Source of the DNA: Deltaproteobacteria bacterium
GTDB taxonomy: Bacteria; Bdellovibrionota_C; UBA2361; SZUA-149; JAITKM01
Assembly: GCA_031278395.1 (NCBI GenBank)
Contig: JAITKM010000018.1
Coordinates: 1 to 64,000, forward strand
Direction of reading: 5' to 3'
Length of the DNA stretch: 64,000 nt
A model generated the notes under the pieces. It had not been told where the DNA came from and searched no databases. It was given only the letters and a program-made list of their open reading frames with translations. Both the position numbers and the translations under genes were made by a program. Of this stretch, positions 1 through 64,000 are shown in pieces (position 1 is the first letter of the stretch; the number at the start of each line of letters is the position of its first letter).

Positions 1-39
1 TAAAACGCAGCGAATAGTGGCTATTGTTTTAGTTTATAA

Positions 40-78
40 TATCTACCTCCCTACTTAGAATAGATGGGGAGGTAGATA
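40..78 (-). terminator. Hairpin downstream of rpsP
   Basis: A perfect 12-bp inverted repeat (TATCTACCTCCC at 40-51, GGGAGGTAGATA at 67-78) with a 15-nt loop lies just past the rpsP stop. On the minus strand it would end the rpsP transcript. The T-run after it is weak (ATTATAAAC), so termination is inferred from position and stem strength. Confidence 0.55.
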
Positions 79-94
79 CTTTAAAAAAAGAAAT

Positions 95-418
95 CTATGC
101 ATTTGCTCTACGAGCTTTACGAGCTGAGCGTTTAGAACGAATTTTGGCAAGTCGAGTATTTTCTAAATCAGCTAAAAATCCGGGTATCTTATTGTCGATA
201 ATACTAGCTACTGTATCCGAAGGCTTAGCGCCAACGCCAATCCAATATTTAACACGTTCTTCGTTTAGTTTAACTTCGTGTTCAGGTTTTAAATTATTAA
301 TAAAACCAACTAACTCTAAAAATCTACCATCACGCGGCATAGTTTTCTCTGCTACCACAATTCTATAAAACGGTCTTTTATGGCGCCCTTGCCTAGTAAG
401 TCTAATTACAACTGACAC
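95..418 (-). CDS. rpsP: 30S ribosomal protein S16
   Basis: Small-subunit ribosomal protein S16, needed for 30S assembly. The N-terminus (VVIRLTRQGRHKRPFYRIVV) and the DGRFLELVGFINN block are diagnostic of the family. At 107 residues it is slightly longer than the usual 80-90, with a basic Arg/Ala-rich tail. The start is GTG at 418, preceded by a good Shine-Dalgarno (AAGGAG, about 8 nt away). It is the only gene at this edge; its usual partners (ffh, rimM, trmD) are not in view. Confidence 0.97.
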   Translation of the reverse strand: MSVVIRLTRQGRHKRPFYRIVVAEKTMPRDGRFLELVGFINNLKPEHEVKLNEERVKYWIGVGAKPSDTVASIIDNKIPGFLADLENTRLAKIRSKRSARKARRANA

Positions 419-643
419 TTTTTGCTCCTTAAAATAATAATGAAATAAAAATAACTACAAGTTCAGAAAGCCAGGGCTTATAGACAATTTTTTTATAAAA
501 AGCAAGAGCCAAGTTGAAAATATACTATATTAAAATGCTTAATAATTCGGGGCTATTGATTATAAATTAAACTTTGTAGTAGAGGGTGAAGAATTTGCTG
601 CTTGAGATAGATGGAATAGAAACTTTTTTAAAAGGAACAAACA

Positions 644-1120
644 ATGGAAGATCCAACGCTTGATAAAATTTTAAACCAATACAAATGTGACAGTAAAAAA
701 CTGCTTCCAATTTTGCAAGCTGTTCAAGAAAAAGAAAAATACCTTTCAGAAGCAACCATGAAATATGTGGCGCATAAATTGGATCTGCCAGAAACCCAAG
801 TCTTTGGCGTGGCGTCTTTTTATTCACACTTTGCGCTAACTGCCAAAGGAAAATATATTATTCGCCTGTGTGACGGCACGGCCTGTCATGTCCGCAAGTC
901 TGATAATGTTAGAAATACTATTCGCGAAACCATTGGATTAACTGGTAATGAACAAACCTCAAAAGACCTGCTTTTTACTCTTGAAATTGTTTCCTGTCTT
1001 GGAGCCTGCGGCTTAGCGCCAGTCATGGTCATTAATGAAGAAGTTTATGGTCAGATAACTCCAGAGAAGGCTCAAGAGTTAATTACAGAAATTAAAAGGA
1101 AAGAAAATGCCAATAATTAA
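644..1120 (+). CDS. hydC: NuoE/HndA-like [2Fe-2S] subunit of NAD(P)-linked [FeFe] hydrogenase
   Basis: Thioredoxin-like [2Fe-2S] subunit (complex I 24 kDa/NuoE family), 158 residues. The four ligand cysteines are visible in CDGTACHV and CLGACGLAPV. In hydrogenases of this type it passes electrons between the NuoF-like flavoprotein and the catalytic subunit in the cytoplasm. The start is preceded by AAGGA. It overlaps the next gene by 14 nt, so the pair is probably translationally coupled, and all three hydrogenase genes look like one operon. The product could be called HndA or HydC depending on nomenclature. Confidence 0.93.
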   Translation: MEDPTLDKILNQYKCDSKKLLPILQAVQEKEKYLSEATMKYVAHKLDLPETQVFGVASFYSHFALTAKGKYIIRLCDGTACHVRKSDNVRNTIRETIGLTGNEQTSKDLLFTLEIVSCLGACGLAPVMVINEEVYGQITPEKAQELITEIKRKENANN

Positions 1121-3020
1121 TTTAGAAAAAATAACCCAAGCCTATAAAGCTCAAGAACAGAAAATTAAAAAACGGATTATTATTTGCGCAGGAACAGGCT
1201 GCGTTGCCAATGGTTCTCTTAAATTAAAAGCGGAGTTTGAGCAAAGATTAGCAGAACGAGGTTTAAATGTGGTGGTTGAAATGCGAGCTGAATCTACGCC
1301 AATCATCAATGACTCAATTCAACTTACAGGTAGTGGTTGTCAGGGGTTTTGCCAGATGGGACCCTTAGTAACAATTCAGCCAGACGACATTTTTTATGTT
1401 AAAGTGCGGCTGGCAGATGTTGCAGAAATTGTCGAAAAAACCATTAAAAATGGCGAAATAGTTGAGCACTTACAATATAAAAATCAGGACGAGGCGGCAT
1501 GTAAAAGCCGAGATGAAATAAATTTCTATAAAAAACAACATCGGGTTGGATTGAAATTATGTGGAGCTATCGACCCAGAAAATGTTGAAGAATATATTGC
1601 TGTTGGTGGGTATGCTGCTGCTAAAAAAGCCTTAATTGAAATGACAGATGTTGAAATTTGTAGAACCTTAATGGATTCAGGCTTGCGCGGACGGGGCGGT
1701 GGCGGTTTTCCAACCGGGAAAAAGTGGGACTTAACCAGGCTGCAACAGAATAAAAAGAAATATGTGGTTTGCAATGCTGATGAAGGTGATCCTGGAGCTT
1801 TCATGGATCGCAGTGTTATGGAAGGCAGTCCACATCGGGTGATTGAAGGGATGCTTATCGCTGCTAAAGCCATTGGGGCTGATGAGGGTTATGTTTATAT
1901 TCGCGCTGAATATCCACTCGCAGTTAAGCGAATTAATGCTGCAGTGCGCGAAGCGCTTAGAGCTGGCATTTTAGGTAAAAATATTTTTGGCGCCAAATAC
2001 AATTTTAAAATTACAGTTCTGGAAGGCGCGGGGGCATTTGTTTGTGGTGAGGAAACAGCTTTATTAGCTTCCATTGAAGGCTTGCGTGGAATGCCTAAGC
2101 CTAAGCCGCCTTTTCCAGCGCAAAGTGGTTTATTTGGTAAACCAACAGTAATTAATAATGTGGAGACGTTGGCGTTAGTTCCAGTGGTTATTTTGGATGG
2201 AGCGGAAGAATTTAAGGCTCGCGGTGTGCCGACTTCAACTGGTACCAAAACTTTTGCTTTAACTGGGCATGTCGCTAATACCGGACTAATTGAAGTGCCT
2301 TTTGGCACGAGCCTCCGTGAAATAGTTTTTGATATTGGTGGCGGAACGTTAGATGAAAATGGCAAGGTTGATAATTCGGCCTTTAAGGCAGTTCAGATTG
2401 GTGGTCCGTCTGGAGGCTGTCTAACTAAAGAGCATTTAGATTTACCGCTTGATTTTGACTCGCTTAGAGCAGTTGGCGCGATGGTGGGGTCTGGTGGTTT
2501 GGTAGTAATGAATAGCTCAACTTGTATGGTAAATGTAGCGCGCTTTTTTATGCAGTTTACGCAGCATGAAAGTTGCGGCAAGTGCGTACCATGTCGCGAG
2601 GGAACCAAGCAATTATTAATGTTGCTGGATGATATTGTTGAGGGGCGTGGCACATTAGATACACTGGAATTATTGGAGGAGTTGGCGCGTTCGGTGATTA
2701 CTACTTCTCTTTGCGGGCTTGGAAAAACTGCGCCAAATCCAATCTTGTCAACTTTAAAACATTTTCGAGACGAATATCTAGCGCACGTGCAAGATAAAGT
2801 TTGCCCAACTGGGCAGTGCAAAGCTTTAGCTGGCAGGAAAAAAGTTTATAAAATCTTAGAGGATAAATGTAGGGGCTGCACAGCTTGCGCTAGGAAATGT
2901 CCGGTTGCAGCAATTAGCGGCAAACCTAAAATAGCGCACGTGATTGACCTGCGAAAATGTATTTTGTGCGGCTCCTGTAAGGAGATTTGCAAATTTGGCG
3001 CAGTAATTACCTCGTCATGA
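1107..3020 (+). CDS. hydB: NuoF/HndC-like flavoprotein subunit of [FeFe] hydrogenase
   Basis: NAD(P)H/FMN-binding subunit of 637 residues, longer than plain NuoF (about 430) because of extra domains. An N-terminal thioredoxin-like [2Fe-2S] domain (about 1-120, CAGTGC and GCQGFCQMGP) precedes the NuoF core with the glycine-rich loop GRGGGGFPTGKKW (about 194-206). The [4Fe-4S] ligands SCGKCVPCREG follow near 488. A C-terminal two-cluster ferredoxin carries CRGCTACARKCP and CILCGSCKEIC. This architecture matches HydB of trimeric electron-bifurcating hydrogenases. SD AAGGAAAG precedes the start inside the upstream gene. Electron bifurcation is inferred from the family. Confidence 0.94.
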   Translation: MPIINLEKITQAYKAQEQKIKKRIIICAGTGCVANGSLKLKAEFEQRLAERGLNVVVEMRAESTPIINDSIQLTGSGCQGFCQMGPLVTIQPDDIFYVKVRLADVAEIVEKTIKNGEIVEHLQYKNQDEAACKSRDEINFYKKQHRVGLKLCGAIDPENVEEYIAVGGYAAAKKALIEMTDVEICRTLMDSGLRGRGGGGFPTGKKWDLTRLQQNKKKYVVCNADEGDPGAFMDRSVMEGSPHRVIEGMLIAAKAIGADEGYVYIRAEYPLAVKRINAAVREALRAGILGKNIFGAKYNFKITVLEGAGAFVCGEETALLASIEGLRGMPKPKPPFPAQSGLFGKPTVINNVETLALVPVVILDGAEEFKARGVPTSTGTKTFALTGHVANTGLIEVPFGTSLREIVFDIGGGTLDENGKVDNSAFKAVQIGGPSGGCLTKEHLDLPLDFDSLRAVGAMVGSGGLVVMNSSTCMVNVARFFMQFTQHESCGKCVPCREGTKQLLMLLDDIVEGRGTLDTLELLEELARSVITTSLCGLGKTAPNPILSTLKHFRDEYLAHVQDKVCPTGQCKALAGRKKVYKILEDKCRGCTACARKCPVAAISGKPKIAHVIDLRKCILCGSCKEICKFGAVITSS

Positions 3021-3054
3021 TTTTTGGAATGTTCTATAAAAATTAGGAAAAACA

Positions 3055-4839
3055 ATGAAAGGAAAAATATTATACATTAATGGTAGAGAGGTTGAATTTG
3101 ATAAAGAGCGCAATATCTTAGAAATCTGTCGGAGGGTAGGAATTGATATTCCAACTTTTTGTTATCAACCTGAATTGTCAGTTCACGGAGCTTGTCGCTT
3201 ATGTTTGGTTGAAATTGAAGGGCGCGGCGTGCAAGCTAGTTGTTCAACTCCGCCGGAAGTCGGTTTAAAAGTTACGACTGAAAGCGAGCAGTTGCAAAAA
3301 TTAAGAAAAATAAATCTTGAGCTACTTTTGGCAAGTCATCCGCAGGACTGTTTGACTTGTGGAAAAAGCACGCATTGTAAATTACAAGCATATACTAAGC
3401 GTTTTGGCGTGGACAAAATTCGTTATAAAAAAATAGAAAAGTCCTACCCAGATTTAATAAAAAAAAATGTGCCAGAGTATGCGGCAGCTGGTCAGACAGC
3501 TTGTTTGCCGCAGGATTGCTCTAGTCCTGCTTTAGTGCGTGATACTGCAAAGTGTATTTTGTGCGGTTGTTGTGTGCGTGCTTGTCGTGAGTTGCAGAGT
3601 GTGGGGGCTTTGGGTTTTGCTTTTCGTGGTTCTCAGAGTTTTGTGTTGCCAGCTTTTGGTAAAGGCTTGGGTAAAGGTCAGTGTGTTAATTGTGGGCAGT
3701 GTGCAGCGGTTTGTCCGGTCGGGGCTTTAATGCCCAGAAGTCAAGTGCAGGAAGTTTTTAAGGCAGTTTTTGATAAATCAAAAGTTTGTGTGGCAGCAAT
3801 TGCGCCAGCTGTGCGGGTGGCTTTAGGGGATGAATTTGGTGAGTCAGTTGGCGCAATTGTAACAGGTAAGATAGTTACGGCGCTAAAAAATATTGGTTTT
3901 GATTATGTGTTTGATATTTGTCATGCTGCTGATTTTACTATTCTGGAAGAAGGTTCAGAGTTTATTAAACGTAAGACTAGCGGTGAAAATTTGCCACAAT
4001 TTACTTCGTGTTGTCCAGGTTGGGTTAAATTTGTAGAGCAGACCTATCCAGAGTTGAACCACTTGTTAAGTTCGTGTAAGTCGCCGCAACAAATGTTTGG
4101 AGCTTTTGCGCAGGAATATTTACCTCAAATACTAAATCGCAAACGAGAGGAAATAACAATTGTCTCGGTTATGCCTTGCACAGCTAAAAAGTTTGAAGCT
4201 CAAAGACAAGAGTTTAAACACGCCGGATTGTCAGATATAGATATTGTTATTACCACGCAAGAGTTAGCAACCATGATTCGCGAGTCAGGGCAAAATTTTA
4301 AACAATTAAAACCTTCAGCCTTTGATAAGCCGTTTGGTGTACAAACAGGCGCTGGTATGATTTTTGGTGTTTCTGGTGGAGTTACGGAGGCGGCTTTAAG
4401 ATTTGCCGCAGAGAAATTAACTGGGCAGAAAGCAGAGTTGGAATTTAAGCAAGTGCGTGGTGAAGGAAAAGGCATTCGGCGCGCGGTCTTGAATGTGGCT
4501 GGTGTGGAATTAAAACTAGCGCTGGTTTCAGGTCTGGCGAATGCACGCCAAATACTAGAGGCGGTCAAGTGTGGCAAGGAGCAGGCGGATTTAATAGAAG
4601 TTATGGCTTGTCCCGGGGGTTGTATTAATGGTGGTGGTCAGCCGTATCATCTTGAGGGACGAAGTGTGGTCAGAAAATTACGTTCTCAAGGGCTTTATAA
4701 GGCTGATAAATTAGCCCAGATAAAAAATTCGCAGGATAACCCAGACATGCTTGCTCAATACCAAAACTCTATTGGCGAAATAGGTTCACATCACGCGCAC
4801 GAGTTATTTCACACGCATTATGAGAATCGTAAGGAGTAG
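3055..4839 (+). CDS. hydA: [FeFe] hydrogenase catalytic subunit
   Basis: Catalytic subunit (594 residues) that reduces protons or oxidises H2. Domains in order: an N-terminal [2Fe-2S] domain (about 25-70), a His-ligated [4Fe-4S] site (HPQDCLTCGKSTHC), two ferredoxin clusters (CILCGCCVRAC, CVNCGQCAAVCP), the H-cluster domain and a small-subunit-like tail ending near HTHYENR. All three H-cluster signatures are intact: TSCCPGW (about 316), MPCTAKKFE (about 372) and ACPGGCINGGGQP (about 518). With the two NuoE/F-like genes upstream this is a soluble NAD(P)-linked group A enzyme. The maturases HydE, HydF and HydG are not in the window. Confidence 0.96.
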   Translation: MKGKILYINGREVEFDKERNILEICRRVGIDIPTFCYQPELSVHGACRLCLVEIEGRGVQASCSTPPEVGLKVTTESEQLQKLRKINLELLLASHPQDCLTCGKSTHCKLQAYTKRFGVDKIRYKKIEKSYPDLIKKNVPEYAAAGQTACLPQDCSSPALVRDTAKCILCGCCVRACRELQSVGALGFAFRGSQSFVLPAFGKGLGKGQCVNCGQCAAVCPVGALMPRSQVQEVFKAVFDKSKVCVAAIAPAVRVALGDEFGESVGAIVTGKIVTALKNIGFDYVFDICHAADFTILEEGSEFIKRKTSGENLPQFTSCCPGWVKFVEQTYPELNHLLSSCKSPQQMFGAFAQEYLPQILNRKREEITIVSVMPCTAKKFEAQRQEFKHAGLSDIDIVITTQELATMIRESGQNFKQLKPSAFDKPFGVQTGAGMIFGVSGGVTEAALRFAAEKLTGQKAELEFKQVRGEGKGIRRAVLNVAGVELKLALVSGLANARQILEAVKCGKEQADLIEVMACPGGCINGGGQPYHLEGRSVVRKLRSQGLYKADKLAQIKNSQDNPDMLAQYQNSIGEIGSHHAHELFHTHYENRKE

Positions 4840-4883
4840 CCCAGGGCTAAATTCTAAGGGTGTGTATGTAACAGTTTAGCCCG

Positions 4884-4900
4884 CGCCTAATTATTAGGCG
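4884..4900 (+). terminator. Short hairpin after the hydrogenase operon
   Basis: A perfect 7-bp stem (CGCCTAA/TTAGGCG) with a 3-nt loop lies 45 nt past the hydA stop, in the space between convergent genes. A second small inverted repeat (AGTTGC...GCAACT) follows near 4930. Neither has a long T-run, so a terminator role is likely but not proven. Confidence 0.4.
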
Positions 4901-4959
4901 TTCTACCGTTCATTAGGATTGCGGAGGGAGTTGCGCAGTCGCAGCAACTTCTACTGTTG

Positions 4960-5583
4960 TTATTTAATATTCCAGTCTACGTAAACCCACTTGCCCGGCA
5001 AAATATTGCTTTGATATTCAAAAATGCAAATTGCGCCAGTGGAAACTTTTATATCGTGTTCTTTGGAAAATTTCTCAAAATCACCTGTAATGTAAGGCGC
5101 AAAACGAATGATACCATTACTAGAAACAATCAGCGTGTTTTTGCCACTGCTGCTAATTCTTTCGCTCCACCTGATCCAGTTTTGAATTATCTCTTCAGGA
5201 TTAACATTCCAGCCGTCTGGCACAATTGCTTTTTCGCTCCAATCTTGTAGTGCTTTTTCGCCAAGCCGTGCAAGGACTTCGCTCTCTGGTTTGTTTTCAT
5301 CTACGCCATAGTCGATTTCAGTAAAATCAGAAAGCGATTCTATCGGCAAGTTGTCTTTACCAAGTGCGCGCAAAATCCCTTCTGCTGTTTGCATTGTGCG
5401 TTTTAGCGGCGCAGCATATACCACTTCGATTTTTATGTTTTTACTTTTTAAAAGTTCGCCAGCTTTTGTTGCTTGCAAGACGCCGCTTTCTACAAGTGGC
5501 AAATCAGTGCGCCCGCCAACTCGTGTTACAATCTCACCCTTATTAAAGGTGTTTCCGTGTCTAACGATTATTAGTTTTGTCAT
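4960..5583 (-). CDS. Histidine phosphatase family protein (phosphoglycerate-mutase-like)
   Basis: A 207-residue histidine phosphatase superfamily member. The catalytic RHGNT motif is at the N-terminus (about 8-12), followed by the TRVGGRTDLPL segment typical of the CobC/GpmB-like branch. A second-half region (LIVSSNGIIRF) stands where the usual catalytic (S)HG is found, but here the His is replaced by Asn (SSNG). That could weaken or change activity. It starts 3 nt after kdsB, so the two are an operon. The substrate cannot be told; a sugar-phosphate substrate linked to the cell envelope is a guess from the neighbour. Confidence 0.8.
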   Translation of the reverse strand: MTKLIIVRHGNTFNKGEIVTRVGGRTDLPLVESGVLQATKAGELLKSKNIKIEVVYAAPLKRTMQTAEGILRALGKDNLPIESLSDFTEIDYGVDENKPESEVLARLGEKALQDWSEKAIVPDGWNVNPEEIIQNWIRWSERISSSGKNTLIVSSNGIIRFAPYITGDFEKFSKEHDIKVSTGAICIFEYQSNILPGKWVYVDWNIK

Positions 5584-5586
5584 AAC

Positions 5587-6414
5587 TCAAACCAACTCAC
5601 CATATTTTTTTATAATTTTTTCCACGCGGTTAATATCTTCTGGCGAATCGACGCCGCTTGTTGTTTCACGTCCACGATAATCAACAGCGACCATTTTTAT
5701 TTTTAACCCATTATATAAATAGCGCATCTGCTCAAGCCCTTCGATATAATTTTTTTCGTATTCCGACTCCTCAAATTCAAAATATTTTTCAAGCGCGTAA
5801 TACGTGTAAGCATACAAACCAATGTGCCTTCGCACAGGACTAAGCTCCGGATTATTTTTCTTTGCATCTTCAATTTTTCTAATTGCAGGCAGTATGCTTT
5901 TTGAGAACGCCAGTGCAAAATCGTTTTTGTTCACGAGTACAGTTGTACCAGAATATGGCGTTGTTTTTTTGTCTGCCAGCAGCTTTGTATATTCATCCCA
6001 GCTAAGGCGCACGTAAGGCGTATAAACATCTGCACTGTTGTTTTTGTGCCATGAGTCAATTAAATCTTGCAAAATCCACGGCGGGCAAAGAGGATTGTCG
6101 CCTTGTAAGTTAATTATAAGTTGCGGCGTTTTTGACGCCTGCTGCACAGCAGCAAAGCAACGCTCTGTTCCGTTCCGGCAAGTCTCTGGGGTCATTGTAA
6201 CGTTAATGTTGTTTTCGTTACAAAATTTTTCAATGGCAGTGTGGTCGGTTGCAACAACGTAGCTACATGCTTTGTTGCTTTTGCAAACATATTCGGAGAT
6301 TGCCGCGACACGTTTAATCATTTCTACGCCTGCAATTTTTTGGAGCGGTTTTGCAGGAAGGCGTGTGCTTGCATAACGTGCAGGGATGCAAATTAAAATG
6401 TCTTGTGATGTCAT
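5587..6414 (-). CDS. kdsB: KdsB-like CMP-Kdo synthetase (3-deoxy-manno-octulosonate cytidylyltransferase)
   Basis: Cytidylyltransferase that activates Kdo for LPS inner-core synthesis. The nucleotide-binding start ICIPARYASTRLPAKPL and the NLQGDNPLCP loop are clear matches to the family. I use the ATG at 6414 because the conserved fold starts a few residues later; the track's ATG at 6465 adds 17 non-conserved residues. At about 275 residues it is a little longer than E. coli KdsB (248). E. coli KdsB has QGDEP where this protein has QGDNP, so another cytidylyltransferase specificity is possible. Confidence 0.8.
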   Translation of the reverse strand: MTSQDILICIPARYASTRLPAKPLQKIAGVEMIKRVAAISEYVCKSNKACSYVVATDHTAIEKFCNENNINVTMTPETCRNGTERCFAAVQQASKTPQLIINLQGDNPLCPPWILQDLIDSWHKNNSADVYTPYVRLSWDEYTKLLADKKTTPYSGTTVLVNKNDFALAFSKSILPAIRKIEDAKKNNPELSPVRRHIGLYAYTYYALEKYFEFEESEYEKNYIEGLEQMRYLYNGLKIKMVAVDYRGRETTSGVDSPEDINRVEKIIKKYGELV

Positions 6415-6691
6415 AATAGTTATCGGTAAATAAGGCACGCGTTGCGCCCCTAACATTTGTGACAATAATTTACAACTTTGTGATACAAAATATTTTATTT
6501 TTTTTATTTACATCAAATTGATTCAAATCTTCTGTTTTATTCAAGGTGAAAAAATATGTAATGGCGTTCCAAATTTTGACGTAGTTTAATAAAGAGATTT
6601 TTCCTTTTCTAATTCTTTATAATTGTTATGTATTTTATTTTTATAAAAATTGTTGACTTTATAAGCCAAAAATGGCAAAAGCCCCGCCACT

Positions 6692-6853
6692 ATGAAAAGA
6701 ACATATCAACCAAGTAAAATTAAAAAGTTAAGGACTCACGGGTTTTTAGAAAGAATGTCAACCAAAAACGGTAGATTAGTATTGAAACGTCGTCGCGCCA
6801 AAGGTCGCAAGCGTTTGACTGTTGCTATCAATCTTAAAGGCAGAAAAAAGTAA
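6692..6853 (+). CDS. rpmH: 50S ribosomal protein L34
   Basis: Too short for the ORF track. The 53-residue product starts [18 protein letters not shown] and contains [15 protein letters not shown], the hallmark of L34, a small basic 50S protein. It is slightly longer than the usual 44-46 residues. In most bacteria rpmH is followed by rnpA, yidD and yidC; here the next gene is a PilO-like gene, so the usual cluster is broken. No strong SD is visible. Confidence 0.96.
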
Positions 6854-6936
6854 GTTGCCAGCCTCCATCCTTTTACTGTATAGCCGTTTGCTATTTGGCA
6901 GTTAAGTAAAACTTTGTCTTGGTTTCCTAAAATATA

Positions 6937-7479
6937 ATGAGTCGCTCTCAAAAAAGAAATATTTTTTATACAATAATTATTATTGGCGTTTGGTTTTATT
7001 TTGTTTTTTGGCAGCCCGTTCAACAAAAAAACTTGCAATTAGACGAAGAACTAGCCCAAAAACAAACTGAAGAAAAGGTTTATCAAGCCCAAATTAAAAA
7101 AATTGAAGCTGTGATGAAAGCTTTCGGTAACTTGTATCGAGATTATACTTTCGCTTTAAACAACTTTACTAATCAGCAAAAATTAGTTCCCGATATTCCA
7201 GAGGAAATTTCACGACAAGCACAAACCTCCAAGCTAAATATTGCGGCAATTGAAACTCTACCAGAAGTTAAAAAAGATGATATTTTTATTGGAGGAGCTA
7301 AAGTTTCCGCTACCGGAACTTACGCGCAGGCCTTAAAGTTTGTCAGCGGTATTACTAACTCTGAGCGCTATATAAATTTTAATGAATTTAATTTTAATAA
7401 ATTTCCAGAGGGCACTAAGGAAAATAAAAGCCAAATACTGAAAGTTAATTTTGTGCTGGAATATTACCGAACTAAATAG
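6937..7479 (+). CDS. pilO: PilO-like type IV pilus assembly protein
   Basis: A 180-residue inner-membrane protein: a short cytoplasmic tail, one membrane segment (about 9-25), a coiled coil rich in Gln/Lys/Glu (about 30-75) and a small alpha/beta periplasmic domain. This is the layout of PilO, which with PilM, PilN and PilP aligns the pilus motor. The segment ATGTYAQALKFVSGI resembles the conserved PilO core. No other pil gene is in the window. No SD is seen; a TATAAT-like hexamer overlaps the start. The assignment rests on architecture and partial motif recall. Confidence 0.6.
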   Translation: MSRSQKRNIFYTIIIIGVWFYFVFWQPVQQKNLQLDEELAQKQTEEKVYQAQIKKIEAVMKAFGNLYRDYTFALNNFTNQQKLVPDIPEEISRQAQTSKLNIAAIETLPEVKKDDIFIGGAKVSATGTYAQALKFVSGITNSERYINFNEFNFNKFPEGTKENKSQILKVNFVLEYYRTK

Positions 7480-7484
7480 TTTCA

Positions 7485-8369
7485 ATGAATTATAAATTTA
7501 AAAATATTTTGAGCGTTTTGCTTTGGCTGGGTAGCCTGACTAGCTGTGCTGAGAATGCTATTTTGCCAATAGCCAACGAGACAAATAGAGAATCTTTTTT
7601 ATCTGCTAGAAATCTAGTGGAACAAAATTTAACGCTTAACCCAGAGGATACTAAAGCTCAAGCAGGCTTAGCTATCATAGCTCAGGTTGATCAACGGGGC
7701 GCACTGATACAAAGCGGAACAAATCAAGCCCAAGCGCGTGGCAAAAACGAAATGGAAGTTAATCAGGCAGGACGAGCTGGAATTGATAGATTAATTATAG
7801 ATACCCGTGAAAACAATACCGCCTTTGTTTCAAAGACAGTCAAAGCCTCAGAGCTTAGTCAAGAAAGCATTAATCAAGTCCAAGCAAATACTGGTTTAAC
7901 GCATTTACAACAAAATGCTGACGAAAATTTTATTACCTATCTCTCTAAAACCGTGGGCTTAAATGAAGCCAAAGAAAGTAACGCTGTTGCTCCAAAGAAT
8001 AATGTCTATCTTTCTAAAACTACGCAGGCTGCTGAGTCAGCAGTTCAGACTGCCGCTCCAACCAGTAATAATACTACAGAAACTACAACTGCAGTTAATT
8101 CTAATGGGTGCTTTACTATCCTTTGGTATACCCCAAGTCAGCCTGTTAAGGAGTATGTTTTGCGCTATGGTTTTGTCAAAGACCAATTAGATAATACACT
8201 TACAATTGAACTTTCCAATTTAACTAAAAAACAAGATGCAAAGCGCGGTTCTTTTTATGAATATCAACTTTTATGCGGTAGTTTAAACCGTGAGTTATTT
8301 TTTACAATTTCTGCCAAAAATGATTTTGGCAGTTCACAGTCTAGTACAGTAATGACTGTGCAAAAATAA
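7485..8369 (+). CDS. Putative lipoprotein with C-terminal fibronectin-III-like domain
   Basis: Unrecognised protein of 294 residues, starting 5 nt after the PilO-like gene. An N-terminal hydrophobic stretch ends in LTSC, a plausible lipobox. A low-complexity Gln/Asn/Thr-rich middle (about 60-200) follows; within it the phrase [VL]SKT repeats three times (FVSKTVKA, YLSKTVGL, YLSKTTQA). The last 90 residues (FTILWYTPSQPVKEYVLRYG to ISAKNDFGSSQSS) look like a fibronectin type III fold. A secreted or surface role is inferred. Its position suggests a possible pilus-related accessory function. Confidence 0.6.
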   Translation: MNYKFKNILSVLLWLGSLTSCAENAILPIANETNRESFLSARNLVEQNLTLNPEDTKAQAGLAIIAQVDQRGALIQSGTNQAQARGKNEMEVNQAGRAGIDRLIIDTRENNTAFVSKTVKASELSQESINQVQANTGLTHLQQNADENFITYLSKTVGLNEAKESNAVAPKNNVYLSKTTQAAESAVQTAAPTSNNTTETTTAVNSNGCFTILWYTPSQPVKEYVLRYGFVKDQLDNTLTIELSNLTKKQDAKRGSFYEYQLLCGSLNRELFFTISAKNDFGSSQSSTVMTVQK

Positions 8370-8422
8370 GAGAACTTCAGTTGTATTTTTTACAGAAACG
8401 CAATTTATGAATTAACATCAGC

Positions 8423-9097
8423 ATGGCACAGAATTTTTTTATATCTTCAATTGGCAAAAAAATATTAATGGCAATTACAGGAATTATTCTGTTTGGTTTT
8501 GTGGTTGGGCATTTGCTGGGTAATTTGCAAATGTTTCAAGCTCCAGAGCGCATTAACTATTATGCTCATTTTTTGCAGAATTTAGGACCGCTACTTTGGG
8601 GGATACGCTTTTTTTTGTTGTTAGTTGTTTTGGTTCATTTAATTGTCGCGATCCTTTTAACTAAAGAAAATTTTGCAGCTCGCCCAGATAAATATGTTGT
8701 GCGCCAGAGTGCTAAATCTAGTTTTGCTGATAATTATATGGGCGTTTTTGGAGCCTTACTTGGAATTTATCTTGTGTTTCATATTTTGCATTTTACAATT
8801 AGAGCTTTTATTTATCCAGAATTTTCTGGCTTGCTAACTCCAACCGGACAGCGCGATGTTTACCAGATGGTGCTTTTAAGTTTTCAAATTCCGTGGGTTT
8901 CAACTTTTTATATTTTTATGATGGCAATCTTAGGTTTTCATCTCTGGCATGGGATTCCTAGTTTTTTTCAAACCTTAGGTATTCGCCATAAATATATAAC
9001 GCCAGTTGTAACTTACGGCGGAAAGTTAGTCTCGATCATCATTGCCTTAGGTTATATGTCAATACCGATTGCGGTTCTATTAGGAATAATAAAATGA
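8423..9097 (+). CDS. sdhC: Succinate dehydrogenase/fumarate reductase cytochrome b558 subunit
   Basis: Single-subunit di-heme membrane anchor of the type found in Bacteroidota, Geobacter and Bacillus (about 220 residues). Five hydrophobic segments are visible, with conserved His residues at the membrane faces ([28 protein letters not shown]). It anchors the flavoprotein and iron-sulfur subunits and exchanges electrons with quinones. Its stop overlaps the sdhA start by 4 nt (ATGA). No SD is visible upstream. Confidence 0.93.
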
Positions 9098-11007
9098 AAC
9101 TAGATTCAAAAATACCTGCAGGTTCTTTAGCGGATAAATGGGAGAAATATAAGTTTGAGCTAAAACTTGTCAATCCTGCCAATAAGCGAAAATTTAAGAT
9201 AATTGTAGTTGGTACAGGTTTAGCTGGAGCTTCGGCAGCTGCCAGTTTGGCTGAGCTAGGTTATGAAGTAGATTGTTTTTGTTTTCATGATTCGCCACGT
9301 CGAGCGCACAGTATTGCTGCACAAGGTGGAATTAACGCAGCTAAGAATTATCAAAATGATGGCGATAGCGTGCAACGTTTATTTTATGACACAATTAAGG
9401 GCGGCGATTTTCGGGCTAGAGAAGCTAATGTCTATCGCTTAGCTCAAGTGAGTAACAATATTATTGACCAGTGCGTGGCGCAAGGTGTGCCGTTTGCCAG
9501 AGAATATGGCGGGCTCTTAGCTAATCGTTCTTTTGGTGGAGCTTTAGTGTCGAGGACCTTTTACGCACGTGGACAAACAGGACAACAGTTGTTATTGGGC
9601 GCTTATTCTGCACTTTCGCGTCAAATCGGTTTAGGTAAAGTTAAAATGCACACCTATACTGAAATGTTAGATTTAGTAGTTATCAACGGTAGGGCTAGCG
9701 GTATCACAACGAGAAATTTAAAAACTGGCGAGCTGGAAAGCTGGTCAGCGCACGCAGTAGTTATGGCAACTGGTGGCTATGCCAACGTGTTTTATCTTTC
9801 AACCAATGCACGCGGTTGTAATGTTTCAGCGGCAATGTCAGCGTATAAGAAGGGCGCTTGTTTTGCTAACCCGTGTTATACTCAAATTCATCCGACAAGT
9901 ATTCCTGTGAGTAGCGATCATCAAGCCAAGTTAACGCTGATGTCAGAATCTTTGCGTAATGATGGACGGATTTGGGTGCCCCAAAAACAACATGATACGC
10001 GGCGTCCTGAGCAAATTCCTGAAAATGAAAGGGATTATTATTTAGAACGTAAATATCCAAGTTATGGAAACCTGGCTCCGCGTGATATTTCTTCACGTAG
10101 CGCTAAGCAAGTTTGTGATGCGGGCTTAGGTGTGGGACCTAGTGGTTTGGGCGTGTATTTGGATTTTAAAGATGCCATTGCCAGACTGGGTCAAGAGACA
10201 ATTAAAGCTCGTTATGGCAACTTGTTTCAGATGTATGAAAAAATTACAGGTGAAAATCCATATGTTGAGCCAATGCGAATTTATCCTGCCCCGCACTACA
10301 CGATGGGCGGTTTGTGGGTGGATTATAATTTAATGAGCAGTATTCCGGGTTTGTTTGTGTTGGGTGAAGCAAACTTTTCCGATCATGGAGCAAACCGTTT
10401 AGGGGCGAGCGCCTTAATGCAGGGGTTAGCTGATGGTTATTTTGTCATTCCATATACTATCGGTGGTTATCTAGTGGGAGATAAGCCGGAACAGCATAGT
10501 GCTGAACGCAGTGAGTTTAAGGAATCAAAAGAGGGAGTTAATCAGAGGCTTGAGAAATTGCTGGCGCTTCGGGGTAAGCGCACTTTTAATTCTTTTCATA
10601 AAGAACTGGGCAGTTTGCTTTGGGAATATTGTGGCATGGCAAGAACGGAGGTAGGTTTAAAGAAGGCGTTAGCTAAAATTCCAGAGCTAAGAGAGGAGTT
10701 TTGGCGAAACGTTAATATTTTAGGTGAAAAAAACGATTATAATCAAGCTTTGGAATTAGGTAACCGTGTAGCTGATTTTATTGATTTTGCAGAGTTGCTT
10801 TGCACAGACGCGCTACACCGTACAGAATCTTGCGGCGGACATTTCAGGGAAGAAAGTCAAACAGAGGATGGTGAAGCTAAGCGCGATGATGAACATTTTA
10901 GTTATGTTGGCGCTTGGGAATATCAAGGAGTAGCCAAGGCACCTCTGTTACATAAAGAAGACTTAAAGTTTGAAAATGTGCAGTTAGGAGTTAGGAGTTA
11001 TAAGTAA
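9094..11007 (+). CDS. sdhA: Succinate dehydrogenase/fumarate reductase flavoprotein subunit
   Basis: FAD-bearing catalytic subunit, 637 residues, as expected for the b558-type enzymes. An N-terminal dinucleotide fold ([19 protein letters not shown], about 37-55) is followed by the flavinylation motif [12 protein letters not shown]. Substrate-site segments are [11 protein letters not shown] (about 260) and [11 protein letters not shown]. The [14 protein letters not shown] segment near the C-terminus is typical. The third subunit, the iron-sulfur protein SdhB, should follow in this operon type but the next gene is argH. Direction (fumarate reduction or succinate oxidation) cannot be read from sequence. 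Confidence 0.95.
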
Positions 11008-11059
11008 AAGACTTCTTATTTTTCTTCCAACGGGGAGACTTTTTAACAGATAAAACAAA

Positions 11060-12418
11060 ATGGCGAACAATAATGTTAAACGTCTTTGGGACAAAGGCGA
11101 TACGATTGATTCTTTGATGATTCAACTTACTGTTGGTGATGACCACATTATCGACCGTGAAATGATTGTTTGGGATTGTATTGGCTCTGCAGCGCACGCC
11201 AAAATGTTGCTTTCAATCGGTATGTTGTCGCAAAAAGATGTAAAGAATTTGCTATTAGAACTACATAATATATATGTCCGGGCGTCTGAAGGTAAAATTA
11301 ATATTCCTCTAGAATTAGAAGATGCTCATAATATGATTGAAAATTTACTCGTTGATAAACTAGGCGAGACTGGAAAACGAATCCATGCTGGACGTGCTAG
11401 GAATGATCAGATTCTTGTTACTACTAGGTTATATTTAAGATATGTATTGATCCAGATTTTGCTTAAATTGATTGCTTTCACGCATCTTTGTTTTGAACGT
11501 TATGCTGAACTTAAAGACATCCCACTTCCTGGTTACACGCATATGCAACTTGCGATGCCGTCGAGCGTAGGCATGTGGCTTCACGCCTGGATTGAGCAGA
11601 GCGTCGAGATTGTAAAAGAAGGTTTAAATCTACTTGAGATTTTAAATAAAAATCCGCTTGGCGCGAGCGCAGGTTTTGGCTCGAATATTCCACTAGATAG
11701 AAAATTAACAACAAAATTGCTTGGCTTTGGCGAAGTACAGCGTAGTCCGATTGATTGCAACAATAGTCGTGGTCGTTACGAATTAAAACTTTTGCGTTTG
11801 GCAGAAGATATTGCTGGTATGTTTGAAAAAATTGCTTGTGACATTATGCTTTATACAACACGCGAGTTTGGCTTTTTCAAATTACCAATAGAACTTACGA
11901 CTGGCTCTAGCATTATGCCGCAAAAACGTAATTCAGATTTGGCAGAGTTGTGCCGCGCACGTGCCTCAAAAGTACGGGCAACTTCTTTTGAGCTTGCTGG
12001 TGTAATTTCAAAACTAATTTCAAGTTACAATCGTGATTTGCAGTATACAAAAGAGCCAGTGTTGCGTGGTGTACGCGAATTGAGTGATATGTTTAAAATG
12101 GCGGAGTTGTTAGTTGGGCGTTTTGAAGTTCAGTGTGATAGAATTGAAAACGCAATGTTGCCAGAATTATATGCGACATATGAAGCAAACAATATGGCGC
12201 GCGAGGGAATGCCATATCGTGATGCCTACAAGATTCTAGGTAAAAAAGTTCGCGAGCCAAATTATAGTAAGGCTGGTTTGGTCGATGAGTTTAAGGTTAT
12301 TGCAAAACAGACGGATAGCGACGTGCAAGAAGTCCGCGCTGAGTTGGACAAGGTTGAGAAAAAAGTCGAGATGTTGGTGGAGAGTTATGCAAATTTGTCT
12401 GAGGAAATATTTAAATAG
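11060..12418 (+). CDS. argH: Argininosuccinate lyase
   Basis: Member of the fumarase/aspartase superfamily, 452 residues. The signature GSSIMPQKRNSD (catalytic loop, about 275) and HAGRARNDQ (about 112) point to argininosuccinate lyase, which splits argininosuccinate into arginine and fumarate. No other arginine gene is nearby. Fumarate production sits well next to sdhCA, but that link is only positional. No SD is seen near the ATG. Confidence 0.9.
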   Translation: MANNNVKRLWDKGDTIDSLMIQLTVGDDHIIDREMIVWDCIGSAAHAKMLLSIGMLSQKDVKNLLLELHNIYVRASEGKINIPLELEDAHNMIENLLVDKLGETGKRIHAGRARNDQILVTTRLYLRYVLIQILLKLIAFTHLCFERYAELKDIPLPGYTHMQLAMPSSVGMWLHAWIEQSVEIVKEGLNLLEILNKNPLGASAGFGSNIPLDRKLTTKLLGFGEVQRSPIDCNNSRGRYELKLLRLAEDIAGMFEKIACDIMLYTTREFGFFKLPIELTTGSSIMPQKRNSDLAELCRARASKVRATSFELAGVISKLISSYNRDLQYTKEPVLRGVRELSDMFKMAELLVGRFEVQCDRIENAMLPELYATYEANNMAREGMPYRDAYKILGKKVREPNYSKAGLVDEFKVIAKQTDSDVQEVRAELDKVEKKVEMLVESYANLSEEIFK

Positions 12419-12578
12419 TAAAGGGTGTAAAAGGCGTGATAAAATTAAATTATTTCGAACAGGGCTTTTAATAATATAAACTTCTTGCGGTTTTAGTGGG
12501 TTTATAATAATGTCTGACAATTTTTTAAATTGTGGATTACCAAAAAACTGCAATAATTATTCTTTAAAATATAATTTT

Positions 12579-12839
12579 ATGATTAAAAATTTTTTAAAAC
12601 TATCTCTCTTATTAATTCTACCAGTGTTGTTGTTGGCTTGTTCTTTTAGTGAAATCCCAAAAAACAAAGTTAAACGAGTTGGTGAATTACCTGAAGACTA
12701 TTCGGTTCAACAACGTAATTATGACGCACAAAAATACGAGGTCGAATCAACTAAATGGGGACAAGCGGAAACAAAGCCTTACGAACAGCGTTATCGTGAT
12801 CATGAAGACCCGTTCATATATCAAGGAAATATTAAGTAA
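12579..12839 (+). CDS. Small putative lipoprotein
   Basis: The track ORF starts at 12510, but a signal peptide begins at the ATG at 12579 (MIKNFLKLSLLLILPVLLLAC), ending in a clear LLLAC lipobox. The mature part is about 65 residues, charged and Tyr-rich, with no family I recognise. It ends 8 nt before the transporter gene, so the two may be co-transcribed. Outer- or inner-membrane attachment cannot be decided. Confidence 0.6.
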   Translation: MIKNFLKLSLLLILPVLLLACSFSEIPKNKVKRVGELPEDYSVQQRNYDAQKYEVESTKWGQAETKPYEQRYRDHEDPFIYQGNIK

Positions 12840-12847
12840 ATTAAGTT

Positions 12848-14074
12848 ATGGTTTGGTTAAATGAACTTTTAGTTGGTGACAATGTCGGACACATAGTTTT
12901 TTTGTTTGCTTTAGTTATTGCTTTGGGTATTACGCTAGGGCGTATTAAAATTTTTGGGGTCTCGCTAGGCATGACCTTTGTTTTGTTTGTAGGCATTGTG
13001 GTAAGCCATTTTGGTATGCAGTATATCGATACAACAAAAACTCAACACTTTATGAATCCAGAGGTTTTGCATTTTGTTAGAGAATTTGGCTTGATTCTTT
13101 TTGTCTATGCTGTGGGGCTACAGGTTGGTCCTGGATTTTTAGAGACTTTTAAAACTGGCGGGCTAAAGCTTAACTTGTTAGCTACTGCAATTGTTTTTCT
13201 GGGAGTATTAACGGCAGTTGCGATTCATTATATTACAGGGATTGATATGCCAACTATGGTCGGCATACTTTCTGGAGCAATTACCAATACACCTGGACTA
13301 GGCGCGGCTCAAAATACTTACGCCAACCTAGGCGGTGATCAAAATATTCTTGGAACTGCATATGCTATGAGCTATCCCTTAGGCGTAACTGGTATTATCC
13401 TTTCAATTATTGCAATTAGAATTATTTTTAAAATTGATCTTAACCAAGAAGCCAACCAAAAAGCCGAACTAAAGTCAGAAGCAACTGCAAACTCTGGAAG
13501 TGGGGACGCGGTGACAAAACATACTGACGAGCCACATTTAATTCCAATTTTTGTTGGTATTTTGCTAGGCGTTATTTTGGGTAGTATTCCTATTTATATT
13601 CCAGGCACACCACAACCAGTTAAATTGGGTTTGGCTGGCGGACCGCTAGTCATGGCTATCTTAATGAGCGCGTTTGGTCCAAAATTTAATTTTCCTACTC
13701 GGATTACAAAAAGCGCTGCTTTGATGTTGAGAGAAGTTGGAATTTGTTTGTTTTTAGCTTGTGTTGGGCTTTCAGCTGGAGAGCGTTTTGTCGAGACGGT
13801 TGCGAGTGGTGATGGTCTGCTTTGGATCGGGCTGGGAGTTATTATTACTATCGTGCCGCTGATGTTTGTCGGAGTTTTAGCTTATAAAGTCTTCAAGGTG
13901 GATTATTTTATACTCATGGGAATGATGGCTGGTAGCACCACGGATCCGCCAGCTCTTTCATATTCTGTGGGTGCCAGTGGCAGTGATAAGCCGTCTATTG
14001 GTTATGCCACGGTTTATCCGCTAACCATGTTTTTAAGAATCATGACTGCGCAACTTTTAATTCTTTTGTTTTGA
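12848..14074 (+). CDS. AspT/YidE-type membrane transporter lacking RCK_C domains
   Basis: Polytopic membrane protein of 408 residues with two homologous halves typical of the AspT/YidE/YbjL antiporter family (glycine-rich [18 protein letters not shown] in the first half, [16 protein letters not shown] in the second). AspT-type proteins usually have about 540-560 residues with two TrkA_C/RCK_C domains between the halves. Here the halves are joined only by a short polar linker (about 200-230, Glu/Lys/Ser-rich). Transport of a dicarboxylate or amino acid is inferred from the family; the substrate is unknown. Confidence 0.8.
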
Positions 14075-14077
14075 GTA

Positions 14078-14215
14078 GGGGGGGGGGAATTCCCTAAGGC
14101 ATGTTTTAGTAATTTTGCTAAGAGATTGCCGAAGACAATGTTCTTAGCAAAATTTGTAACAAAAATCACCGTTGGAAAATTATAGTAAATCGTCGTTTAT
14201 TGGCAGTGATTTTTG
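14078..14215 (+). terminator. G10 tract and two hairpins between transporter gene and lolA
   Basis: A run of ten G (14078-14087) follows the transporter stop. Then comes a perfect 12-bp stem (ATTTTGCTAAGA 14112-14123, TCTTAGCAAAAT 14142-14153) that can extend with ATTG/CAAT. A second, longer-range repeat is CAAAAATCAC (14160-14169) with GTGATTTTTG (14206-14215). The first hairpin is a probable terminator; the second may be a terminator or leader structure for lolA. Confidence 0.5.
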
Positions 14216-14256
14216 GCTCGTCTCTATGAGTGCTCGGTTATTATTATGTTTAAATT

Positions 14257-15024
14257 ATGAAAACAGACAAATTAAAAAAATTGTTATTGTTTTTTGCTAT
14301 TGCATTTAGCTCTGTGGTTGTGTCTCAAGCTTATGCGGTAGCTGAATTTGTTTGTAAAACCGACGTTAATACAGAATATTACGAACCAATTCTTAATAAG
14401 GTTAGTCAAGCCAGCGCCAGAATTAAAAGCTTAAAAGCTGATTTTGTGCAGGAGTCTTATCTGTTAGGTTTAGATAAAATTGAGAATAGTTCGGGCAAGG
14501 TTTTGTTTCAAAAAACAGCTAAGATGCGTTGGGATTATCAAGCTCCAGAAAAACAGTTATTTGTTATGGATGGCAAGTCTGTTTGGTATTATCAGCCGTC
14601 ACAAAATCAAGTTATGTTGAGCGATTTAAATGCGTCGTTTAAATCCAGTGTGCCAGTCTCGTTTTTACTCGGCTTAGGGACTTTGACTGATACTTTTATT
14701 TTACAAAATGCTTGCCACACCCAAATTGGTATTTTGTTGAACTTAACTCTGAAAGAAAGCGATGACAGTTTAGATAAATTTTATCTTTTAGTGCGCCAAA
14801 AAGATTATACCCCACTTGGGGCTAAAATCGTAGATTTAGGTGGAAATGAAACATCGATTGTATTTAAAAATTTAGTTCTGAATCAGTCTATCAAAGCCGC
14901 TGAATTTTCTTTTGTGCCGCCTCAAGGTTTGGATATTATAGATAATCGTAATCCAGTGGCATTACCTTCAAGAAATAACCAACTCCAGAGGCAACCTCAA
15001 CTCCTTGAAGAGGATATTTTATAA
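14257..15024 (+). CDS. lolA: Outer-membrane lipoprotein carrier LolA
   Basis: Periplasmic chaperone that carries lipoproteins to the outer membrane, 255 residues with an N-terminal signal peptide (about 1-28, ending near SQAYA). The fold markers are visible: IKSLKADFVQESYL, GKVLFQKTAKMRWDYQAPEKQ and the downstream DGKSVWYYQP segment. The C-terminal extension past about 225 (Asn/Gln/Arg-rich) is unusual. The many lipobox proteins in the window fit its presence. No SD is obvious. Confidence 0.88.
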   Translation: MKTDKLKKLLLFFAIAFSSVVVSQAYAVAEFVCKTDVNTEYYEPILNKVSQASARIKSLKADFVQESYLLGLDKIENSSGKVLFQKTAKMRWDYQAPEKQLFVMDGKSVWYYQPSQNQVMLSDLNASFKSSVPVSFLLGLGTLTDTFILQNACHTQIGILLNLTLKESDDSLDKFYLLVRQKDYTPLGAKIVDLGGNETSIVFKNLVLNQSIKAAEFSFVPPQGLDIIDNRNPVALPSRNNQLQRQPQLLEEDIL

Positions 15025-15041
15025 TAGAGTAAGTAAAAATC

Positions 15042-16436
15042 ATGTCGCATACTGTTTCGATTATTTCATTAGGTTGCGCTAAAAATCTAGTTGATTCTGA
15101 GGTCATGTTGGGGAAGTTGATAGAAAAAGGTTTTGTGGTTGCTCCAGACTTGGAAGCTGCTGAGTTAATTTTAGTTAATACTTGTGGTTTTTTACAAAGC
15201 GCCGTTGAGGAGGCAATAGATAAAATTTTAGCAGCGGCAGAATACAAAAAGACAGGAGTCTGTAAAAAGCTGGTGGTTGCGGGGTGTCTGGTGGAGCGTT
15301 ACCGTAAAAAATTAGCCCAAGAACTCCCGGAAGTTGATGCCTTTCTTTCAGTTGATGAGATTTTAAAAATTGATTTTGATTTACAAACCTCAAAGGAGGT
15401 TTGGGATACTGAGCGCCTAGCCAGTTTTTTATATGATGATGCCATGCCGCGCGTGTTAAGTAGTGGCGGACATCTAGCGCATCTTAAGATTGCTGAAGGG
15501 TGTAATCGTCCTTGCGCTTTTTGTATTATTCCTAAAATACGAGGCAGGTATCGCTCAAGGGATTTAACTTCTGTGCTGCGTGAGTTCAACAATTTAATTA
15601 TGAGTGGCGTTAAAGAAATAGATTTAATTGCCCAAGATACAACTAATTATGGGCGTGATTTAGAGGGAGGAAAATTTTCCATTCATACCGTCTTTGATGA
15701 AATTTCCAAAATTAACGCTAGCCACGATTTTTGGGTGCGCTTAATGTATGCTTATCCGCTGGGTATTGACGAACGCTTAATTAAGCAGCTGCGAGATGAA
15801 CCTAGAATTTGTAATTATCTTGACCTACCACTACAACATATTAGTGATAAACTTTTAAAAAGTATGTGCCGTCCATTAGGTGCAGCTGGAACTCGTGAGT
15901 TGGTAAGTAATATAAAAAGGTGGAATCCGGAATTGGCATTGCGGACTAGTTTGATTGTAGGTTTTCCTGGTGAAACCCAAGCAGATGTTGATTTGCTTGA
16001 AGATTTTATTGCAGAAGGGCATTTTGAGCAGCTTGGGGTATTTGTCTATTCGCCGGAAGAAGAAGCCAAAGCATTTAAGTTAGGTAATGATCTTTCAGAG
16101 AAAACCAAGCAAGAGCGCTTGAAAAGGCTGATGTTAGCCCAAAAAAAAGTAGTTAAGCAAAAATTGAGCAATCGTCTTGGAACTAGACAAAAGGTTTTAG
16201 TTGAAGGGATTCATCCAGAAACTAACTTATTGTTAGTTGGACGTAGCGAGTGGCAAGCTCCAGAAGTTGATGGTGTAGTGTTGATTAATGAAGTGGAAGA
16301 TGCGGAGCAATCAAGTGTTGTGAGTACTGATAATGTTTTAGATGTTTCAAAATATTATAATCGTTTTGTGGAAGTCGAAATCACAGAAACTAAAGGCTAT
16401 GATTTAATTGGCAAAGTTAAACGTATTTTGACCTGA
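15042..16436 (+). CDS. rimO: Ribosomal protein S12 methylthiotransferase RimO
   Basis: Radical-SAM methylthiotransferase that modifies an Asp of ribosomal protein S12. The N-terminal UPF0004 domain begins VSIISLGCAKNLVDSE, which is more RimO-like than MiaB-like. The radical SAM cluster motif CNRPCAFC lies at about 156-163 followed by IPKIRGRYRSR. A C-terminal TRAM domain ends the protein (YNRFVEVEITETKGYDLIGKV). Length 464 is normal. It starts 17 nt after lolA and is probably co-transcribed with it. Confidence 0.93.
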   Translation: MSHTVSIISLGCAKNLVDSEVMLGKLIEKGFVVAPDLEAAELILVNTCGFLQSAVEEAIDKILAAAEYKKTGVCKKLVVAGCLVERYRKKLAQELPEVDAFLSVDEILKIDFDLQTSKEVWDTERLASFLYDDAMPRVLSSGGHLAHLKIAEGCNRPCAFCIIPKIRGRYRSRDLTSVLREFNNLIMSGVKEIDLIAQDTTNYGRDLEGGKFSIHTVFDEISKINASHDFWVRLMYAYPLGIDERLIKQLRDEPRICNYLDLPLQHISDKLLKSMCRPLGAAGTRELVSNIKRWNPELALRTSLIVGFPGETQADVDLLEDFIAEGHFEQLGVFVYSPEEEAKAFKLGNDLSEKTKQERLKRLMLAQKKVVKQKLSNRLGTRQKVLVEGIHPETNLLLVGRSEWQAPEVDGVVLINEVEDAEQSSVVSTDNVLDVSKYYNRFVEVEITETKGYDLIGKVKRILT

Positions 16437-16709
16437 CTGACTATATTATTTCAAGCTTGCAATATAATAGAAAAATCAAAATATGTTCGATTATCTGCCC
16501 CGATCACTATGAATTTGCTATGAATTAACTATAAAAATATAGATAAAAAGTAGTGATTAAATAAAAATATCCTGCACACTTAAGTCGTGTATCACGATTT
16601 ATACTTGTTATTAGTCAACTTAAGTGATACTTCAAGCGACTTGTATTGTAGGGGAAACCCTTGTGGTTGTCCTTCATGGCGTTCAACAGAATTCTTAACA
16701 GTAAGTTTC
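16437..16709. other. Intergenic region between rimO and the GAF protein gene, with repeat remnant
   Basis: About 270 nt with no gene if the next protein starts at 16710. It holds TTGCAATATAATAG near 16457, a possible promoter element, and a long-range ATCACTA/TAGTGAT pair. A short hairpin TCGTG-TAT-CACGA follows. At 16647-16672 it carries TGTAGGGGAAACCCTTGTGG, resembling dispersed GTAGGGGCGACC..GGTCGCCC repeats known from many genomes. The track ORF start at 16587 runs through this repeat and is unlikely to be used. Confidence 0.5.
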
Positions 16710-18224
16710 ATGAAAGATTTGCAAGATAATATAGCCTTTGGACGAACAAATTTTGCTTATCCGTTTTATTCTAATTCAACAACAATAATTCATGACCTTA
16801 ATATAAAGTCTATTTCAAATAATTTTTTACAAAATGGTTTAAACTCGCTAGCCGAACTTGTTGCTGAAGTTACTAATTCATATTCCTCTGTTATTTTTTG
16901 GGCTAAGCCGGATAAAACCTTACAAATAGCAGCCTTTCATACTCAAAGCGAGGAGTTTATACCTACTGCGCAAATTAAATTTGGTACGAGTTTAGTGGGC
17001 TGGGTCGCTGAAAATAAAACTAAACTCTTAGTTAGTCCCTTTGAGCATTCCGCTAGGTCTTTGCTCTATTATTCAGATGATCAAGAATTAAAAAGTTTTT
17101 TGGCAATTCCTATTTTAGACGCTGCCCAAAACCTGCTTGGCGTTTTGGTTTGCGATAGTCAAAACGTTGCTAGCTATACACAAAATACAGAGAAAATCCT
17201 CGGCGGAGTTATTCAACAAATCTTAAACTTACATTTAGCGGATGCTGCCTTAGCTCTAAATACGCCGCAAAAACAAAGCGACCCAGATGTGCTAACTAAG
17301 TTTATCGAAAGTTTAAGGCTACAAATTACAGAAGAAGGTTTATTTAATTTAGCTAGTCGTATTCCCAAAGAAATTGCTGATTATGCTGCGTTAGTTGTGG
17401 TGAGTTCTGCTGAAAGAGGTGTGGGGGTAGGGAATTTTTACTCGACTTCAAAAGATGAACAATTAAAGCATCGCTTGTTAGAAACAATCTGTCGACATAA
17501 AAGAGTTTTATGTAGCGAAAAAAACGTTAGAATCTTGTCGCAAAACGATGCTGTAGAACAAAAAGCATTTTTATCTATTCCGTTTCGCGTCTTAGAAAAA
17601 GAAGCTGGTTCTTTAAATTTTACTACTGCGCCAGGCGTAGAGTTTTCAGACAATGAGATTAATAGTTTAGAAACTTTAGCTAAAGTTATTGGTCAGACCT
17701 TAGAAAATATTCGCCTCAAAGAACGCTTAATCGGACACAATCTTTGGACAACTCTTTCGTGGAAGATTTTTTTTGCGCAAGCTAATTTGCTTTTGCAACA
17801 ACGAACTAAAACTAAAGAGGAACTTGGTTTAATGCGGATTGAATTTAGTAATCTCGAAAGCTTGGAAAGAAATTTTTCTATTCTTTCAACTTTAGAACTT
17901 TTAGAAAGAGCAACCCGACTTGCTGAACAGGTGAAAAGGCAAAATTCGGCTATTTGTAGGATTTATGAAAGCAAACTTTATATTTTGACTCCTGCAGAAG
18001 AAGTGCCGTCTTTTGCTAACAGATTTTGTAAGATGATAGAAAAACTTTACTTAACAGATAGAACTAGTGGTATTACTAAACAACAGTGTGAAATGCTACT
18101 AAATAGTGTATCTATTCTTTCGGCGATTGCTCCAAATGACGGCGTAACGCTAGAAGAATTAATTTCAAAAATACACAATCTTTCAAATGAATTAACTGCA
18201 TATAAAAAAAGGGGCATTTCCTAA
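16710..18224 (+). CDS. GAF-domain protein with degenerate GGDEF-like C-terminus
   Basis: I start this protein at the ATG at 16710 (MKDLQDNIAFGRTNFAYPF); the 41 residues added by the track start are encoded by a repeat-like sequence. About 504 residues. A GAF-like sensor domain (about 30-180, FGTSLVGWVAENKTKLLV, LAIPILDAAQNLLGVLVCD) is followed by a second, weaker GAF-like region (about 200-345). The C-terminal 160 residues have the spacing of a GGDEF domain, but RIYESKLYILTP stands where a GGDEF protein has RYGGDEFAVLLP. It is probably not a cyclase. A regulatory role next to mreB is inferred. Confidence 0.6.
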   Translation: MKDLQDNIAFGRTNFAYPFYSNSTTIIHDLNIKSISNNFLQNGLNSLAELVAEVTNSYSSVIFWAKPDKTLQIAAFHTQSEEFIPTAQIKFGTSLVGWVAENKTKLLVSPFEHSARSLLYYSDDQELKSFLAIPILDAAQNLLGVLVCDSQNVASYTQNTEKILGGVIQQILNLHLADAALALNTPQKQSDPDVLTKFIESLRLQITEEGLFNLASRIPKEIADYAALVVVSSAERGVGVGNFYSTSKDEQLKHRLLETICRHKRVLCSEKNVRILSQNDAVEQKAFLSIPFRVLEKEAGSLNFTTAPGVEFSDNEINSLETLAKVIGQTLENIRLKERLIGHNLWTTLSWKIFFAQANLLLQQRTKTKEELGLMRIEFSNLESLERNFSILSTLELLERATRLAEQVKRQNSAICRIYESKLYILTPAEEVPSFANRFCKMIEKLYLTDRTSGITKQQCEMLLNSVSILSAIAPNDGVTLEELISKIHNLSNELTAYKKRGIS

Positions 18225-18296
18225 AAATAACAGCGACATTTTGGGAAACGCGTTTAAAAAGTTTAATATAAAAAATTAAGAAGGAGGAATGATATA

Positions 18297-19430
18297 ATGC
18301 TGACGGATAGACTAAACCAGAATATCGACACAATAATTCGCAGATCAGACGTGGATTGTGAATGTAGTAATATATATGATAAAGAAAGTAACACTCGTTC
18401 AAATAGCTGGCTAAATATTTTTAGTGGATTTTTAGGACAAGAGCTAGCCATGGACTTAGGCACAGCTAATACTTTGATTTACATGAAGGGTCGGGGAATT
18501 GTTTTAAATGAGCCGAGTGTAGTGGCTGTTTATACTGATACTGGTGAGCCGTTTGCTGTTGGACGTGAGGCTAAAGAAATTTATGGCAAAACTCCTAAAA
18601 AAGTTAAGTGTATAAGACCACTCAAAGATGGAGTAATTGCAGATTTTAATATTACGGAGATAATGATTAAAAATTTTATTTCTCGAATTTGTAACAAGCT
18701 TTGTCTACGTCGTCCGAAAATGATTATTAGTGTTCCATCTGGTGTTACCATGGTTGAAAAACGAGCTGTTCAGTCAGCAGCCTATCAAAGTGGCGTTGCC
18801 ACTGTTAAATTAATGGAAGAACCAATGGCGGCAGCAATTGGCTCTGGTATTCCAGTGCATTCAGCATCGGGACATATGATTGTTGATATTGGCGGTGGCA
18901 CGACAGAAGTTGCCGTAACTAGTTTAGGAGGGACAACTTATTCAGAATCAATACGTATTGCTGGCGATGAGATGGACGAAGCGATTGAAAATTTTATTAA
19001 AAAAGCCTTTAATCTGCAAATTGGTAAATATGAAGCGGAAAAAATAAAACTAACTATCGGTTCTGCTATGCCTATGACAGAGACTAGAGAAATAAAAATT
19101 TTTGGTAGTGATTTAACTACAGGTTCGCCACGAGAGTTAATTATTGATGATGCGATAGTGCGTCATGCTCTGAAAGAGCCAGTGCAAGCTATTGTGGATG
19201 CAGTGGTTAGAGCGTTAGAGAGAACAAGTCCAGAGTTAGCTGAAGATATTATCGAAAATGGAGTATGTATTGCTGGCGGTGGCGCGTTGTTAAATGGTTT
19301 GCCAGAAAGACTTAGTTTAGAAACGGGTTTAAAGTTTTATCGAGCGCAGGATCCGCTAACTGCAATTGTTCGTGGTGATGGCGCTGTCTTGGAAGCCATG
19401 AAAGAGTATGAGCAAGTGTTTATTGCGTAA
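18297..19430 (+). CDS. mreB: Rod shape-determining protein MreB
   Basis: Bacterial actin that organises cell-wall elongation under the inner membrane. Nucleotide-site motifs are intact: MDLGTANTLIYMKGRGIVLNEP (about 51-72), DIGGGTTEVAV (about 196) and CIAGGGALLNGLPE (about 322). At 377 residues it carries about 35 extra N-terminal residues compared with most MreB (about 345). A very strong SD (AAGGAGG at 18281-18287) sits 9 nt before the ATG at 18297, supporting the long start. mreC and mreD do not follow; a LysM lipoprotein gene does. Confidence 0.95.
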   Translation: MLTDRLNQNIDTIIRRSDVDCECSNIYDKESNTRSNSWLNIFSGFLGQELAMDLGTANTLIYMKGRGIVLNEPSVVAVYTDTGEPFAVGREAKEIYGKTPKKVKCIRPLKDGVIADFNITEIMIKNFISRICNKLCLRRPKMIISVPSGVTMVEKRAVQSAAYQSGVATVKLMEEPMAAAIGSGIPVHSASGHMIVDIGGGTTEVAVTSLGGTTYSESIRIAGDEMDEAIENFIKKAFNLQIGKYEAEKIKLTIGSAMPMTETREIKIFGSDLTTGSPRELIIDDAIVRHALKEPVQAIVDAVVRALERTSPELAEDIIENGVCIAGGGALLNGLPERLSLETGLKFYRAQDPLTAIVRGDGAVLEAMKEYEQVFIA

Positions 19431-19433
19431 TTT

Positions 19434-19733
19434 ATGTTTAGAGGGGGCTTTAGATATTTTTTTGTTTTTTTATTTTTAGTTACTTTGGCAAGTAGTTGTG
19501 ACCTGGATTTGCAAGGGCAAAATATAAATGATGTTTCAAGAGTTGAAACACAGCCGCAAGATTTAGTTTATTATGTTGAAGCTCCTTATGAATCTCTAGC
19601 GGAGATTGTTACGCGTTTCACAGCGGATACTAACAACATAGACCCGGTTGCCAGAATTAACGCTGTAGATCCTAATGCCTTACTTAAACGCGGACAATTA
19701 ATTCGTATTCCACATTATATGTTAAAAAAGTAA
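19434..19733 (+). CDS. Small LysM-domain lipoprotein
   Basis: A 99-residue protein starting 3 nt after mreB. An N-terminal signal ends in a lipobox (LASSC, about 18-22). The rest contains one LysM-like module (VEAPYESLAEIVTRF...NALLKRGQLIRIPHYML), the kind that binds peptidoglycan. Co-transcription with mreB suggests an envelope-linked role. LysM is called by pattern only. Confidence 0.7.
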   Translation: MFRGGFRYFFVFLFLVTLASSCDLDLQGQNINDVSRVETQPQDLVYYVEAPYESLAEIVTRFTADTNNIDPVARINAVDPNALLKRGQLIRIPHYMLKK

Positions 19734-19749
19734 GTTTTGTCTGCCTCCG

Positions 19750-21585
19750 CTACGTTGTTGTCTTTAATGCGAAAATCTCAATCTCCTGATATGTGCCAAG
19801 TTTGTGGTCGATAATGTCTGAAATTTGGGAGTAAAGTTTATGGTGCGCTTTATGAGTAATTAAATATTTTGCTCCTAAATCTAAAGCTCTTTGTAATTTT
19901 TGGCGATCCAAATCCTGATTGGACGGAAAAATAAAACCTTTTTGATCCATTAAATATAAAACTAGATTCGGTATCTTGGTATGAATAACGATAACTTTAT
20001 CTGTTCGCTTCAAACCAATAAATCTTATATATGGAGTGATAGTTTCGTAAGCTTTATCGTATTTACTATAGTATTTTTTATTACCTTGAAAATCTTTAAA
20101 AAATTTATCGTCTTGAATTAAGCTTAACCCGTTTTGAACAAAAAAATCTTCAGTGTAATATTTAGCCCGATTAATCAAAGCTGTATCTGCAATCGAAATT
20201 AAAAGTAAGGCACAGCCAGCAAAGCGTAAATACTGATTCTTGAAAATTAGAGGATAATTTTGTTTTAAATAATCCAAGATAGTTATGAGATTAAACGGCA
20301 ATAGAGCTAAAACTAAGATAGAATAATATTGATGCGTTTTAAAATAAAAAGGCCAAAGCAAAATATTAGCTACACTAACCAACAATACTAAAATACTAAT
20401 TAGCGCTAGTTGCTGTTTAGCTTTTTGGGAAAAAATTAAGACAAAAGTAACAACAATAGAGGCAATAAAAGTCCAATAGAAAAAAGAATTATTAAAAATT
20501 TGCGGCAATATCTGAGTTGTATATTGCACAAAAGAATGGATGACGTATTTAAAATTAAACAAGACACCGACTAATACGCCAAGAATAACTAAACAACTAG
20601 TTCCTAGTAAAAGTTTATCGAACTTTCTAAAAAGAAAACTTAAAATTATTAAGCCGCTACAACCAATAAGCAAAGCGGAAAAAATTAAAGGTTGAGCTGC
20701 AATTTGTTGTGTTAGTTGATTAGTTTGCTTAATTAAAGAAGCTAGTAAATAGTCCAGATTGATCTGACCGCTTTGGGTAATTCGATAGTCTAGCTCCAGC
20801 ATAAATTGTAGGTGTTCTTGTTGTTGCGCAAAATTAAGGCAATATCGAATCCAAAGCCAAGAACTAAAAAATATTAGAGTAATTGCCAGCCAGACTTGTT
20901 TAAAATGATGAAATTGAAAGGTCACAGTGTTTTGATATTTTTGCTGCAGCAATAGTTGAGCTATTAAAATAGCCAACGGAATGCCTAGAAATACCACCTT
21001 AATGCAGCCTACGAGCGAAAAGATAACAGTCCAGATTATTAAAGAGCTTAACTTTGGTTGTGAACAGTATTGATAATAATAAAATACGCCGCTCCAAACT
21101 AAGCCAAAAGCAATCACGTGCGGCACGCAAGACCAGGCATTATAGGCTAAGAGAGGAGAAGTATAAAGAGTTAGGCTAACAAAAATCGCCCAAAAACTAT
21201 CGTCCAAAATTTTTGCAGTAAGTCTGAAAAGGTAAAATAAACCTAGCCAAGTAAAAATTAAGGTTGTGCCATAAAAAATATATTCACGTGCGCCGAAAAT
21301 TTTCCAAAGTTGTGCAACTAAATAATAAATCACCGGAAACTCACCTACAGCGTAACCTTCGCCCTTGCCCCAACCTTGAAAATGAACTTTAGGTGTCCAG
21401 AAACTTAAATTTTCTTGAAAAAAATTGAAAGCTATAGAAAGACTATCCGCTTCCCGCCAAGCATATTCTAAAAGCATGCGGTTACCATATAAGATATTTA
21501 AGTAATAACCATAAATGAAAAAGAGCAGGAGCAGAATAATAAAAAATAGATAGGGCGCTAAAGGTTTCTTGAGTTCAAAGGTCAT
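19750..21585 (-). CDS. GT-C type membrane glycosyltransferase (PMT/ArnT-like)
   Basis: Polytopic protein of 611 residues with about 11-12 membrane segments. After the first membrane helix comes an acidic loop (YAWREADSLSIAFNF) like the catalytic Asp/Glu loop of GT39/GT83 enzymes that use polyprenyl-phosphate sugars. The C-terminal about 110 residues form a soluble domain. It probably moves sugars onto proteins, lipids or glycans at the outer face of the inner membrane; donor and acceptor are unknown. It heads away from the neighbouring TerB gene with an 84-nt gap. Confidence 0.7.
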   Translation of the reverse strand: MTFELKKPLAPYLFFIILLLLFFIYGYYLNILYGNRMLLEYAWREADSLSIAFNFFQENLSFWTPKVHFQGWGKGEGYAVGEFPVIYYLVAQLWKIFGAREYIFYGTTLIFTWLGLFYLFRLTAKILDDSFWAIFVSLTLYTSPLLAYNAWSCVPHVIAFGLVWSGVFYYYQYCSQPKLSSLIIWTVIFSLVGCIKVVFLGIPLAILIAQLLLQQKYQNTVTFQFHHFKQVWLAITLIFFSSWLWIRYCLNFAQQQEHLQFMLELDYRITQSGQINLDYLLASLIKQTNQLTQQIAAQPLIFSALLIGCSGLIILSFLFRKFDKLLLGTSCLVILGVLVGVLFNFKYVIHSFVQYTTQILPQIFNNSFFYWTFIASIVVTFVLIFSQKAKQQLALISILVLLVSVANILLWPFYFKTHQYYSILVLALLPFNLITILDYLKQNYPLIFKNQYLRFAGCALLLISIADTALINRAKYYTEDFFVQNGLSLIQDDKFFKDFQGNKKYYSKYDKAYETITPYIRFIGLKRTDKVIVIHTKIPNLVLYLMDQKGFIFPSNQDLDRQKLQRALDLGAKYLITHKAHHKLYSQISDIIDHKLGTYQEIEIFALKTTT

Positions 21586-21669
21586 GGATGATTACGTGTA
21601 TCTCTGTATAATTAAAACGTAGCGCTAATCCCTAGAGGAAAGTAAAATGGAAGAATTAAAGGAAATATT

Positions 21670-22308
21670 TTAGTATGTAACTCCTGTTGTATGCTTTTGA
21701 ATATTCTCAAAAGCTTTAGCGAAGTTAGCAAGTTTCTCTTGCGTAATTGCTAAAAACTCCTCTGGCATCCCCATTTGTCGGATGCGTTCAGGATTATATT
21801 GCTTTAACAAAGCCTCATATTGAAGTTGAACTTCCGCGAGCGGACTGTTAGGTAGGCAACCTAAAATTTCATAGTCCGCATCTAAGGCGGTGCTTTTAAT
21901 ATGAGTATTTTTAATTTGTTTAAACTCGTTTTCGTCAATTTCAAAAATCTTTGCGATTTCAACAATAAATTTTTCTTCGGCTGGATCAAACTCTTCATTG
22001 ACCAAAGCCACCTTAAACAAAATATCTAATAGCCAGCGTAAAATTTCTGGCGCATCAACATTATTTTGTTTGTATTCTTTAGCTAGAGTAGTATAGCCAA
22101 TAGCTGAATTTTTTTCCTCATTGAAAATTTGGATCGCAATGGCTTTTTGTTTAGGATTGAGTTGTAAAGTGTGATCTATAAAATCATTAATAATTTGAGC
22201 TTCTGATTTACTAACCGAACCATCAATATTAGATAATTTTGCTAGTAAGGCAAAAGTAGTAAAAAAATTTTTATTTTGTCTTTCTTTTAAACTTATTTGA
22301 ATACTCAT
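21670..22308 (-). CDS. TerB-like protein with degenerate J-like C-terminus
   Basis: A 212-residue soluble protein. The first 140 residues have TerB/DjlA-type helices with an acidic LSNIDGSVSKSEAQII segment. The C-terminal 65 residues resemble a DnaJ domain (YEILGCLPNSPLAEVQLQYEALLKQY), but the essential HPD is replaced by NPE, so it should not stimulate DnaK. It is related in plan to the DjlA-like protein at 47186-48319, which keeps HPD. Its gene starts 7 nt after the response regulator, so the two are probably one operon. Confidence 0.65.
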   Translation of the reverse strand: MSIQISLKERQNKNFFTTFALLAKLSNIDGSVSKSEAQIINDFIDHTLQLNPKQKAIAIQIFNEEKNSAIGYTTLAKEYKQNNVDAPEILRWLLDILFKVALVNEEFDPAEEKFIVEIAKIFEIDENEFKQIKNTHIKSTALDADYEILGCLPNSPLAEVQLQYEALLKQYNPERIRQMGMPEEFLAITQEKLANFAKAFENIQKHTTGVTY

Positions 22309-22315
22309 AATAATA

Positions 22316-23164
22316 TTATCCTATATATAAATTGGTTTGCAGCTCGCTAAGCGTTGCGCCGAGCATTTGCGCATCCTTGGCTTCACAAAGTCTTGGCGAA
22401 GTTCGGTTAATATAAATTCTAAGAGCCTTTTCAAGCTCAGATTTGATTAAGTCTTTTTTAAGCGGTTTAACTAAAAAGCCAGTAACACCAGCGTTCAGCG
22501 CAGCAACTAAACTCTCCTGCTCTGAATATGCCGTGCAAACTAGCACTGGTAAGTGACTAATACTTGGATTTTTACGAATTGCAGTAGCTAATTCAATGCC
22601 GTTCATGTTGGGCATATTTAAATCCGTTACCACACAAAAAAAATCATTGGGGGTGGCTTTTAATAAATTTAAAGCAATTTCTCCGTCGGCAACGCCGACA
22701 ACATTTCCCAGCCCACAAGATTCAATATAACCCGCAATAATCATGCGTGGCGAATCTAAATCTTCGACTAGTAAAATCTTTTTATTTAAGTGAGAATTTT
22801 GTTGGTCTAAATTATCTGGCAGATTTTTAAACAAGTTTTCTATGGATTTATTAAAAACTTCTTTCTCAAAAACTTGAACGCCAACTAACAAAAGTTGCCA
22901 TTTTTGAGCGACTTCGCCGTAAAGATTAAAAACAATAACTGGCGTAGACGGTTGTTTTAACCAACAGAATGACGCTAACGCCATAGGTTCACTTTTGTTG
23001 TAACGCGAATCGATAAAAAGAGCTGAGACACTGTTGAGGTTGAGCCATTCTTTGGCAGTTTCAATTTGATTAATTGCTTTATAGCGAATGTTTAATTTAT
23101 TTGCCACATTGATGATAACCTGTACCGATTTAGGATCAGCAGTAACAATTAAAATTGAATCCAT
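22316..23164 (-). CDS. Response regulator with pseudo-receiver plus receiver domain
   Basis: A 282-residue two-domain protein. The N-terminal half (about 1-115, MDSILIVTADPKSVQ) has receiver-like layout but no clear acidic pocket and looks degenerate. The second half is a full CheY-like receiver: ILLVEDLDSPRMI, phosphoacceptor Asp in VVTDLNMPNMNGIE (about 179), a Ser/Thr in VCTAY and Lys in LVKPLKK. There is no output domain, so it may act by protein contact. No histidine kinase lies nearby. Confidence 0.8.
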   Translation of the reverse strand: MDSILIVTADPKSVQVIINVANKLNIRYKAINQIETAKEWLNLNSVSALFIDSRYNKSEPMALASFCWLKQPSTPVIVFNLYGEVAQKWQLLLVGVQVFEKEVFNKSIENLFKNLPDNLDQQNSHLNKKILLVEDLDSPRMIIAGYIESCGLGNVVGVADGEIALNLLKATPNDFFCVVTDLNMPNMNGIELATAIRKNPSISHLPVLVCTAYSEQESLVAALNAGVTGFLVKPLKKDLIKSELEKALRIYINRTSPRLCEAKDAQMLGATLSELQTNLYIG

Positions 23165-23559
23165 GATATTGATATATTTTATTTCCTTGAATATTAAAAT
23201 GGTTCTGCACTACAATAATTTGCTTAGTATTTCAATCCTAAAAATGTAACGCAGGCTTACCGACTCTGTCAGCTATTGCCTCTCTTTAAGATGGAGGCTT
23301 GTTTGTTCCCCCATGTAGTTAAGTTCTAAGTAACCCTTGAGTATATATTTGATAAAATAGCTGCAAAATTTATTTATATAATTTAGAATTTAACAGCCCA
23401 ACGGAGAGTAGGACGTCAATGCGAAGCATTGACGGTGGTATATTTTAACTCACAAGGGCAAGGGACTAGATTACGGGTTGTACATTTTTTAATTAGAGGC
23501 TTTTGCTTTAAGTCTAAATTTGCTAGAGGAAAAATTTATTTAAAATATATTCTCAAGAA
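23165..23559. other. Gene-free region of 395 nt with 5S-like remnant
   Basis: Divergent intergenic region between the response regulator (minus) and the PIG-L gene (plus). It contains a GCCTC/GAGGC hairpin near 23279-23299, a GTTCCCCCATGTAGTTAAG segment near 23306 and a very AT-rich stretch. The 5S-like hairpin is listed separately. Promoters for both flanking genes should lie here, but none is convincing by eye. Confidence 0.5.
23396..23434 (+). other. 5S-rRNA-like 3' end and helix-I hairpin
   Basis: GGAGAGTAGGACGTC matches the conserved 3' end of many bacterial 5S rRNAs. It leads into a perfect 9-bp hairpin CGTCAATGC-GAA-GCATTGACG (23414-23434), followed by GTGGTA as at a 5S 5' end. The order is reversed relative to a normal 5S gene (3' end, short loop, 5' start). 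It could be a degenerate 5S copy, a tandem junction, or coincidence. No full 5S can be drawn by eye. Confidence 0.3.
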
Positions 23560-24195
23560 ATGTTAAAAGAATGGTTTAAAAAGAAAAAGTATTTTCCTTT
23601 TTGTATTAAAAATACAGATAAAATTTTAATACTTGCCCCACATCCAGACGATGAAGTTTTAGGTTGTGGCGGATTTTTGCTTAAATATCCACAACAATGT
23701 ACTGTCGTTTATTTAACTAACGGATGTCTGGGGGATGCTACCTTAAGCCGCGAAGAAAATATTGCAATTCGTAAAGCGGAACTAGACAAGGTTATGAATA
23801 CTGTAGGTATTAAAAACTACCAATATCTCAATATTCCCGATAAACAAATGCGAAGGAATTTAAAGCAACTCAGGCAATTAAAACTTAGACAATATGATTA
23901 TGTTTTTGTTCCGAATAAATATGAGACGCACAAAGATCATAAATGCTTATATCGTAGAGTTAAGCTTTTAACCCTTTTAGCAAAAACTAAGGTTGCCATG
24001 TATGAGGTTTGGGTAACTTTACCTCACGTTTCGCATTATCTTAATATTTCGGATTGTATTGAGCAAAAAAGAGAATTAATAGGTTTGTATCAATCTCAAC
24101 TTAAATCCACCGACTACTTTAAAATTATTGCTTTAAATCAATACAGAGGCATGTGGCCCAAAGTCTCGTTTGCCGAAGCCTTTTGGATAAAATAA
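23560..24195 (+). CDS. PIG-L/LmbE family deacetylase
   Basis: A 211-residue zinc-dependent N-acetyl-sugar deacetylase-like protein. The metal/catalytic motif APHPDDEVLGCGG is at about 27-39 and the second His motif THKDHK at about 126-131. The family removes acetyl groups from GlcNAc-type substrates. Its stop overlaps the start of the glycosyltransferase gene (TAATG), so the pair is coupled and likely acts in one glycan or glycoconjugate pathway. The exact substrate is unknown. Confidence 0.85.
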   Translation: MLKEWFKKKKYFPFCIKNTDKILILAPHPDDEVLGCGGFLLKYPQQCTVVYLTNGCLGDATLSREENIAIRKAELDKVMNTVGIKNYQYLNIPDKQMRRNLKQLRQLKLRQYDYVFVPNKYETHKDHKCLYRRVKLLTLLAKTKVAMYEVWVTLPHVSHYLNISDCIEQKRELIGLYQSQLKSTDYFKIIALNQYRGMWPKVSFAEAFWIK

Positions 24196-25343
24196 TGAAG
24201 ATCGCTATTGTTGCACATTCAATTAATGGAATGACTGGTGCGGGACGTATTATTGCCGCCCAGACTGAGTTTTTAGCTAATAAAATGCAAGCCTTGAATA
24301 AAAAGGCAGAGCTGACAGTGATTAGTAATCAGATAAAACATCTTGATTTTGTAACTAATCCGTTGATCAAAGTGCGCCTGACCTTCCTGTGTTTTATACA
24401 TACTAAGAATCGTCTGTTGCGCTTTAAAAAATTTGCTAACGCTTTAATCCAAACTGAAAAATATGATTTAGTCATAACTCATAATCAAGGCTCTGGAGAT
24501 ATTGCCTTTATTCATAATTTCTTTTATTTGCCGCCAAATTCTGGTCAGTCTGAACTCCCCAAACCTTTGCCCAAAAAATCAAGCAATAAAACAAATTCAA
24601 AAATTATCGTAGTTCCGTCTGAGCTGACAAAAAAATTATATTTACTAAAAGAAGGTCTTAATCAAGATGTTCGAGTTTTAATACCGGGAATTGATATTAA
24701 AAAATTTAATAAAGAACTCAAGCGCAAGAAAACAGAATTAAGGCGTAAATACGGTATTAGCGACAACTCTGAAAATCCGCCTTTTGTTATTAGTTTAATT
24801 ACCTCAGGACAATTAGAAAACCGAGGGATAGAACAATTTTTAGAAGTTATCAAAAGATTGTCTAACGCTATAGAGAATATCGTGGTCATTGTAGTTGGTA
24901 ATGTTACTTGGTATGCCAAACCTAAATTAAATTTTTATTTAAAACAGGCGCTGGCGCCCCGGGTTCGTTTTAAATATTTTAATAAAATTAGAGAAATTGA
25001 AGAGATTTATGCCGTAACGGATTTGATGATTTTTCCTTCAAGAAATGAAACATTTGGCATGGTCGTTGCGGAAGCTTTAGCTTGCAGTGTGCCAGTAATA
25101 ACTAATCAAAATGTTGGAGCACATCAGATTTTATCTGATGTGCCGGAGTTTATCATGCCTTCCAGTGATAGTATTCAAGAAATGTCAGAGTTAGCGCTCA
25201 AGTTGTATCAACAGCAGGCGTATTATGCTGGCATTTTTGAAAAACTTGCTGACAAAATAGTCGCCAATTATTCTTGGGAAAAACATTTGAACGATTTTTA
25301 TAAAATTGTAGAAGAAGTCTTAATTAAGAAAAATAATATTTGA
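24195..25343 (+). CDS. Family 4 glycosyltransferase (GT-B)
   Basis: I start at the ATG at 24195 (MKIAIVAHSINGMTGAGRI), which overlaps the PIG-L stop; the track start adds 14 residues read through the upstream gene. About 382 residues. The N-terminal domain has a GT4-like glycine-rich loop. The C-terminal domain holds the donor site with FPSRNETFGMVVAEALACSVPVI, the EX7E motif of GT4 enzymes. Activity on a nucleotide-sugar donor is inferred. The acceptor is unknown. Confidence 0.85.
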   Translation: MKIAIVAHSINGMTGAGRIIAAQTEFLANKMQALNKKAELTVISNQIKHLDFVTNPLIKVRLTFLCFIHTKNRLLRFKKFANALIQTEKYDLVITHNQGSGDIAFIHNFFYLPPNSGQSELPKPLPKKSSNKTNSKIIVVPSELTKKLYLLKEGLNQDVRVLIPGIDIKKFNKELKRKKTELRRKYGISDNSENPPFVISLITSGQLENRGIEQFLEVIKRLSNAIENIVVIVVGNVTWYAKPKLNFYLKQALAPRVRFKYFNKIREIEEIYAVTDLMIFPSRNETFGMVVAEALACSVPVITNQNVGAHQILSDVPEFIMPSSDSIQEMSELALKLYQQQAYYAGIFEKLADKIVANYSWEKHLNDFYKIVEEVLIKKNNI

Positions 25344-25405
25344 CCATATAAATACTAATAGTTATAACGCACATTTTAATTTTATTAACTAATCTTAGTA
25401 AGAAT

Positions 25406-28400
25406 ATGCGAAAAATTATATTACTATTTTTGAGCTTAGGGTGGATATTTGTGAATGCTACGGCGGAGGCTAGTAGTGGTGCAACATTTATTACAGAAGA
25501 AAAAAAATCTCATAAATTCTTAAAAGAAGATTTGCCTCAGATTATACAAGACTGGGGCAAATGGAGCGTTGACGGGAAAACTCCAAATAGTAATTGTGAT
25601 TTTGCTTATGACGATTTTGAGCGCAAATACTGTTATTATATTGCGCGGTTGGAAGTTGAGGTAAATAAAACAACCGTGCACTTCTCTCAAAAAGTTAAGA
25701 CTTTAACTAAAGGCTATATTTCAGTGCCGGGGTCGGCTGAATTTTTTCCTAAACAGATATTAATTAATGGTAAAGAAACTAATATTATTTCACGCTCTGG
25801 AAATCCATATGTGTATTTGGAGTCAGGAACGTGGACGCTGGAAGGTATAATTAGCTCCAAACAAGATATCCGATATTTAGTTATTCCAACTGGTGCTGCA
25901 GTGCTGCAAGTAGTAAAGTCTGGTGTAGTTCTTCCTAATCCGACCATCGAAAATGGTATCTTGCGTTTTGAAACACAGGCAATTGACGAAACAAATGCAG
26001 CGGATAGTTTGAGTGTTTTTGTTTATCGTAAGCTCACCGATGATATACCGCTATTAATGACGGTGCGCTTAAATTTAAATGTTACTGGTAAAGGTCGGGT
26101 AGAAAATCTAGGTAAAATTATACCTGAGAATTTTTCTCTGTCCGCCATTGATTCCCCAATTTCAGTTTATCTGCAAAAAGACGGGGCGTTAATTGCCGAA
26201 GTTAAAGCCGGCTATTTTCAAATTGATCTCAGCCTGCGCCAAAACACTGAAAGCTTAGATTTTGTTTTAGATAATTCTCCAGTTGAACAAGAAATTTGGG
26301 TTTTGGAAAACGATAAATCCAGGCGCGTAATTCAAGCCCCCCAGACCTTAACCAGTGTTCAAACTCAAAATATTCCAATGCCTGAAAACTGGAAAAAACT
26401 TCCGGCATATGAAGTGCGCCAAGGCGATCGGCTAACCTTAAAAGCTATTAATTATAATAATAAAAATCAGGACGTCTTAACGCTGGTGCGTAATATTAAG
26501 CAGATGTTTGACGGCTCGTTTTATTCTATCGAGGATAAAATTAACGCCAAATTTAAAGAAGATGGCAGACTACTACTTACACCAGTTTTAAAGTTTTATT
26601 CCTCCGAAATTAATGGGCTAGCGCAGGCTGTAACTTATACTTCAGTGCAGCCAGAGGCTGGCATTGAAGTGCGTTCGGGGTTAGCCAACATCACTAATGT
26701 TTTGCGCTCAAATAGTAGCGGAGATATTCCAGTAGCGGGATATAATCGCGAGTTTAGCAATGTCCTTTGGAATTTAGCGTTAGCTCCGGGTTATCAACTG
26801 TTATTTGCTGCTGGGGCGGATACTGTCTCAAATTCGTGGATTACGGATTGGGATTTATTGGATGTATTTATCGTGGCGCTACTAACAATATGTTTTTATT
26901 ATTTGTTTGGGGCTAAAAAAGCAGCTTGTGGGTTAGTATTATTTATTTTGTTGCATGCAGTCTTTTGGCAATTTATTATCTTGTCTTTTGTTTTATGTGG
27001 CTTATTGTTTTTGCAAGACAAAATTAAATCTGATTTGGCAATTTATAAGGTAATTCTTTTTGTTCGTTATTCCTTGTTTAGCCTGCTTTTAATTGTGTCC
27101 TTTACGTTTGCCGTGGGGCATCTTCGAAGTGCAATCTACCCAACTTTAAGTAATAACCTGGCAAATTATATTTGGCTAATAGAAGGTGGTTTTCTAAGCT
27201 TTTTTTATCTGTGTTTTCTGCTGGCGTATTTTATATATCGCATATTTTCTAAGGAGCAACAGAATTTCTGGGAAAAACTTTTTAGAACGTCGGTAATATT
27301 ATTGGTAGCTGCTTTGTTGATTTTTATTACAATTTTGCTAGTCGGCGATGGGTCAAGGTATAGTTCTAAAAACGAACTTTCAAAATATAAAAAGAGAGAG
27401 GCTGCCGTCTCGGCTGCGTACGATGAAGTTTTTTACGAGCAAGGAGCTGCTAGAAGAAGCAATAACCTCTCTAATAAGGATAACTTGCAATATCAAAGTT
27501 TAAATGTAGTAAAAAATGTAGCCCAAACAGGAGTTGGTTTTCCGACTTGGAGTTTAGGAGGCACAATTCAGCTTGAGCTTAAAGGTCCAGTTAGTGAAAG
27601 TGATAATTTTAAACTTTACCTTTTAACGCCAACCCAGAATATAATTCTAGCGTTTATTTGTGTGATACTGGAGATTTTTGTGTTGTGTTGGTTGTTTAAT
27701 TTTTCTAAATTCAAAGCTAGTTTAGGTAAAAATGGAAAAGAGGCGCTGCAACGGTTATTTATGATGGCTTTTGGGGGCTTAATGTTGTTAGCTCCAGTTA
27801 CTGCTGTTCAAGCTGAGGGAGTTATTCCAACAAATACGATACTTGAGGAGATGGGCGCAAAACTTACGAGAGAGTCTGTGCCATCCTGCCTGCCAGAGTG
27901 TGTTTCAATTCCAACTGGAGTTGTGCAGAATGTAGGTAACGACTTAACATTAATTATTGATTTTCACAGTAATGCCCAATTAGTCGCGCCACTGCCAACA
28001 CTTAGAACTGATGGTGCGGGATTGGTGCAACTAAAATCTATTTTGATTAATGGCGAACCTGCTTTGAATATTTTGCAAGAGACTAGTGGTGTTTTTGCTT
28101 TGCTTAATAAGGGGATTAATCAAGTCGAGATGCATTATAGTTTAGCTCAGAATGTTACGAATTTTATTTTATTATCTCAGGTCAAATTAAATTCTCTTGA
28201 AAATAAGTTAGTAGGATTCACGCTAGATGAAAATAGTTCGGATAATCAAACTTTTCGGATTAATCGGGTTGAAAAGCTGACTGCCGCAGAAAAAATGGAG
28301 TTTGAAAAAAGCTCTGAACTATCGCGAATGAACATTGAAACTTTTTTTGTGGTGGAGCGTAATTTTGATATTCAGGCTCTTTGGAAAGTCGTAACTAGAG

Positions 28401-29641
28401 TAGTGCGAACTAATAATTTATCTTCTGCAGCCACACTTGAAATTCCGCTACTGGTAGGCGAACAGGTAATAGCTACTACCGGCACGTTGTCCAAAGATAA
28501 GCTTAAAATTTCTTTTGCTCCAACTGAGGAGGTCAAAGTTTTTGAATCGTTACTGCCAGTGGAGCAGGATATTAGTTTGTTCTCTCCGGTTGTAATTGAG
28601 AATTATAAAGAAGAGTGGAGTTTTAATGTTGATTATGCGTGGAGTTTTAAATATTCAGGTTTAAATCCAATAAATTCTGCTGACAATAAGCTTAGATTTA
28701 AACCTAATGCAGGCGAAGCCTTAGAGTTTAAAATTTTTAGACCAACCAATATTGAAGGTTATGTAATAACCTTTGATAAGGTGGACTATAATGTTTCATA
28801 TGGGCGGGGAGTAGTTACAGGGGATTTGAGGTTTGAGTTAAGGTCTGCGGATGCGGGAACTCATGAGATAAGAATTCCAAGCTTGGCTGAAATTAAAGAT
28901 TTGAGGGTCAATGGACAGCCGTACCCAGTAACTCTGGTGGAAGATAAATTAACAATTCCAGTTGTGCAGGGGACGAATCAGGTAGCCTTTAAGGTTGAGA
29001 TGAAGAGCCAAATGAAAACAGTGATGGAGTTTCCACAGTTTGATCTTGGCGCTCCAGCGGTTAATATTACACAGAATGCGTCGATGCCGTTTAGTCGATG
29101 GGTGTTGTTTGTTTCTGGTCCGTTAAAGGGTCCGGTGGTTTTGTTTTGGAGTATGTTACCAGCTTGGTTAATTGTGGCTTTTGTTTTAAGTCGTTTTAAA
29201 GCGATACCTGTATCATTTAGCCAGTGGTTTATTTTGTTATTAGGTTTAACTCAAAGTAGTGTGAGTTTAGTAATGGTAATTATTTTATGGTTTGTGGTGT
29301 TGGGAGTGCGGGATAAATTTTTCACTCAACCAAAATTTAATAAATTATTTCAAATAGGAATCCCACTTTTAACCTTGTTGTTTATTGGTAGTTTATTTGA
29401 AGGAATCTATAATGGATTACTTGGAACGTGGAACATGGAAATTATCGGCAATGTTTATAAATATAGTTCATATTTGCAGTTGCAATGGTATCAAGATGCT
29501 GTCTTAGGCAACTTGCCGTCTATAAAAATTATCTCTTTTCCAGTTTGGGTTTACAGGATGTTGATGGTTGTTTGGTCAATGTGGTTAGCTATTTATTTTG
29601 TAAAATGGATAAATTGGGGAAGTAAGATTTATTTTAAGTAA
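25406..29641 (+). CDS. Very large membrane-anchored protein of unknown function (1411 aa)
   Basis: An N-terminal signal peptide (about 1-22) leads to a beta-rich exported part (about 23-470) with Cys pairs and the phrase ILINGKETNIISRSGNPYVYLESG. A block of five or six membrane segments (about 480-660), a short exported loop, a TM near 745 and another hydrophobic segment near 790-806 ending in AVQAEG follow. Then comes a second beta-rich exported part (about 810-1225) that repeats the plan (ILINGEPALNILQETSGVFALLNKG), and finally four or so membrane segments. I recall similarly sized proteins in deltaproteobacteria but no function. It follows the GT4 gene by 62 nt. Confidence 0.75.
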   Translation: MRKIILLFLSLGWIFVNATAEASSGATFITEEKKSHKFLKEDLPQIIQDWGKWSVDGKTPNSNCDFAYDDFERKYCYYIARLEVEVNKTTVHFSQKVKTLTKGYISVPGSAEFFPKQILINGKETNIISRSGNPYVYLESGTWTLEGIISSKQDIRYLVIPTGAAVLQVVKSGVVLPNPTIENGILRFETQAIDETNAADSLSVFVYRKLTDDIPLLMTVRLNLNVTGKGRVENLGKIIPENFSLSAIDSPISVYLQKDGALIAEVKAGYFQIDLSLRQNTESLDFVLDNSPVEQEIWVLENDKSRRVIQAPQTLTSVQTQNIPMPENWKKLPAYEVRQGDRLTLKAINYNNKNQDVLTLVRNIKQMFDGSFYSIEDKINAKFKEDGRLLLTPVLKFYSSEINGLAQAVTYTSVQPEAGIEVRSGLANITNVLRSNSSGDIPVAGYNREFSNVLWNLALAPGYQLLFAAGADTVSNSWITDWDLLDVFIVALLTICFYYLFGAKKAACGLVLFILLHAVFWQFIILSFVLCGLLFLQDKIKSDLAIYKVILFVRYSLFSLLLIVSFTFAVGHLRSAIYPTLSNNLANYIWLIEGGFLSFFYLCFLLAYFIYRIFSKEQQNFWEKLFRTSVILLVAALLIFITILLVGDGSRYSSKNELSKYKKREAAVSAAYDEVFYEQGAARRSNNLSNKDNLQYQSLNVVKNVAQTGVGFPTWSLGGTIQLELKGPVSESDNFKLYLLTPTQNIILAFICVILEIFVLCWLFNFSKFKASLGKNGKEALQRLFMMAFGGLMLLAPVTAVQAEGVIPTNTILEEMGAKLTRESVPSCLPECVSIPTGVVQNVGNDLTLIIDFHSNAQLVAPLPTLRTDGAGLVQLKSILINGEPALNILQETSGVFALLNKGINQVEMHYSLAQNVTNFILLSQVKLNSLENKLVGFTLDENSSDNQTFRINRVEKLTAAEKMEFEKSSELSRMNIETFFVVERNFDIQALWKVVTRVVRTNNLSSAATLEIPLLVGEQVIATTGTLSKDKLKISFAPTEEVKVFESLLPVEQDISLFSPVVIENYKEEWSFNVDYAWSFKYSGLNPINSADNKLRFKPNAGEALEFKIFRPTNIEGYVITFDKVDYNVSYGRGVVTGDLRFELRSADAGTHEIRIPSLAEIKDLRVNGQPYPVTLVEDKLTIPVVQGTNQVAFKVEMKSQMKTVMEFPQFDLGAPAVNITQNASMPFSRWVLFVSGPLKGPVVLFWSMLPAWLIVAFVLSRFKAIPVSFSQWFILLLGLTQSSVSLVMVIILWFVVLGVRDKFFTQPKFNKLFQIGIPLLTLLFIGSLFEGIYNGLLGTWNMEIIGNVYKYSSYLQLQWYQDAVLGNLPSIKIISFPVWVYRMLMVVWSMWLAIYFVKWINWGSKIYFK

Positions 29642-29993
29642 CGCAGCACAGGTAGCGCAAGCAATCAAGAGTAACTTTAGTGGAGCCTGGAAGTGGGTGA
29701 TAGATAAGGAGTTTATTGATGATCAATTGCCTAACGGTGGTGGCTTTTTGGTAGGCGAGATAACTTCAACTTTAAATTGCACGGATTATCAATCAAGGCG
29801 GCTCAACATAAAATACCAATTAAAAGACACTAGCAAGACAGAATACGTATATATGTTAAACGGAACAGCCTTTGCTGTGTCGAGAACACTGCTTTTAATT
29901 CTTGAAAACTATCAGCAAGAAGATGGTAGTATTAGCCTTCCAAAAGTTTTACAACCATATTTAGGATTTGATGTAATAAAATGGAAAAGCTAA
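29613..29993 (+). pseudogene. Chimeric remnant: unknown segment fused to the C-terminus of seryl-tRNA synthetase
   Basis: The track ORF (GTG at 29697, 98 aa) lies in an open frame reaching back to 29613, with no ATG. The last about 75 residues match the SerRS C-terminus (EITSTLNCTDYQSRRLNIKY, LNGTAFAVSRTLL, ENYQQEDGSISLP). Catalytic motifs 1 and 2 are absent, so it cannot be an enzyme. The preceding segment (SGAWKWVIDKEFID) is not SerRS but matches the start of the ORF at 51426. I read it as a recombined gene fragment. Whether it is translated is unknown. Confidence 0.7.
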
Positions 29994-30050
29994 ATTTTTA
30001 ATTTTTCAATGTTGTTTAATAAGTATGGCGAAGAATAAAAAGGATTATAC

Positions 30051-30860
30051 CTAAACATTCAAGACCTCAGGCACAGAATAAAGACCGGGTGTTTTAATAG
30101 TTAAGAGGTTTTCAGCCAGACGTAATGCTCCATTAGCAAAAATTCTGCGGCTGGTCGCAACATGTCGTATTTCAAGGCGCTCATCTTCTCCAAGGAAATA
30201 TACGGTATGCTCACCAGCCACATTACCCCCGCGAATAGCTTGGATACCTAATTCACCCGGACAGCGAGTTGTGGCATTGCCAGTTCTGCCAATTTTTTTT
30301 CTTGAATCAAAATCTTGCTTTGTAGTAGCTTTGGCATTTAGTGCCTCGACAATCGTCTTACCCAAAGCTAGCGCAGTCCCGCTTGGAGCATCTTTTTTTC
30401 GATTATGATGAATTTCAGAAATTTCAATATCAAAACTTTCATCCAATATTTCACAACTTAGTTTTAATAACTTATGCATGACCGCAATCCCTAAACTTGT
30501 ATTGTTAGCTTGTAACACCGGCACAACCGAACTTGCCCCAGCCAAGTATTCATCTATACTTGCATCCAACCCCGTAGAACAAATTAAGGCAGGGATTTTT
30601 TGTTCTGCCGCAATACTTAAAGCTACTTTCGCCCCAGCCAACGACGAGAAATCAACAATCACATTCGCCGCGCTATATTGTTTGTTCCACTTATCAGTTA
30701 GCGGAAACTCTATGCCAGCAATCTGAGTATGCAGCGCCAAATCTTCCGCCGCTATAATGCCGCCAATTATTTTATGCTTTCCTGAATGCTTCACCGCTGC
30801 AATCACTTCGTGACCCATCCCTCCGGTTGCTCCAACTAATAATAGATTTAAGTTTGCCAT
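30051..30860 (-). CDS. dapB: 4-hydroxy-tetrahydrodipicolinate reductase
   Basis: Second enzyme of the diaminopimelate/lysine branch, reducing the DapA product with NAD(P)H. The N-terminal dinucleotide fold (LLLVGATGGMGHEVIAAV) and the active-site region EIHHNRKKDAPSGTALALG are intact. I use the ATG at 30860 (MANLNLLLVG); the track start adds ten residues that overlap dapA. About 269 residues, normal for the family. It follows dapA with a 1-nt gap, so the two form an operon making DAP for peptidoglycan and lysine. Confidence 0.95.
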   Translation of the reverse strand: MANLNLLLVGATGGMGHEVIAAVKHSGKHKIIGGIIAAEDLALHTQIAGIEFPLTDKWNKQYSAANVIVDFSSLAGAKVALSIAAEQKIPALICSTGLDASIDEYLAGASSVVPVLQANNTSLGIAVMHKLLKLSCEILDESFDIEISEIHHNRKKDAPSGTALALGKTIVEALNAKATTKQDFDSRKKIGRTGNATTRCPGELGIQAIRGGNVAGEHTVYFLGEDERLEIRHVATSRRIFANGALRLAENLLTIKTPGLYSVPEVLNV

Positions 30861-30861
30861 T

Positions 30862-31752
30862 TTAGATTTTCCCCAATTGTGACATTTCAAATTTTACTTT
30901 GGCGTAGTTTTCGACACTTAAAGAAACCAAAGGTAATCGCAAAGTTTGCCTACATAGACCTAACATAGATAATGCCGCCTTGAGCGGGGCAGGGTTAGTT
31001 TCTACAAACAAAACGTTAATCAAGTCCATAAGTTTATAATGGATTTTTAAAGCGGCTTGAAAATCATTCTGGCTAACATAATCAAACATTGCTCGATATT
31101 CTTTGCCTAAAATATGAGCTGTCGCAGAAATTGCGCCGTCTCCACCCAAAACTAAATTAGTATAAGTATAAAGATCATCTCCAGTCCAAACGTAAAAATA
31201 TTTTGAGTTTTTTCGCACTGCCCTAATAATCTGCATAGTTTGTTTTAAATCGCCGCAACAATCTTTTAAACCAATAATATTTTCAATCTTGGCAAGCTCG
31301 ACTATGGTTTCTGGCGTGATATTAATTCCTGTTCGTCCTGGAATATTATAAATAATCAGCGGGAGTTTGGTGTTTTTAGCCAGTTCTTCGTAGTGTTTTA
31401 AAATGCCGCGCATATTCGGTTTGTTGTAATAAGGCGCCACCACTAAAGCTCCAGCTATTTCTAAAGCTTCACACTCTTGAAGTAGCTCGATAGTTTTAGC
31501 CGTTGAGTTAGTTCCAGCTCCAGCAATAATTGGTACCCGTTCGTTAGCTTCTTGCTTAACAATTTTTATAACTTTGAAAAATTCTTCTGGTGTCAAGGTA
31601 GGTGATTCTCCAGTTGTGCCGCAAGGAACCAATGCTGTAGCAAGTTGTTCTGCTATACAATAATTAGTCAGTTTGCGTAGGCTTGCCTCGTCAATTGAAT
31701 AGTCGTCAGCAAACGGTGTAATAATTGGAATATGAAAACCACGAAGTTGCAT
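30862..31752 (-). CDS. dapA: 4-hydroxy-tetrahydrodipicolinate synthase
   Basis: Condenses pyruvate with aspartate semialdehyde in DAP/lysine synthesis. Family markers are LVPCGTTGESPTLTPEE (about 42-58), YYNKPNMRGI, YNIPGRTGI and the Schiff-base Lys in GLKDCCGD (about 163). Length 296 is standard. First gene of the dapA-dapB operon, divergent from ppdK across a 340-nt AT-rich space. Confidence 0.96.
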   Translation of the reverse strand: MQLRGFHIPIITPFADDYSIDEASLRKLTNYCIAEQLATALVPCGTTGESPTLTPEEFFKVIKIVKQEANERVPIIAGAGTNSTAKTIELLQECEALEIAGALVVAPYYNKPNMRGILKHYEELAKNTKLPLIIYNIPGRTGINITPETIVELAKIENIIGLKDCCGDLKQTMQIIRAVRKNSKYFYVWTGDDLYTYTNLVLGGDGAISATAHILGKEYRAMFDYVSQNDFQAALKIHYKLMDLINVLFVETNPAPLKAALSMLGLCRQTLRLPLVSLSVENYAKVKFEMSQLGKI

Positions 31753-32092
31753 ATATTTTGAGTTATTTAAGTAATAATAAGATAGCTACCTGCTGCGCTT
31801 TTTAACGTAAAAAATTAATTAAAAATTAATGAAGAAGCTAAAAAAAACACGCATTTTGTATAAAAATTTCTATGAAAATGCAACAAGTTTAGTTTAAACG
31901 ATAAAAAAGGTGGCTGTATTTTTAGATAAATAAAATCGTTCTTATGGCTTCATGCTCGGCAATAAGCATATTTTTAAAACTTAGGTATAGAAAAAAAATT
32001 TTTTTTTCGCTATGAGCTCTCCGCTTGTTAATTCTTTCTATACAAGAAATTTTTAATACTAACTATCTTATCAAATATAAGGAGATGTTTTT
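31753..32092. promoter_or_regulatory. 340-nt divergent region between dapA and ppdK
   Basis: No gene is visible. The stretch is very AT-rich, with a GCATTTT...AAAATGC inverted repeat near 31854-31882, an A8T9 palindrome near 31992-32008, and TAGTTTAAACGA near 31891. The ppdK SD (AAGGAG) sits at its right end. Promoters for both operons must lie here, but several AT-rich hexamers could serve and I do not pick one. Confidence 0.45.
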
Positions 32093-34831
32093 ATGGCAAA
32101 TGCAAAACGATGGGTTTATTTATTTACTGATGTCAAAGAAGCTGAAAGCTATGTGAACGAAGATTGGGAAAAAGTTCGAGGATTACTTGGTGGTAAGGGC
32201 GCTAATTTGGCTGAGATGACGCGTCTGGGACTGCCAGTGCCTCCCGGCTTTACAGTTACAACCGAAGGTTGCAATGCCTACTCGGCTGCGGGCGCATTTC
32301 CTGAAGGTATGTGGGAGCAAATGTTAGAAGCTTTGGGCGTGCTTACTCAACAAACAGGCGGAAAAAAACTTGGCGATCCTAAAAACCCGCTATTAGTTTC
32401 CTGTCGTTCGGGCGCAAAATTTTCTATGCCCGGCATGATGGACACGGTGCTTAATGTTGGTCTTAATGACGAAACCGCAGAAGGCATGGTGCAGCTTACG
32501 AAAAATCCGCGCTTTGTCTATGATTCATATCGTCGTTTAGTCGAAATGTTCGGAACTGTAGTTTTTGAAATACCAGATGAAGCTTTTCACGACTATTTAA
32601 AAGAATATAAAGGTCAAAAGGGCTACAAATCAGATACTGAAATGTCCGCCGACGATTGGAAAGTTATTTTAGCCTACTACAAAGATGTAGTTAAAAAACA
32701 TAAAAATTTTGATTTTCCTCAAGATCCGTATCAACAAGTTAAATTAGTTTCTGAGGCAGTGTTTAAATCTTGGAACGGAAAACGGGCGATCGACTACCGC
32801 CGCGCAACAAATATTCCTGACGATTTAGGAACAGCGGTGAATATCGTAACTATGGTGTTTGGAAATATGGGCGACGATTCTGGAACTGGCGTAGTGTTCA
32901 CTCGAAATCCCGCAACTGGCGAAAACGTCTTGTATGGCGATTATTTACTTAACGCCCAAGGCGAGGATGTTGTAGCCGGAATTCGCAATACTTCGAAAAT
33001 TGCCAACCTAATTAAAGAATTGCCAGAATCTGCCAAACAACTTGATGAGATTATCAAAAAGCTTGAAAAACATTTCAAGGATATGCAGGATGTTGAGTTC
33101 ACAATTGAACGTAACCGGCTTTACATGCTGCAAACTCGAAACGGCAAGCGCACCTCGCAAGCCGCAGTGCGCGTGGCTGTGGATATGGTAGACGAAGGTT
33201 TAATTAGCAAGGAAGAGGCACTTAGACGCGTGCGTCCTGAAGATATCGACGCGCTGTTACATCCACAGTTTGATCTTGAGGAAAAGAAAAAAGCTCAAGC
33301 TAACGGATCGCTGCTAGCAAAGGGCGTGAATGCTTCGCCAGGTGCCGCGGTGGGGCAGATTTATTTTTCAGCTGACAAAGCCGAGCAAATGGCAAAAGAG
33401 CATAAGCAAAAAGTTATCATGGTGCGTCCATTTACCAAGCCTGATGATGTGCATGGTATGTTGGCTGCAGAAGGTGTGTTGACTAGTGAAGGCGGGGCTA
33501 CTAGCCATGCTGCGGTAGTTGCCAGACAATTTGGCGTTTGTTGTGTTGTGGGCGCAGAGGCGATTAAGATTGATTTGGAAAAGAAAACTATGACCGCAGG
33601 TGGAAAAACTTTAAAGGAAGGAGATTGGATTTCAGTTGATGGTAATACTGGCGAAGTATTTGTCAGACCAATTCCAACTAAAGTGCCAGACTTTGACAAG
33701 CAAGGTGATTTATTAACACTGCTTAACTGGGCTGATGAAATTTCAGCAAGCAACGTGCGTTCTGGAGAAAATAATACGCCTAAGTGTGGTTTAATGGTTT
33801 GGGCAAATGCAGATTCTCCGCTGGACGCCAAACGCGCTAGAGCATATGGAGCAAAGGGGATTGGCTTGTGTCGAACAGAGCATATGTTTTTTGCTCCCGA
33901 AAGGCTGCCAATTGTGCAGAAAATGATTTTAGCCAAAACTTCTGCTGAGCGAATAGCCGCTTTGGATGAGTTGTTGCCATTCCAGCGTAATGATTTTACT
34001 GGGTTGTTTGAAGAGATGGACGGTTTGGCTGTTATTATCCGCTTGATTGATCCGCCGTTACACGAGTTCTTACCACATTTAGAGAAATTAATTGAAGAGG
34101 TAGCAACTTTAAAAGCTAAGGGTGAAACCAAAGGCTTAATCGAAAAAGAAGCTATGCTGGCTAATGCGAAGCGCTTGCATGAACAAAATCCAATGATGGG
34201 GCTGCGTGGCGTCCGTTTAAGTATTGTCATGCCAGAAATAGTTCAGATGCAGGTCAAGGCGATTTTTGAAGCTGCTGCAGATTGTGCGAAGAAAGGCATT
34301 AAAGTTTTTCCTGAAATAATGATTCCGCTAACTGGGCATGTTAATGAGTTAAAGGTAATTCAACCTAAACTTGAGGATATAGCTAGTGCAGTCATGAAAA
34401 CTAAGGGAGTTAAGTTCGCTTATAAATTTGGCAGTATGATTGAGATTCCTCGTGCGGCGCTGACCGCTGGAGAAATTGCCTCGTTAGCTGAGTTCTTCTC
34501 TTTTGGAACAAACGATTTAACCCAGATGACTTTTGGTTATAGTCGTGATGACGCTGAGGCTAGTTTCTTACTTGAATATGTAGAGAGAGGAATTTTGCCT
34601 AAGAATCCGTTCCAAACTTTGGATAATGATGGTGTTGGACGCTTAATTCGTCTGGCAGCAGTAGAGGGACATAAAGTTCGTCCAGAGTTGGAGGTTGGAA
34701 TTTGTGGCGAGCATGGTGGTGATCCAGAGTCTATTAAGCTGTGTTTTGATGCAGGCTTGAACTATGTAAGTTGTTCGCCATTTCGTGTGCCAGTAGCTCG
34801 GCTAGCTGCCGCGCACGCCGCATTGAAATAG
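32093..34831 (+). CDS. ppdK: Pyruvate, phosphate dikinase
   Basis: Interconverts pyruvate, ATP and Pi with PEP, AMP and PPi; in fermenters it often runs toward ATP synthesis. The 912-residue length fits the family. Order: N-terminal ATP-grasp domain (GGKGANLAEMTRLGLPVPPGF), central swivelling domain with the catalytic His in GGATSHAAVVARQFG (about 467-481), and C-terminal PEP-binding barrel (SFGTNDLTQMTFGYSRDD, VGICGEHGGDPES). SD AAGGAG lies 9 nt before ATG. Monocistronic by spacing. Confidence 0.97.
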   Translation: MANAKRWVYLFTDVKEAESYVNEDWEKVRGLLGGKGANLAEMTRLGLPVPPGFTVTTEGCNAYSAAGAFPEGMWEQMLEALGVLTQQTGGKKLGDPKNPLLVSCRSGAKFSMPGMMDTVLNVGLNDETAEGMVQLTKNPRFVYDSYRRLVEMFGTVVFEIPDEAFHDYLKEYKGQKGYKSDTEMSADDWKVILAYYKDVVKKHKNFDFPQDPYQQVKLVSEAVFKSWNGKRAIDYRRATNIPDDLGTAVNIVTMVFGNMGDDSGTGVVFTRNPATGENVLYGDYLLNAQGEDVVAGIRNTSKIANLIKELPESAKQLDEIIKKLEKHFKDMQDVEFTIERNRLYMLQTRNGKRTSQAAVRVAVDMVDEGLISKEEALRRVRPEDIDALLHPQFDLEEKKKAQANGSLLAKGVNASPGAAVGQIYFSADKAEQMAKEHKQKVIMVRPFTKPDDVHGMLAAEGVLTSEGGATSHAAVVARQFGVCCVVGAEAIKIDLEKKTMTAGGKTLKEGDWISVDGNTGEVFVRPIPTKVPDFDKQGDLLTLLNWADEISASNVRSGENNTPKCGLMVWANADSPLDAKRARAYGAKGIGLCRTEHMFFAPERLPIVQKMILAKTSAERIAALDELLPFQRNDFTGLFEEMDGLAVIIRLIDPPLHEFLPHLEKLIEEVATLKAKGETKGLIEKEAMLANAKRLHEQNPMMGLRGVRLSIVMPEIVQMQVKAIFEAAADCAKKGIKVFPEIMIPLTGHVNELKVIQPKLEDIASAVMKTKGVKFAYKFGSMIEIPRAALTAGEIASLAEFFSFGTNDLTQMTFGYSRDDAEASFLLEYVERGILPKNPFQTLDNDGVGRLIRLAAVEGHKVRPELEVGICGEHGGDPESIKLCFDAGLNYVSCSPFRVPVARLAAAHAALK

Positions 34832-35154
34832 TCCGCCTACGATAAGCGCGGCTATCTTAGCTGTGTCTGCAAAGGGAGATATATTGAAATATTGGAACAT
34901 ATCAAGGGGTAAAGAATTAAATATCATGGTGCCAGAGTAGTGCTCCGAATGATAAGTGCTTTAAACTTTTGATAAAAATATTTTTGCATTTACTCTTGTA
35001 ATTAGTTGCAAGTTTTGCTATATCCCCGCATCTTTTTGGACAGCTAAGAAAAAAAATAACAAAAACACTCACTTAAATAGTTTGTTCTTAATTGATAATT
35101 GTCAAGACAAAATATTTACGACAAAAGAAAAAACTCCAAAATCTATAATTTATT
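34832..35154. promoter_or_regulatory. 323-nt leader region upstream of rplK
   Basis: No gene is visible. A long-range 9-bp inverted repeat links CTTAGCTGT (34856-34864) with ACAGCTAAG (35040-35048). A TTGTC...GACAA pair lies near 35099-35124. TATAAT at 35144-35149 ends only 5 nt before the rplK ATG and no SD is visible, so a very short leader is possible. secE and nusG, which usually precede rplK, are absent. Confidence 0.4.
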
Positions 35155-35607
35155 ATGGCAGAAGCTAAAAAATCATCGAAAAAGAAAATTACAGGTCAGA
35201 TAAAATTACAAATTCCAGCCGGACAAGCAAACCCTTCTCCTCCAGTAGGTCCCGCACTTGGACAACATGGCGTAAACATCATGGAGTTTTGTAAAGCCTT
35301 TAATGCTAAAACTCAAACTCAAACAGGAACTATCTTGCCCGTCATTATTACAGTTTATTCAGATCGATCTTTTGACTTTATTTTGAAAAGCCCACCAGCT
35401 TCATTCTTAATCAAAAAATTTGCTAAGCTCAAAAGCGGTTCTGGAAAACCAAATAAAGAAAAAGTAGGCGAACTCTCAAACGCCGATTTAGAAGAAATTG
35501 TAAAAATTAAAATGGAAGATTTAAATGCTTATGATCTTGAGGAAGCAAAAAAAATTATTGCTGGTTCAGCACGTAGTATGGGCGTAAAAACCCCTTATTT
35601 TTCTTGA
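35155..35607 (+). CDS. rplK: 50S ribosomal protein L11
   Basis: L11 binds 23S rRNA in the GTPase-associated centre. The glycine/proline-rich segment [22 protein letters not shown] is diagnostic. At 150 residues with a Lys/Ser-rich N-terminus it is slightly longer than most. It heads the ribosomal protein/RNA polymerase cluster. No SD is seen before the ATG. Confidence 0.97.
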
Positions 35608-35718
35608 TTTTTAACTTAAATATACACAGCCAAGATTAGGGCTCTGTGTCACTTCTCTGAAGACGACCTCAATTCAGTGAATGTGTTTGTAAATAATGAG
35701 GGAGCTATAGGAATTAAA

Positions 35719-36417
35719 ATGGCGAAACTAAATAAAAGATTAGCGCAAGCGTATCAGCTAGTCGATAAAAATAAATTCTATCAACTTGACGAAGCTCTAA
35801 ACATACTTTGTCAAACTTCAAAAATAAAATTTGATGAAACAGTCGATTTAGCTGTCAGGCTTGGTTTAGATCCTCGTAAAGCGGAGGAAAATATTCGTGG
35901 CACAGTTGCCCTCCCACACGGCACAGGTAAAAAAGTTAGAGTTTTGGCATTTTGCAAAATTGAAAAGCAAAACGAAGCTAAAGCCGCCGGTGCTGATTAC
36001 GTTGGTGCTGAAGATTTAATTGAAAAAATTCAAAACGGCTGGTTTGAATTTGAATCAGTTATCGCTACTCCAGATATGATGGCACAAGTTGGTAAGATTG
36101 GTAAAATTCTTGGTCCACGTGGTTTAATGCCCAATCCTAAAGTTGGAACTGTTACTCAAGATATTGGTAAGACAATTGAAGCTATTAAATCTGGACGAAT
36201 TGAATACAGAATTGAAAAGGCCGGTATCGTGCACGTCGGAGCTGGAAAAATTTCCTTTGGACAGCAAAAATTAAAGGAAAATTTAGTAACGTTAATTGAA
36301 ACTCTGGTTAAAGCTAAACCTAAAACCTCAAAAGGTATTTATCTTAAAACGATTAGCTTATCTTCAACTATGGGACCAGGTTTAAAGATCGACGTAGCGC
36401 CATTTAGGAATGCTTAA
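35719..36417 (+). CDS. rplA: 50S ribosomal protein L1
   Basis: L1 forms the L1 stalk on 23S rRNA. Diagnostic segments are [24 protein letters not shown] and [22 protein letters not shown] start at the ATG at 35719 ([13 protein letters not shown], 232 residues), which fits the usual N-terminus; the track start at 35677 adds 14 residues read through the leader. A small hairpin (ACACAG/CTGTGT, 35624-35649) lies between rplK and rplA. L1 often represses its own operon, but I see no certain L1 site. Confidence 0.95.
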
Positions 36418-36477
36418 TTTTTAATACGTAAAAATAGGCTAAATTAATTACAAACAAACGAATTTTTAAATATAAAT

Positions 36478-37005
36478 ATGGCAACAATCGAAAAAGAACA
36501 AACAGTGCAAAAACTAGCAGGAAGTTTAAGCAAAGCACAGGCGACTTATATTATTAACTATCAAGGTTGTTCTTGTGCCGATATAACTCGCTTGAAAAGA
36601 CAATTAAAACCAATCGGAGCTAGTTTGGCAGTAGTTAAAAATACCTTAGTCAGACGCTCTATTAAAGGAACAAAAGTCGAAGGGCTTAGTGATTTGTTGG
36701 TCGGACCAACAGCCGTAGTTCTAGCAAATGACGACATTGTTACTCCTGCTAAAGCTTTAAAAGAGTTCGCTAAAGATCGTGAAAATTTCTCAATTAAGGG
36801 TGGATTTGTTGATGGCGCAGTTGTGGATACAAATGCAATTAATGCTTTGGCAGAATTGCCAAGCAAAGAAGAATTGTTTGCAACCTTGTTGGCTCTTATC
36901 AACGCGCCAGCTACCAGATTATTGCAAACTATTAATGCGCCAGCCAGCAATTTGGCGTGTTTGCTAAAAGCATATGAGGGAAAAATTGCTGAAGGGCAGC
37001 AATAA
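36478..37005 (+). CDS. rplJ: 50S ribosomal protein L10
   Basis: L10 is the base of the ribosomal stalk that carries L7/L12 dimers. The N-terminal RNA-binding domain contains LKRQLKPIGASLAVVKNTLVRR and the mid region LVGPTAVVLA. At 175 residues it is the usual length. The short C-terminal helix is where L12 binds. It is followed by an unusually long space (264 nt) before rplL. Confidence 0.96.
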   Translation: MATIEKEQTVQKLAGSLSKAQATYIINYQGCSCADITRLKRQLKPIGASLAVVKNTLVRRSIKGTKVEGLSDLLVGPTAVVLANDDIVTPAKALKEFAKDRENFSIKGGFVDGAVVDTNAINALAELPSKEELFATLLALINAPATRLLQTINAPASNLACLLKAYEGKIAEGQQ

Positions 37006-37022
37006 CTTCTGACCATCTTGTA

Positions 37023-37057
37023 TTTTTTGCAGGGGCAAAATGTTTCCCTACAAAAAA
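37023..37057 (+). terminator. Hairpin between rplJ and rplL
   Basis: TTTTTTG-c-AGGG pairs with CCCT-a-CAAAAAA (37023-37034 with 37046-37057). The position just past the rplJ stop suggests an attenuator or processing site that could tune L12 relative to L10. It lacks the classical T-run after the stem. A smaller ACCAC/GGTGGT hairpin lies near 37112. Confidence 0.4.
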
Positions 37058-37269
37058 TGCAAAGGACATTTAATTAGTAATTAGCGAATTCCTCTGCGTT
37101 TTTATTTTAATACCACTGAGGTGGTGTTAAACCTACAAATAGGGAAGAGAGTGGAGGAAGTGGTAAAAAATTGAGAAACAGAAATTGAAACTTTGTATCT
37201 GACGCTTCTTAAAGATCTTGTTCAATTTTTAAAATATTAACTATGATAATTTAATCCAGAGGGAATAAA

Positions 37270-37647
37270 ATGAGTGAATTAACTTTAGAACAAGTAAAAG
37301 AATTTATTAAAAACTTAACTTTAATAGATGCCGCTAAGCTGGTTAAAGACTTAGAAGAAGAACTTGGTGTTAGCGCTGCCGCTCCAGTAGCTGTAGCTGT
37401 TGGAGTAGGTGCAGGAGCTGCTTCAGTAGAAGAAAAAACTGAATTTGATGTTGTGTTAGCTGCTGTAACTGGCGACAAAATTAAAGTTATTAAGGTTGTG
37501 CGCGAGCTGACATCTTTAGGTTTAAAAGAAGCTAAAGAATTAGTTGAATCTGCTCCTAAAACAGTCAAAGAAGCAGTTTCTAAAGAAGAAGCCGCTGATA
37601 TGAAGAAGAAGCTTGAAGAGGCTGGAGCTAAGGTTGATGTTAAGTAA
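37270..37647 (+). CDS. rplL: 50S ribosomal protein L7/L12
   Basis: Stalk protein that recruits translation factors, 125 residues. An N-terminal dimerisation helix region, an Ala/Val/Gly-rich hinge ([13 protein letters not shown]) and the C-terminal domain ([24 protein letters not shown]) are all present. GAGGG precedes the start by about 6 nt. A further hairpin downstream separates it from rpoBC. Confidence 0.97.
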
Positions 37648-37676
37648 TAAATAGATAACTTTTGCTAATAAAACAA

Positions 37677-37747
37677 AGCTATACATATACAGAATTTTCT
37701 TGTTGGTTTTTATAGCCAAGGAGTGTTTTTGTATATGTGGCTTTTTT
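37677..37747 (+). terminator. Attenuator-like terminator between rplL and rpoB
   Basis: AGC plus ACATATACA on the left arm (37677-37691) pairs with TGTATATGT and GCT on the right (37730-37742), running straight into seven T. The arms enclose 38 nt. A partial terminator at exactly this place lowers rpoBC relative to ribosomal protein expression in E. coli, so the same role is inferred. Confidence 0.65.
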
Positions 37748-37935
37748 TGCGTTTGTGGTTTGATAGTTGGCGTTGTTGCGTAAAAGATAAATGTTCTACG
37801 CCCTGAATTTTGTGGAGTTTTAACTTTTTATGCGCCGCGTCGTGGTGGTTAATAGTTTTTCTGACAATACAAAATTAAAATAGCAACCTGACAAAAATTA
37901 TCTGTTGGGTTGTCAAATACATAAGGGCTTCATAG

Positions 37936-40900
37936 ATGGGAAGTAATATAACTAAACGTTTAAGAGTGCGTCATGATTATTCAAGATTTGAAAAAATTCA
38001 TGAAGTGCCAAATCTGATAAAAACTCAATGTCGTTCATACCAACAATTATTACAAAAGGATGTCGCACCAGAAGCGCGTGAAAATGTTGGTCTACAGGCA
38101 ATCTTTAAGTCAGTGTTTCCAATCCATGATTATAACGGAGTGGCTTCTCTTGAATTTGTTTCATATGAAATCGGAGAAACCAAGTATACCGAAATAGAAT
38201 GTCGCGAACGCGGTATGACTTGGTCTTCACCAATCAAAGTTACAGTTCAACTCGTGCTTTGGGATACCATGGCTGAAGGAAGTAAACAAATTCGGGATAT
38301 TAAAGAACAAGAAATTTATTTTGGCGAAATCCCGCTCATGACTCGTTTTGGAACTTTCATTATCAACGGCACAGAACGTGTTATCGTGAGTCAATTGCAC
38401 CGCTCGCCGGGCGTGTTCTTTGATCATGATAAAGGTAAAAGTCACGCCTCTGGCAAATTATTGTTTAGCGCTAGAGTAATTCCATATCGCGGTTCATGGT
38501 TAGACTTTGAATTTGATGTCAAAGATATTTTACATGTGCGCATTGATCGTCGTCGCAAACAACCTGCTACTTTATTACTTCGGGCTTTGGGTATGAGTAG
38601 CGAGGAAATTCTACTTAAATTTTATAAAACCGATAATTACACCATAGACGATAAAAAAATCGTTAAAGAGTTTAAACCAAATCAGGTCGAAGGACAGAGA
38701 GTCTTTACTGATATTTTGGGCAGAGATAAAAAGGTTATTGCTAAAACCGGACAGAAGTTTAACCGTGCGGTTGTTAGAAAACTAACCGAAGCTGGAATTT
38801 CAACAATCGAAATTGACCCTAAAACAGTTAGTAATTTAGTCGCAGCTAAAACTATCTTAGTGGCTAAAGAAGATATTCATAATCCTAATAACAATCGGAC
38901 CTTAGTTAAATCTGGAACTATTTTAATCGGCTGGGACGAAATCAGTAAGGTCTTTCCAGCTAGTTTTAAGGGAGCTGACGAGTTAGTTTTAAAAGAGTTG
39001 TTTGCCAAATTTGAAATTGTGCTCGCTGCAGGTGAGCAATTTTTAGAAGATGTTTATGATACTAAAGGCAGACTTAAACAAACCGGCACAATTGCACGAC
39101 TTAAAGATTTAGGGATTCAAAACTTTGAAGTTCTTTACACCAGAGATAATCATATTGGTGAAGCTTTATTAAAAACTCTACACAGCGACGGCTTAGAACC
39201 AGAAAAAGACGACTTACTTTCACATTATTTAAATACCCCAAGTAATAATGCCTTGCTGGAGATTTATCGTCGTTTACGCCCTGGTGAGCCTCCAAGACTT
39301 GAAATCGCTACCACAAATTTTAATAATTTGTTCTTTAACCCAGAACGCTATGACTTATCTGCTGTCGGACGTTTAAAGTTAAATTATAAATTACATAATG
39401 CCGACCGCTTTAGCTTAAATAAAAAAGTTGGTAAGAAAAAAGATTTAGTTTCTGGTTCAGAGTTCACCGAAGGCGGAGTGCTGACAAAAGAAGATATTAT
39501 TGAAACTGTCCGCTATTTGCTAGAGTTAAGATCTTCAAGTGATCCAGTCAAATATTCTATTGATGATATTGACCATTTAGGCAATCGCCGGGTGCGTTCA
39601 GTTGGCGAACTAGTTGAAAATCAATATCGTATTGGTTTAGTGCGCATGGAGCGCGCAGTTAAAGAAAGGATGAGTATTCAAGATATTGAAACTTTGATGC
39701 CGCAGGAATTGATTAACTATAAACCAGTGTCAGCAGCTTTAAAGGAATTTTTTGGTTCATCTCAACTTAGCCAATTTATGGATCAAACCAATCCACTGAG
39801 CGAGATAACCCATAAGCGCCGCCTGAGCGCTTTAGGACCCGGAGGTTTAACTAGAGAACGAGCTGGTTTTGAAGTGCGCGATGTGCATCCAACTCACTAT
39901 GGACGCGTTTGTCCAATTGAAACTCCTGAAGGTCCAAATATTGGATTAATTTCGTCTTTAGCAACATATGCTAGAGTTAATGGATATGGATTTGTTGAGT
40001 CTCCTTATCGGGTTGTGGTCAAAGGTAAAGTGACCGATAAAATCGTGTATCTAACAGCTATGGAAGAGTCCCATGAAGTTATTGCCCATGCTACGGCTTT
40101 TGACAAAGATGGTATGTTGCAGGGGGAGATGATTGTGGCTCGTAAAAATAGTGAATCAACTTTTGTTACCAAAGACGAAGTAACAATGATGGATGTTAGT
40201 CCAAATCAATTAGTTTCGGTCGCTGCTTCTTTAATTCCATTCCTTGAAAATGATGACGCTAACCGAGCTTTGATGGGATCAAACATGCAACGTCAAGCCG
40301 TGCCTTTATTAAAGCCAGCTGCGCCGCTAGTTGGAACTGGTATTGAAAGAATTGTTGCTAAGGATTCTGGTGCCGCAGTAGTTGCCGAGCGTGGAGGTGT
40401 GGTTGAGTCTGTAGATGCAACACGAATTGTTATTAAAGCCGATGAGTTAAAATTGAATCTTTTAGATACTGGGGTTGATATTTATCGTTTGGCTAAATAC
40501 CAGCGTTCAAATCAAAACAGTTGCATTAACCAACGTCCAATTGTTGAAGCTGGAGATGTTGTGCAAGCTGGAGAAATTATTGCCGACGGACCTTCAACTG
40601 ATACTGGCGAGTTAGCTTTGGGGCAAAATATCTTAGTGGCTTTCACTCCTTGGGGCGGATACAATTATGAAGATTCAATTTTAATCAGTGAACGCTTGGT
40701 TCAAGACGATGTTTTTACTTCAGTGCATATTGAAGAATTTGAATGTGTTGCCCGCGATACCAAACTAGGTAACGAAGAAATTACTAAAGATATTCCAAAT
40801 GTTGGCGAAGAGTCGCTAACTCATTTGGATGAGTCGGGAATTATTCGGATTGGAGCTAAAGTCAAAGAAGGTGATATTTTAGTTGGTAAAATTACCCCAA

Positions 40901-42492
40901 AAACTGAAACCCAACTTGCGCCAGAAGAAAAACTTTTAAGGGCTATTTTTGGAGAAAAAGCTAGCGAAGTGCGGGATACTAGCTTACGTTTGCCAACTGG
41001 TGTTGAAGGCACCGTGATTGGCGCGCATGTCTTTTCGCGTAAAGGTACTTCAAAAGATGAGCGAATGTTATCAATTGAAGAGCAAGAAATTGCTAACCTA
41101 GAACAAGAACAACGTTATGAAATTCGGGTCTTGCGTGAGGCTGCTATTAAACAGTTGTTCTCACTTTTAGGTGGTAAGAAGACAACAGCTAAACTAGTTG
41201 ATGAAGATCGCAAACAGTTAATCGCTAAAGATGTAGCAATAACTAAAGACCTCTTAGAGGCAATACCATTTGAGTATTTAAGAGATATTCAAATAGGTAA
41301 TGTGAAAATTGAGGAAGAAGTTAATCATATTGTAGTTGGCACGGGGCAGCTCATTAACAACAAACGAACTGCAATTTCGGAAAGAATTAAACGTTTAAAG
41401 AACGGCGATGATTTGCCACCAGGTGTAATTAAACTGGTAAAAATTTCTGTGGCTGTTAAAAGACGTTTGTCGGTTGGGGATAAGATGGCAGGGCGGCATG
41501 GAAATAAGGGTGTGCTTTCCAGGGTTTTACCAGTTGAAGATATGCCGTATCTCCCAGATGGAACGCCAATTGATATGGTGCTAAATCCACTTGGCGTGCC
41601 TTCACGTATGAATGTCGGGCAAATTTTAGAGACGCACTTAGGGTGGGCTTGTCGGGAAATTGGTCGAAAGTTAAGAGAGATTATTGAATCTGTAACTGAA
41701 GATCCAGGCATTAAAATTGAGAAGACTTTAAAAGGCAAAGAAAATTCTCCAGAAGTTAAAAAAGCGGCTAAAGCGGCTAAGGAATATTTAAATAATTCTT
41801 TGTGCGATCCGAAGAGCGCTAAACAAATTGCTGAAATGAATGATCTTGAAATTTTGGCTTTTACACAAAAACAAATGAATGGTGTATTGGTAGCAGCACC
41901 AGTTTTTGAAGGTCCAAAAGAGGAAGAAATTCGGCGTTTAATTGCTCTAGCTGGTTTGCCTCTGAGTTGTCAGACTAGGTTATTTGATGGGCGCACAGGC
42001 GAGGCTTTTGCTGAGCCGGTAACTGTTGGCGTAATGTATATGTTAAAACTGCATCACTTAGTCGATGAAAAGATTCACGCTCGTTCGACTGGAACATATT
42101 CGTTAGTAACTCAACAACCACTAGGTGGTAAGGCTCAATTTGGTGGTCAGAGGCTTGGTGAAATGGAGGTCTGGGCCTTAGAGGCATATGGCGCGGCTTT
42201 TGCACTGCAGGAATTTTTAACAGTTAAGTCGGATGATATTACTGGTAGAAATGAGGCGTATAAAGCTATTGTCAGCGGTGAACATATTTTAAAACCAGGC
42301 TTACCTGAATCATTTAACGTAATGTGTAAGGAGTTAATGTCCTTAGGGTTAAATGTTGAGCTGATTGAAAAAGAATCACCAGATGGTCCAGATATTGTCG
42401 TTGATGGTAGTTTTTACAAACGACATAGCAAGCTACCGGAGTTACCAATCTTAGCGACATCTAAGATGGCAAAGGAAGCGCAAAATATTTAG
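37936..42492 (+). CDS. rpoB: DNA-directed RNA polymerase subunit beta
   Basis: Catalytic beta subunit, 1518 residues, longer than E. coli RpoB (1342). Core motifs are present: the rifampicin pocket [30 protein letters not shown] (about 605), [13 protein letters not shown] in the active site, and the C-terminal [18 protein letters not shown]. The extra length lies mainly in the region of about 230-430, which holds two TGxxxxxxxxxxLxxxGIxxxEV-like units. Followed by rpoC after 36 nt. Start ATG at 37936 has only a weak AAGGG upstream. Confidence 0.98.
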
Positions 42493-42528
42493 CTTTTTTA
42501 TTTTTTTTATTATTTAGAGGGGTCTTAA

Positions 42529-45500
42529 ATGAGTGAAATTTCTTTTAATGCTAACAGCTTGAGTATACATGATAAACCGAATGACCCGGCTTTAATTACA
42601 GCTATGCGCGTGTCAATTTCTAGTCCAGAGCAAATTAAGTCTTGGTCTTTTGGACAAGTAAAAAAGCACGAAACAATCAATTACCGAACATTCAAGCCGG
42701 AACGAGATGGATTATTTTGCGGTAAGATTTTCGGACCTGTTAAAAATTATGAATGTGTTTGTGGCAAGTATAAAAGAAAGAGACACGAAGGCGTAGTTTG
42801 CGAAAAATGTGGCGTGGAAGTTACTGTTTCTGATGTGCGTCGTGAACGTATGGGGCATATCGAGCTAGCAACGCCAGTCGCGCATATCTGGTTTTTAAAA
42901 AGCTTACCCAGCCGTATTGGTAATATGTTGGATTTGTCTTTGCGGGATTTGGAGAAAGTTTTGTATTTCGAAAGCTATATTATAACTGATCCAGGCAAGA
43001 CAGATTTAGAAGAAAGACAACTACTGACAGATAAGGAATATCGTGAAGCCTTAACGACTTACGGCACTGCTTTTAAAGCTGCGATGGGTGCAGAAGCTAT
43101 TAAAGAACTACTTGCCAAAATTGATGTTAAGGTTTTGGCTAACCAGTTACTTAAAGATTTACAAACTACAAGTAGCGATGCCAAAAGAAAAAAAATCTCT
43201 AAACGTTTAAAAGTTGTTTATGCAATGTTGGATTCTGGTAATCGTCCTGAGTGGATGATTCTAGATGTGATACCAGTTTTGCCGCCAGACTTGAGACCGC
43301 TCGTGCCTCTAGACGTAGGTCGTATGGCGTCTAGTGATTTGAACGATTTGTATCGTAGGGTTTTAAATCGTAATAATCGTTTAAAAAGACTTTTAGATAT
43401 TAGCGCTCCTGATATTATTATTCGTAACGAAAAAAGAATGTTACAGGAAGCTGTAGATGCGCTTTTTGATAATGGTCGAAGGGGACGTATTATTCAAGGA
43501 GCTAATAAGCGACCGCTTAAGTCTTTAAGCGATATGTTAAAAGGTAAGACCGGGCGTTTTAGACAAAATTTATTAGGTAAACGTGTAGACTATTCAGGAC
43601 GTTCTGTAATTACAGTTGGTCCAGATTTAAGACTGCATCAATGCGGTCTACCAAAGCAGATGGCTTTGGAATTATTTAAGCCTTTCATCTATAACCGACT
43701 TATCGATAAAGGCTTTACTCCAACAGTGAAGGGGGCAAAAAAAATGGTTGACAGCGAGAGCGCTCCAGTTTGGGACGCTTTAGCTGAAGTCGTTTTAGAA
43801 CATCCAGTTATGCTAAACCGTGCGCCAACCCTGCATAGGCTCGGTATTCAAGCCTTTGAACCAGTTCTAATTGAAGGTAAAGCTTTGCGCCTGCATCCTT
43901 TAGTTTGCGCAGCATTTAACGCAGACTTTGATGGTGACCAAATGGCGGTGCATGTTCCGCTTTCAATTGAATCGCAAGTTGAAGCTCGTGTCTTGATGAT
44001 GTCAACTAATAACATTTTAAGTCCAGCTAGTGGTAAGCCAATTATTAATCCTTCTCAGGATATGGTTTTAGGGTTGTATTACATGACGCGTGAAAGACCA
44101 TTTGCTAAAGGTGAAGGCAAGGTATTTTCAAATCGTCGTGAAGTTATGTTGGCGGTTGAGGAGCAAAAGATTGACTTACAAGCCAAAATTAAAGTTCGAA
44201 TTGCTGGAAAATTATGGAATACCACACCGGGTCGAGTAATTCTTTATGATATTTTCCCAAGAGATTTAAACTTTGAGTATGCTAATAAAGTTTTTACTAA
44301 AAAGGAAATTTCTAAGTTAATCGATATTTGCTTTAGGGAGTTTGGTAACAAAGCAACCGTGCTGTTGGCTGACCGTTTGAAAGATACTGGTTATATGTTC
44401 GCTACTCGTGCTGGTATTTCAATTGCGATGGTCAATATGGTTATTCCAGAATCCAAGACAGTTTTATTAAAAGAAGCTGAAGATCGAATTGCATCTGTCG
44501 AAGGGCAGTATCAGGAGGGATTAATTACTGCCGGCGAGCGCTACAATAAAGTAGTTGATATTTGGGCGGATAGTATGGAACGTGTTGCCAAAGATATGAT
44601 GGTTGGTATTTCAACTCAAGTTTTTAAAGGGCAAAACGGCGAAAAAGTTACAGGTGCTAGCTTTAATTCAATCTTTATGATGGCTGATTCAGGAGCGCGA
44701 GGTTCAAGTCAGCAAATTAGGCAGTTAGCTGGAATGCGTGGTTTGATGGCACGCCCAGATGGTTCAATTATTGAAACGCCAATTAAAGCTAACTTTCGCG
44801 AAGGCTTGACAGTGGCTGAATACTTTATCTCTACGCATGGCGCTAGAAAAGGTTTAGCCGATACAGCCTTGAAGACAGCTAGTTCAGGACACTTAACGCG
44901 TCGTTTAGTTGATGTGGCTCAAGATTGCGTTATAACAGGTTATGACTGCTGCACGCTAAATGGTGTGGAGATTACCGCCTTAATTGAAGGCGGAGAAGAA
45001 ATTGAGTCTTTGCAAGATCGTATTTTAGGACGCGTATCTTTAGATGATATTTTAGATCCAATTAGCAAAGAAGTGTTAGTTAAGGCTAACGCTGAAATTA
45101 CGGAAGAACTTGCTAAAAAAATTGTTGACGCGGGTATTGATTCGGTCATGACCCGCTCGGTTTTAACTTGTGAAATGCGACATGGAGTTTGCGCTTTATG
45201 TTATGGGCGTGATTTGGCTCGCGGGCATTTAGTGAGTATCGGCGAAGCGGTTGGAGTTATTGCAGCTCAATCTATTGGGGAGCCGGGAACGCAGTTGACG
45301 ATGAGAACTTTTCATGTTGGTGGAACTGCAACAGGTAAAGCAGAGCAAACTAATTTGCTAGCTCGTTATGCTGGAACACTCCAATATATCGAAGCTAACT
45401 TAGTTAAATCGCCACGCGGCTGGGTAGTCATGGGACGTAAAGCCGAGGTTGTGGTAGTCGACCAAAAAGACGGACGCGAGCGTGAACGTCATGCCTTGGT

Positions 45501-46728
45501 TTATGGCGCTGTAGTGAAAGTTACTAATGGCGCCCTAGTCAAGGCAGGGGATTTGATAGCTGAATGGGATCCGTTCTCTATTCCTCTATTAACTGAACAC
45601 GGTGGTCGTGTTCAGTGGAACGATATTAATGAGCAGACTGTTGAAGAGAAAACTGACGAACGAACTGGATTTGTCGTAAGACAAATTAAGGAAGTGAGCG
45701 AAAGGGGTTCGGATTTGCGTCCATCGATTATTATTAAATCTAAAGGGCGTGAAGATTCAGTGTTCTTTTTACCAGTGGGGATTAAGGTTGTAGTTGATAA
45801 CGGAACAGAAGTCTTTCCAGGCGATATCTTAGCTAAGCGTGAACGTGAAACTACTAAGACTAAAGATATTACGGGTGGGTTACCGCGGGTAGCTGAATTG
45901 TTTGAAGCTCGTAAACCAAAAAATCCAGCTGATATTAGTGATATTGATGGAATTATTAGTTTCGGTGAAGATTCGCGTGGTAAGCGGCGAGTAATTGTTA
46001 CGCCAGAAGTTGGTGAAACGGCTGAATACTTAATTTCTAAGAATAAGCATTTGCTGGTGCATGAAGGGGATAAGATTCGAGCCGGTGAGCCAATAACCAG
46101 CGGCGCTGAAAACCCACACGACATTTTAAAAATTCAAGGCTTGCATGCGCTAGTTAGGTATTTGGTCAATGAAGTTCAGGAAGTTTATAAACTGCAAGGC
46201 GTGCGAATTGATGATAAGCATATTGAAGTTATTGTGCGACAAATGTTGGGCAAAGTTCAGATTGTTGAATCCGGCAAAACTCGCTTTTTAGCTGGAGAAA
46301 CAGTTGATAGATTTACCTTTAATACAGAGAATGAGCGGGTATTAAAAGCTGGTTTAGAGCCGGCTACATATGAACCTGTGCTTTTAGGAATTACTAAAGC
46401 TGCGTTGACAAATGAAAGTTTTATTTCTGCCGCTAGTTTCCAAGAAACAACTAAAGTGCTGACTGACGCCGCAATTGGCGCTAAGACTGATTATTTGCGT
46501 GGTTTAAAAGAAAACGTTATTATGGGGCGTTTAATTCCAGCAGGCACTGGTTTTATTAAACGCGCTAGACCAAATACTGCGGTTGAGGTTGAAGGACAGA
46601 TTGATGAACCAGTACAACAACCCAACCAAGCGTCAAAGATTAGTTTAGCTTCTGCCGTAAAGCAGAATGTTGTAGTCAACGAATCTCCAGACGCCTTAAC
46701 TAAAGCGTTACAGTCTTTAGGCTTGTAA
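42529..46728 (+). CDS. rpoC: DNA-directed RNA polymerase subunit beta'
   Basis: Largest polymerase subunit, 1399 residues, close to proteobacterial length (1407 in E. coli). The N-terminal zinc site ([19 protein letters not shown], about 75-93) and the catalytic Mg motif [12 protein letters not shown] (about 463-474) are intact. The second zinc region is visible as [19 protein letters not shown]. The C-terminal tail past about 1370 is Gln/Ala/Ser-rich. AGAGGGG precedes the start by about 7 nt. Confidence 0.98.
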
Positions 46729-46740
46729 TTAAAACTCTAT

Positions 46741-47178
46741 ATGTTGACAGTTAAGGTTAACAATAAATCTAAGCATCCTTTGCCGCAGCACGAGACGGAG
46801 CATGCGGCAGGAGCAGATCTGCGAGCAAATCTTAAGCAACCAATTACCCTAAAGCCGTTAGAGCGTTATGCTGTCCCGACTGGCTTATTTCTTGAAATTC
46901 CTGTTGGTTATGAAGCGCAAATTCGTCCACGTAGTGGGTTAGCTTACAAAAAAGGTTTAACTATACTGAATGCGCCCGGAACTATTGATGCTGACTATCG
47001 TGGAGAAGTTCATGTTTTGTTGATTAATTTATCTCAAGTGGAGGTTGTGATTGAGGATGGCGAGCGCATTGCTCAGATGGTTATTGCCCAACATGAACGT
47101 GTGCAGTTTGGAGAGGTGGACAAGCTTAGTGATACATTGCGTGGCAGTGGTGGTTTTGGCTCAACAGGTAGCCTGTAA
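46741..47178 (+). CDS. dut: Deoxyuridine 5'-triphosphate nucleotidohydrolase
   Basis: dUTPase hydrolyses dUTP to dUMP, preventing uracil in DNA and feeding dTMP synthesis. All five motifs can be read in 145 residues: [32 protein letters not shown] and the C-terminal [10 protein letters not shown] that closes over the active site. It begins 12 nt after rpoC, an unusual place, and probably shares its transcript. Confidence 0.97.
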
Positions 47179-47185
47179 AGAAATT

Positions 47186-48319
47186 ATGAATAATATTCTG
47201 AAAATAATATGTAGGTTGCTAACTTATTTAGCGATTCTTCATGTAATGATCTTCTTATTACTTAGTAAGGATGATATACCTCTTGGTATTATTACGTCCT
47301 TTCTGATGATACTATTGCTTCTGGTAATTGTTTTTTATATTTCTAATAAATCTAAAATATATATCAGGCGGCAGATTTTTCTACGTGCAGCTTTTGGTAT
47401 TTTTGCCAAATTAGCAATGGTGGATGGTCAGTTGACTAAATTGGAAGTGCAGGTTGTGGAGCGTATTGCTGATCAGAATCTTAAATTAAACGAAAAAGAA
47501 CGGGCAGAGATGATTAAGTTGTTTAATGAAACTATTGCCACGGAACCAGAAGATTTTAATAGGTTATATCCGCGGAACCAAGCGCCTAAATCTATTTCAG
47601 AGCATTTGCGGTGTTTTACTAAAACGTTTGATATTTATGGGGCGGATAAGGGGATGTGTGTTTTATTTTTGAGGTTAATTTTTATGTTGGCAAGTGCGGA
47701 TAAGATTTTGCATCCGCAGGAGGAGTTTATTTTAAAAAATGTAGCAGTTATTTTAGGCATTTTGCCAAGTCATTATAATATGTTGTTTAATGAGTATTTT
47801 GTTCGGCAGACGACAGATAGCTTTGGAGAAAAAATGAATCAAGGTTATGGTTATACAGGTTTTAGTAGTCGTGAAGAGTTTAAAAAGACCGATTTTAATC
47901 AAAGAAGTTGGGAAGCCGAGCAAAATCAACAGCATGAATGGATGAATGAAGATTGGTTTAAGAGTAAGTGGGGGAGTGCTAGTTCGCAATGGAAATCTAG
48001 CAGAAGAAGAGGGCAACAACAATTTGATCAGCAGGCTAACTCGCAAGATTGGTTTAAGAAGCAGTCGCAGTGGCAAACTGAGAATAAAAGATATTATCAA
48101 ACTGACCCCTTAAAGAAATATTATGATCTTTTAGGTTGCCCAGTAGGCTGTAGTGAAGCAGAGTTAAAAAAAGTCTATCGTAAACAAGCCTTAGAGAATC
48201 ATCCTGATCGTCTGTTAAGCCGTGGCTTGCCTAAACAAACCATGAAACTCGCCAATGACCGCTTTTTAGCTATCAAGCACGCATATGAAGAAATCTGTAA
48301 CAAACGCGGGATAAAGTGA
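47186..48319 (+). CDS. djlA: DjlA-like membrane co-chaperone (TerB plus J domain)
   Basis: The track ORF starts inside dut, but the real start is the ATG at 47186 (MNNILKIICRLLTYLAILH), 7 nt after the dut stop. About 377 residues: two short membrane segments (about 5-50), a TerB-like helical domain (about 55-195), a Gln/Trp/Ser-rich linker (about 210-305), and a C-terminal J domain with intact HPD (YYDLLGCPVGCSEAELKKVY, ENHPDRL). This is the DjlA plan, so it should stimulate DnaK at the inner membrane. Confidence 0.85.
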   Translation: MNNILKIICRLLTYLAILHVMIFLLLSKDDIPLGIITSFLMILLLLVIVFYISNKSKIYIRRQIFLRAAFGIFAKLAMVDGQLTKLEVQVVERIADQNLKLNEKERAEMIKLFNETIATEPEDFNRLYPRNQAPKSISEHLRCFTKTFDIYGADKGMCVLFLRLIFMLASADKILHPQEEFILKNVAVILGILPSHYNMLFNEYFVRQTTDSFGEKMNQGYGYTGFSSREEFKKTDFNQRSWEAEQNQQHEWMNEDWFKSKWGSASSQWKSSRRRGQQQFDQQANSQDWFKKQSQWQTENKRYYQTDPLKKYYDLLGCPVGCSEAELKKVYRKQALENHPDRLLSRGLPKQTMKLANDRFLAIKHAYEEICNKRGIK

Positions 48320-48343
48320 TCCCTATTCCGATTTTCGAAAAGA

Positions 48344-48407
48344 AACATTGGATGAACAATGTTCCCTTATATATTATCGAAGATAATTTTTAACTAAAAG
48401 TTAAAAA
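48344..48407. terminator. Terminator region between convergent genes
   Basis: Two hairpins: AACATTG-gatgaa-CAATGTT (48344-48363), then TTTTTAACT/AGTTAAAAA (48387-48407). The second is T-rich on both strands and overlaps the stop codon of the minus-strand gene, so it can serve the DjlA-like gene and the DUF4105 gene. Confidence 0.55.
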
Positions 48408-50365
48408 AAACAATCTAAACCTATAGCCACAGCCGGGAAGTTTTCTTGAAATTCTTTAGACTGAGAAAATTTAATTTTTAAAGCGAGGTTTTTGTTGAGT
48501 GTGAATCTGTTATCTAGCGCTATTTCATAGCTCTGATGGTTGTCTCCCCAAAAGTAGTTAGTGCCAGTTAAGTAAAAATTAGTTGCCCAAATATCCGTCC
48601 AATATAACAGAAATCCACTTTTAGCGCCGCCCCCAATTGCATAATCCTGAGCATAGTGGCGACTAGTTGTTGAGTTTAGTAGTAGCAGGTTATAGAACAG
48701 ACTATTTTGTTTTAGTCCCCAAGTTAATCCAAGTCCGCCTCCCAGAGAATAAACACTGTGATTTTCTTTTTTATCAAAGGCTAGTCTTTGCATATCAAGC
48801 TTAAATTCCCAAGAAATTGGGGTAAACATTGGGGTGATTGGTGAATATGATTTTAATTGTAACGGAACAAATGCATTAAGTTTAAAATTTTCATGTTGTT
48901 GGTAACTAATTATTGTTTTAAAAAATAAAAGTTCCGAGCCAATTTTGAACCCTCCTTGAGGATCTAATAATTCATGATAGGCAAAATTAAACTGCAAATT
49001 GTAAAAGAACTGGCTGTTATAATAGCTGCTAGTTAGATTAAATTTGCTGCTTTCATGTCCTTCATCTGGTCTAATACTTGGCGTTTCTATGCTAATAGGT
49101 TTTGAAATGACATCAATTTGGCTACGTTTATTAAGTAAACCCACAGTATGTTCACGATAAGTATCAAAACCTAAATATTTATCGGGTAAAGTATAGGAAA
49201 GATAATCAATAGCTAAATCCAAAATCTTAGCTTTTTCTGTAGGAGTTAAAGCCAATTGGTCAAGGTAATTAAGGTTGGTGTCAGCGTCAGCCATTTTTTT
49301 AGCTAAGCTAATTTCTTTAGTGTTTGCCAGTTGCGCTGACTTAGAAAGTTTAGTTTGTAAAGCAGGACGAAAACGAATTTCGCCTATTAAGCCGTTAATT
49401 TTTGTAAGTTCTTTGATTGAATCAATGGGTGTAATCCAAGTTTGAAACTTTTCAGTTAGGCGCAGTTCGGGACGACCAGCTTCCAGTAATGCCAATAAAA
49501 TGTAGGCGCAATTGTCGTCAAAATAGTAGTAGTTAATATTGCTTTCTCTAAGCTCCCACAAATTAGCGACTAACATTTCAGCTTCTGCCTTAGTAAAATT
49601 TAAATCGTATTCCCAGATGTCACGGTTTTCGCTGTCGCCATACATGTTAACTCGGTCATAGTAGTTATTGATAATAAAGTAACCATGATACGCCCCTAAT
49701 AAACCTTTAAGAGCGTAAAGTAGAGCGCTGTCTTGAGCGTTGGTTTGGGCTGAGTAGCTAGCAGTGTAGTAAAGTAGTTCGTCTTGATTATGCTGAGGGT
49801 TTTGGTTAATCCGAATTAATGTATGCCCAAAAGCCGAAGCAGGGCTATTAATATAAGCTGAAGGGAAGATGAGAGTTAGGCTTTCTGGGGCAATTGCTGA
49901 AAACCATTCTTGAAAACGTTTGCAATTAGGTTTAGTGATTTTGGAATAATCAAAATGTAGTTGTTTAGCTAGCCAAGCATAGCGTGCAGGGAAGCGGCAT
50001 TGCGGGTTAGTATCTGAAACATCAGTCGTGTTTAAAGCGAAAATGGTTGCTAGCAGTTCAGCTTGAGCTGAATATTTTCCGTCTTCTGCAAGAAAAAATT
50101 GTGGATCGTCAATAAGGCTTTTGGTAATTGTGCTGGATTGCTTAGCGTTACAAGCAGTCTCGGCTAAAGTCCCAAGCCAACCAGTTTTATGTTGTAGCAG
50201 AGCAAGCCATTGTAAATTTTGGTGCAGTTTATTTTCAACAGCTGTTTGGGCAAGAGTATTTAAGTATTGAGTTAGTTCGTTGTGACTTGCAAAGGCAGTG
50301 TTCTGAGAGCTGGAAAGCGCTAGCAAAAGATATAAGTATAAAGATATGGAGAGTAAGTTTTTCAA
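48401..50365 (-). CDS. DUF4105 envelope protein with barrel-like C-terminus
   Basis: A 654-residue exported protein with a signal peptide (about 1-26, ending AFA). The conserved DUF4105 (Lnb N-terminal periplasmic) block contains ESLTLIFPSAYINSPASAFGHTLIRI (about 170-195) and a later Tyr-rich FDDNCAYILLALLEAG segment with the Cys expected of this papain-like fold. The last about 220 residues have alternating amphipathic strands and end in Phe, like an outer-membrane barrel. Enzyme activity is inferred only from the conserved His and Cys. Confidence 0.8.
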   Translation of the reverse strand: MKNLLSISLYLYLLLALSSSQNTAFASHNELTQYLNTLAQTAVENKLHQNLQWLALLQHKTGWLGTLAETACNAKQSSTITKSLIDDPQFFLAEDGKYSAQAELLATIFALNTTDVSDTNPQCRFPARYAWLAKQLHFDYSKITKPNCKRFQEWFSAIAPESLTLIFPSAYINSPASAFGHTLIRINQNPQHNQDELLYYTASYSAQTNAQDSALLYALKGLLGAYHGYFIINNYYDRVNMYGDSENRDIWEYDLNFTKAEAEMLVANLWELRESNINYYYFDDNCAYILLALLEAGRPELRLTEKFQTWITPIDSIKELTKINGLIGEIRFRPALQTKLSKSAQLANTKEISLAKKMADADTNLNYLDQLALTPTEKAKILDLAIDYLSYTLPDKYLGFDTYREHTVGLLNKRSQIDVISKPISIETPSIRPDEGHESSKFNLTSSYYNSQFFYNLQFNFAYHELLDPQGGFKIGSELLFFKTIISYQQHENFKLNAFVPLQLKSYSPITPMFTPISWEFKLDMQRLAFDKKENHSVYSLGGGLGLTWGLKQNSLFYNLLLLNSTTSRHYAQDYAIGGGAKSGFLLYWTDIWATNFYLTGTNYFWGDNHQSYEIALDNRFTLNKNLALKIKFSQSKEFQENFPAVAIGLDCFF

Positions 50366-50495
50366 AGGTTTGTTTAGTAAAATTTGTAATACGTATTAAT
50401 ATTTTGTGGAAAAGCTAGCTATCTATTAAATAATATGTTAGAGCAAGGCGTTTTTTTTGTGTGTTAATAAGTATTTTTAAAATCAAAGTTAATAT

Positions 50496-50909
50496 ATGAA
50501 GATAAAATTTTTTTATTTTGGGTTAATAGCGTCATTGATTTTTACTGGATGTAATGCCATTCAGGAGAGTTCGTCAAAAGCTTTTGATAACGCTAATGAG
50601 GTGATACGTTATTATTCAGGGGCTAAAGGACGCAATACTATTGCAGTAAACTCGTCGAATAATAAAGCGCAAAGCAATTATTATAGTAAAAAAAGTGATA
50701 TTTTGAACGATAATTCAATAATTTGGAAAGCGACTAACCGTCCAGACATAAAAGAAGAGGATATTATAACCAATCAAAATAACTTAGCCGCTAAGTTAGA
50801 GACGAAAAATTCGAATGATAACTCAAAATACGGCACGATTAACGCTCAGGTTGTTGAGCAAGAGCTTAACAAGTCGCAAACAACTGATGAAATTTTTGAA
50901 GGATTATAA
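50496..50909 (+). CDS. Putative lipoprotein
   Basis: Unrecognised 137-residue protein. The first 20 residues form a signal with lipobox FTGC. The mature part is Asn/Ser/Lys-rich, low in hydrophobic residues and probably disordered. It lies just upstream of ssrA with 32 nt between. No function can be given. Confidence 0.6.
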   Translation: MKIKFFYFGLIASLIFTGCNAIQESSSKAFDNANEVIRYYSGAKGRNTIAVNSSNNKAQSNYYSKKSDILNDNSIIWKATNRPDIKEEDIITNQNNLAAKLETKNSNDNSKYGTINAQVVEQELNKSQTTDEIFEGL

Positions 50910-50941
50910 TAATAGCGGGGTGGTAGATAATTTTTCTTAAG

Positions 50942-51296
50942 GGGGGTGTTCTGGTTTCGACGTGGATTATGAATCTTTATGTGGCGTGTCTCAGAGCCGT
51001 TGGCTGAGTTAACAAACGGCAAAAATGTAATCGCAAATACTGACGATTATGCAGAAATCGCTTTAGTAGCTTAATACTTTGGCGTCTTTTAGCTAGGTAG
51101 CTTGCGCTTGGTTAAAAGTTAATTTAGCAAACTAGGAAAATGTTGCTGCTTTGACGGCATAACTGAAAATTATTCAAAGCTAGTTATAAAGTTCCTGTCT
51201 GAGGGAGGCGTTATGATGAAATTCAAACTTAGGCTACACACGTAGAGGCATTTAGAAACAAATTCGCGGACGGGGGTTCAATTCCCCCCACCTCCA
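50942..51296 (+). ncRNA. ssrA: tmRNA (transfer-messenger RNA)
   Basis: Rescues stalled ribosomes by trans-translation. The 5' end GGGGGTG pairs with CACCTCC near the 3' end, and the T arm GGGGG-TTCAATT-CCCCC (51272-51288) is perfect. TTCTGGTTTCGACG is the usual 5' conserved stretch. The discriminator is A51296; CCA is not encoded. The tag frame runs 51033-51074 and reads ANTDDYAEIALVA followed by TAA. The ends were set by pairing the acceptor stem, so they may shift by a base. Confidence 0.95.
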
Positions 51297-51425
51297 TTTT
51301 TGGTTTTTCCCTATACATATATTTATATCGTGAACTAACTATAGCGCACAGCTTCCTGCTAGCGCTTTTTACATTTAACTTTATTTAGCTTAAATAATTA
51401 AATCTCTACAGGAGTTTGGAAGTGG

Positions 51426-51800
51426 GTGATGGATAGTGAATTTATTGATAGTGAAGTATTAAACGCTAGCGGTGTTTTGGTGATTAATGACCGTAATGAA
51501 AAAGTCTATGGAGATTCGTATGTTTCACTTGCGCTAAAAAAGAATAAAGAAGGCGCCAAGACAGGTGTTAAGGTTATTCCTTTTGCGGACAGTTATAAAT
51601 ATATGTCAGAGAATGGCACGAAAAAAGTTGAGTTCTTGCTAGATCAGGAAGGGCAAAAAACAGTTAGCACCATTGAGTTTAGTAGTGATGGTAAAACTCT
51701 TAACGGTGTCTCACGTGTCTCTGGTAAAGACCCAGTGAGCGGCAAGAGTTATACTGCGCATTATACTTGGAAAGCCCGACGAGTTAATAAGAAAGGGTAA
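51426..51800 (+). CDS. Unknown small protein, probably truncated at its N-terminus
   Basis: A 124-residue ORF that must use GTG at 51426 or ATG at 51429. The open frame extends upstream to TAA at 51399 (ISTGVWKWV), with no better start and no SD. The sequence (WKWVMDSEFID, later SSDGKTLNGVSRVSGKDPVSG) resembles beta-strand-rich secreted proteins, where GTWKW is normally preceded by a signal peptide. It may be a 5'-truncated gene. The WKWV..EFID segment is shared with the remnant at 29613-29993. Confidence 0.5.
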   Translation: MMDSEFIDSEVLNASGVLVINDRNEKVYGDSYVSLALKKNKEGAKTGVKVIPFADSYKYMSENGTKKVEFLLDQEGQKTVSTIEFSSDGKTLNGVSRVSGKDPVSGKSYTAHYTWKARRVNKKG

Positions 51801-51820
51801 AACGTGGTAATTGCAAAAGG

Positions 51821-51892
51821 GGCGCGACTGGAGACGGTTGCGGAGTCCGCCACTAAATAGTTACTAAAAAGCACGCCCAGGATTGCCTGGGC
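51821..51892 (+). terminator. Two hairpins upstream of the tRNA-Leu fragment
   Basis: GGCG-c-GACT pairs with AGTC-CGCC (51821-51851), followed by a perfect 7-bp stem GCCCAGG-attg-CCTGGGC (51875-51892). Either could end transcription of the upstream ORF. Neither has a T-run directly after it. Confidence 0.4.
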
Positions 51893-51958
51893 TACACAAA
51901 ATCTTATTTTTCTCTCTTTTATTTTTTTGCCACTTCTGCTATAGGGCAGCGACTTCAT

Positions 51959-51980
51959 GCCTGGGTGGTGGAATTGGTAG
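51959..51980 (+). tRNA. 5' fragment of a tRNA-Leu gene (likely left attachment site)
   Basis: The 22 nt from GCCTGGGTGGTGG onward match the 5' end of bacterial tRNA-Leu: acceptor strand, then the GTGGAATTGGTAG D-arm start. After position 51980 the expected ACACGC... is replaced by TTGTGAAGAGGTG and no anticodon or T arm follows. A promoter-like TTTTGCCA/CTATAG pair lies upstream. The simplest reading is that an integrated element interrupts the gene here and carries the rest at its other end. Confidence 0.75.
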
Positions 51981-52154
51981 TTGTGAAGAGGTGTTACTAT
52001 GTTAGTCTACATATTCTATTTAGTTTTATAATTTCCTATACATAAGAATGTTGTTATATTAAGTATTTCTATGTGTTTTTGCTATGTCTAGTTGTGTTTT
52101 TATTTGTTCTAAGTGAAAATGTGCTGCAAAAAATAAAGCTAATATAATGGCAGA

Positions 52155-52184
52155 TTAACAAGCTGGATTTATCCGGCTTGTTAA
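52155..52184 (-). terminator. Strong hairpin at the end of the leftward operon
   Basis: TTAACAAGC-T-GGA pairs with TCC-G-GCTTGTTAA around a TTTA loop, a 13-bp stem with one T-G wobble. It lies 60 nt beyond the stop of the Xis-like gene. The lack of a T-run leaves the terminator role uncertain, but its position fits. Confidence 0.5.
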
Positions 52185-52244
52185 AAGAGATATTGTACTA
52201 TTATATTTTTTTGTATTAAGAAATTGTTGCAGTATACTACCTGA

Positions 52245-52436
52245 TTATAGTCCACTCTTCACGTTACTTTCCCATTTGATTACATCTTCCATTGGATAAA
52301 GTTTTTTGCCTTTTTTTAGCCCACTTGGGTTAAATGCTGGCGGCAGTTTTCCCTCCGACTGAAGTCGGTAAGCCACATTAATATCTATTCGCCAACGTTC
52401 GGCTAACTCTTTTATAGTTAAGAATTTTTTTTCCAT
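52245..52436 (-). CDS. AlpA/excisionase-like helix-turn-helix protein
   Basis: I start at the ATG at 52436 (MEKKFLTIKELAERW), with AGAGG 5-6 nt upstream; the track begins two codons earlier at a GTG. About 63 residues. It has a MerR-type winged helix (KELAERWRIDINVAYRLQSEGKLPPAF), as in AlpA and phage Xis proteins. The place next to the attachment site suggests a role in excision. No integrase accompanies it. Confidence 0.7.
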   Translation of the reverse strand: MEKKFLTIKELAERWRIDINVAYRLQSEGKLPPAFNPSGLKKGKKLYPMEDVIKWESNVKSGL

Positions 52437-52445
52437 AATCACCTC

Positions 52446-52718
52446 TTAAAACGGAATATCATCATTGTCAAAACTTGTTCCAGTGTTACCCAGAGCCTGT
52501 TGTTTATTATCTTGCGTATTATTTTTCCCTTGTTGCTTTGGAGCAAAAGAAAAACTAAAATATTTCTTTTCATCTTTTTCCTTAATCCAGCCAGAAATCC
52601 AATACTCAATATTATTAATTGTGCAGCTGCCAGTATAGTCTGGATGATTAGCTTGTTGCTTGCGTTCGTTTTTAAATAATACTCCTCGATTATTGTTGTT
52701 ATATTGTTGTTGCGTCAT
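52446..52718 (-). CDS. SSB-like phage protein with acidic C-terminal tail
   Basis: A 90-residue protein beginning MTQQQYNNNNRGVLFKNERK with NHPDYTGSCTINNIEYWISGWIK, a layout I know from small phage/plasmid proteins with an OB-like fold. The C-terminus is DNDDIPF, the tip that single-strand DNA-binding proteins use to recruit partners. Its place beside the recombination genes supports an SSB role. This is inference from the tail and context. Confidence 0.6.
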   Translation of the reverse strand: MTQQQYNNNNRGVLFKNERKQQANHPDYTGSCTINNIEYWISGWIKEKDEKKYFSFSFAPKQQGKNNTQDNKQQALGNTGTSFDNDDIPF

Positions 52719-52726
52719 AATTATCC

Positions 52727-52918
52727 TTAATATATTTCCTCTTCAAAAACTAAAAGCTGCTTTAGTTCTTGAACTTGATTGTTAATATTTTTAGTCTGAT
52801 TTAAAATTTTATTCCCTCGCTCATTCACGCTAAGTGCAAGCGGAGTGCCAACTAAAATAATTCCAAAAATAAAATAAATTACAATTCTATCAAACATTGT
52901 AAATTTGCATGTATTCAT
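52727..52918 (-). CDS. Small single-pass membrane protein
   Basis: The ATG at 52918 (MNTCKFTMFDRIVIYF) is preceded by an excellent SD (AAAGGAGG), so I prefer it to the track start at 52963. It gives 63 residues: one membrane helix (about 10-28) and a polar helical tail that may form a coiled coil (NKILNQTKNINNQVQELKQLL). It overlaps the 3' end of the ATPase gene by 4 nt. Function unknown; similar small proteins occur in phage early operons. Confidence 0.55.
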   Translation of the reverse strand: MNTCKFTMFDRIVIYFIFGIILVGTPLALSVNERGNKILNQTKNINNQVQELKQLLVFEEEIY

Positions 52919-54573
52919 ACTAACTCCTCCTTTATCTGTTTGCTTACGCCTTTTTCTATCCAATAAACGTTACCTAAACCCATCTTTTCTAGTTTGGGAG
53001 CTTTAACAGGAAGATTAACCATCATCCCAACAAAGGATTTAAACTTCATTACACTAAGCGCGCTTAATAATCCTTTGCGCCCGTTAGCGTCTAGCAGCTC
53101 TGCTCCGTCTATAACTACAGCGTCTGAGTTATCTAATATCGCTGCGGCTATCTGTAAGGTTACACGCACGCGAAATTGCTCAGAGGCTGACAGGATAGGG
53201 TAAGGACGCCCTGCGAAATAAATAGTTAAATCACGATTAATAGATACTGTTGCCCAGTTAGCTTTTTGACAGATTTCTTTAAGTGATAAATTAAATTCAT
53301 CTAAACCTCGCTCCATTGCCTGCCTACGGATACCGTTTTCGTCTAATGCATCAACTATGACCTGATTAGTAATTATATTATTATGTAAACGTTGTGATTC
53401 TGTGTATTTCTTAAAGGCTTGCAGCTGCAACTCTATCATACATAGTGCTTCACGCTTAGCATTAATTATATGTGTACCGATTGTTGCGCTGCTTATTGTT
53501 TTTAGTTGTTGCACCGCCTCTTGAGCAGATTTTAGTTTTTGTTCGCTCTTATTAAGAGCAGATTGTCTAAATTCTAGTACCTGTAAAGCTTTTGTCATCT
53601 CATCTGATATTTTATCTATCTGTTGTTTTAATGCTGCTACTTCATCCTTAGACATCGAAGAAGTTTTTTTGAGATATAGACCATGTATAATAACATTTTC
53701 TCCACAATATGGGCATGGAACACCTTTCTCCGGCAACGGTGGTAAAGTTTTAGCTTTAAACTCCAAGCTATCGACATTCTGTTTTGCTGATTGATATAAT
53801 TTTTTAGATTTCAGCAGTGCTGATTGCAACTCGGTAATACTATTAGCTTCCTCTGTTAGTTTAGCTCGGACATCGTCTGAGACTGCTTGCTTGCCTATCA
53901 TATCTTCTAATTCTGAATTTAATAGAGTAATTTGCCCTTGCAATGCCTCCTGTGAACTAGTCTGTAATGATGCGTCCCAACCAAATTCCGGTGTCCAAAT
54001 CTCACCTTTTTTAGAGCCGTATTGTTCGCCTGTTACATAAGCCCATTGTGATTTGAAGGATTTACCTTTTTCCTTTGCGGTGTTTAGTTGCGCTTCCCAA
54101 CCATTTATCTCTATTTGTTTCCATAGAGTATCTATCAATTCCTGTTTAATTCCCTTTTTTAATAATTCGTTTTTAAAATCATCTTTAGTGGGTAGACAGT
54201 TTAGAAGTTTTCTTAAATACTCAACCCTTCTTTTTTCATCCATATCAATTATGGATTCTAACCCAGCCGCAACCGTCGAGGCTTTGGGGGGATTAGTTCC
54301 GTTAGTGCGTAATTCTGCTTTAGGGTAATTAATTTCTGCCGCGCCTTCGTCACCTGAAAGTATTACGTTCGCTTCTATTGAGCCAAGCTTAACAAGTAAT
54401 CCTGCATCTTGTTTTTTTAACCCTAGCGGCATTGTAAGTCCACTCAGAGTAGCGGAGATTGGACGCAGTGCAGAAGATTTTCCCTGGTGATTTTGCCCTG
54501 TTAATAGGGCAATAGGGGCAGCTTTTATTGATATATTTTCCGCCCCCATAAAGTTAGTTATTGTTGCTTTCAT
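52915..54573 (-). CDS. Rad50/SMC-like ATPase with zinc-hook-type CxxC
   Basis: A 552-residue ABC-type ATPase. Walker A GQNHQGKSS (about 26-34) is followed by a long coiled-coil region (about 215-420). In it lies a CPYC motif (PEKGVPCPYCGENV, about 291), as in Rad50-type zinc hooks. The C-terminal lobe has a signature-like LSASEQFRVRV (about 459) and Walker B AVVIDGAELLD (about 481). Such proteins hold or process DNA ends. It sits between RecT-like and SSB-like genes, overlapping one and 2 nt from the other. No SbcD/Mre11-type nuclease is adjacent. Confidence 0.75.
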   Translation of the reverse strand: MKATITNFMGAENISIKAAPIALLTGQNHQGKSSALRPISATLSGLTMPLGLKKQDAGLLVKLGSIEANVILSGDEGAAEINYPKAELRTNGTNPPKASTVAAGLESIIDMDEKRRVEYLRKLLNCLPTKDDFKNELLKKGIKQELIDTLWKQIEINGWEAQLNTAKEKGKSFKSQWAYVTGEQYGSKKGEIWTPEFGWDASLQTSSQEALQGQITLLNSELEDMIGKQAVSDDVRAKLTEEANSITELQSALLKSKKLYQSAKQNVDSLEFKAKTLPPLPEKGVPCPYCGENVIIHGLYLKKTSSMSKDEVAALKQQIDKISDEMTKALQVLEFRQSALNKSEQKLKSAQEAVQQLKTISSATIGTHIINAKREALCMIELQLQAFKKYTESQRLHNNIITNQVIVDALDENGIRRQAMERGLDEFNLSLKEICQKANWATVSINRDLTIYFAGRPYPILSASEQFRVRVTLQIAAAILDNSDAVVIDGAELLDANGRKGLLSALSVMKFKSFVGMMVNLPVKAPKLEKMGLGNVYWIEKGVSKQIKEELV

Positions 54574-54575
54574 TT

Positions 54576-55439
54576 TTATTCCTCCCCCCAGTCACTATTA
54601 TCTCCCTGTTCTGGTTTTGCTTCTGTTTTAGACTCAGGCTCTATAAACTTAGGGATTGACGATGTCGTTTCATTCGCCTTCGAGGGGCGACCACGTTTTT
54701 TTATTGTGATAGCTACTTTATTTTTTTCTAACTCCGCTTCTGCTGTCGTCTCTGGCTCGGCGACTTGCGCCATTTGTAACACTGGAGTTTCTAGTTTGGG
54801 TATTTCAGTTTCTTTTACTTCTATTATATCTATAATTTCTTCATGAGATTGTAACCCGTTTAAAATTTCAGCAACATATCGTTTCCCAAAAAAACTCGCT
54901 GCACGATAGGTAAGCATTAATTCAGGCATTGTTTTCCATTTACTGCCTTCTTTATCATACCAGCCTTCTTTAACTGCCATTTCGATTGTTACGGTTGGTG
55001 ATTTTAGGGTTTCGCCTGTAGCTTTTTCTTTACAATACGCAAAACAAGAAAAATCATGTATTTTAAATGATACTTTCTCATATTTTCCTGTCTGATAATT
55101 TTTATAATTATATTCGACCGTTTTTTCTCCTAAGTCTTTTAGGTCAAAGTTTAAGTGAGTAAATCTCCCGCAGGAATTTATAACTGAAATAATATACTGC
55201 GAACTCCAGCAAGGACGTCCTTTAATTATAAAAAGATTTTGCATTACCATCAAAGGCGAAATGTTTTGACGCATTGCGATATCAAGAGCGATCATCATAT
55301 CGCCCTTATTCTTTTTATAAGTCTCTGGTATAATACTGCTGCCAGAAAGGATGTTTATAATTTCATTAATACTTCCAAACTTGCTAAAAATACCAAGTGC
55401 TTTATTGTTATTTACTACTGTGGATATTTCGTTTTCCAT
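54576..55439 (-). CDS. RecT-like single-strand annealing protein with AT-hook
   Basis: A 287-residue protein matching the RecT/Redbeta-type annealing proteins of phages: MMIALDIAMRQNISPLMVMQNLFIIKGRPCWSSQYI and the later PELMLTYRAASFFGKRYVAEILNGL are typical. The C-terminal 80 residues are acidic/polar with an AT-hook-like KKRGRPSKA (about 250), not part of the classic RecT core. It should pair single strands during phage recombination together with the nuclease encoded 1 nt upstream. Confidence 0.75.
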   Translation of the reverse strand: MENEISTVVNNNKALGIFSKFGSINEIINILSGSSIIPETYKKNKGDMMIALDIAMRQNISPLMVMQNLFIIKGRPCWSSQYIISVINSCGRFTHLNFDLKDLGEKTVEYNYKNYQTGKYEKVSFKIHDFSCFAYCKEKATGETLKSPTVTIEMAVKEGWYDKEGSKWKTMPELMLTYRAASFFGKRYVAEILNGLQSHEEIIDIIEVKETEIPKLETPVLQMAQVAEPETTAEAELEKNKVAITIKKRGRPSKANETTSSIPKFIEPESKTEAKPEQGDNSDWGEE

Positions 55440-55440
55440 T

Positions 55441-56283
55441 TTAAATCTCCTTATTAAGATTATTAAAATTAATTTTTTTGTGTGATTTACAAAAATCTGT
55501 GCCCCAAGCCGGGCAATAATCTGGCGTGCACATCATGGAGTTAGGGTTAGGTAACCACGCCCAGATATCGCCGTTTTGGCGGAATTTTTGTAAATCTGAT
55601 TTTATTTTTTGAATTATTTGGTAAGCGATAAGTTCCGCTTCTTTGACGCTATATTCAACTATTATAGGCTCTGGCTGAGGCTTAATTATACCAACCCGTT
55701 TTATGTAAATCTCGCCTATTTTATTTATTCCTATTCCGTTAGAACGGCATAGAAGCGAGTAGCATCCATACTGCGCCTGATTAGCACGATGTACTGTGCC
55801 AGTTTTTAAATCCCAAATTTCTCCTTCGGAGCGGATATCAATGTGTCCTGAAATTATAAAATTATCACCAAAATCTGCTGTGTATTCTTCCTCTATTTTT
55901 ACAGCAGTTAAAAACGATATAGCACCTAAAACAGCATGCGCCATCCTGACAGCTTGATTTATTGCATCGTCCTTTTTTCTCGTTGTATCGTCCCAGATTA
56001 CGCCGTAAGCGATACTCTGCTCAATCGATTCGGCGGCTGTCTCACGCATCGGCTGGATATAGTCACAGCCGTCTTTAATTAATAATAAAGCAGTCTCTAA
56101 AGACTTATGCGTTGCTGTTCCGACAGCCGCTCCGATTGAAATTTGTAATTTATTTATTTTAAATCCGTATTGCGCCAGCTCTTTAAAAAACATTTTAGCC
56201 GCAGCACGTCGTGTGCAGTCTGTATAATGAGGTAGGCTCGATGCCCGTATTATCGTTGTTTTTGGATTATTTTCGTTTCCCAT
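55441..56283 (-). CDS. RecB/Cas4-like PD-(D/E)XK nuclease with putative Fe-S cysteines
   Basis: A 280-residue nuclease. The catalytic core reads GHIDIRSEGEIWDLKTGT (about 148-165), the Asp...(D/E)xK pattern. One Cys near the N-terminus (YTDCTRR, about 23) and three near the C-terminus (CTPDYCPAWGTDFC, about 251-264) match the 4-Cys Fe-S lock of Cas4/AddB-type nucleases. It is the first gene of the leftward arm and would supply resected ends for the RecT-like protein. No cas genes are present, so it is not part of a CRISPR locus. Confidence 0.8.
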   Translation of the reverse strand: MGNENNPKTTIIRASSLPHYTDCTRRAAAKMFFKELAQYGFKINKLQISIGAAVGTATHKSLETALLLIKDGCDYIQPMRETAAESIEQSIAYGVIWDDTTRKKDDAINQAVRMAHAVLGAISFLTAVKIEEEYTADFGDNFIISGHIDIRSEGEIWDLKTGTVHRANQAQYGCYSLLCRSNGIGINKIGEIYIKRVGIIKPQPEPIIVEYSVKEAELIAYQIIQKIKSDLQKFRQNGDIWAWLPNPNSMMCTPDYCPAWGTDFCKSHKKINFNNLNKEI

Positions 56284-56423
56284 GTTTGTCCCGTTAGCGT
56301 TATAATTAGAACATTATACTATAATTGGTAACATTACAATACAAAATGTAACAAAACGAGAAATAATATTTATTATTTAATTATTATAGTTAGTTATATA
56401 TTACAAAAAATAAAAATAATTTA

Positions 56424-56451
56424 TTGACTAATTGTATCTTATAGGATACAA
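56424..56451 (+). promoter_or_regulatory. Promoter and operator of the toxin-antitoxin pair
   Basis: A TTGACT -35 element (56424-56429) is followed by a perfect inverted repeat TTGTATC-ttatag-GATACAA (56432-56451), just before the toxin ATG at 56460. An operator overlapping the promoter fits autorepression by the HigA-like antitoxin. The exact -10 is unclear. Confidence 0.55.
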
Positions 56452-56459
56452 CTACAAAT

Positions 56460-56759
56460 ATGATAATTGAGAAAACAGAAATTTTTGAGAAATGGTTAAA
56501 AAGGTTAAAAGATGAGCAGGCTAAAGGTTGTATTAATATTAAAATAAAAAGAATAGAAACAGAAAATTATTTCGGAGATTGTAGGTCAGTTGGTGATGGA
56601 ATTTTTGAGTTACGTATTTTTGTAGGTCCTGGATATAGAATATATTTTTACTACAAAGACGAAAGGGTTATAATGCTGCTTTGTGGTGGCAATAAAAAAA
56701 CTCAAAAAAGAGATATTAAAACGGCAAAACAAATATTAAAAGGAGAATATAAATTATGA
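56460..56759 (+). CDS. HigB/RelE-like toxin (phage Gp49-like)
   Basis: A 99-residue protein of the RelE/HigB group: TEIFEKWLKRLKDEQAKGCI at the N-terminus and ELRIFVGPGYRIYFYYKDERVIMLLCGGNKKTQKRDI toward the C-terminus are typical of the Gp49-like addiction-module killers. Such toxins cut mRNA on the ribosome. It comes before its antitoxin and overlaps it by 4 nt, the order seen in higBA. Confidence 0.88.
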   Translation: MIIEKTEIFEKWLKRLKDEQAKGCINIKIKRIETENYFGDCRSVGDGIFELRIFVGPGYRIYFYYKDERVIMLLCGGNKKTQKRDIKTAKQILKGEYKL

Positions 56760-57058
56760 AAAAACTAAAAACAACAAAATGGGATATATTAGATTATCTT
56801 GATAACGAAAAGGCAATTGCTGCTTATCTTTCTGCTGCAATTGCCGAAAATAATTTACCAACTTTTATTACCGCAATAGGTGATGTTGTTCGCGCACGTG
56901 GAGTAAACGACATGGCTAAAAAAATGAAAGTCGGCAGGGAAAGCCTTTATAAAAGCTTTTCTGGAAAAACCAAACCAAATTTTGAGACAGTCATAAAGGC
57001 ACTTGATATATTAGGGGTTAAAATCAATGTTCTTCCTAAAACAAAATCGTGTAGATAA
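56756..57058 (+). CDS. HigA-like antitoxin
   Basis: A 100-residue DNA-binding partner of the toxin. The segment YLDNEKAIAAYLSAAIAENN followed by an HTH (MAKKMKVGRESLYKSFSGKTKPNFETVIKALDILGV) is the standard addiction-module antidote pattern. It should bind the toxin and the operator upstream. It converges with the DUF1829-like gene, only 2 nt away. Confidence 0.88.
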   Translation: MKKLKTTKWDILDYLDNEKAIAAYLSAAIAENNLPTFITAIGDVVRARGVNDMAKKMKVGRESLYKSFSGKTKPNFETVIKALDILGVKINVLPKTKSCR

Positions 57059-57060
57059 AA

Positions 57061-57834
57061 TTATGCGGCTAATAGTTCTTTAGATGCTTCTTTTTGAGAC
57101 CATAAAATAGTATTAATATCATATACTTTAAGGGCTTCAGTTGCTTCGTTTGATATATTTTTATCCTCGTCGTTAGCTATAACATAGGCTACTGACTTAT
57201 CCGTACGCATATCTTTAGTATCAAGCCAATCCATAATAAACATACTAGTTGAAGTTTTATTAGGATAATTAATAGCTCTTATTATTCTTTCTGGTGAGTT
57301 GGTTGATCTAGGAATTACGTAATCAAAACGCCTAGAGAATCCAGTTTTACCGGATAATAAAACATCAGGAGTATATCTTATATTAGAATTTTTTAGCCAA
57401 TTTCCAACATTTTCTAAAAATAAGTTTGTAGAATGCGGAGATGCAAGATAATACAAATCATTAATAGAAATAATAGCTTGTAGTAGGCAGTGTTTTTTAT
57501 AGGGAAAATCTTTGATTGTGGCAGCCGTAGTTAGTTCGTTGTTTTTACCTAATTTTATACCAAAACCATTTAAGACAATTTTTAAATAGTCTTTATTTTT
57601 TAAGGTTTCAAGGGATAGTCCAGACGATAATAAATCATTTATTGTTTCCCCGCCGTCATTAAGAATAAAATTTTCTTTTTCCTCGTTCTTAAAGTAGATT
57701 TGAATCGCATCGTTATGTCTGTCTAGATATGGGGTAGTTATTTCAGACCAGCCGTTTCCAACATCCTCAAAGGTTGTTTGGTCTCTTAACCAAATATAAT
57801 AGTTATCAATCATTTTTTGTAATTCTATTTTCAT
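57061..57834 (-). CDS. DUF1828/DUF1829-like protein
   Basis: A 257-residue soluble protein. The first half (WLRDQTTFEDVGNGWSEITTPYLDRHNDAIQIYF, FILNDGGETINDLLSSG) fits DUF1828; the second (RFDYVIPRSTNSPERIIRAINYPNK, then AYVIANDE) fits DUF1829. The families occur in prophages and islands with no proven function that I know of. Its ATG overlaps the stop of the upstream frameshifted DUF6978-like gene (ATGA), so the two were built as a coupled pair. Confidence 0.7.
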   Translation of the reverse strand: MKIELQKMIDNYYIWLRDQTTFEDVGNGWSEITTPYLDRHNDAIQIYFKNEEKENFILNDGGETINDLLSSGLSLETLKNKDYLKIVLNGFGIKLGKNNELTTAATIKDFPYKKHCLLQAIISINDLYYLASPHSTNLFLENVGNWLKNSNIRYTPDVLLSGKTGFSRRFDYVIPRSTNSPERIIRAINYPNKTSTSMFIMDWLDTKDMRTDKSVAYVIANDEDKNISNEATEALKVYDINTILWSQKEASKELLAA

Positions 57835-58284
57835 ATATGGAAGTTCCTGATTTGCAGTATATTTGGAGGTTTCACTATATGACAGAATTTCATAAAATCC
57901 TCAAATGTTTTATAGAAATCAGATAAATCTGTAAATATTTCCTTAGGTATTTCTATTGCGAATTTATCTAAAAAATTCTCTTTATAAATATGTAAATGAT
58001 TACTACTAAGTTTTTGTCCATCTGGATTTGTATGTGGCGCACTATTAATATCTAGTCTCGCTAAAATAATTACTTTTCGACTTCTTAGGTTATTAGATAT
58101 TTTATTTAGTTTAAATTGATTTTTTGTATAATCAATTATAAATTCCTCTTTTTTATTCTCAGAAATAAAATTTAATGATAATTTACCACCACCTAAATCA
58201 GGTAAAGATATTTTTTTCGTTCTTATAATACTTATTTATTGCTAGTAAATTATCTGCTTCTTTTTGCGACATATTGGCGTTCAT
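57831..58284 (-). pseudogene. DUF6978-like protein gene, frameshifted at an A7 run
   Basis: Missed by the ORF track. From ATG 58284 (or 58272) the frame reads NMSQKEADNLLAINKYYKNEKN and stops at TGA 58198. Removing one A from the A7 run (T7 at 58211-58217 on the plus strand) continues into a long frame: ISLPDLGGGKLSLNF, SAPHTNPDGQKLSSNHLHIY, FEDFMKFCHI, ending at TGA 57831. The joined product is about 150 residues and looks like DUF6978 proteins, which neighbour DUF1829-type genes. It could be a pseudogene, slippage-controlled, or a sequencing error. Confidence 0.75.
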
Positions 58285-58294
58285 ATATTATATA

Positions 58295-58870
58295 CTAAAA
58301 ATAATTAACAAATGACCCAATAACACGCCCTAATATTTTTACATCTTTAATTTTCATTTCTGTTTTTATCGTATATTTTTCATTATCGCATTTTATCAGT
58401 GCTTTTTCAGCGATTAAATCAACTTCCACACGCCGAAAACCGTAGTTATCACCTATTGTAGGAATTACGTAGATTCCAGATTTATCAATTTTATTAATAC
58501 CAAAATCCACGAGCACAGAATCATCCGGCTTAAATGTTGGATACATTTCGTCGCCTGTTAGTTTAACCCATTTTGGGATTATTGCGTTGGGAGCTATATT
58601 AATATTAGTAATAATTTTTTCTTCAGAATCTAAAAGTTCCCCAGCGGGAATCTGAAGAGCATTTGCTAATTTAATTACATGTTCATGCTTTGGGTATTTA
58701 ACATGCCCAGTCATTATTTTTCTTAATATCTCGTAAGATACACCAGATTTTTGTGCAAGATCTGCCAGAAGGTCAAATCCTCTCTTTTTCATGTATAGTT
58801 TTAAATTTTTAATTAGTGCTTCTGTTTCTGTTGGTACAGTTTCTTTTTTTAATATTTTTTCCCGTTTCAT
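58295..58870 (-). CDS. CI/LexA-like phage repressor lacking the S24 catalytic residues
   Basis: A 191-residue transcription factor with an N-terminal HTH (about 30-82, DLAQKSGVSYEILRKIMTGHVKYP) and a C-terminal S24-type domain. Where self-cleaving repressors have GDSM, this has GDEMYPTF (about 105), and the Lys position (usually VKR) reads FRRV. With both Ser and Lys missing, RecA-stimulated self-cleavage is unlikely. It is the expected lysogeny repressor, divergent from the helicase gene across a region of inverted repeats. Confidence 0.82.
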   Translation of the reverse strand: MKREKILKKETVPTETEALIKNLKLYMKKRGFDLLADLAQKSGVSYEILRKIMTGHVKYPKHEHVIKLANALQIPAGELLDSEEKIITNINIAPNAIIPKWVKLTGDEMYPTFKPDDSVLVDFGINKIDKSGIYVIPTIGDNYGFRRVEVDLIAEKALIKCDNEKYTIKTEMKIKDVKILGRVIGSFVNYF

Positions 58871-59123
58871 AGCCTTCCCGAAGATTTTTCTGATTAAATA
58901 TACGTATATTAACTATCTTTGTAAATAATATCGCCTCTTTTTTAGGATAATTTAAAATTTTTTGTTCACTTTTATAAACAAAAGGGAATAATTATACTTG
59001 ACTGTTACAAAATAGAACTATAAGGGAATATTAATCACGGCGGCTCAATGGTAGCTCCTTTGAGTGCAAGATTTTCCCGATCTTTGTCCGTGATTTTTTA
59101 AGGGATAAAATCGAGGGAATGGA
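58871..59123. promoter_or_regulatory. Repressor/replication divergent control region
   Basis: 253 nt between the repressor and helicase genes. A perfect 14-bp palindrome AATATACGTATATT (58897-58910) and TTTTGTT...AACAAAA (58960-58983) are operator candidates. A rightward promoter can be drawn as TTGACT (58998-59003) and TATAAG (59019-59024) with a short 15-nt spacer. AAGGGAATA occurs twice (58982-58990 and 59022-59030). The region corresponds to the OR/PR region of lambda in position. Confidence 0.55.
59033..59098 (+). ncRNA. tRNA-like or attenuator hairpin before the replication arm
   Basis: AATCACGG (59033-59040) pairs perfectly with CCGTGATT (59088-59095), followed by T residues (TGATTTTTTA). 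Inside lie CTCA...TGAG (59044-59064) with the D-loop-like AATGGTAGC, and AAGAT-TTTCCCG-ATCTT (59068-59084), a 5-bp stem with a 7-nt loop. That is an acceptor, D-like and anticodon-like arm with no T arm. The outer stem plus T-run also makes a fair intrinsic terminator. Both readings are inference. Confidence 0.4.
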
Positions 59124-60560
59124 ATGCAACTTAGAGATTATCAAATAAAAGCAATCGACGACATCAAGCAAGCATTCGCTTCAGGGTTTAGGGCACCGTT
59201 ATTTCAGATGATGTGCGGTGGAGGTAAGACGGCAATTCTCTCTCATATCACAAAGGGTGCAGCGCAAAAACAAAATCACGTATGTATCGTTGTTCATCGG
59301 CAAGAACTAGTAACACAAACATCAGTAGCTCTCGCGCGTACAGGCGTGTGGCATAACATTTGTGCAACTAATAACGTTGTACAGTCTGCTATCAAATCTC
59401 AAATAAAATCTACTGGTAGGTCTTATTATCAGTATGAATCATTTGTAACAGTAGCGTCTATTCAGACGTTAATTCGTCGTATGCACGAATATCCAAGTTT
59501 TAATTTTCTACTACTAGATGAGGCAGCGCATGCCTGCGCTGCAACGTGGACTAAACTAATCTCATATTATCCAAAAGCTAAAATTCTAGGTGTTACTGCA
59601 ACTCCACAGCGCCTTGATGGCAGAGGTTTAGGTGTCGAATCTGGAGGTGTGTTTGACACGCTTATAAATGGACCAAGTGTCAAACACCTTATTGAACAAG
59701 GCTGGTTGTCAGACTATAAAGTTTACGCTCCGCCAAACGATTTAAATTTAGATGGAATAAAAAAAATCGCCGGCGACTACGCTAAAAACGAACTTGTAAA
59801 ACTTGTCGATAAAAATAAAATTACAGGCGATGTAATCGAGCATTATAAAAAAATATGTAACGGTGTCCCATCCATTGCGTTCTGTGTATCGATAGAACAT
59901 GCAAAACATGTAGCGGAGCAATTTAAAGCCGCAGGTTATCGTGCGGCTTGCATTGACGGCAAGTTAGACGATTATACGCGTCGTTCTTACATTGATGCGC
60001 TTGGTTGTGGTGGTTTAAATGTTTTAACCTCCTGTGAGATTATTTCAGAAGGCACAGATATACCTATCGTGGGTGCAGTGATTCTTTTACGCCCGACGCA
60101 CTCTTTATCATTGCATTTGCAACAAATCGGCAGAGGGTTACGTCTATACCAAGATAAAGAATATGTAATAATTTTAGACCACGTAGGAAATATAGCTCGA
60201 CATGGATTTCCAGATGACGCCCGTGAGTGGACATTAGAGGGAAGGTCTTTTAAAAATAAAAAAATATCAGATAAAATTCTATCAATTCGTCAGTGCCTAA
60301 ACTGTTACGCAATATATCCAGCAAATTTAAACATCTGTCCGCAGTGTAAAACACCGCTACAAAAATCAACACGAGAGATTCAGCAAGAAGAAGGACAATT
60401 AATAGAAATTCAGCGCCTACAGGAACGTAGGCAAGCACGAATCGAACAAGGTAGAGCGCAGGCATTAAAAGACTTAATAGAACTAGGAAAGCGCAAGGGA
60501 TACAAAAATCCTTACGCGTGGGCAAAGTATGTTTTTAACGCAAGGATAAAAACGGCATGA
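59124..60560 (+). CDS. DEAD/DEAH-box (SF2) helicase of phage type
   Basis: A 478-residue helicase. Motif I is MCGGGKT (about 30-36), motif II DEAAH (about 136), motif III VTATPQR (about 160) and motif VI QQIGRGLR (about 336). The C-terminal part has two CxxC pairs (CLNCYAIYPANLNICPQC) that could bind zinc, then a basic helix. Start at 59124 is preceded by GAGGG. It opens the rightward arm and probably helps replication with the primase downstream. Its stop overlaps the next gene (ATGA). Confidence 0.9.
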   Translation: MQLRDYQIKAIDDIKQAFASGFRAPLFQMMCGGGKTAILSHITKGAAQKQNHVCIVVHRQELVTQTSVALARTGVWHNICATNNVVQSAIKSQIKSTGRSYYQYESFVTVASIQTLIRRMHEYPSFNFLLLDEAAHACAATWTKLISYYPKAKILGVTATPQRLDGRGLGVESGGVFDTLINGPSVKHLIEQGWLSDYKVYAPPNDLNLDGIKKIAGDYAKNELVKLVDKNKITGDVIEHYKKICNGVPSIAFCVSIEHAKHVAEQFKAAGYRAACIDGKLDDYTRRSYIDALGCGGLNVLTSCEIISEGTDIPIVGAVILLRPTHSLSLHLQQIGRGLRLYQDKEYVIILDHVGNIARHGFPDDAREWTLEGRSFKNKKISDKILSIRQCLNCYAIYPANLNICPQCKTPLQKSTREIQQEEGQLIEIQRLQERRQARIEQGRAQALKDLIELGKRKGYKNPYAWAKYVFNARIKTA

Positions 60561-60967
60561 GATATAGACATAAAAAACGGGCTCAAAACAACTTAGCCAT
60601 AAAATTCTCCGATACACCAGAGGTTAATCTCTTAATAGCGATTATAAAACAAAGTTGGGTTGATGAACTACTACCGACTTACGGCATTTCCCGAAAAAGC
60701 TCAGGTATTAGAAGTAGAAATGATAAAATATCGGCGCATGATTTTTTTTATCACGGCGATTATTTCGGTGAAATCTGTAATGTAATTAATCTCAATCAAG
60801 AGCAATTTATATATTATTTAGAAAAGGTAAAAATAATTTTAAATAACAATAAAAAACTAAGACAGCCGCAAAAAGTTTTAGAAATTTTTAGATTAGTTAT
60901 AAAAAAAATGATTCGTACCCAAAACGATGAAGATAATTATAATTTCCATTTATGCAAGAATCATTAA
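60557..60967 (+). CDS. Unknown phage protein
   Basis: A 136-residue protein I do not recognise. It is basic at the N-terminus (MRYRHKKRAQNN), mostly helical in look, with ESWVDE-like and HDFFYHGDYFGEICNV segments. It overlaps the helicase by 4 nt and the nuclease gene by 16 nt, so it belongs to the replication operon. A DNA-associated role is only suggested by context. Confidence 0.6.
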   Translation: MRYRHKKRAQNNLAIKFSDTPEVNLLIAIIKQSWVDELLPTYGISRKSSGIRSRNDKISAHDFFYHGDYFGEICNVINLNQEQFIYYLEKVKIILNNNKKLRQPQKVLEIFRLVIKKMIRTQNDEDNYNFHLCKNH

Positions 60968-61332
60968 TTTTAAAAAAAATAATGTTAGCATTAGGGCAGC
61001 TTAAAACTCTCCGTATTTGGCGTAATAATACAGGCGTTTTATGGAGCGGAACAGATATTAAAAAACTAGGTAAGGATATTTATATTAAAAACGCTTATCC
61101 TGTCAGGTTCGGATTAGAAGGCTCGGCGGACATTTTAGGAATTATTGCGCCGGATGGAAAATTTTTAGCAATAGAAGTTAAACAACAAAGAGGTAGGCAG
61201 TCAGAGAAGCAAAAGAATTTTGAGAATATGATTAAATCCTTGGGGGGAGTTTATATTTTAGCACACTCTCCTGAGGAAGCTTTAGAAAAATTAAAAGTTG
61301 TTATTAACGTTAATAAAACAGAAATAATATGA
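60952..61332 (+). CDS. VRR-NUC domain nuclease
   Basis: A 126-residue stand-alone VRR-NUC protein. The core reads GSADILGIIAPDGKFLAIEVKQQRGRQSEKQKNF (about 58-92), giving the G(S/T)xD...(E)xK pattern and the QxxF helix of this PD-(D/E)XK family. Such phage nucleases resolve branched or structured DNA. It lies between the unknown protein and the primase, overlapping the primase by 4 nt. Confidence 0.85.
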   Translation: MQESLILKKIMLALGQLKTLRIWRNNTGVLWSGTDIKKLGKDIYIKNAYPVRFGLEGSADILGIIAPDGKFLAIEVKQQRGRQSEKQKNFENMIKSLGGVYILAHSPEEALEKLKVVINVNKTEII

Positions 61333-63800
61333 GCAAAAAACTAGATTTCGATAATATAAATATTAACGCTTTAAATCGTTTACCAACGCTACTTAGGGAA
61401 TGGTTACCTGAAGGAGTACAACAAGGAAACGAATATGTATGTGGCTCATGGAACGGAGAGAAAGGGACATCGTTATCTATTAATATTAACACTGGTAAAG
61501 GTGGAGATTTTGCCTCTAACGATTTAGTTGGTGATCCTATAGGAATTTATGCAAAACGGTTTAATATAGATAGGGTTCAAGCAGCTAGAGAATTAGATAA
61601 AATAGTTAACAATACACCTGAGGTTATATCCAAGCCTAAAAAAGTAGATTCCGAAGTAGAAAAGATAAAAAAATTAAATAAAATTCTTTCAGAGTCTGTT
61701 TCGTTGCTTAAAACACCTGCTCAAAAATATCTCCAAAATAGAGGATTAACTTCTTGTAATACTAATATTTTTAAATATCGTCCTCATAAATCCGGCGGTG
61801 GTTCTCTAGTCTGTATAGCGTTTAATGAAAATAATGAGGTTAAGGCTGTTCAACAAGTTTTTATAACTGCTGAAGGTAAAAAGAATACAATTGTAAAGAA
61901 TATAAAAATAACAAACGGGTTTCCGTCTGGTAATCCAATAAGAATACCAAGGCGTCCAAGTGTTTCAGAAAATACACCTATAATTGTCTGCGAAGGACCA
62001 GAAGATGCGATAACCTTATCTAATGCTACAGGGTTTGAAGTCTGGGGAACATGTGGACTTAGTTTTATGGATAAGATTCCTTTTATTCCTGAACGCCAGT
62101 ATTTAATTGTTCGAGACAATGACCCTATAGGCTCTGAAGCAGATGTAAAAATTAACAAAATTATCTCAACGTTAATAGACCGAGGTTTAAACAATCTGTT
62201 ATGCACACGTCCGCCGGATGGAGTTAAGGATTCAAATGAATTATTGAAGACTACTGGAATTAAAGCTGTTGAAGAAATGATTAATAACGCCCAGCCGGTG
62301 CATGATTTTAGGAATTTAACCGAGGAAGACACCCAAAAATCTCAAGCCTTAGAAAATGAAGTATGCGAAAATAATGAAGTAAATAAATTTTTAACTAAAG
62401 AAGGGTTAAAAATAAAAAACTGTTCGAAATATGAATATAACGACACTGGAAATTCTGAACGCATTGTTGAGCATTGGGGGGATAAAGTTAAATATATAGA
62501 CGAATTAAGTTGGGCTATATATAAAAAAGGAAGATGGGAGCTGGCATCTGATAAAAGAGCGCTTAATATGGTTATGGATGTTATTAAAAAAATAAAAAAA
62601 GAAAGAAATTACATCACAGAGATTAGAAAAGAGGCTTTAGAAAAGTGGTATTGGAAATCAAGAAGCGAACATTGTACTAGGGCATCTCTTAATCTAGCAA
62701 AAGCAAAACTTCTTATTGAAGCAGAAAAATTTAATCAGTATCCATATTATTTAAATTGCAATAACGGTGTTTTGGATCTTAAAACTGGGAAGCTTTTACC
62801 ACATAACCCGGAATATTACTTAACTAAAAAGATAGATACTAATTATGACCCATCGGCAAAGTGCCCCCAATGGGATAAGTTTCTAAATGAAATTTTCTCT
62901 GGCAATATAGATTTAATTAATTATATTCAAAGATGTGTTGGATATAGTTTAACAGGCGATACATGTGAACAGTGTATGTTTATTTTTTTAGGGCATGGTT
63001 CTGATGGGAAGTCTCTATTTTTTGATGTATTAAAGAATTTACTACGGGATTATCATTGCAATATTCCTGTTTCTACTTTTGAGCTAAAAAAACAGGAGAA
63101 TGAAGCACAACCGTTTATAGCTCAATTACAAAATATTCGTTTCGTTGTGTCAGCAGAAAGTAATACAGATGTTTATTTTAATGAAGCATTAATAAAATCA
63201 CTAACAGGAGAAAGAGAGATTGTGACTAGGGGACTATATTCTGCCCCAATAAATATGAAAATAGAGTTTAAAATTTGGTTATCTACTAATTATAAGTTAA
63301 AACTTAAAAATACTGAAAGAGGAATAAAAAGGCGTTTAAAATTAATTCCTTTAAACGAATATTTTTATGAAGATGGCGATAATTCAGAAGAGGCGAAAAA
63401 AGGAAGATTAAAGGATAAAAAATTATATGAAAAACTTTCAACGGAAAAAGAAGGTATTCTTGCTTGGGCAATTAGGGGATGTTTAGAGTGGCAAAAACTA
63501 GGTGGATTACATGAGGTAGACATAGTTAAGGATACAACAGAAAACTATTTTAAAGAAATGGATACTATTGGAAATTTTTTAGAAGAGTGTTGCGAAAAAA
63601 ATCCTTGCTATTCTATAGAGGCAAGAGATTTGTATCAATCTTATAGAAAATGGTGTGAAAAAACGGGACATATAGCATTTGCAGACAATGGTTTTTATAG
63701 AAAATTATCGGAAAAAAATATCGAAAGAAGACACACACGATGTGGAAATAGATATTTTGGAATAGTATTAAAAAATTGGAATAATAATTTTGTTAATTAG
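61329..63800 (+). CDS. Phage primase-helicase (Toprim plus D5-type SF3 helicase)
   Basis: An 823-residue replication protein. The N-terminal part has a possible DNA-binding/zinc-less primase region (about 1-95). A Toprim-like domain follows (PIIVCEGPEDAITL about 217-230, LIVRDNDP about 256). The C-terminal half is a D5/SF3 helicase: the D5_N region, then Walker A GHGSDGKS (about 556), a B-type strand IRFVVSAE and WLSTNYKLKLKNTERGIKRRLKLIP. It should prime and unwind element DNA. Confidence 0.88.
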   Translation: MSKKLDFDNININALNRLPTLLREWLPEGVQQGNEYVCGSWNGEKGTSLSININTGKGGDFASNDLVGDPIGIYAKRFNIDRVQAARELDKIVNNTPEVISKPKKVDSEVEKIKKLNKILSESVSLLKTPAQKYLQNRGLTSCNTNIFKYRPHKSGGGSLVCIAFNENNEVKAVQQVFITAEGKKNTIVKNIKITNGFPSGNPIRIPRRPSVSENTPIIVCEGPEDAITLSNATGFEVWGTCGLSFMDKIPFIPERQYLIVRDNDPIGSEADVKINKIISTLIDRGLNNLLCTRPPDGVKDSNELLKTTGIKAVEEMINNAQPVHDFRNLTEEDTQKSQALENEVCENNEVNKFLTKEGLKIKNCSKYEYNDTGNSERIVEHWGDKVKYIDELSWAIYKKGRWELASDKRALNMVMDVIKKIKKERNYITEIRKEALEKWYWKSRSEHCTRASLNLAKAKLLIEAEKFNQYPYYLNCNNGVLDLKTGKLLPHNPEYYLTKKIDTNYDPSAKCPQWDKFLNEIFSGNIDLINYIQRCVGYSLTGDTCEQCMFIFLGHGSDGKSLFFDVLKNLLRDYHCNIPVSTFELKKQENEAQPFIAQLQNIRFVVSAESNTDVYFNEALIKSLTGEREIVTRGLYSAPINMKIEFKIWLSTNYKLKLKNTERGIKRRLKLIPLNEYFYEDGDNSEEAKKGRLKDKKLYEKLSTEKEGILAWAIRGCLEWQKLGGLHEVDIVKDTTENYFKEMDTIGNFLEECCEKNPCYSIEARDLYQSYRKWCEKTGHIAFADNGFYRKLSEKNIERRHTRCGNRYFGIVLKNWNNNFVN

Positions 63801-63809
63801 GGAAAATTT

Positions 63810-64000
63810 ATGTATTACGATGTATTAAAAGAGTTAAATGAAGCCGATAAATATATTGAGGCAAATTCAAATAACTTGTGTAAAAAATTTAAAACAATAA
63901 AAGAATATAATATGCTTAAAAAATGGATAGATGATAAAAAAAATTCCAATTATAGAAAAAAAATACCGCCAGTCGTAGGCTTTTATTGTTTTTTAATTCA
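63810..64000 (+). CDS. Partial unknown element protein, cut by the window end
   Basis: An ATG at 63810 with a weak GGAAAA upstream opens a frame that runs off the window: MYYDVLKELNEADKYIEAN, then a Lys/Asn-rich helical stretch. At least 63 residues. Too short to name. It begins 9 nt after the primase stop and is probably in the same operon. Confidence 0.5.
   Translation, partial: MYYDVLKELNEADKYIEANSNNLCKKFKTIKEYNMLKKWIDDKKNSNYRKKIPPVVGFYCFLI

Follow-up and report, generated by a model that had tools for sequence, protein, structure and literature searches.

A probable prophage at the 5′ end of a bacterial tRNA-Leu(CAA) gene with an attachment-site identity block that ends in the D loop

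At positions 51959-51980 (+) of the window, by which we mean the whole 64,000-nucleotide stretch of DNA analysed here, the sequence GCCTGGGTGGTGGAATTGGTAG matches nucleotides 1-22 of tRNA-Leu(CAA) exactly. The window belongs to contig C15 (contig end at 65221) of a 63-contig, 1.71-Mb draft assembly, and it was this assembly that was searched as the genome. At three or fewer mismatches the 22-mer has no second match in the window, and none was obtained in 100 shuffles. Exact copies number two in the whole genome, this one and one that opens a complete tRNA-Leu(CAA) gene on contig C44 (2784-2869), whilst a third copy, with one mismatch, forms the start of tRNA-Leu(UAA). ARAGORN calls no tRNA at the stub, its sole call in the window being a tmRNA at 50942-51296. 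The break after nucleotide 22 falls within the D loop, on its 3′ side, and past it identity to the tRNA is only 35%, in line with the original prediction that 22 nucleotides of the tRNA-Leu 5′ part are present and the remainder missing. That prediction also described a tRNA gene cut by a mobile element. The stub is indeed truncated, but the gene survives intact on C44 and its 5′ stub has merely been displaced.

Identity between the two exact copies extends 5 bp upstream of the 22-mer (TTCAT), giving a block of 27 bp in total. The flanks of this block are unrelated (27% and 35% identity), and no clear or convincing inverted-repeat core sites were found around it. To its left lies a gene-free stretch, presumed to be host DNA from upstream of the tRNA gene (Table 1), within which there is a hairpin at 51875-51892. 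Just to the left of attL (51426-51800) a 124-aa protein is encoded, of which other contigs of the genome hold eight or more divergent paralogues, most of them embedded in far longer open frames.

To the right of the stub the DNA is of phage type from position 51981 on, as had been expected of element DNA directly abutting the fragment. The genes here encode a RecT-like protein, an exonuclease, a CI-like repressor with an S24 domain, a helicase, a VRR-NUC protein and a D5-type primase. Together with an Rz-like spanin gene that precedes the integrase gene on C44, they provide traits of a temperate phage: replication (primase and RecT), an S24 repressor and lysis. The prophage also carries a toxin–antitoxin pair (window 56460-57058) comprising a RelE/ParE-type toxin and an HI1420-type antitoxin, the pair being classed also as RelE/HigA-type. 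Three models were used to look for the middle of the prophage in the draft genome: the terminase model phrog_2 and the portal model PF04860 gave no match, and Terminase_6N (PF03237), the third model tried, gave only a match below the cut-off, on C63. The middle was not found by these models, and its contigs may be missing from the assembly.

Table 1. Features at the two edges of the prophage; positions are those of the window unless prefixed with C44
Feature	Position	Strand	Evidence
Presumed host DNA that lay upstream of the tRNA-Leu gene before being orphaned from it; gene-free after ORF end at 51800	51801..51953	+	position relative to attL
attL core, 27-bp block TTCATGCCTGGGTGGTGGAATTGGTAG common with attR (C44:2780-2806)	51954..51980	+	ungapped comparison; genome search
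Displaced tRNA-Leu 5′ fragment (acceptor 5′ strand, D stem 5′ strand, most of D loop)	51959..51980	+	identity to C44:2784-2869
Left part of prophage	51981..64000 (continues to C15 end, 65221)	.	phage-type genes
Arm-type motif AAATGTGCTGCAAAAAATAA; agrees at 18/20 positions with C44:2703-2722 of the opposite phage arm	52117..52136	+	shuffle and control comparison
RecT-like ssDNA-annealing protein	54576..55439	-	phrog_561, E=3e-60
CI/S24-type repressor	58295..58870	-	HTH + Peptidase_S24
Phage primase/D5-type helicase	61329..63800	+	phrog_1829, E=2e-114
Tyrosine integrase, 396 aa, ORF whole; start codon ~150 bp from tRNA 5′ end	C44:1443-2633		Arm-DNA-bind_3 + Phage_integrase

On C44, the exact 22-mer (27 bp with its upstream part) begins the intact tRNA-Leu(CAA) gene. 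The original prediction had proposed a search for a second core with a complete tRNA-Leu after it, and had named a far end with no matching core or tRNA 3′ part as an argument against it; C44, from the same genome, holds both the core and the 3′ part. No arm-type integrase other than the one encoded beside attR was found in the genome; a single further protein matches PF00589, and it is XerC/D-like with no arm domain seen. Beyond the tRNA-Leu gene is a U32 peptidase gene, and the ORF that follows is one that we take, judging from its own sequence alone, to encode initiation factor IF-3. A perfect 15-bp tandem repeat, GGTAGGGGAGGTTAT, is present twice with an 18-bp step at C44 2649-2681, right before the start of the integrase gene, and possibly represents further arm sites or an operator.

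The suggestion that a tRNA 5′ part and a promoter come with the element is supported at this edge, where the core heads a complete tRNA and phage DNA with a good –10 box lies directly before it. The –10 box is a perfect TATAAT at C44:2765-2770, 14 bp before the tRNA 5′ end. Its paired –35 is weak (TTGTGT, 18-bp spacer), the box is not listed by a consensus promoter scan that demands a better –35, and promoter-like matches near the tRNA are close to the shuffle background. A phage-borne promoter for tRNA-Leu(CAA) is thus a plausible prediction from these motifs.

Taken together, these features are best read as the two edges of an integrated prophage (probability about 0.9): the stub would be its attL, formed by recombination, through the 396-aa arm-type integrase, between attP and an attB lying towards the 5′ end of tRNA-Leu(CAA). 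Of the signature used by Islander, the locus shows an intact tRNA gene, a separate fragment from one end of that gene and a tyrosine integrase gene (C44:1443-2633) within the element. As for a 5′ fragment that lies upstream of the tRNA, in its orientation and on one replicon with it, strands and element sides fit, but the ends are on the separate contigs C15 and C44. Crossover by the arm-type tyrosine integrase in the 5′ part of the gene would have left what was originally upstream, namely host upstream DNA and the stub, on C15, and would have joined the host tRNA 3′ part to a phage-borne 5′ end at C44:2780-2806, giving a complete tRNA-Leu. Since it is the 5′ side of the gene that would be exchanged, the element must supply both a 5′ end and a promoter. 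The promoter region of the rebuilt gene would now be phage DNA with its TATAAT, a replacement promoter that we infer to be active. If the promoter has been replaced in this way, transcription of the tRNA passes to the prophage, and excision or phage regulation could alter tRNA supply. An empty attB site was sought in 58 relatives, none of the same family, and none was seen; those of the same order had no tRNA-Leu in the searched stretches beside the U32 peptidase gene.

That the assembly is a draft in 63 contigs leaves some room for the view that the stub is a chance match or a misassembly. With no matches expected by chance, and with stub, phage genes, integrase and intact tRNA all present in the expected orientation, we regard this as extremely improbable. 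The fragmented assembly bears more directly on whether C15 and C44 bound one element or two. There is no assembly link between the contigs, whose ends do not overlap, and for this reason the connection is an indirect one: the two cores match, the gene contents complement each other, the genome has one arm-type integrase, and both edges carry a 20-bp motif that would mark them as arms of one attP. The motif, AAATGTGYTGCAAAWAATAA, occurs co-oriented and once per arm (C44 2703-2722 and C15 52117-52136), which by our own arithmetic places it at about –90 and +150 relative to the block's right end. Among 200 shuffled pairs one reached its score, and among 200 control pairs taken from phage segments none did. 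Its 13-base core has no further copy in the window or within C44:1-20000; the genome as a whole holds five, however, and the short core is therefore not unique by itself. A comparable layout, with a doubled arm motif at –81/+132 from the attP centre, is seen in the HE-PICIs (PMC10111431).

With the ends on separate contigs and the middle missing, the stub could in principle derive from one prophage and the C44 tRNA/integrase edge from another, following tandem or successive integration into the same tRNA gene. Against this stand the arm motif common to both ends and the presence of only one arm-type integrase in the genome. A tandem arrangement would also give three exact 22-mers where only two exist, though missing contigs could conceal one. 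We therefore consider two elements very unlikely and a single prophage bounded by C15 and C44 the probable arrangement.

Where in the tRNA gene would such a prophage have recombined? Integrases are thought to favour the symmetric loops of tRNA genes, keeping the host promoter in place. Strand exchange could have occurred anywhere in the 27-bp block, from 5 bp before the gene to nucleotide 22, but for a phage of this kind a match to the tRNA is necessary only between the gene's 5′ end and the crossover, and the sharp edge at nucleotide 22 therefore suggests exchange in the D arm. On these sequence grounds, the most likely position is near the right end of the block. The block ends in the D loop and does not reach the anticodon-loop (A) subsite, and a crossover in the anticodon loop is ruled out unless the stub has since lost its right part. 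Just such a loss would reconcile the stub with known 5′-type islands, the true crossover having been in the anticodon loop and later mutation having erased the stub's right half. Nucleotides 1-22 are perfect, however, and similarity then falls at once to background; gradual decay would not end at so sharp an edge, whereas a deletion could. We consider this account unlikely.

Exchange in the D arm by a bacterial tyrosine integrase seems to us, by a modest margin over even odds, to be the correct description. Such an exchange would involve a subsite beyond the anticodon loop, the T loop and the T/acceptor junction, and the phage would have to supply the promoter, 5′ leader and acceptor 5′ strand, so that the host tRNA came under phage transcriptional control. 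The two options offered in the original prediction, a target in the D arm and an element that restores the gene, appear to hold together.

The closest relatives found for the integrase are arm-type tyrosine integrases of Alphaproteobacteria (Thalassospira, Ruegeria, Paracoccus), which are ~35% identical and share its domain layout. The notion that these relatives generally use tRNA 5′ ends was rejected, a tRNA lying within 3 kb at only 6 of 160 loci; with so few near tRNAs, no subsite rule can be derived for the clade. At several of the six the tRNA 5′ end faces the integrase, and the tRNAs concerned are fMet, Met or Lys, whereas that of the C44 integrase is Leu. Beside a related integrase in Shimia sagamensis, ARAGORN calls a tRNA-Glu (L101 2775-2853); its sequence resembles a Met-type tRNA 3′ half running into element DNA, probably a displaced 3′ fragment. 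No second core was found in the four viral records searched, nor did viral contigs yield a relative when scanned with the single sequence of the C44 integrase.

When IMG/VR was scanned for exact copies of the 22-mer, 13 contigs were returned. Six independent contigs have a tRNA-Leu 5′ part that is clearly truncated, and each of these six matches passes the anticodon loop; the stub in the window is the shortest of these tRNA-Leu fragments and the only one to end in the D loop, in what is a small sample rather than a survey. On L256, L259, L262, L263 and L265 the truncated tRNA-Leu 5′ part, which runs through the anticodon arm, is followed directly by a tyrosine integrase ORF on the same strand, an arrangement in which the host tRNA promoter could read into int after integration.

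Among the known elements closest to this case are the 5′-type islands of Islander, where 159 of 3919 islands have a 5′ tDNA fragment (PMC4383910). As here, these show an intact tRNA, a displaced 5′ fragment and a tyrosine integrase in the element; their fragment and tRNA share one orientation, a layout that the strands on C15 and C44 fit. All Islander islands are assigned to the anticodon (A, 2083 islands) or T-region (J, 1836 islands) subsites (PMC4383910), whereas the identity block described here leaves out both. The original prediction had called the D arm an unusual target: the D-loop limit of the block is unusual, but use of the 5′ end is a known minority layout. Nine of 88 elements in Sinorhizobium meliloti are likewise reported at tRNA 5′ ends (PMC11476347), and they resemble the present case in being bacterial, in having a repeat that matches the tRNA 5′ end and in leaving the tRNA intact. 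A D-arm precedent may exist among these nine (PMC11476347).

A published review recognises three bacterial tRNA subsites, with the original promoter kept with very few exceptions, and gives pTN3-like elements as an archaeal case of 5′-half use. These resemble the prophage in using the 5′ half of a tRNA-Leu gene, which is rebuilt intact and cut off from its original promoter. At 41 bp, the pTN3 block takes in the anticodon (PMC5495485, PMC8371274), whereas the block here is 27 bp without the anticodon loop; in pTN3/SSV-type elements the integrase gene is split on integration, whereas the 396-aa ORF on C44 is intact. We thus have high confidence in a 5′-type tRNA prophage and moderate confidence in a D-arm crossover as a new variant. 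The 5′-end layout is known but rare; what looks unusual is an identity block that stops in the D loop and lacks the anticodon loop. A D-arm crossover at the 5′ end, if true, would enlarge the known set of tRNA subsites, the tRNA-Leu prophage offering a clean, testable single case of this rather than a new system.
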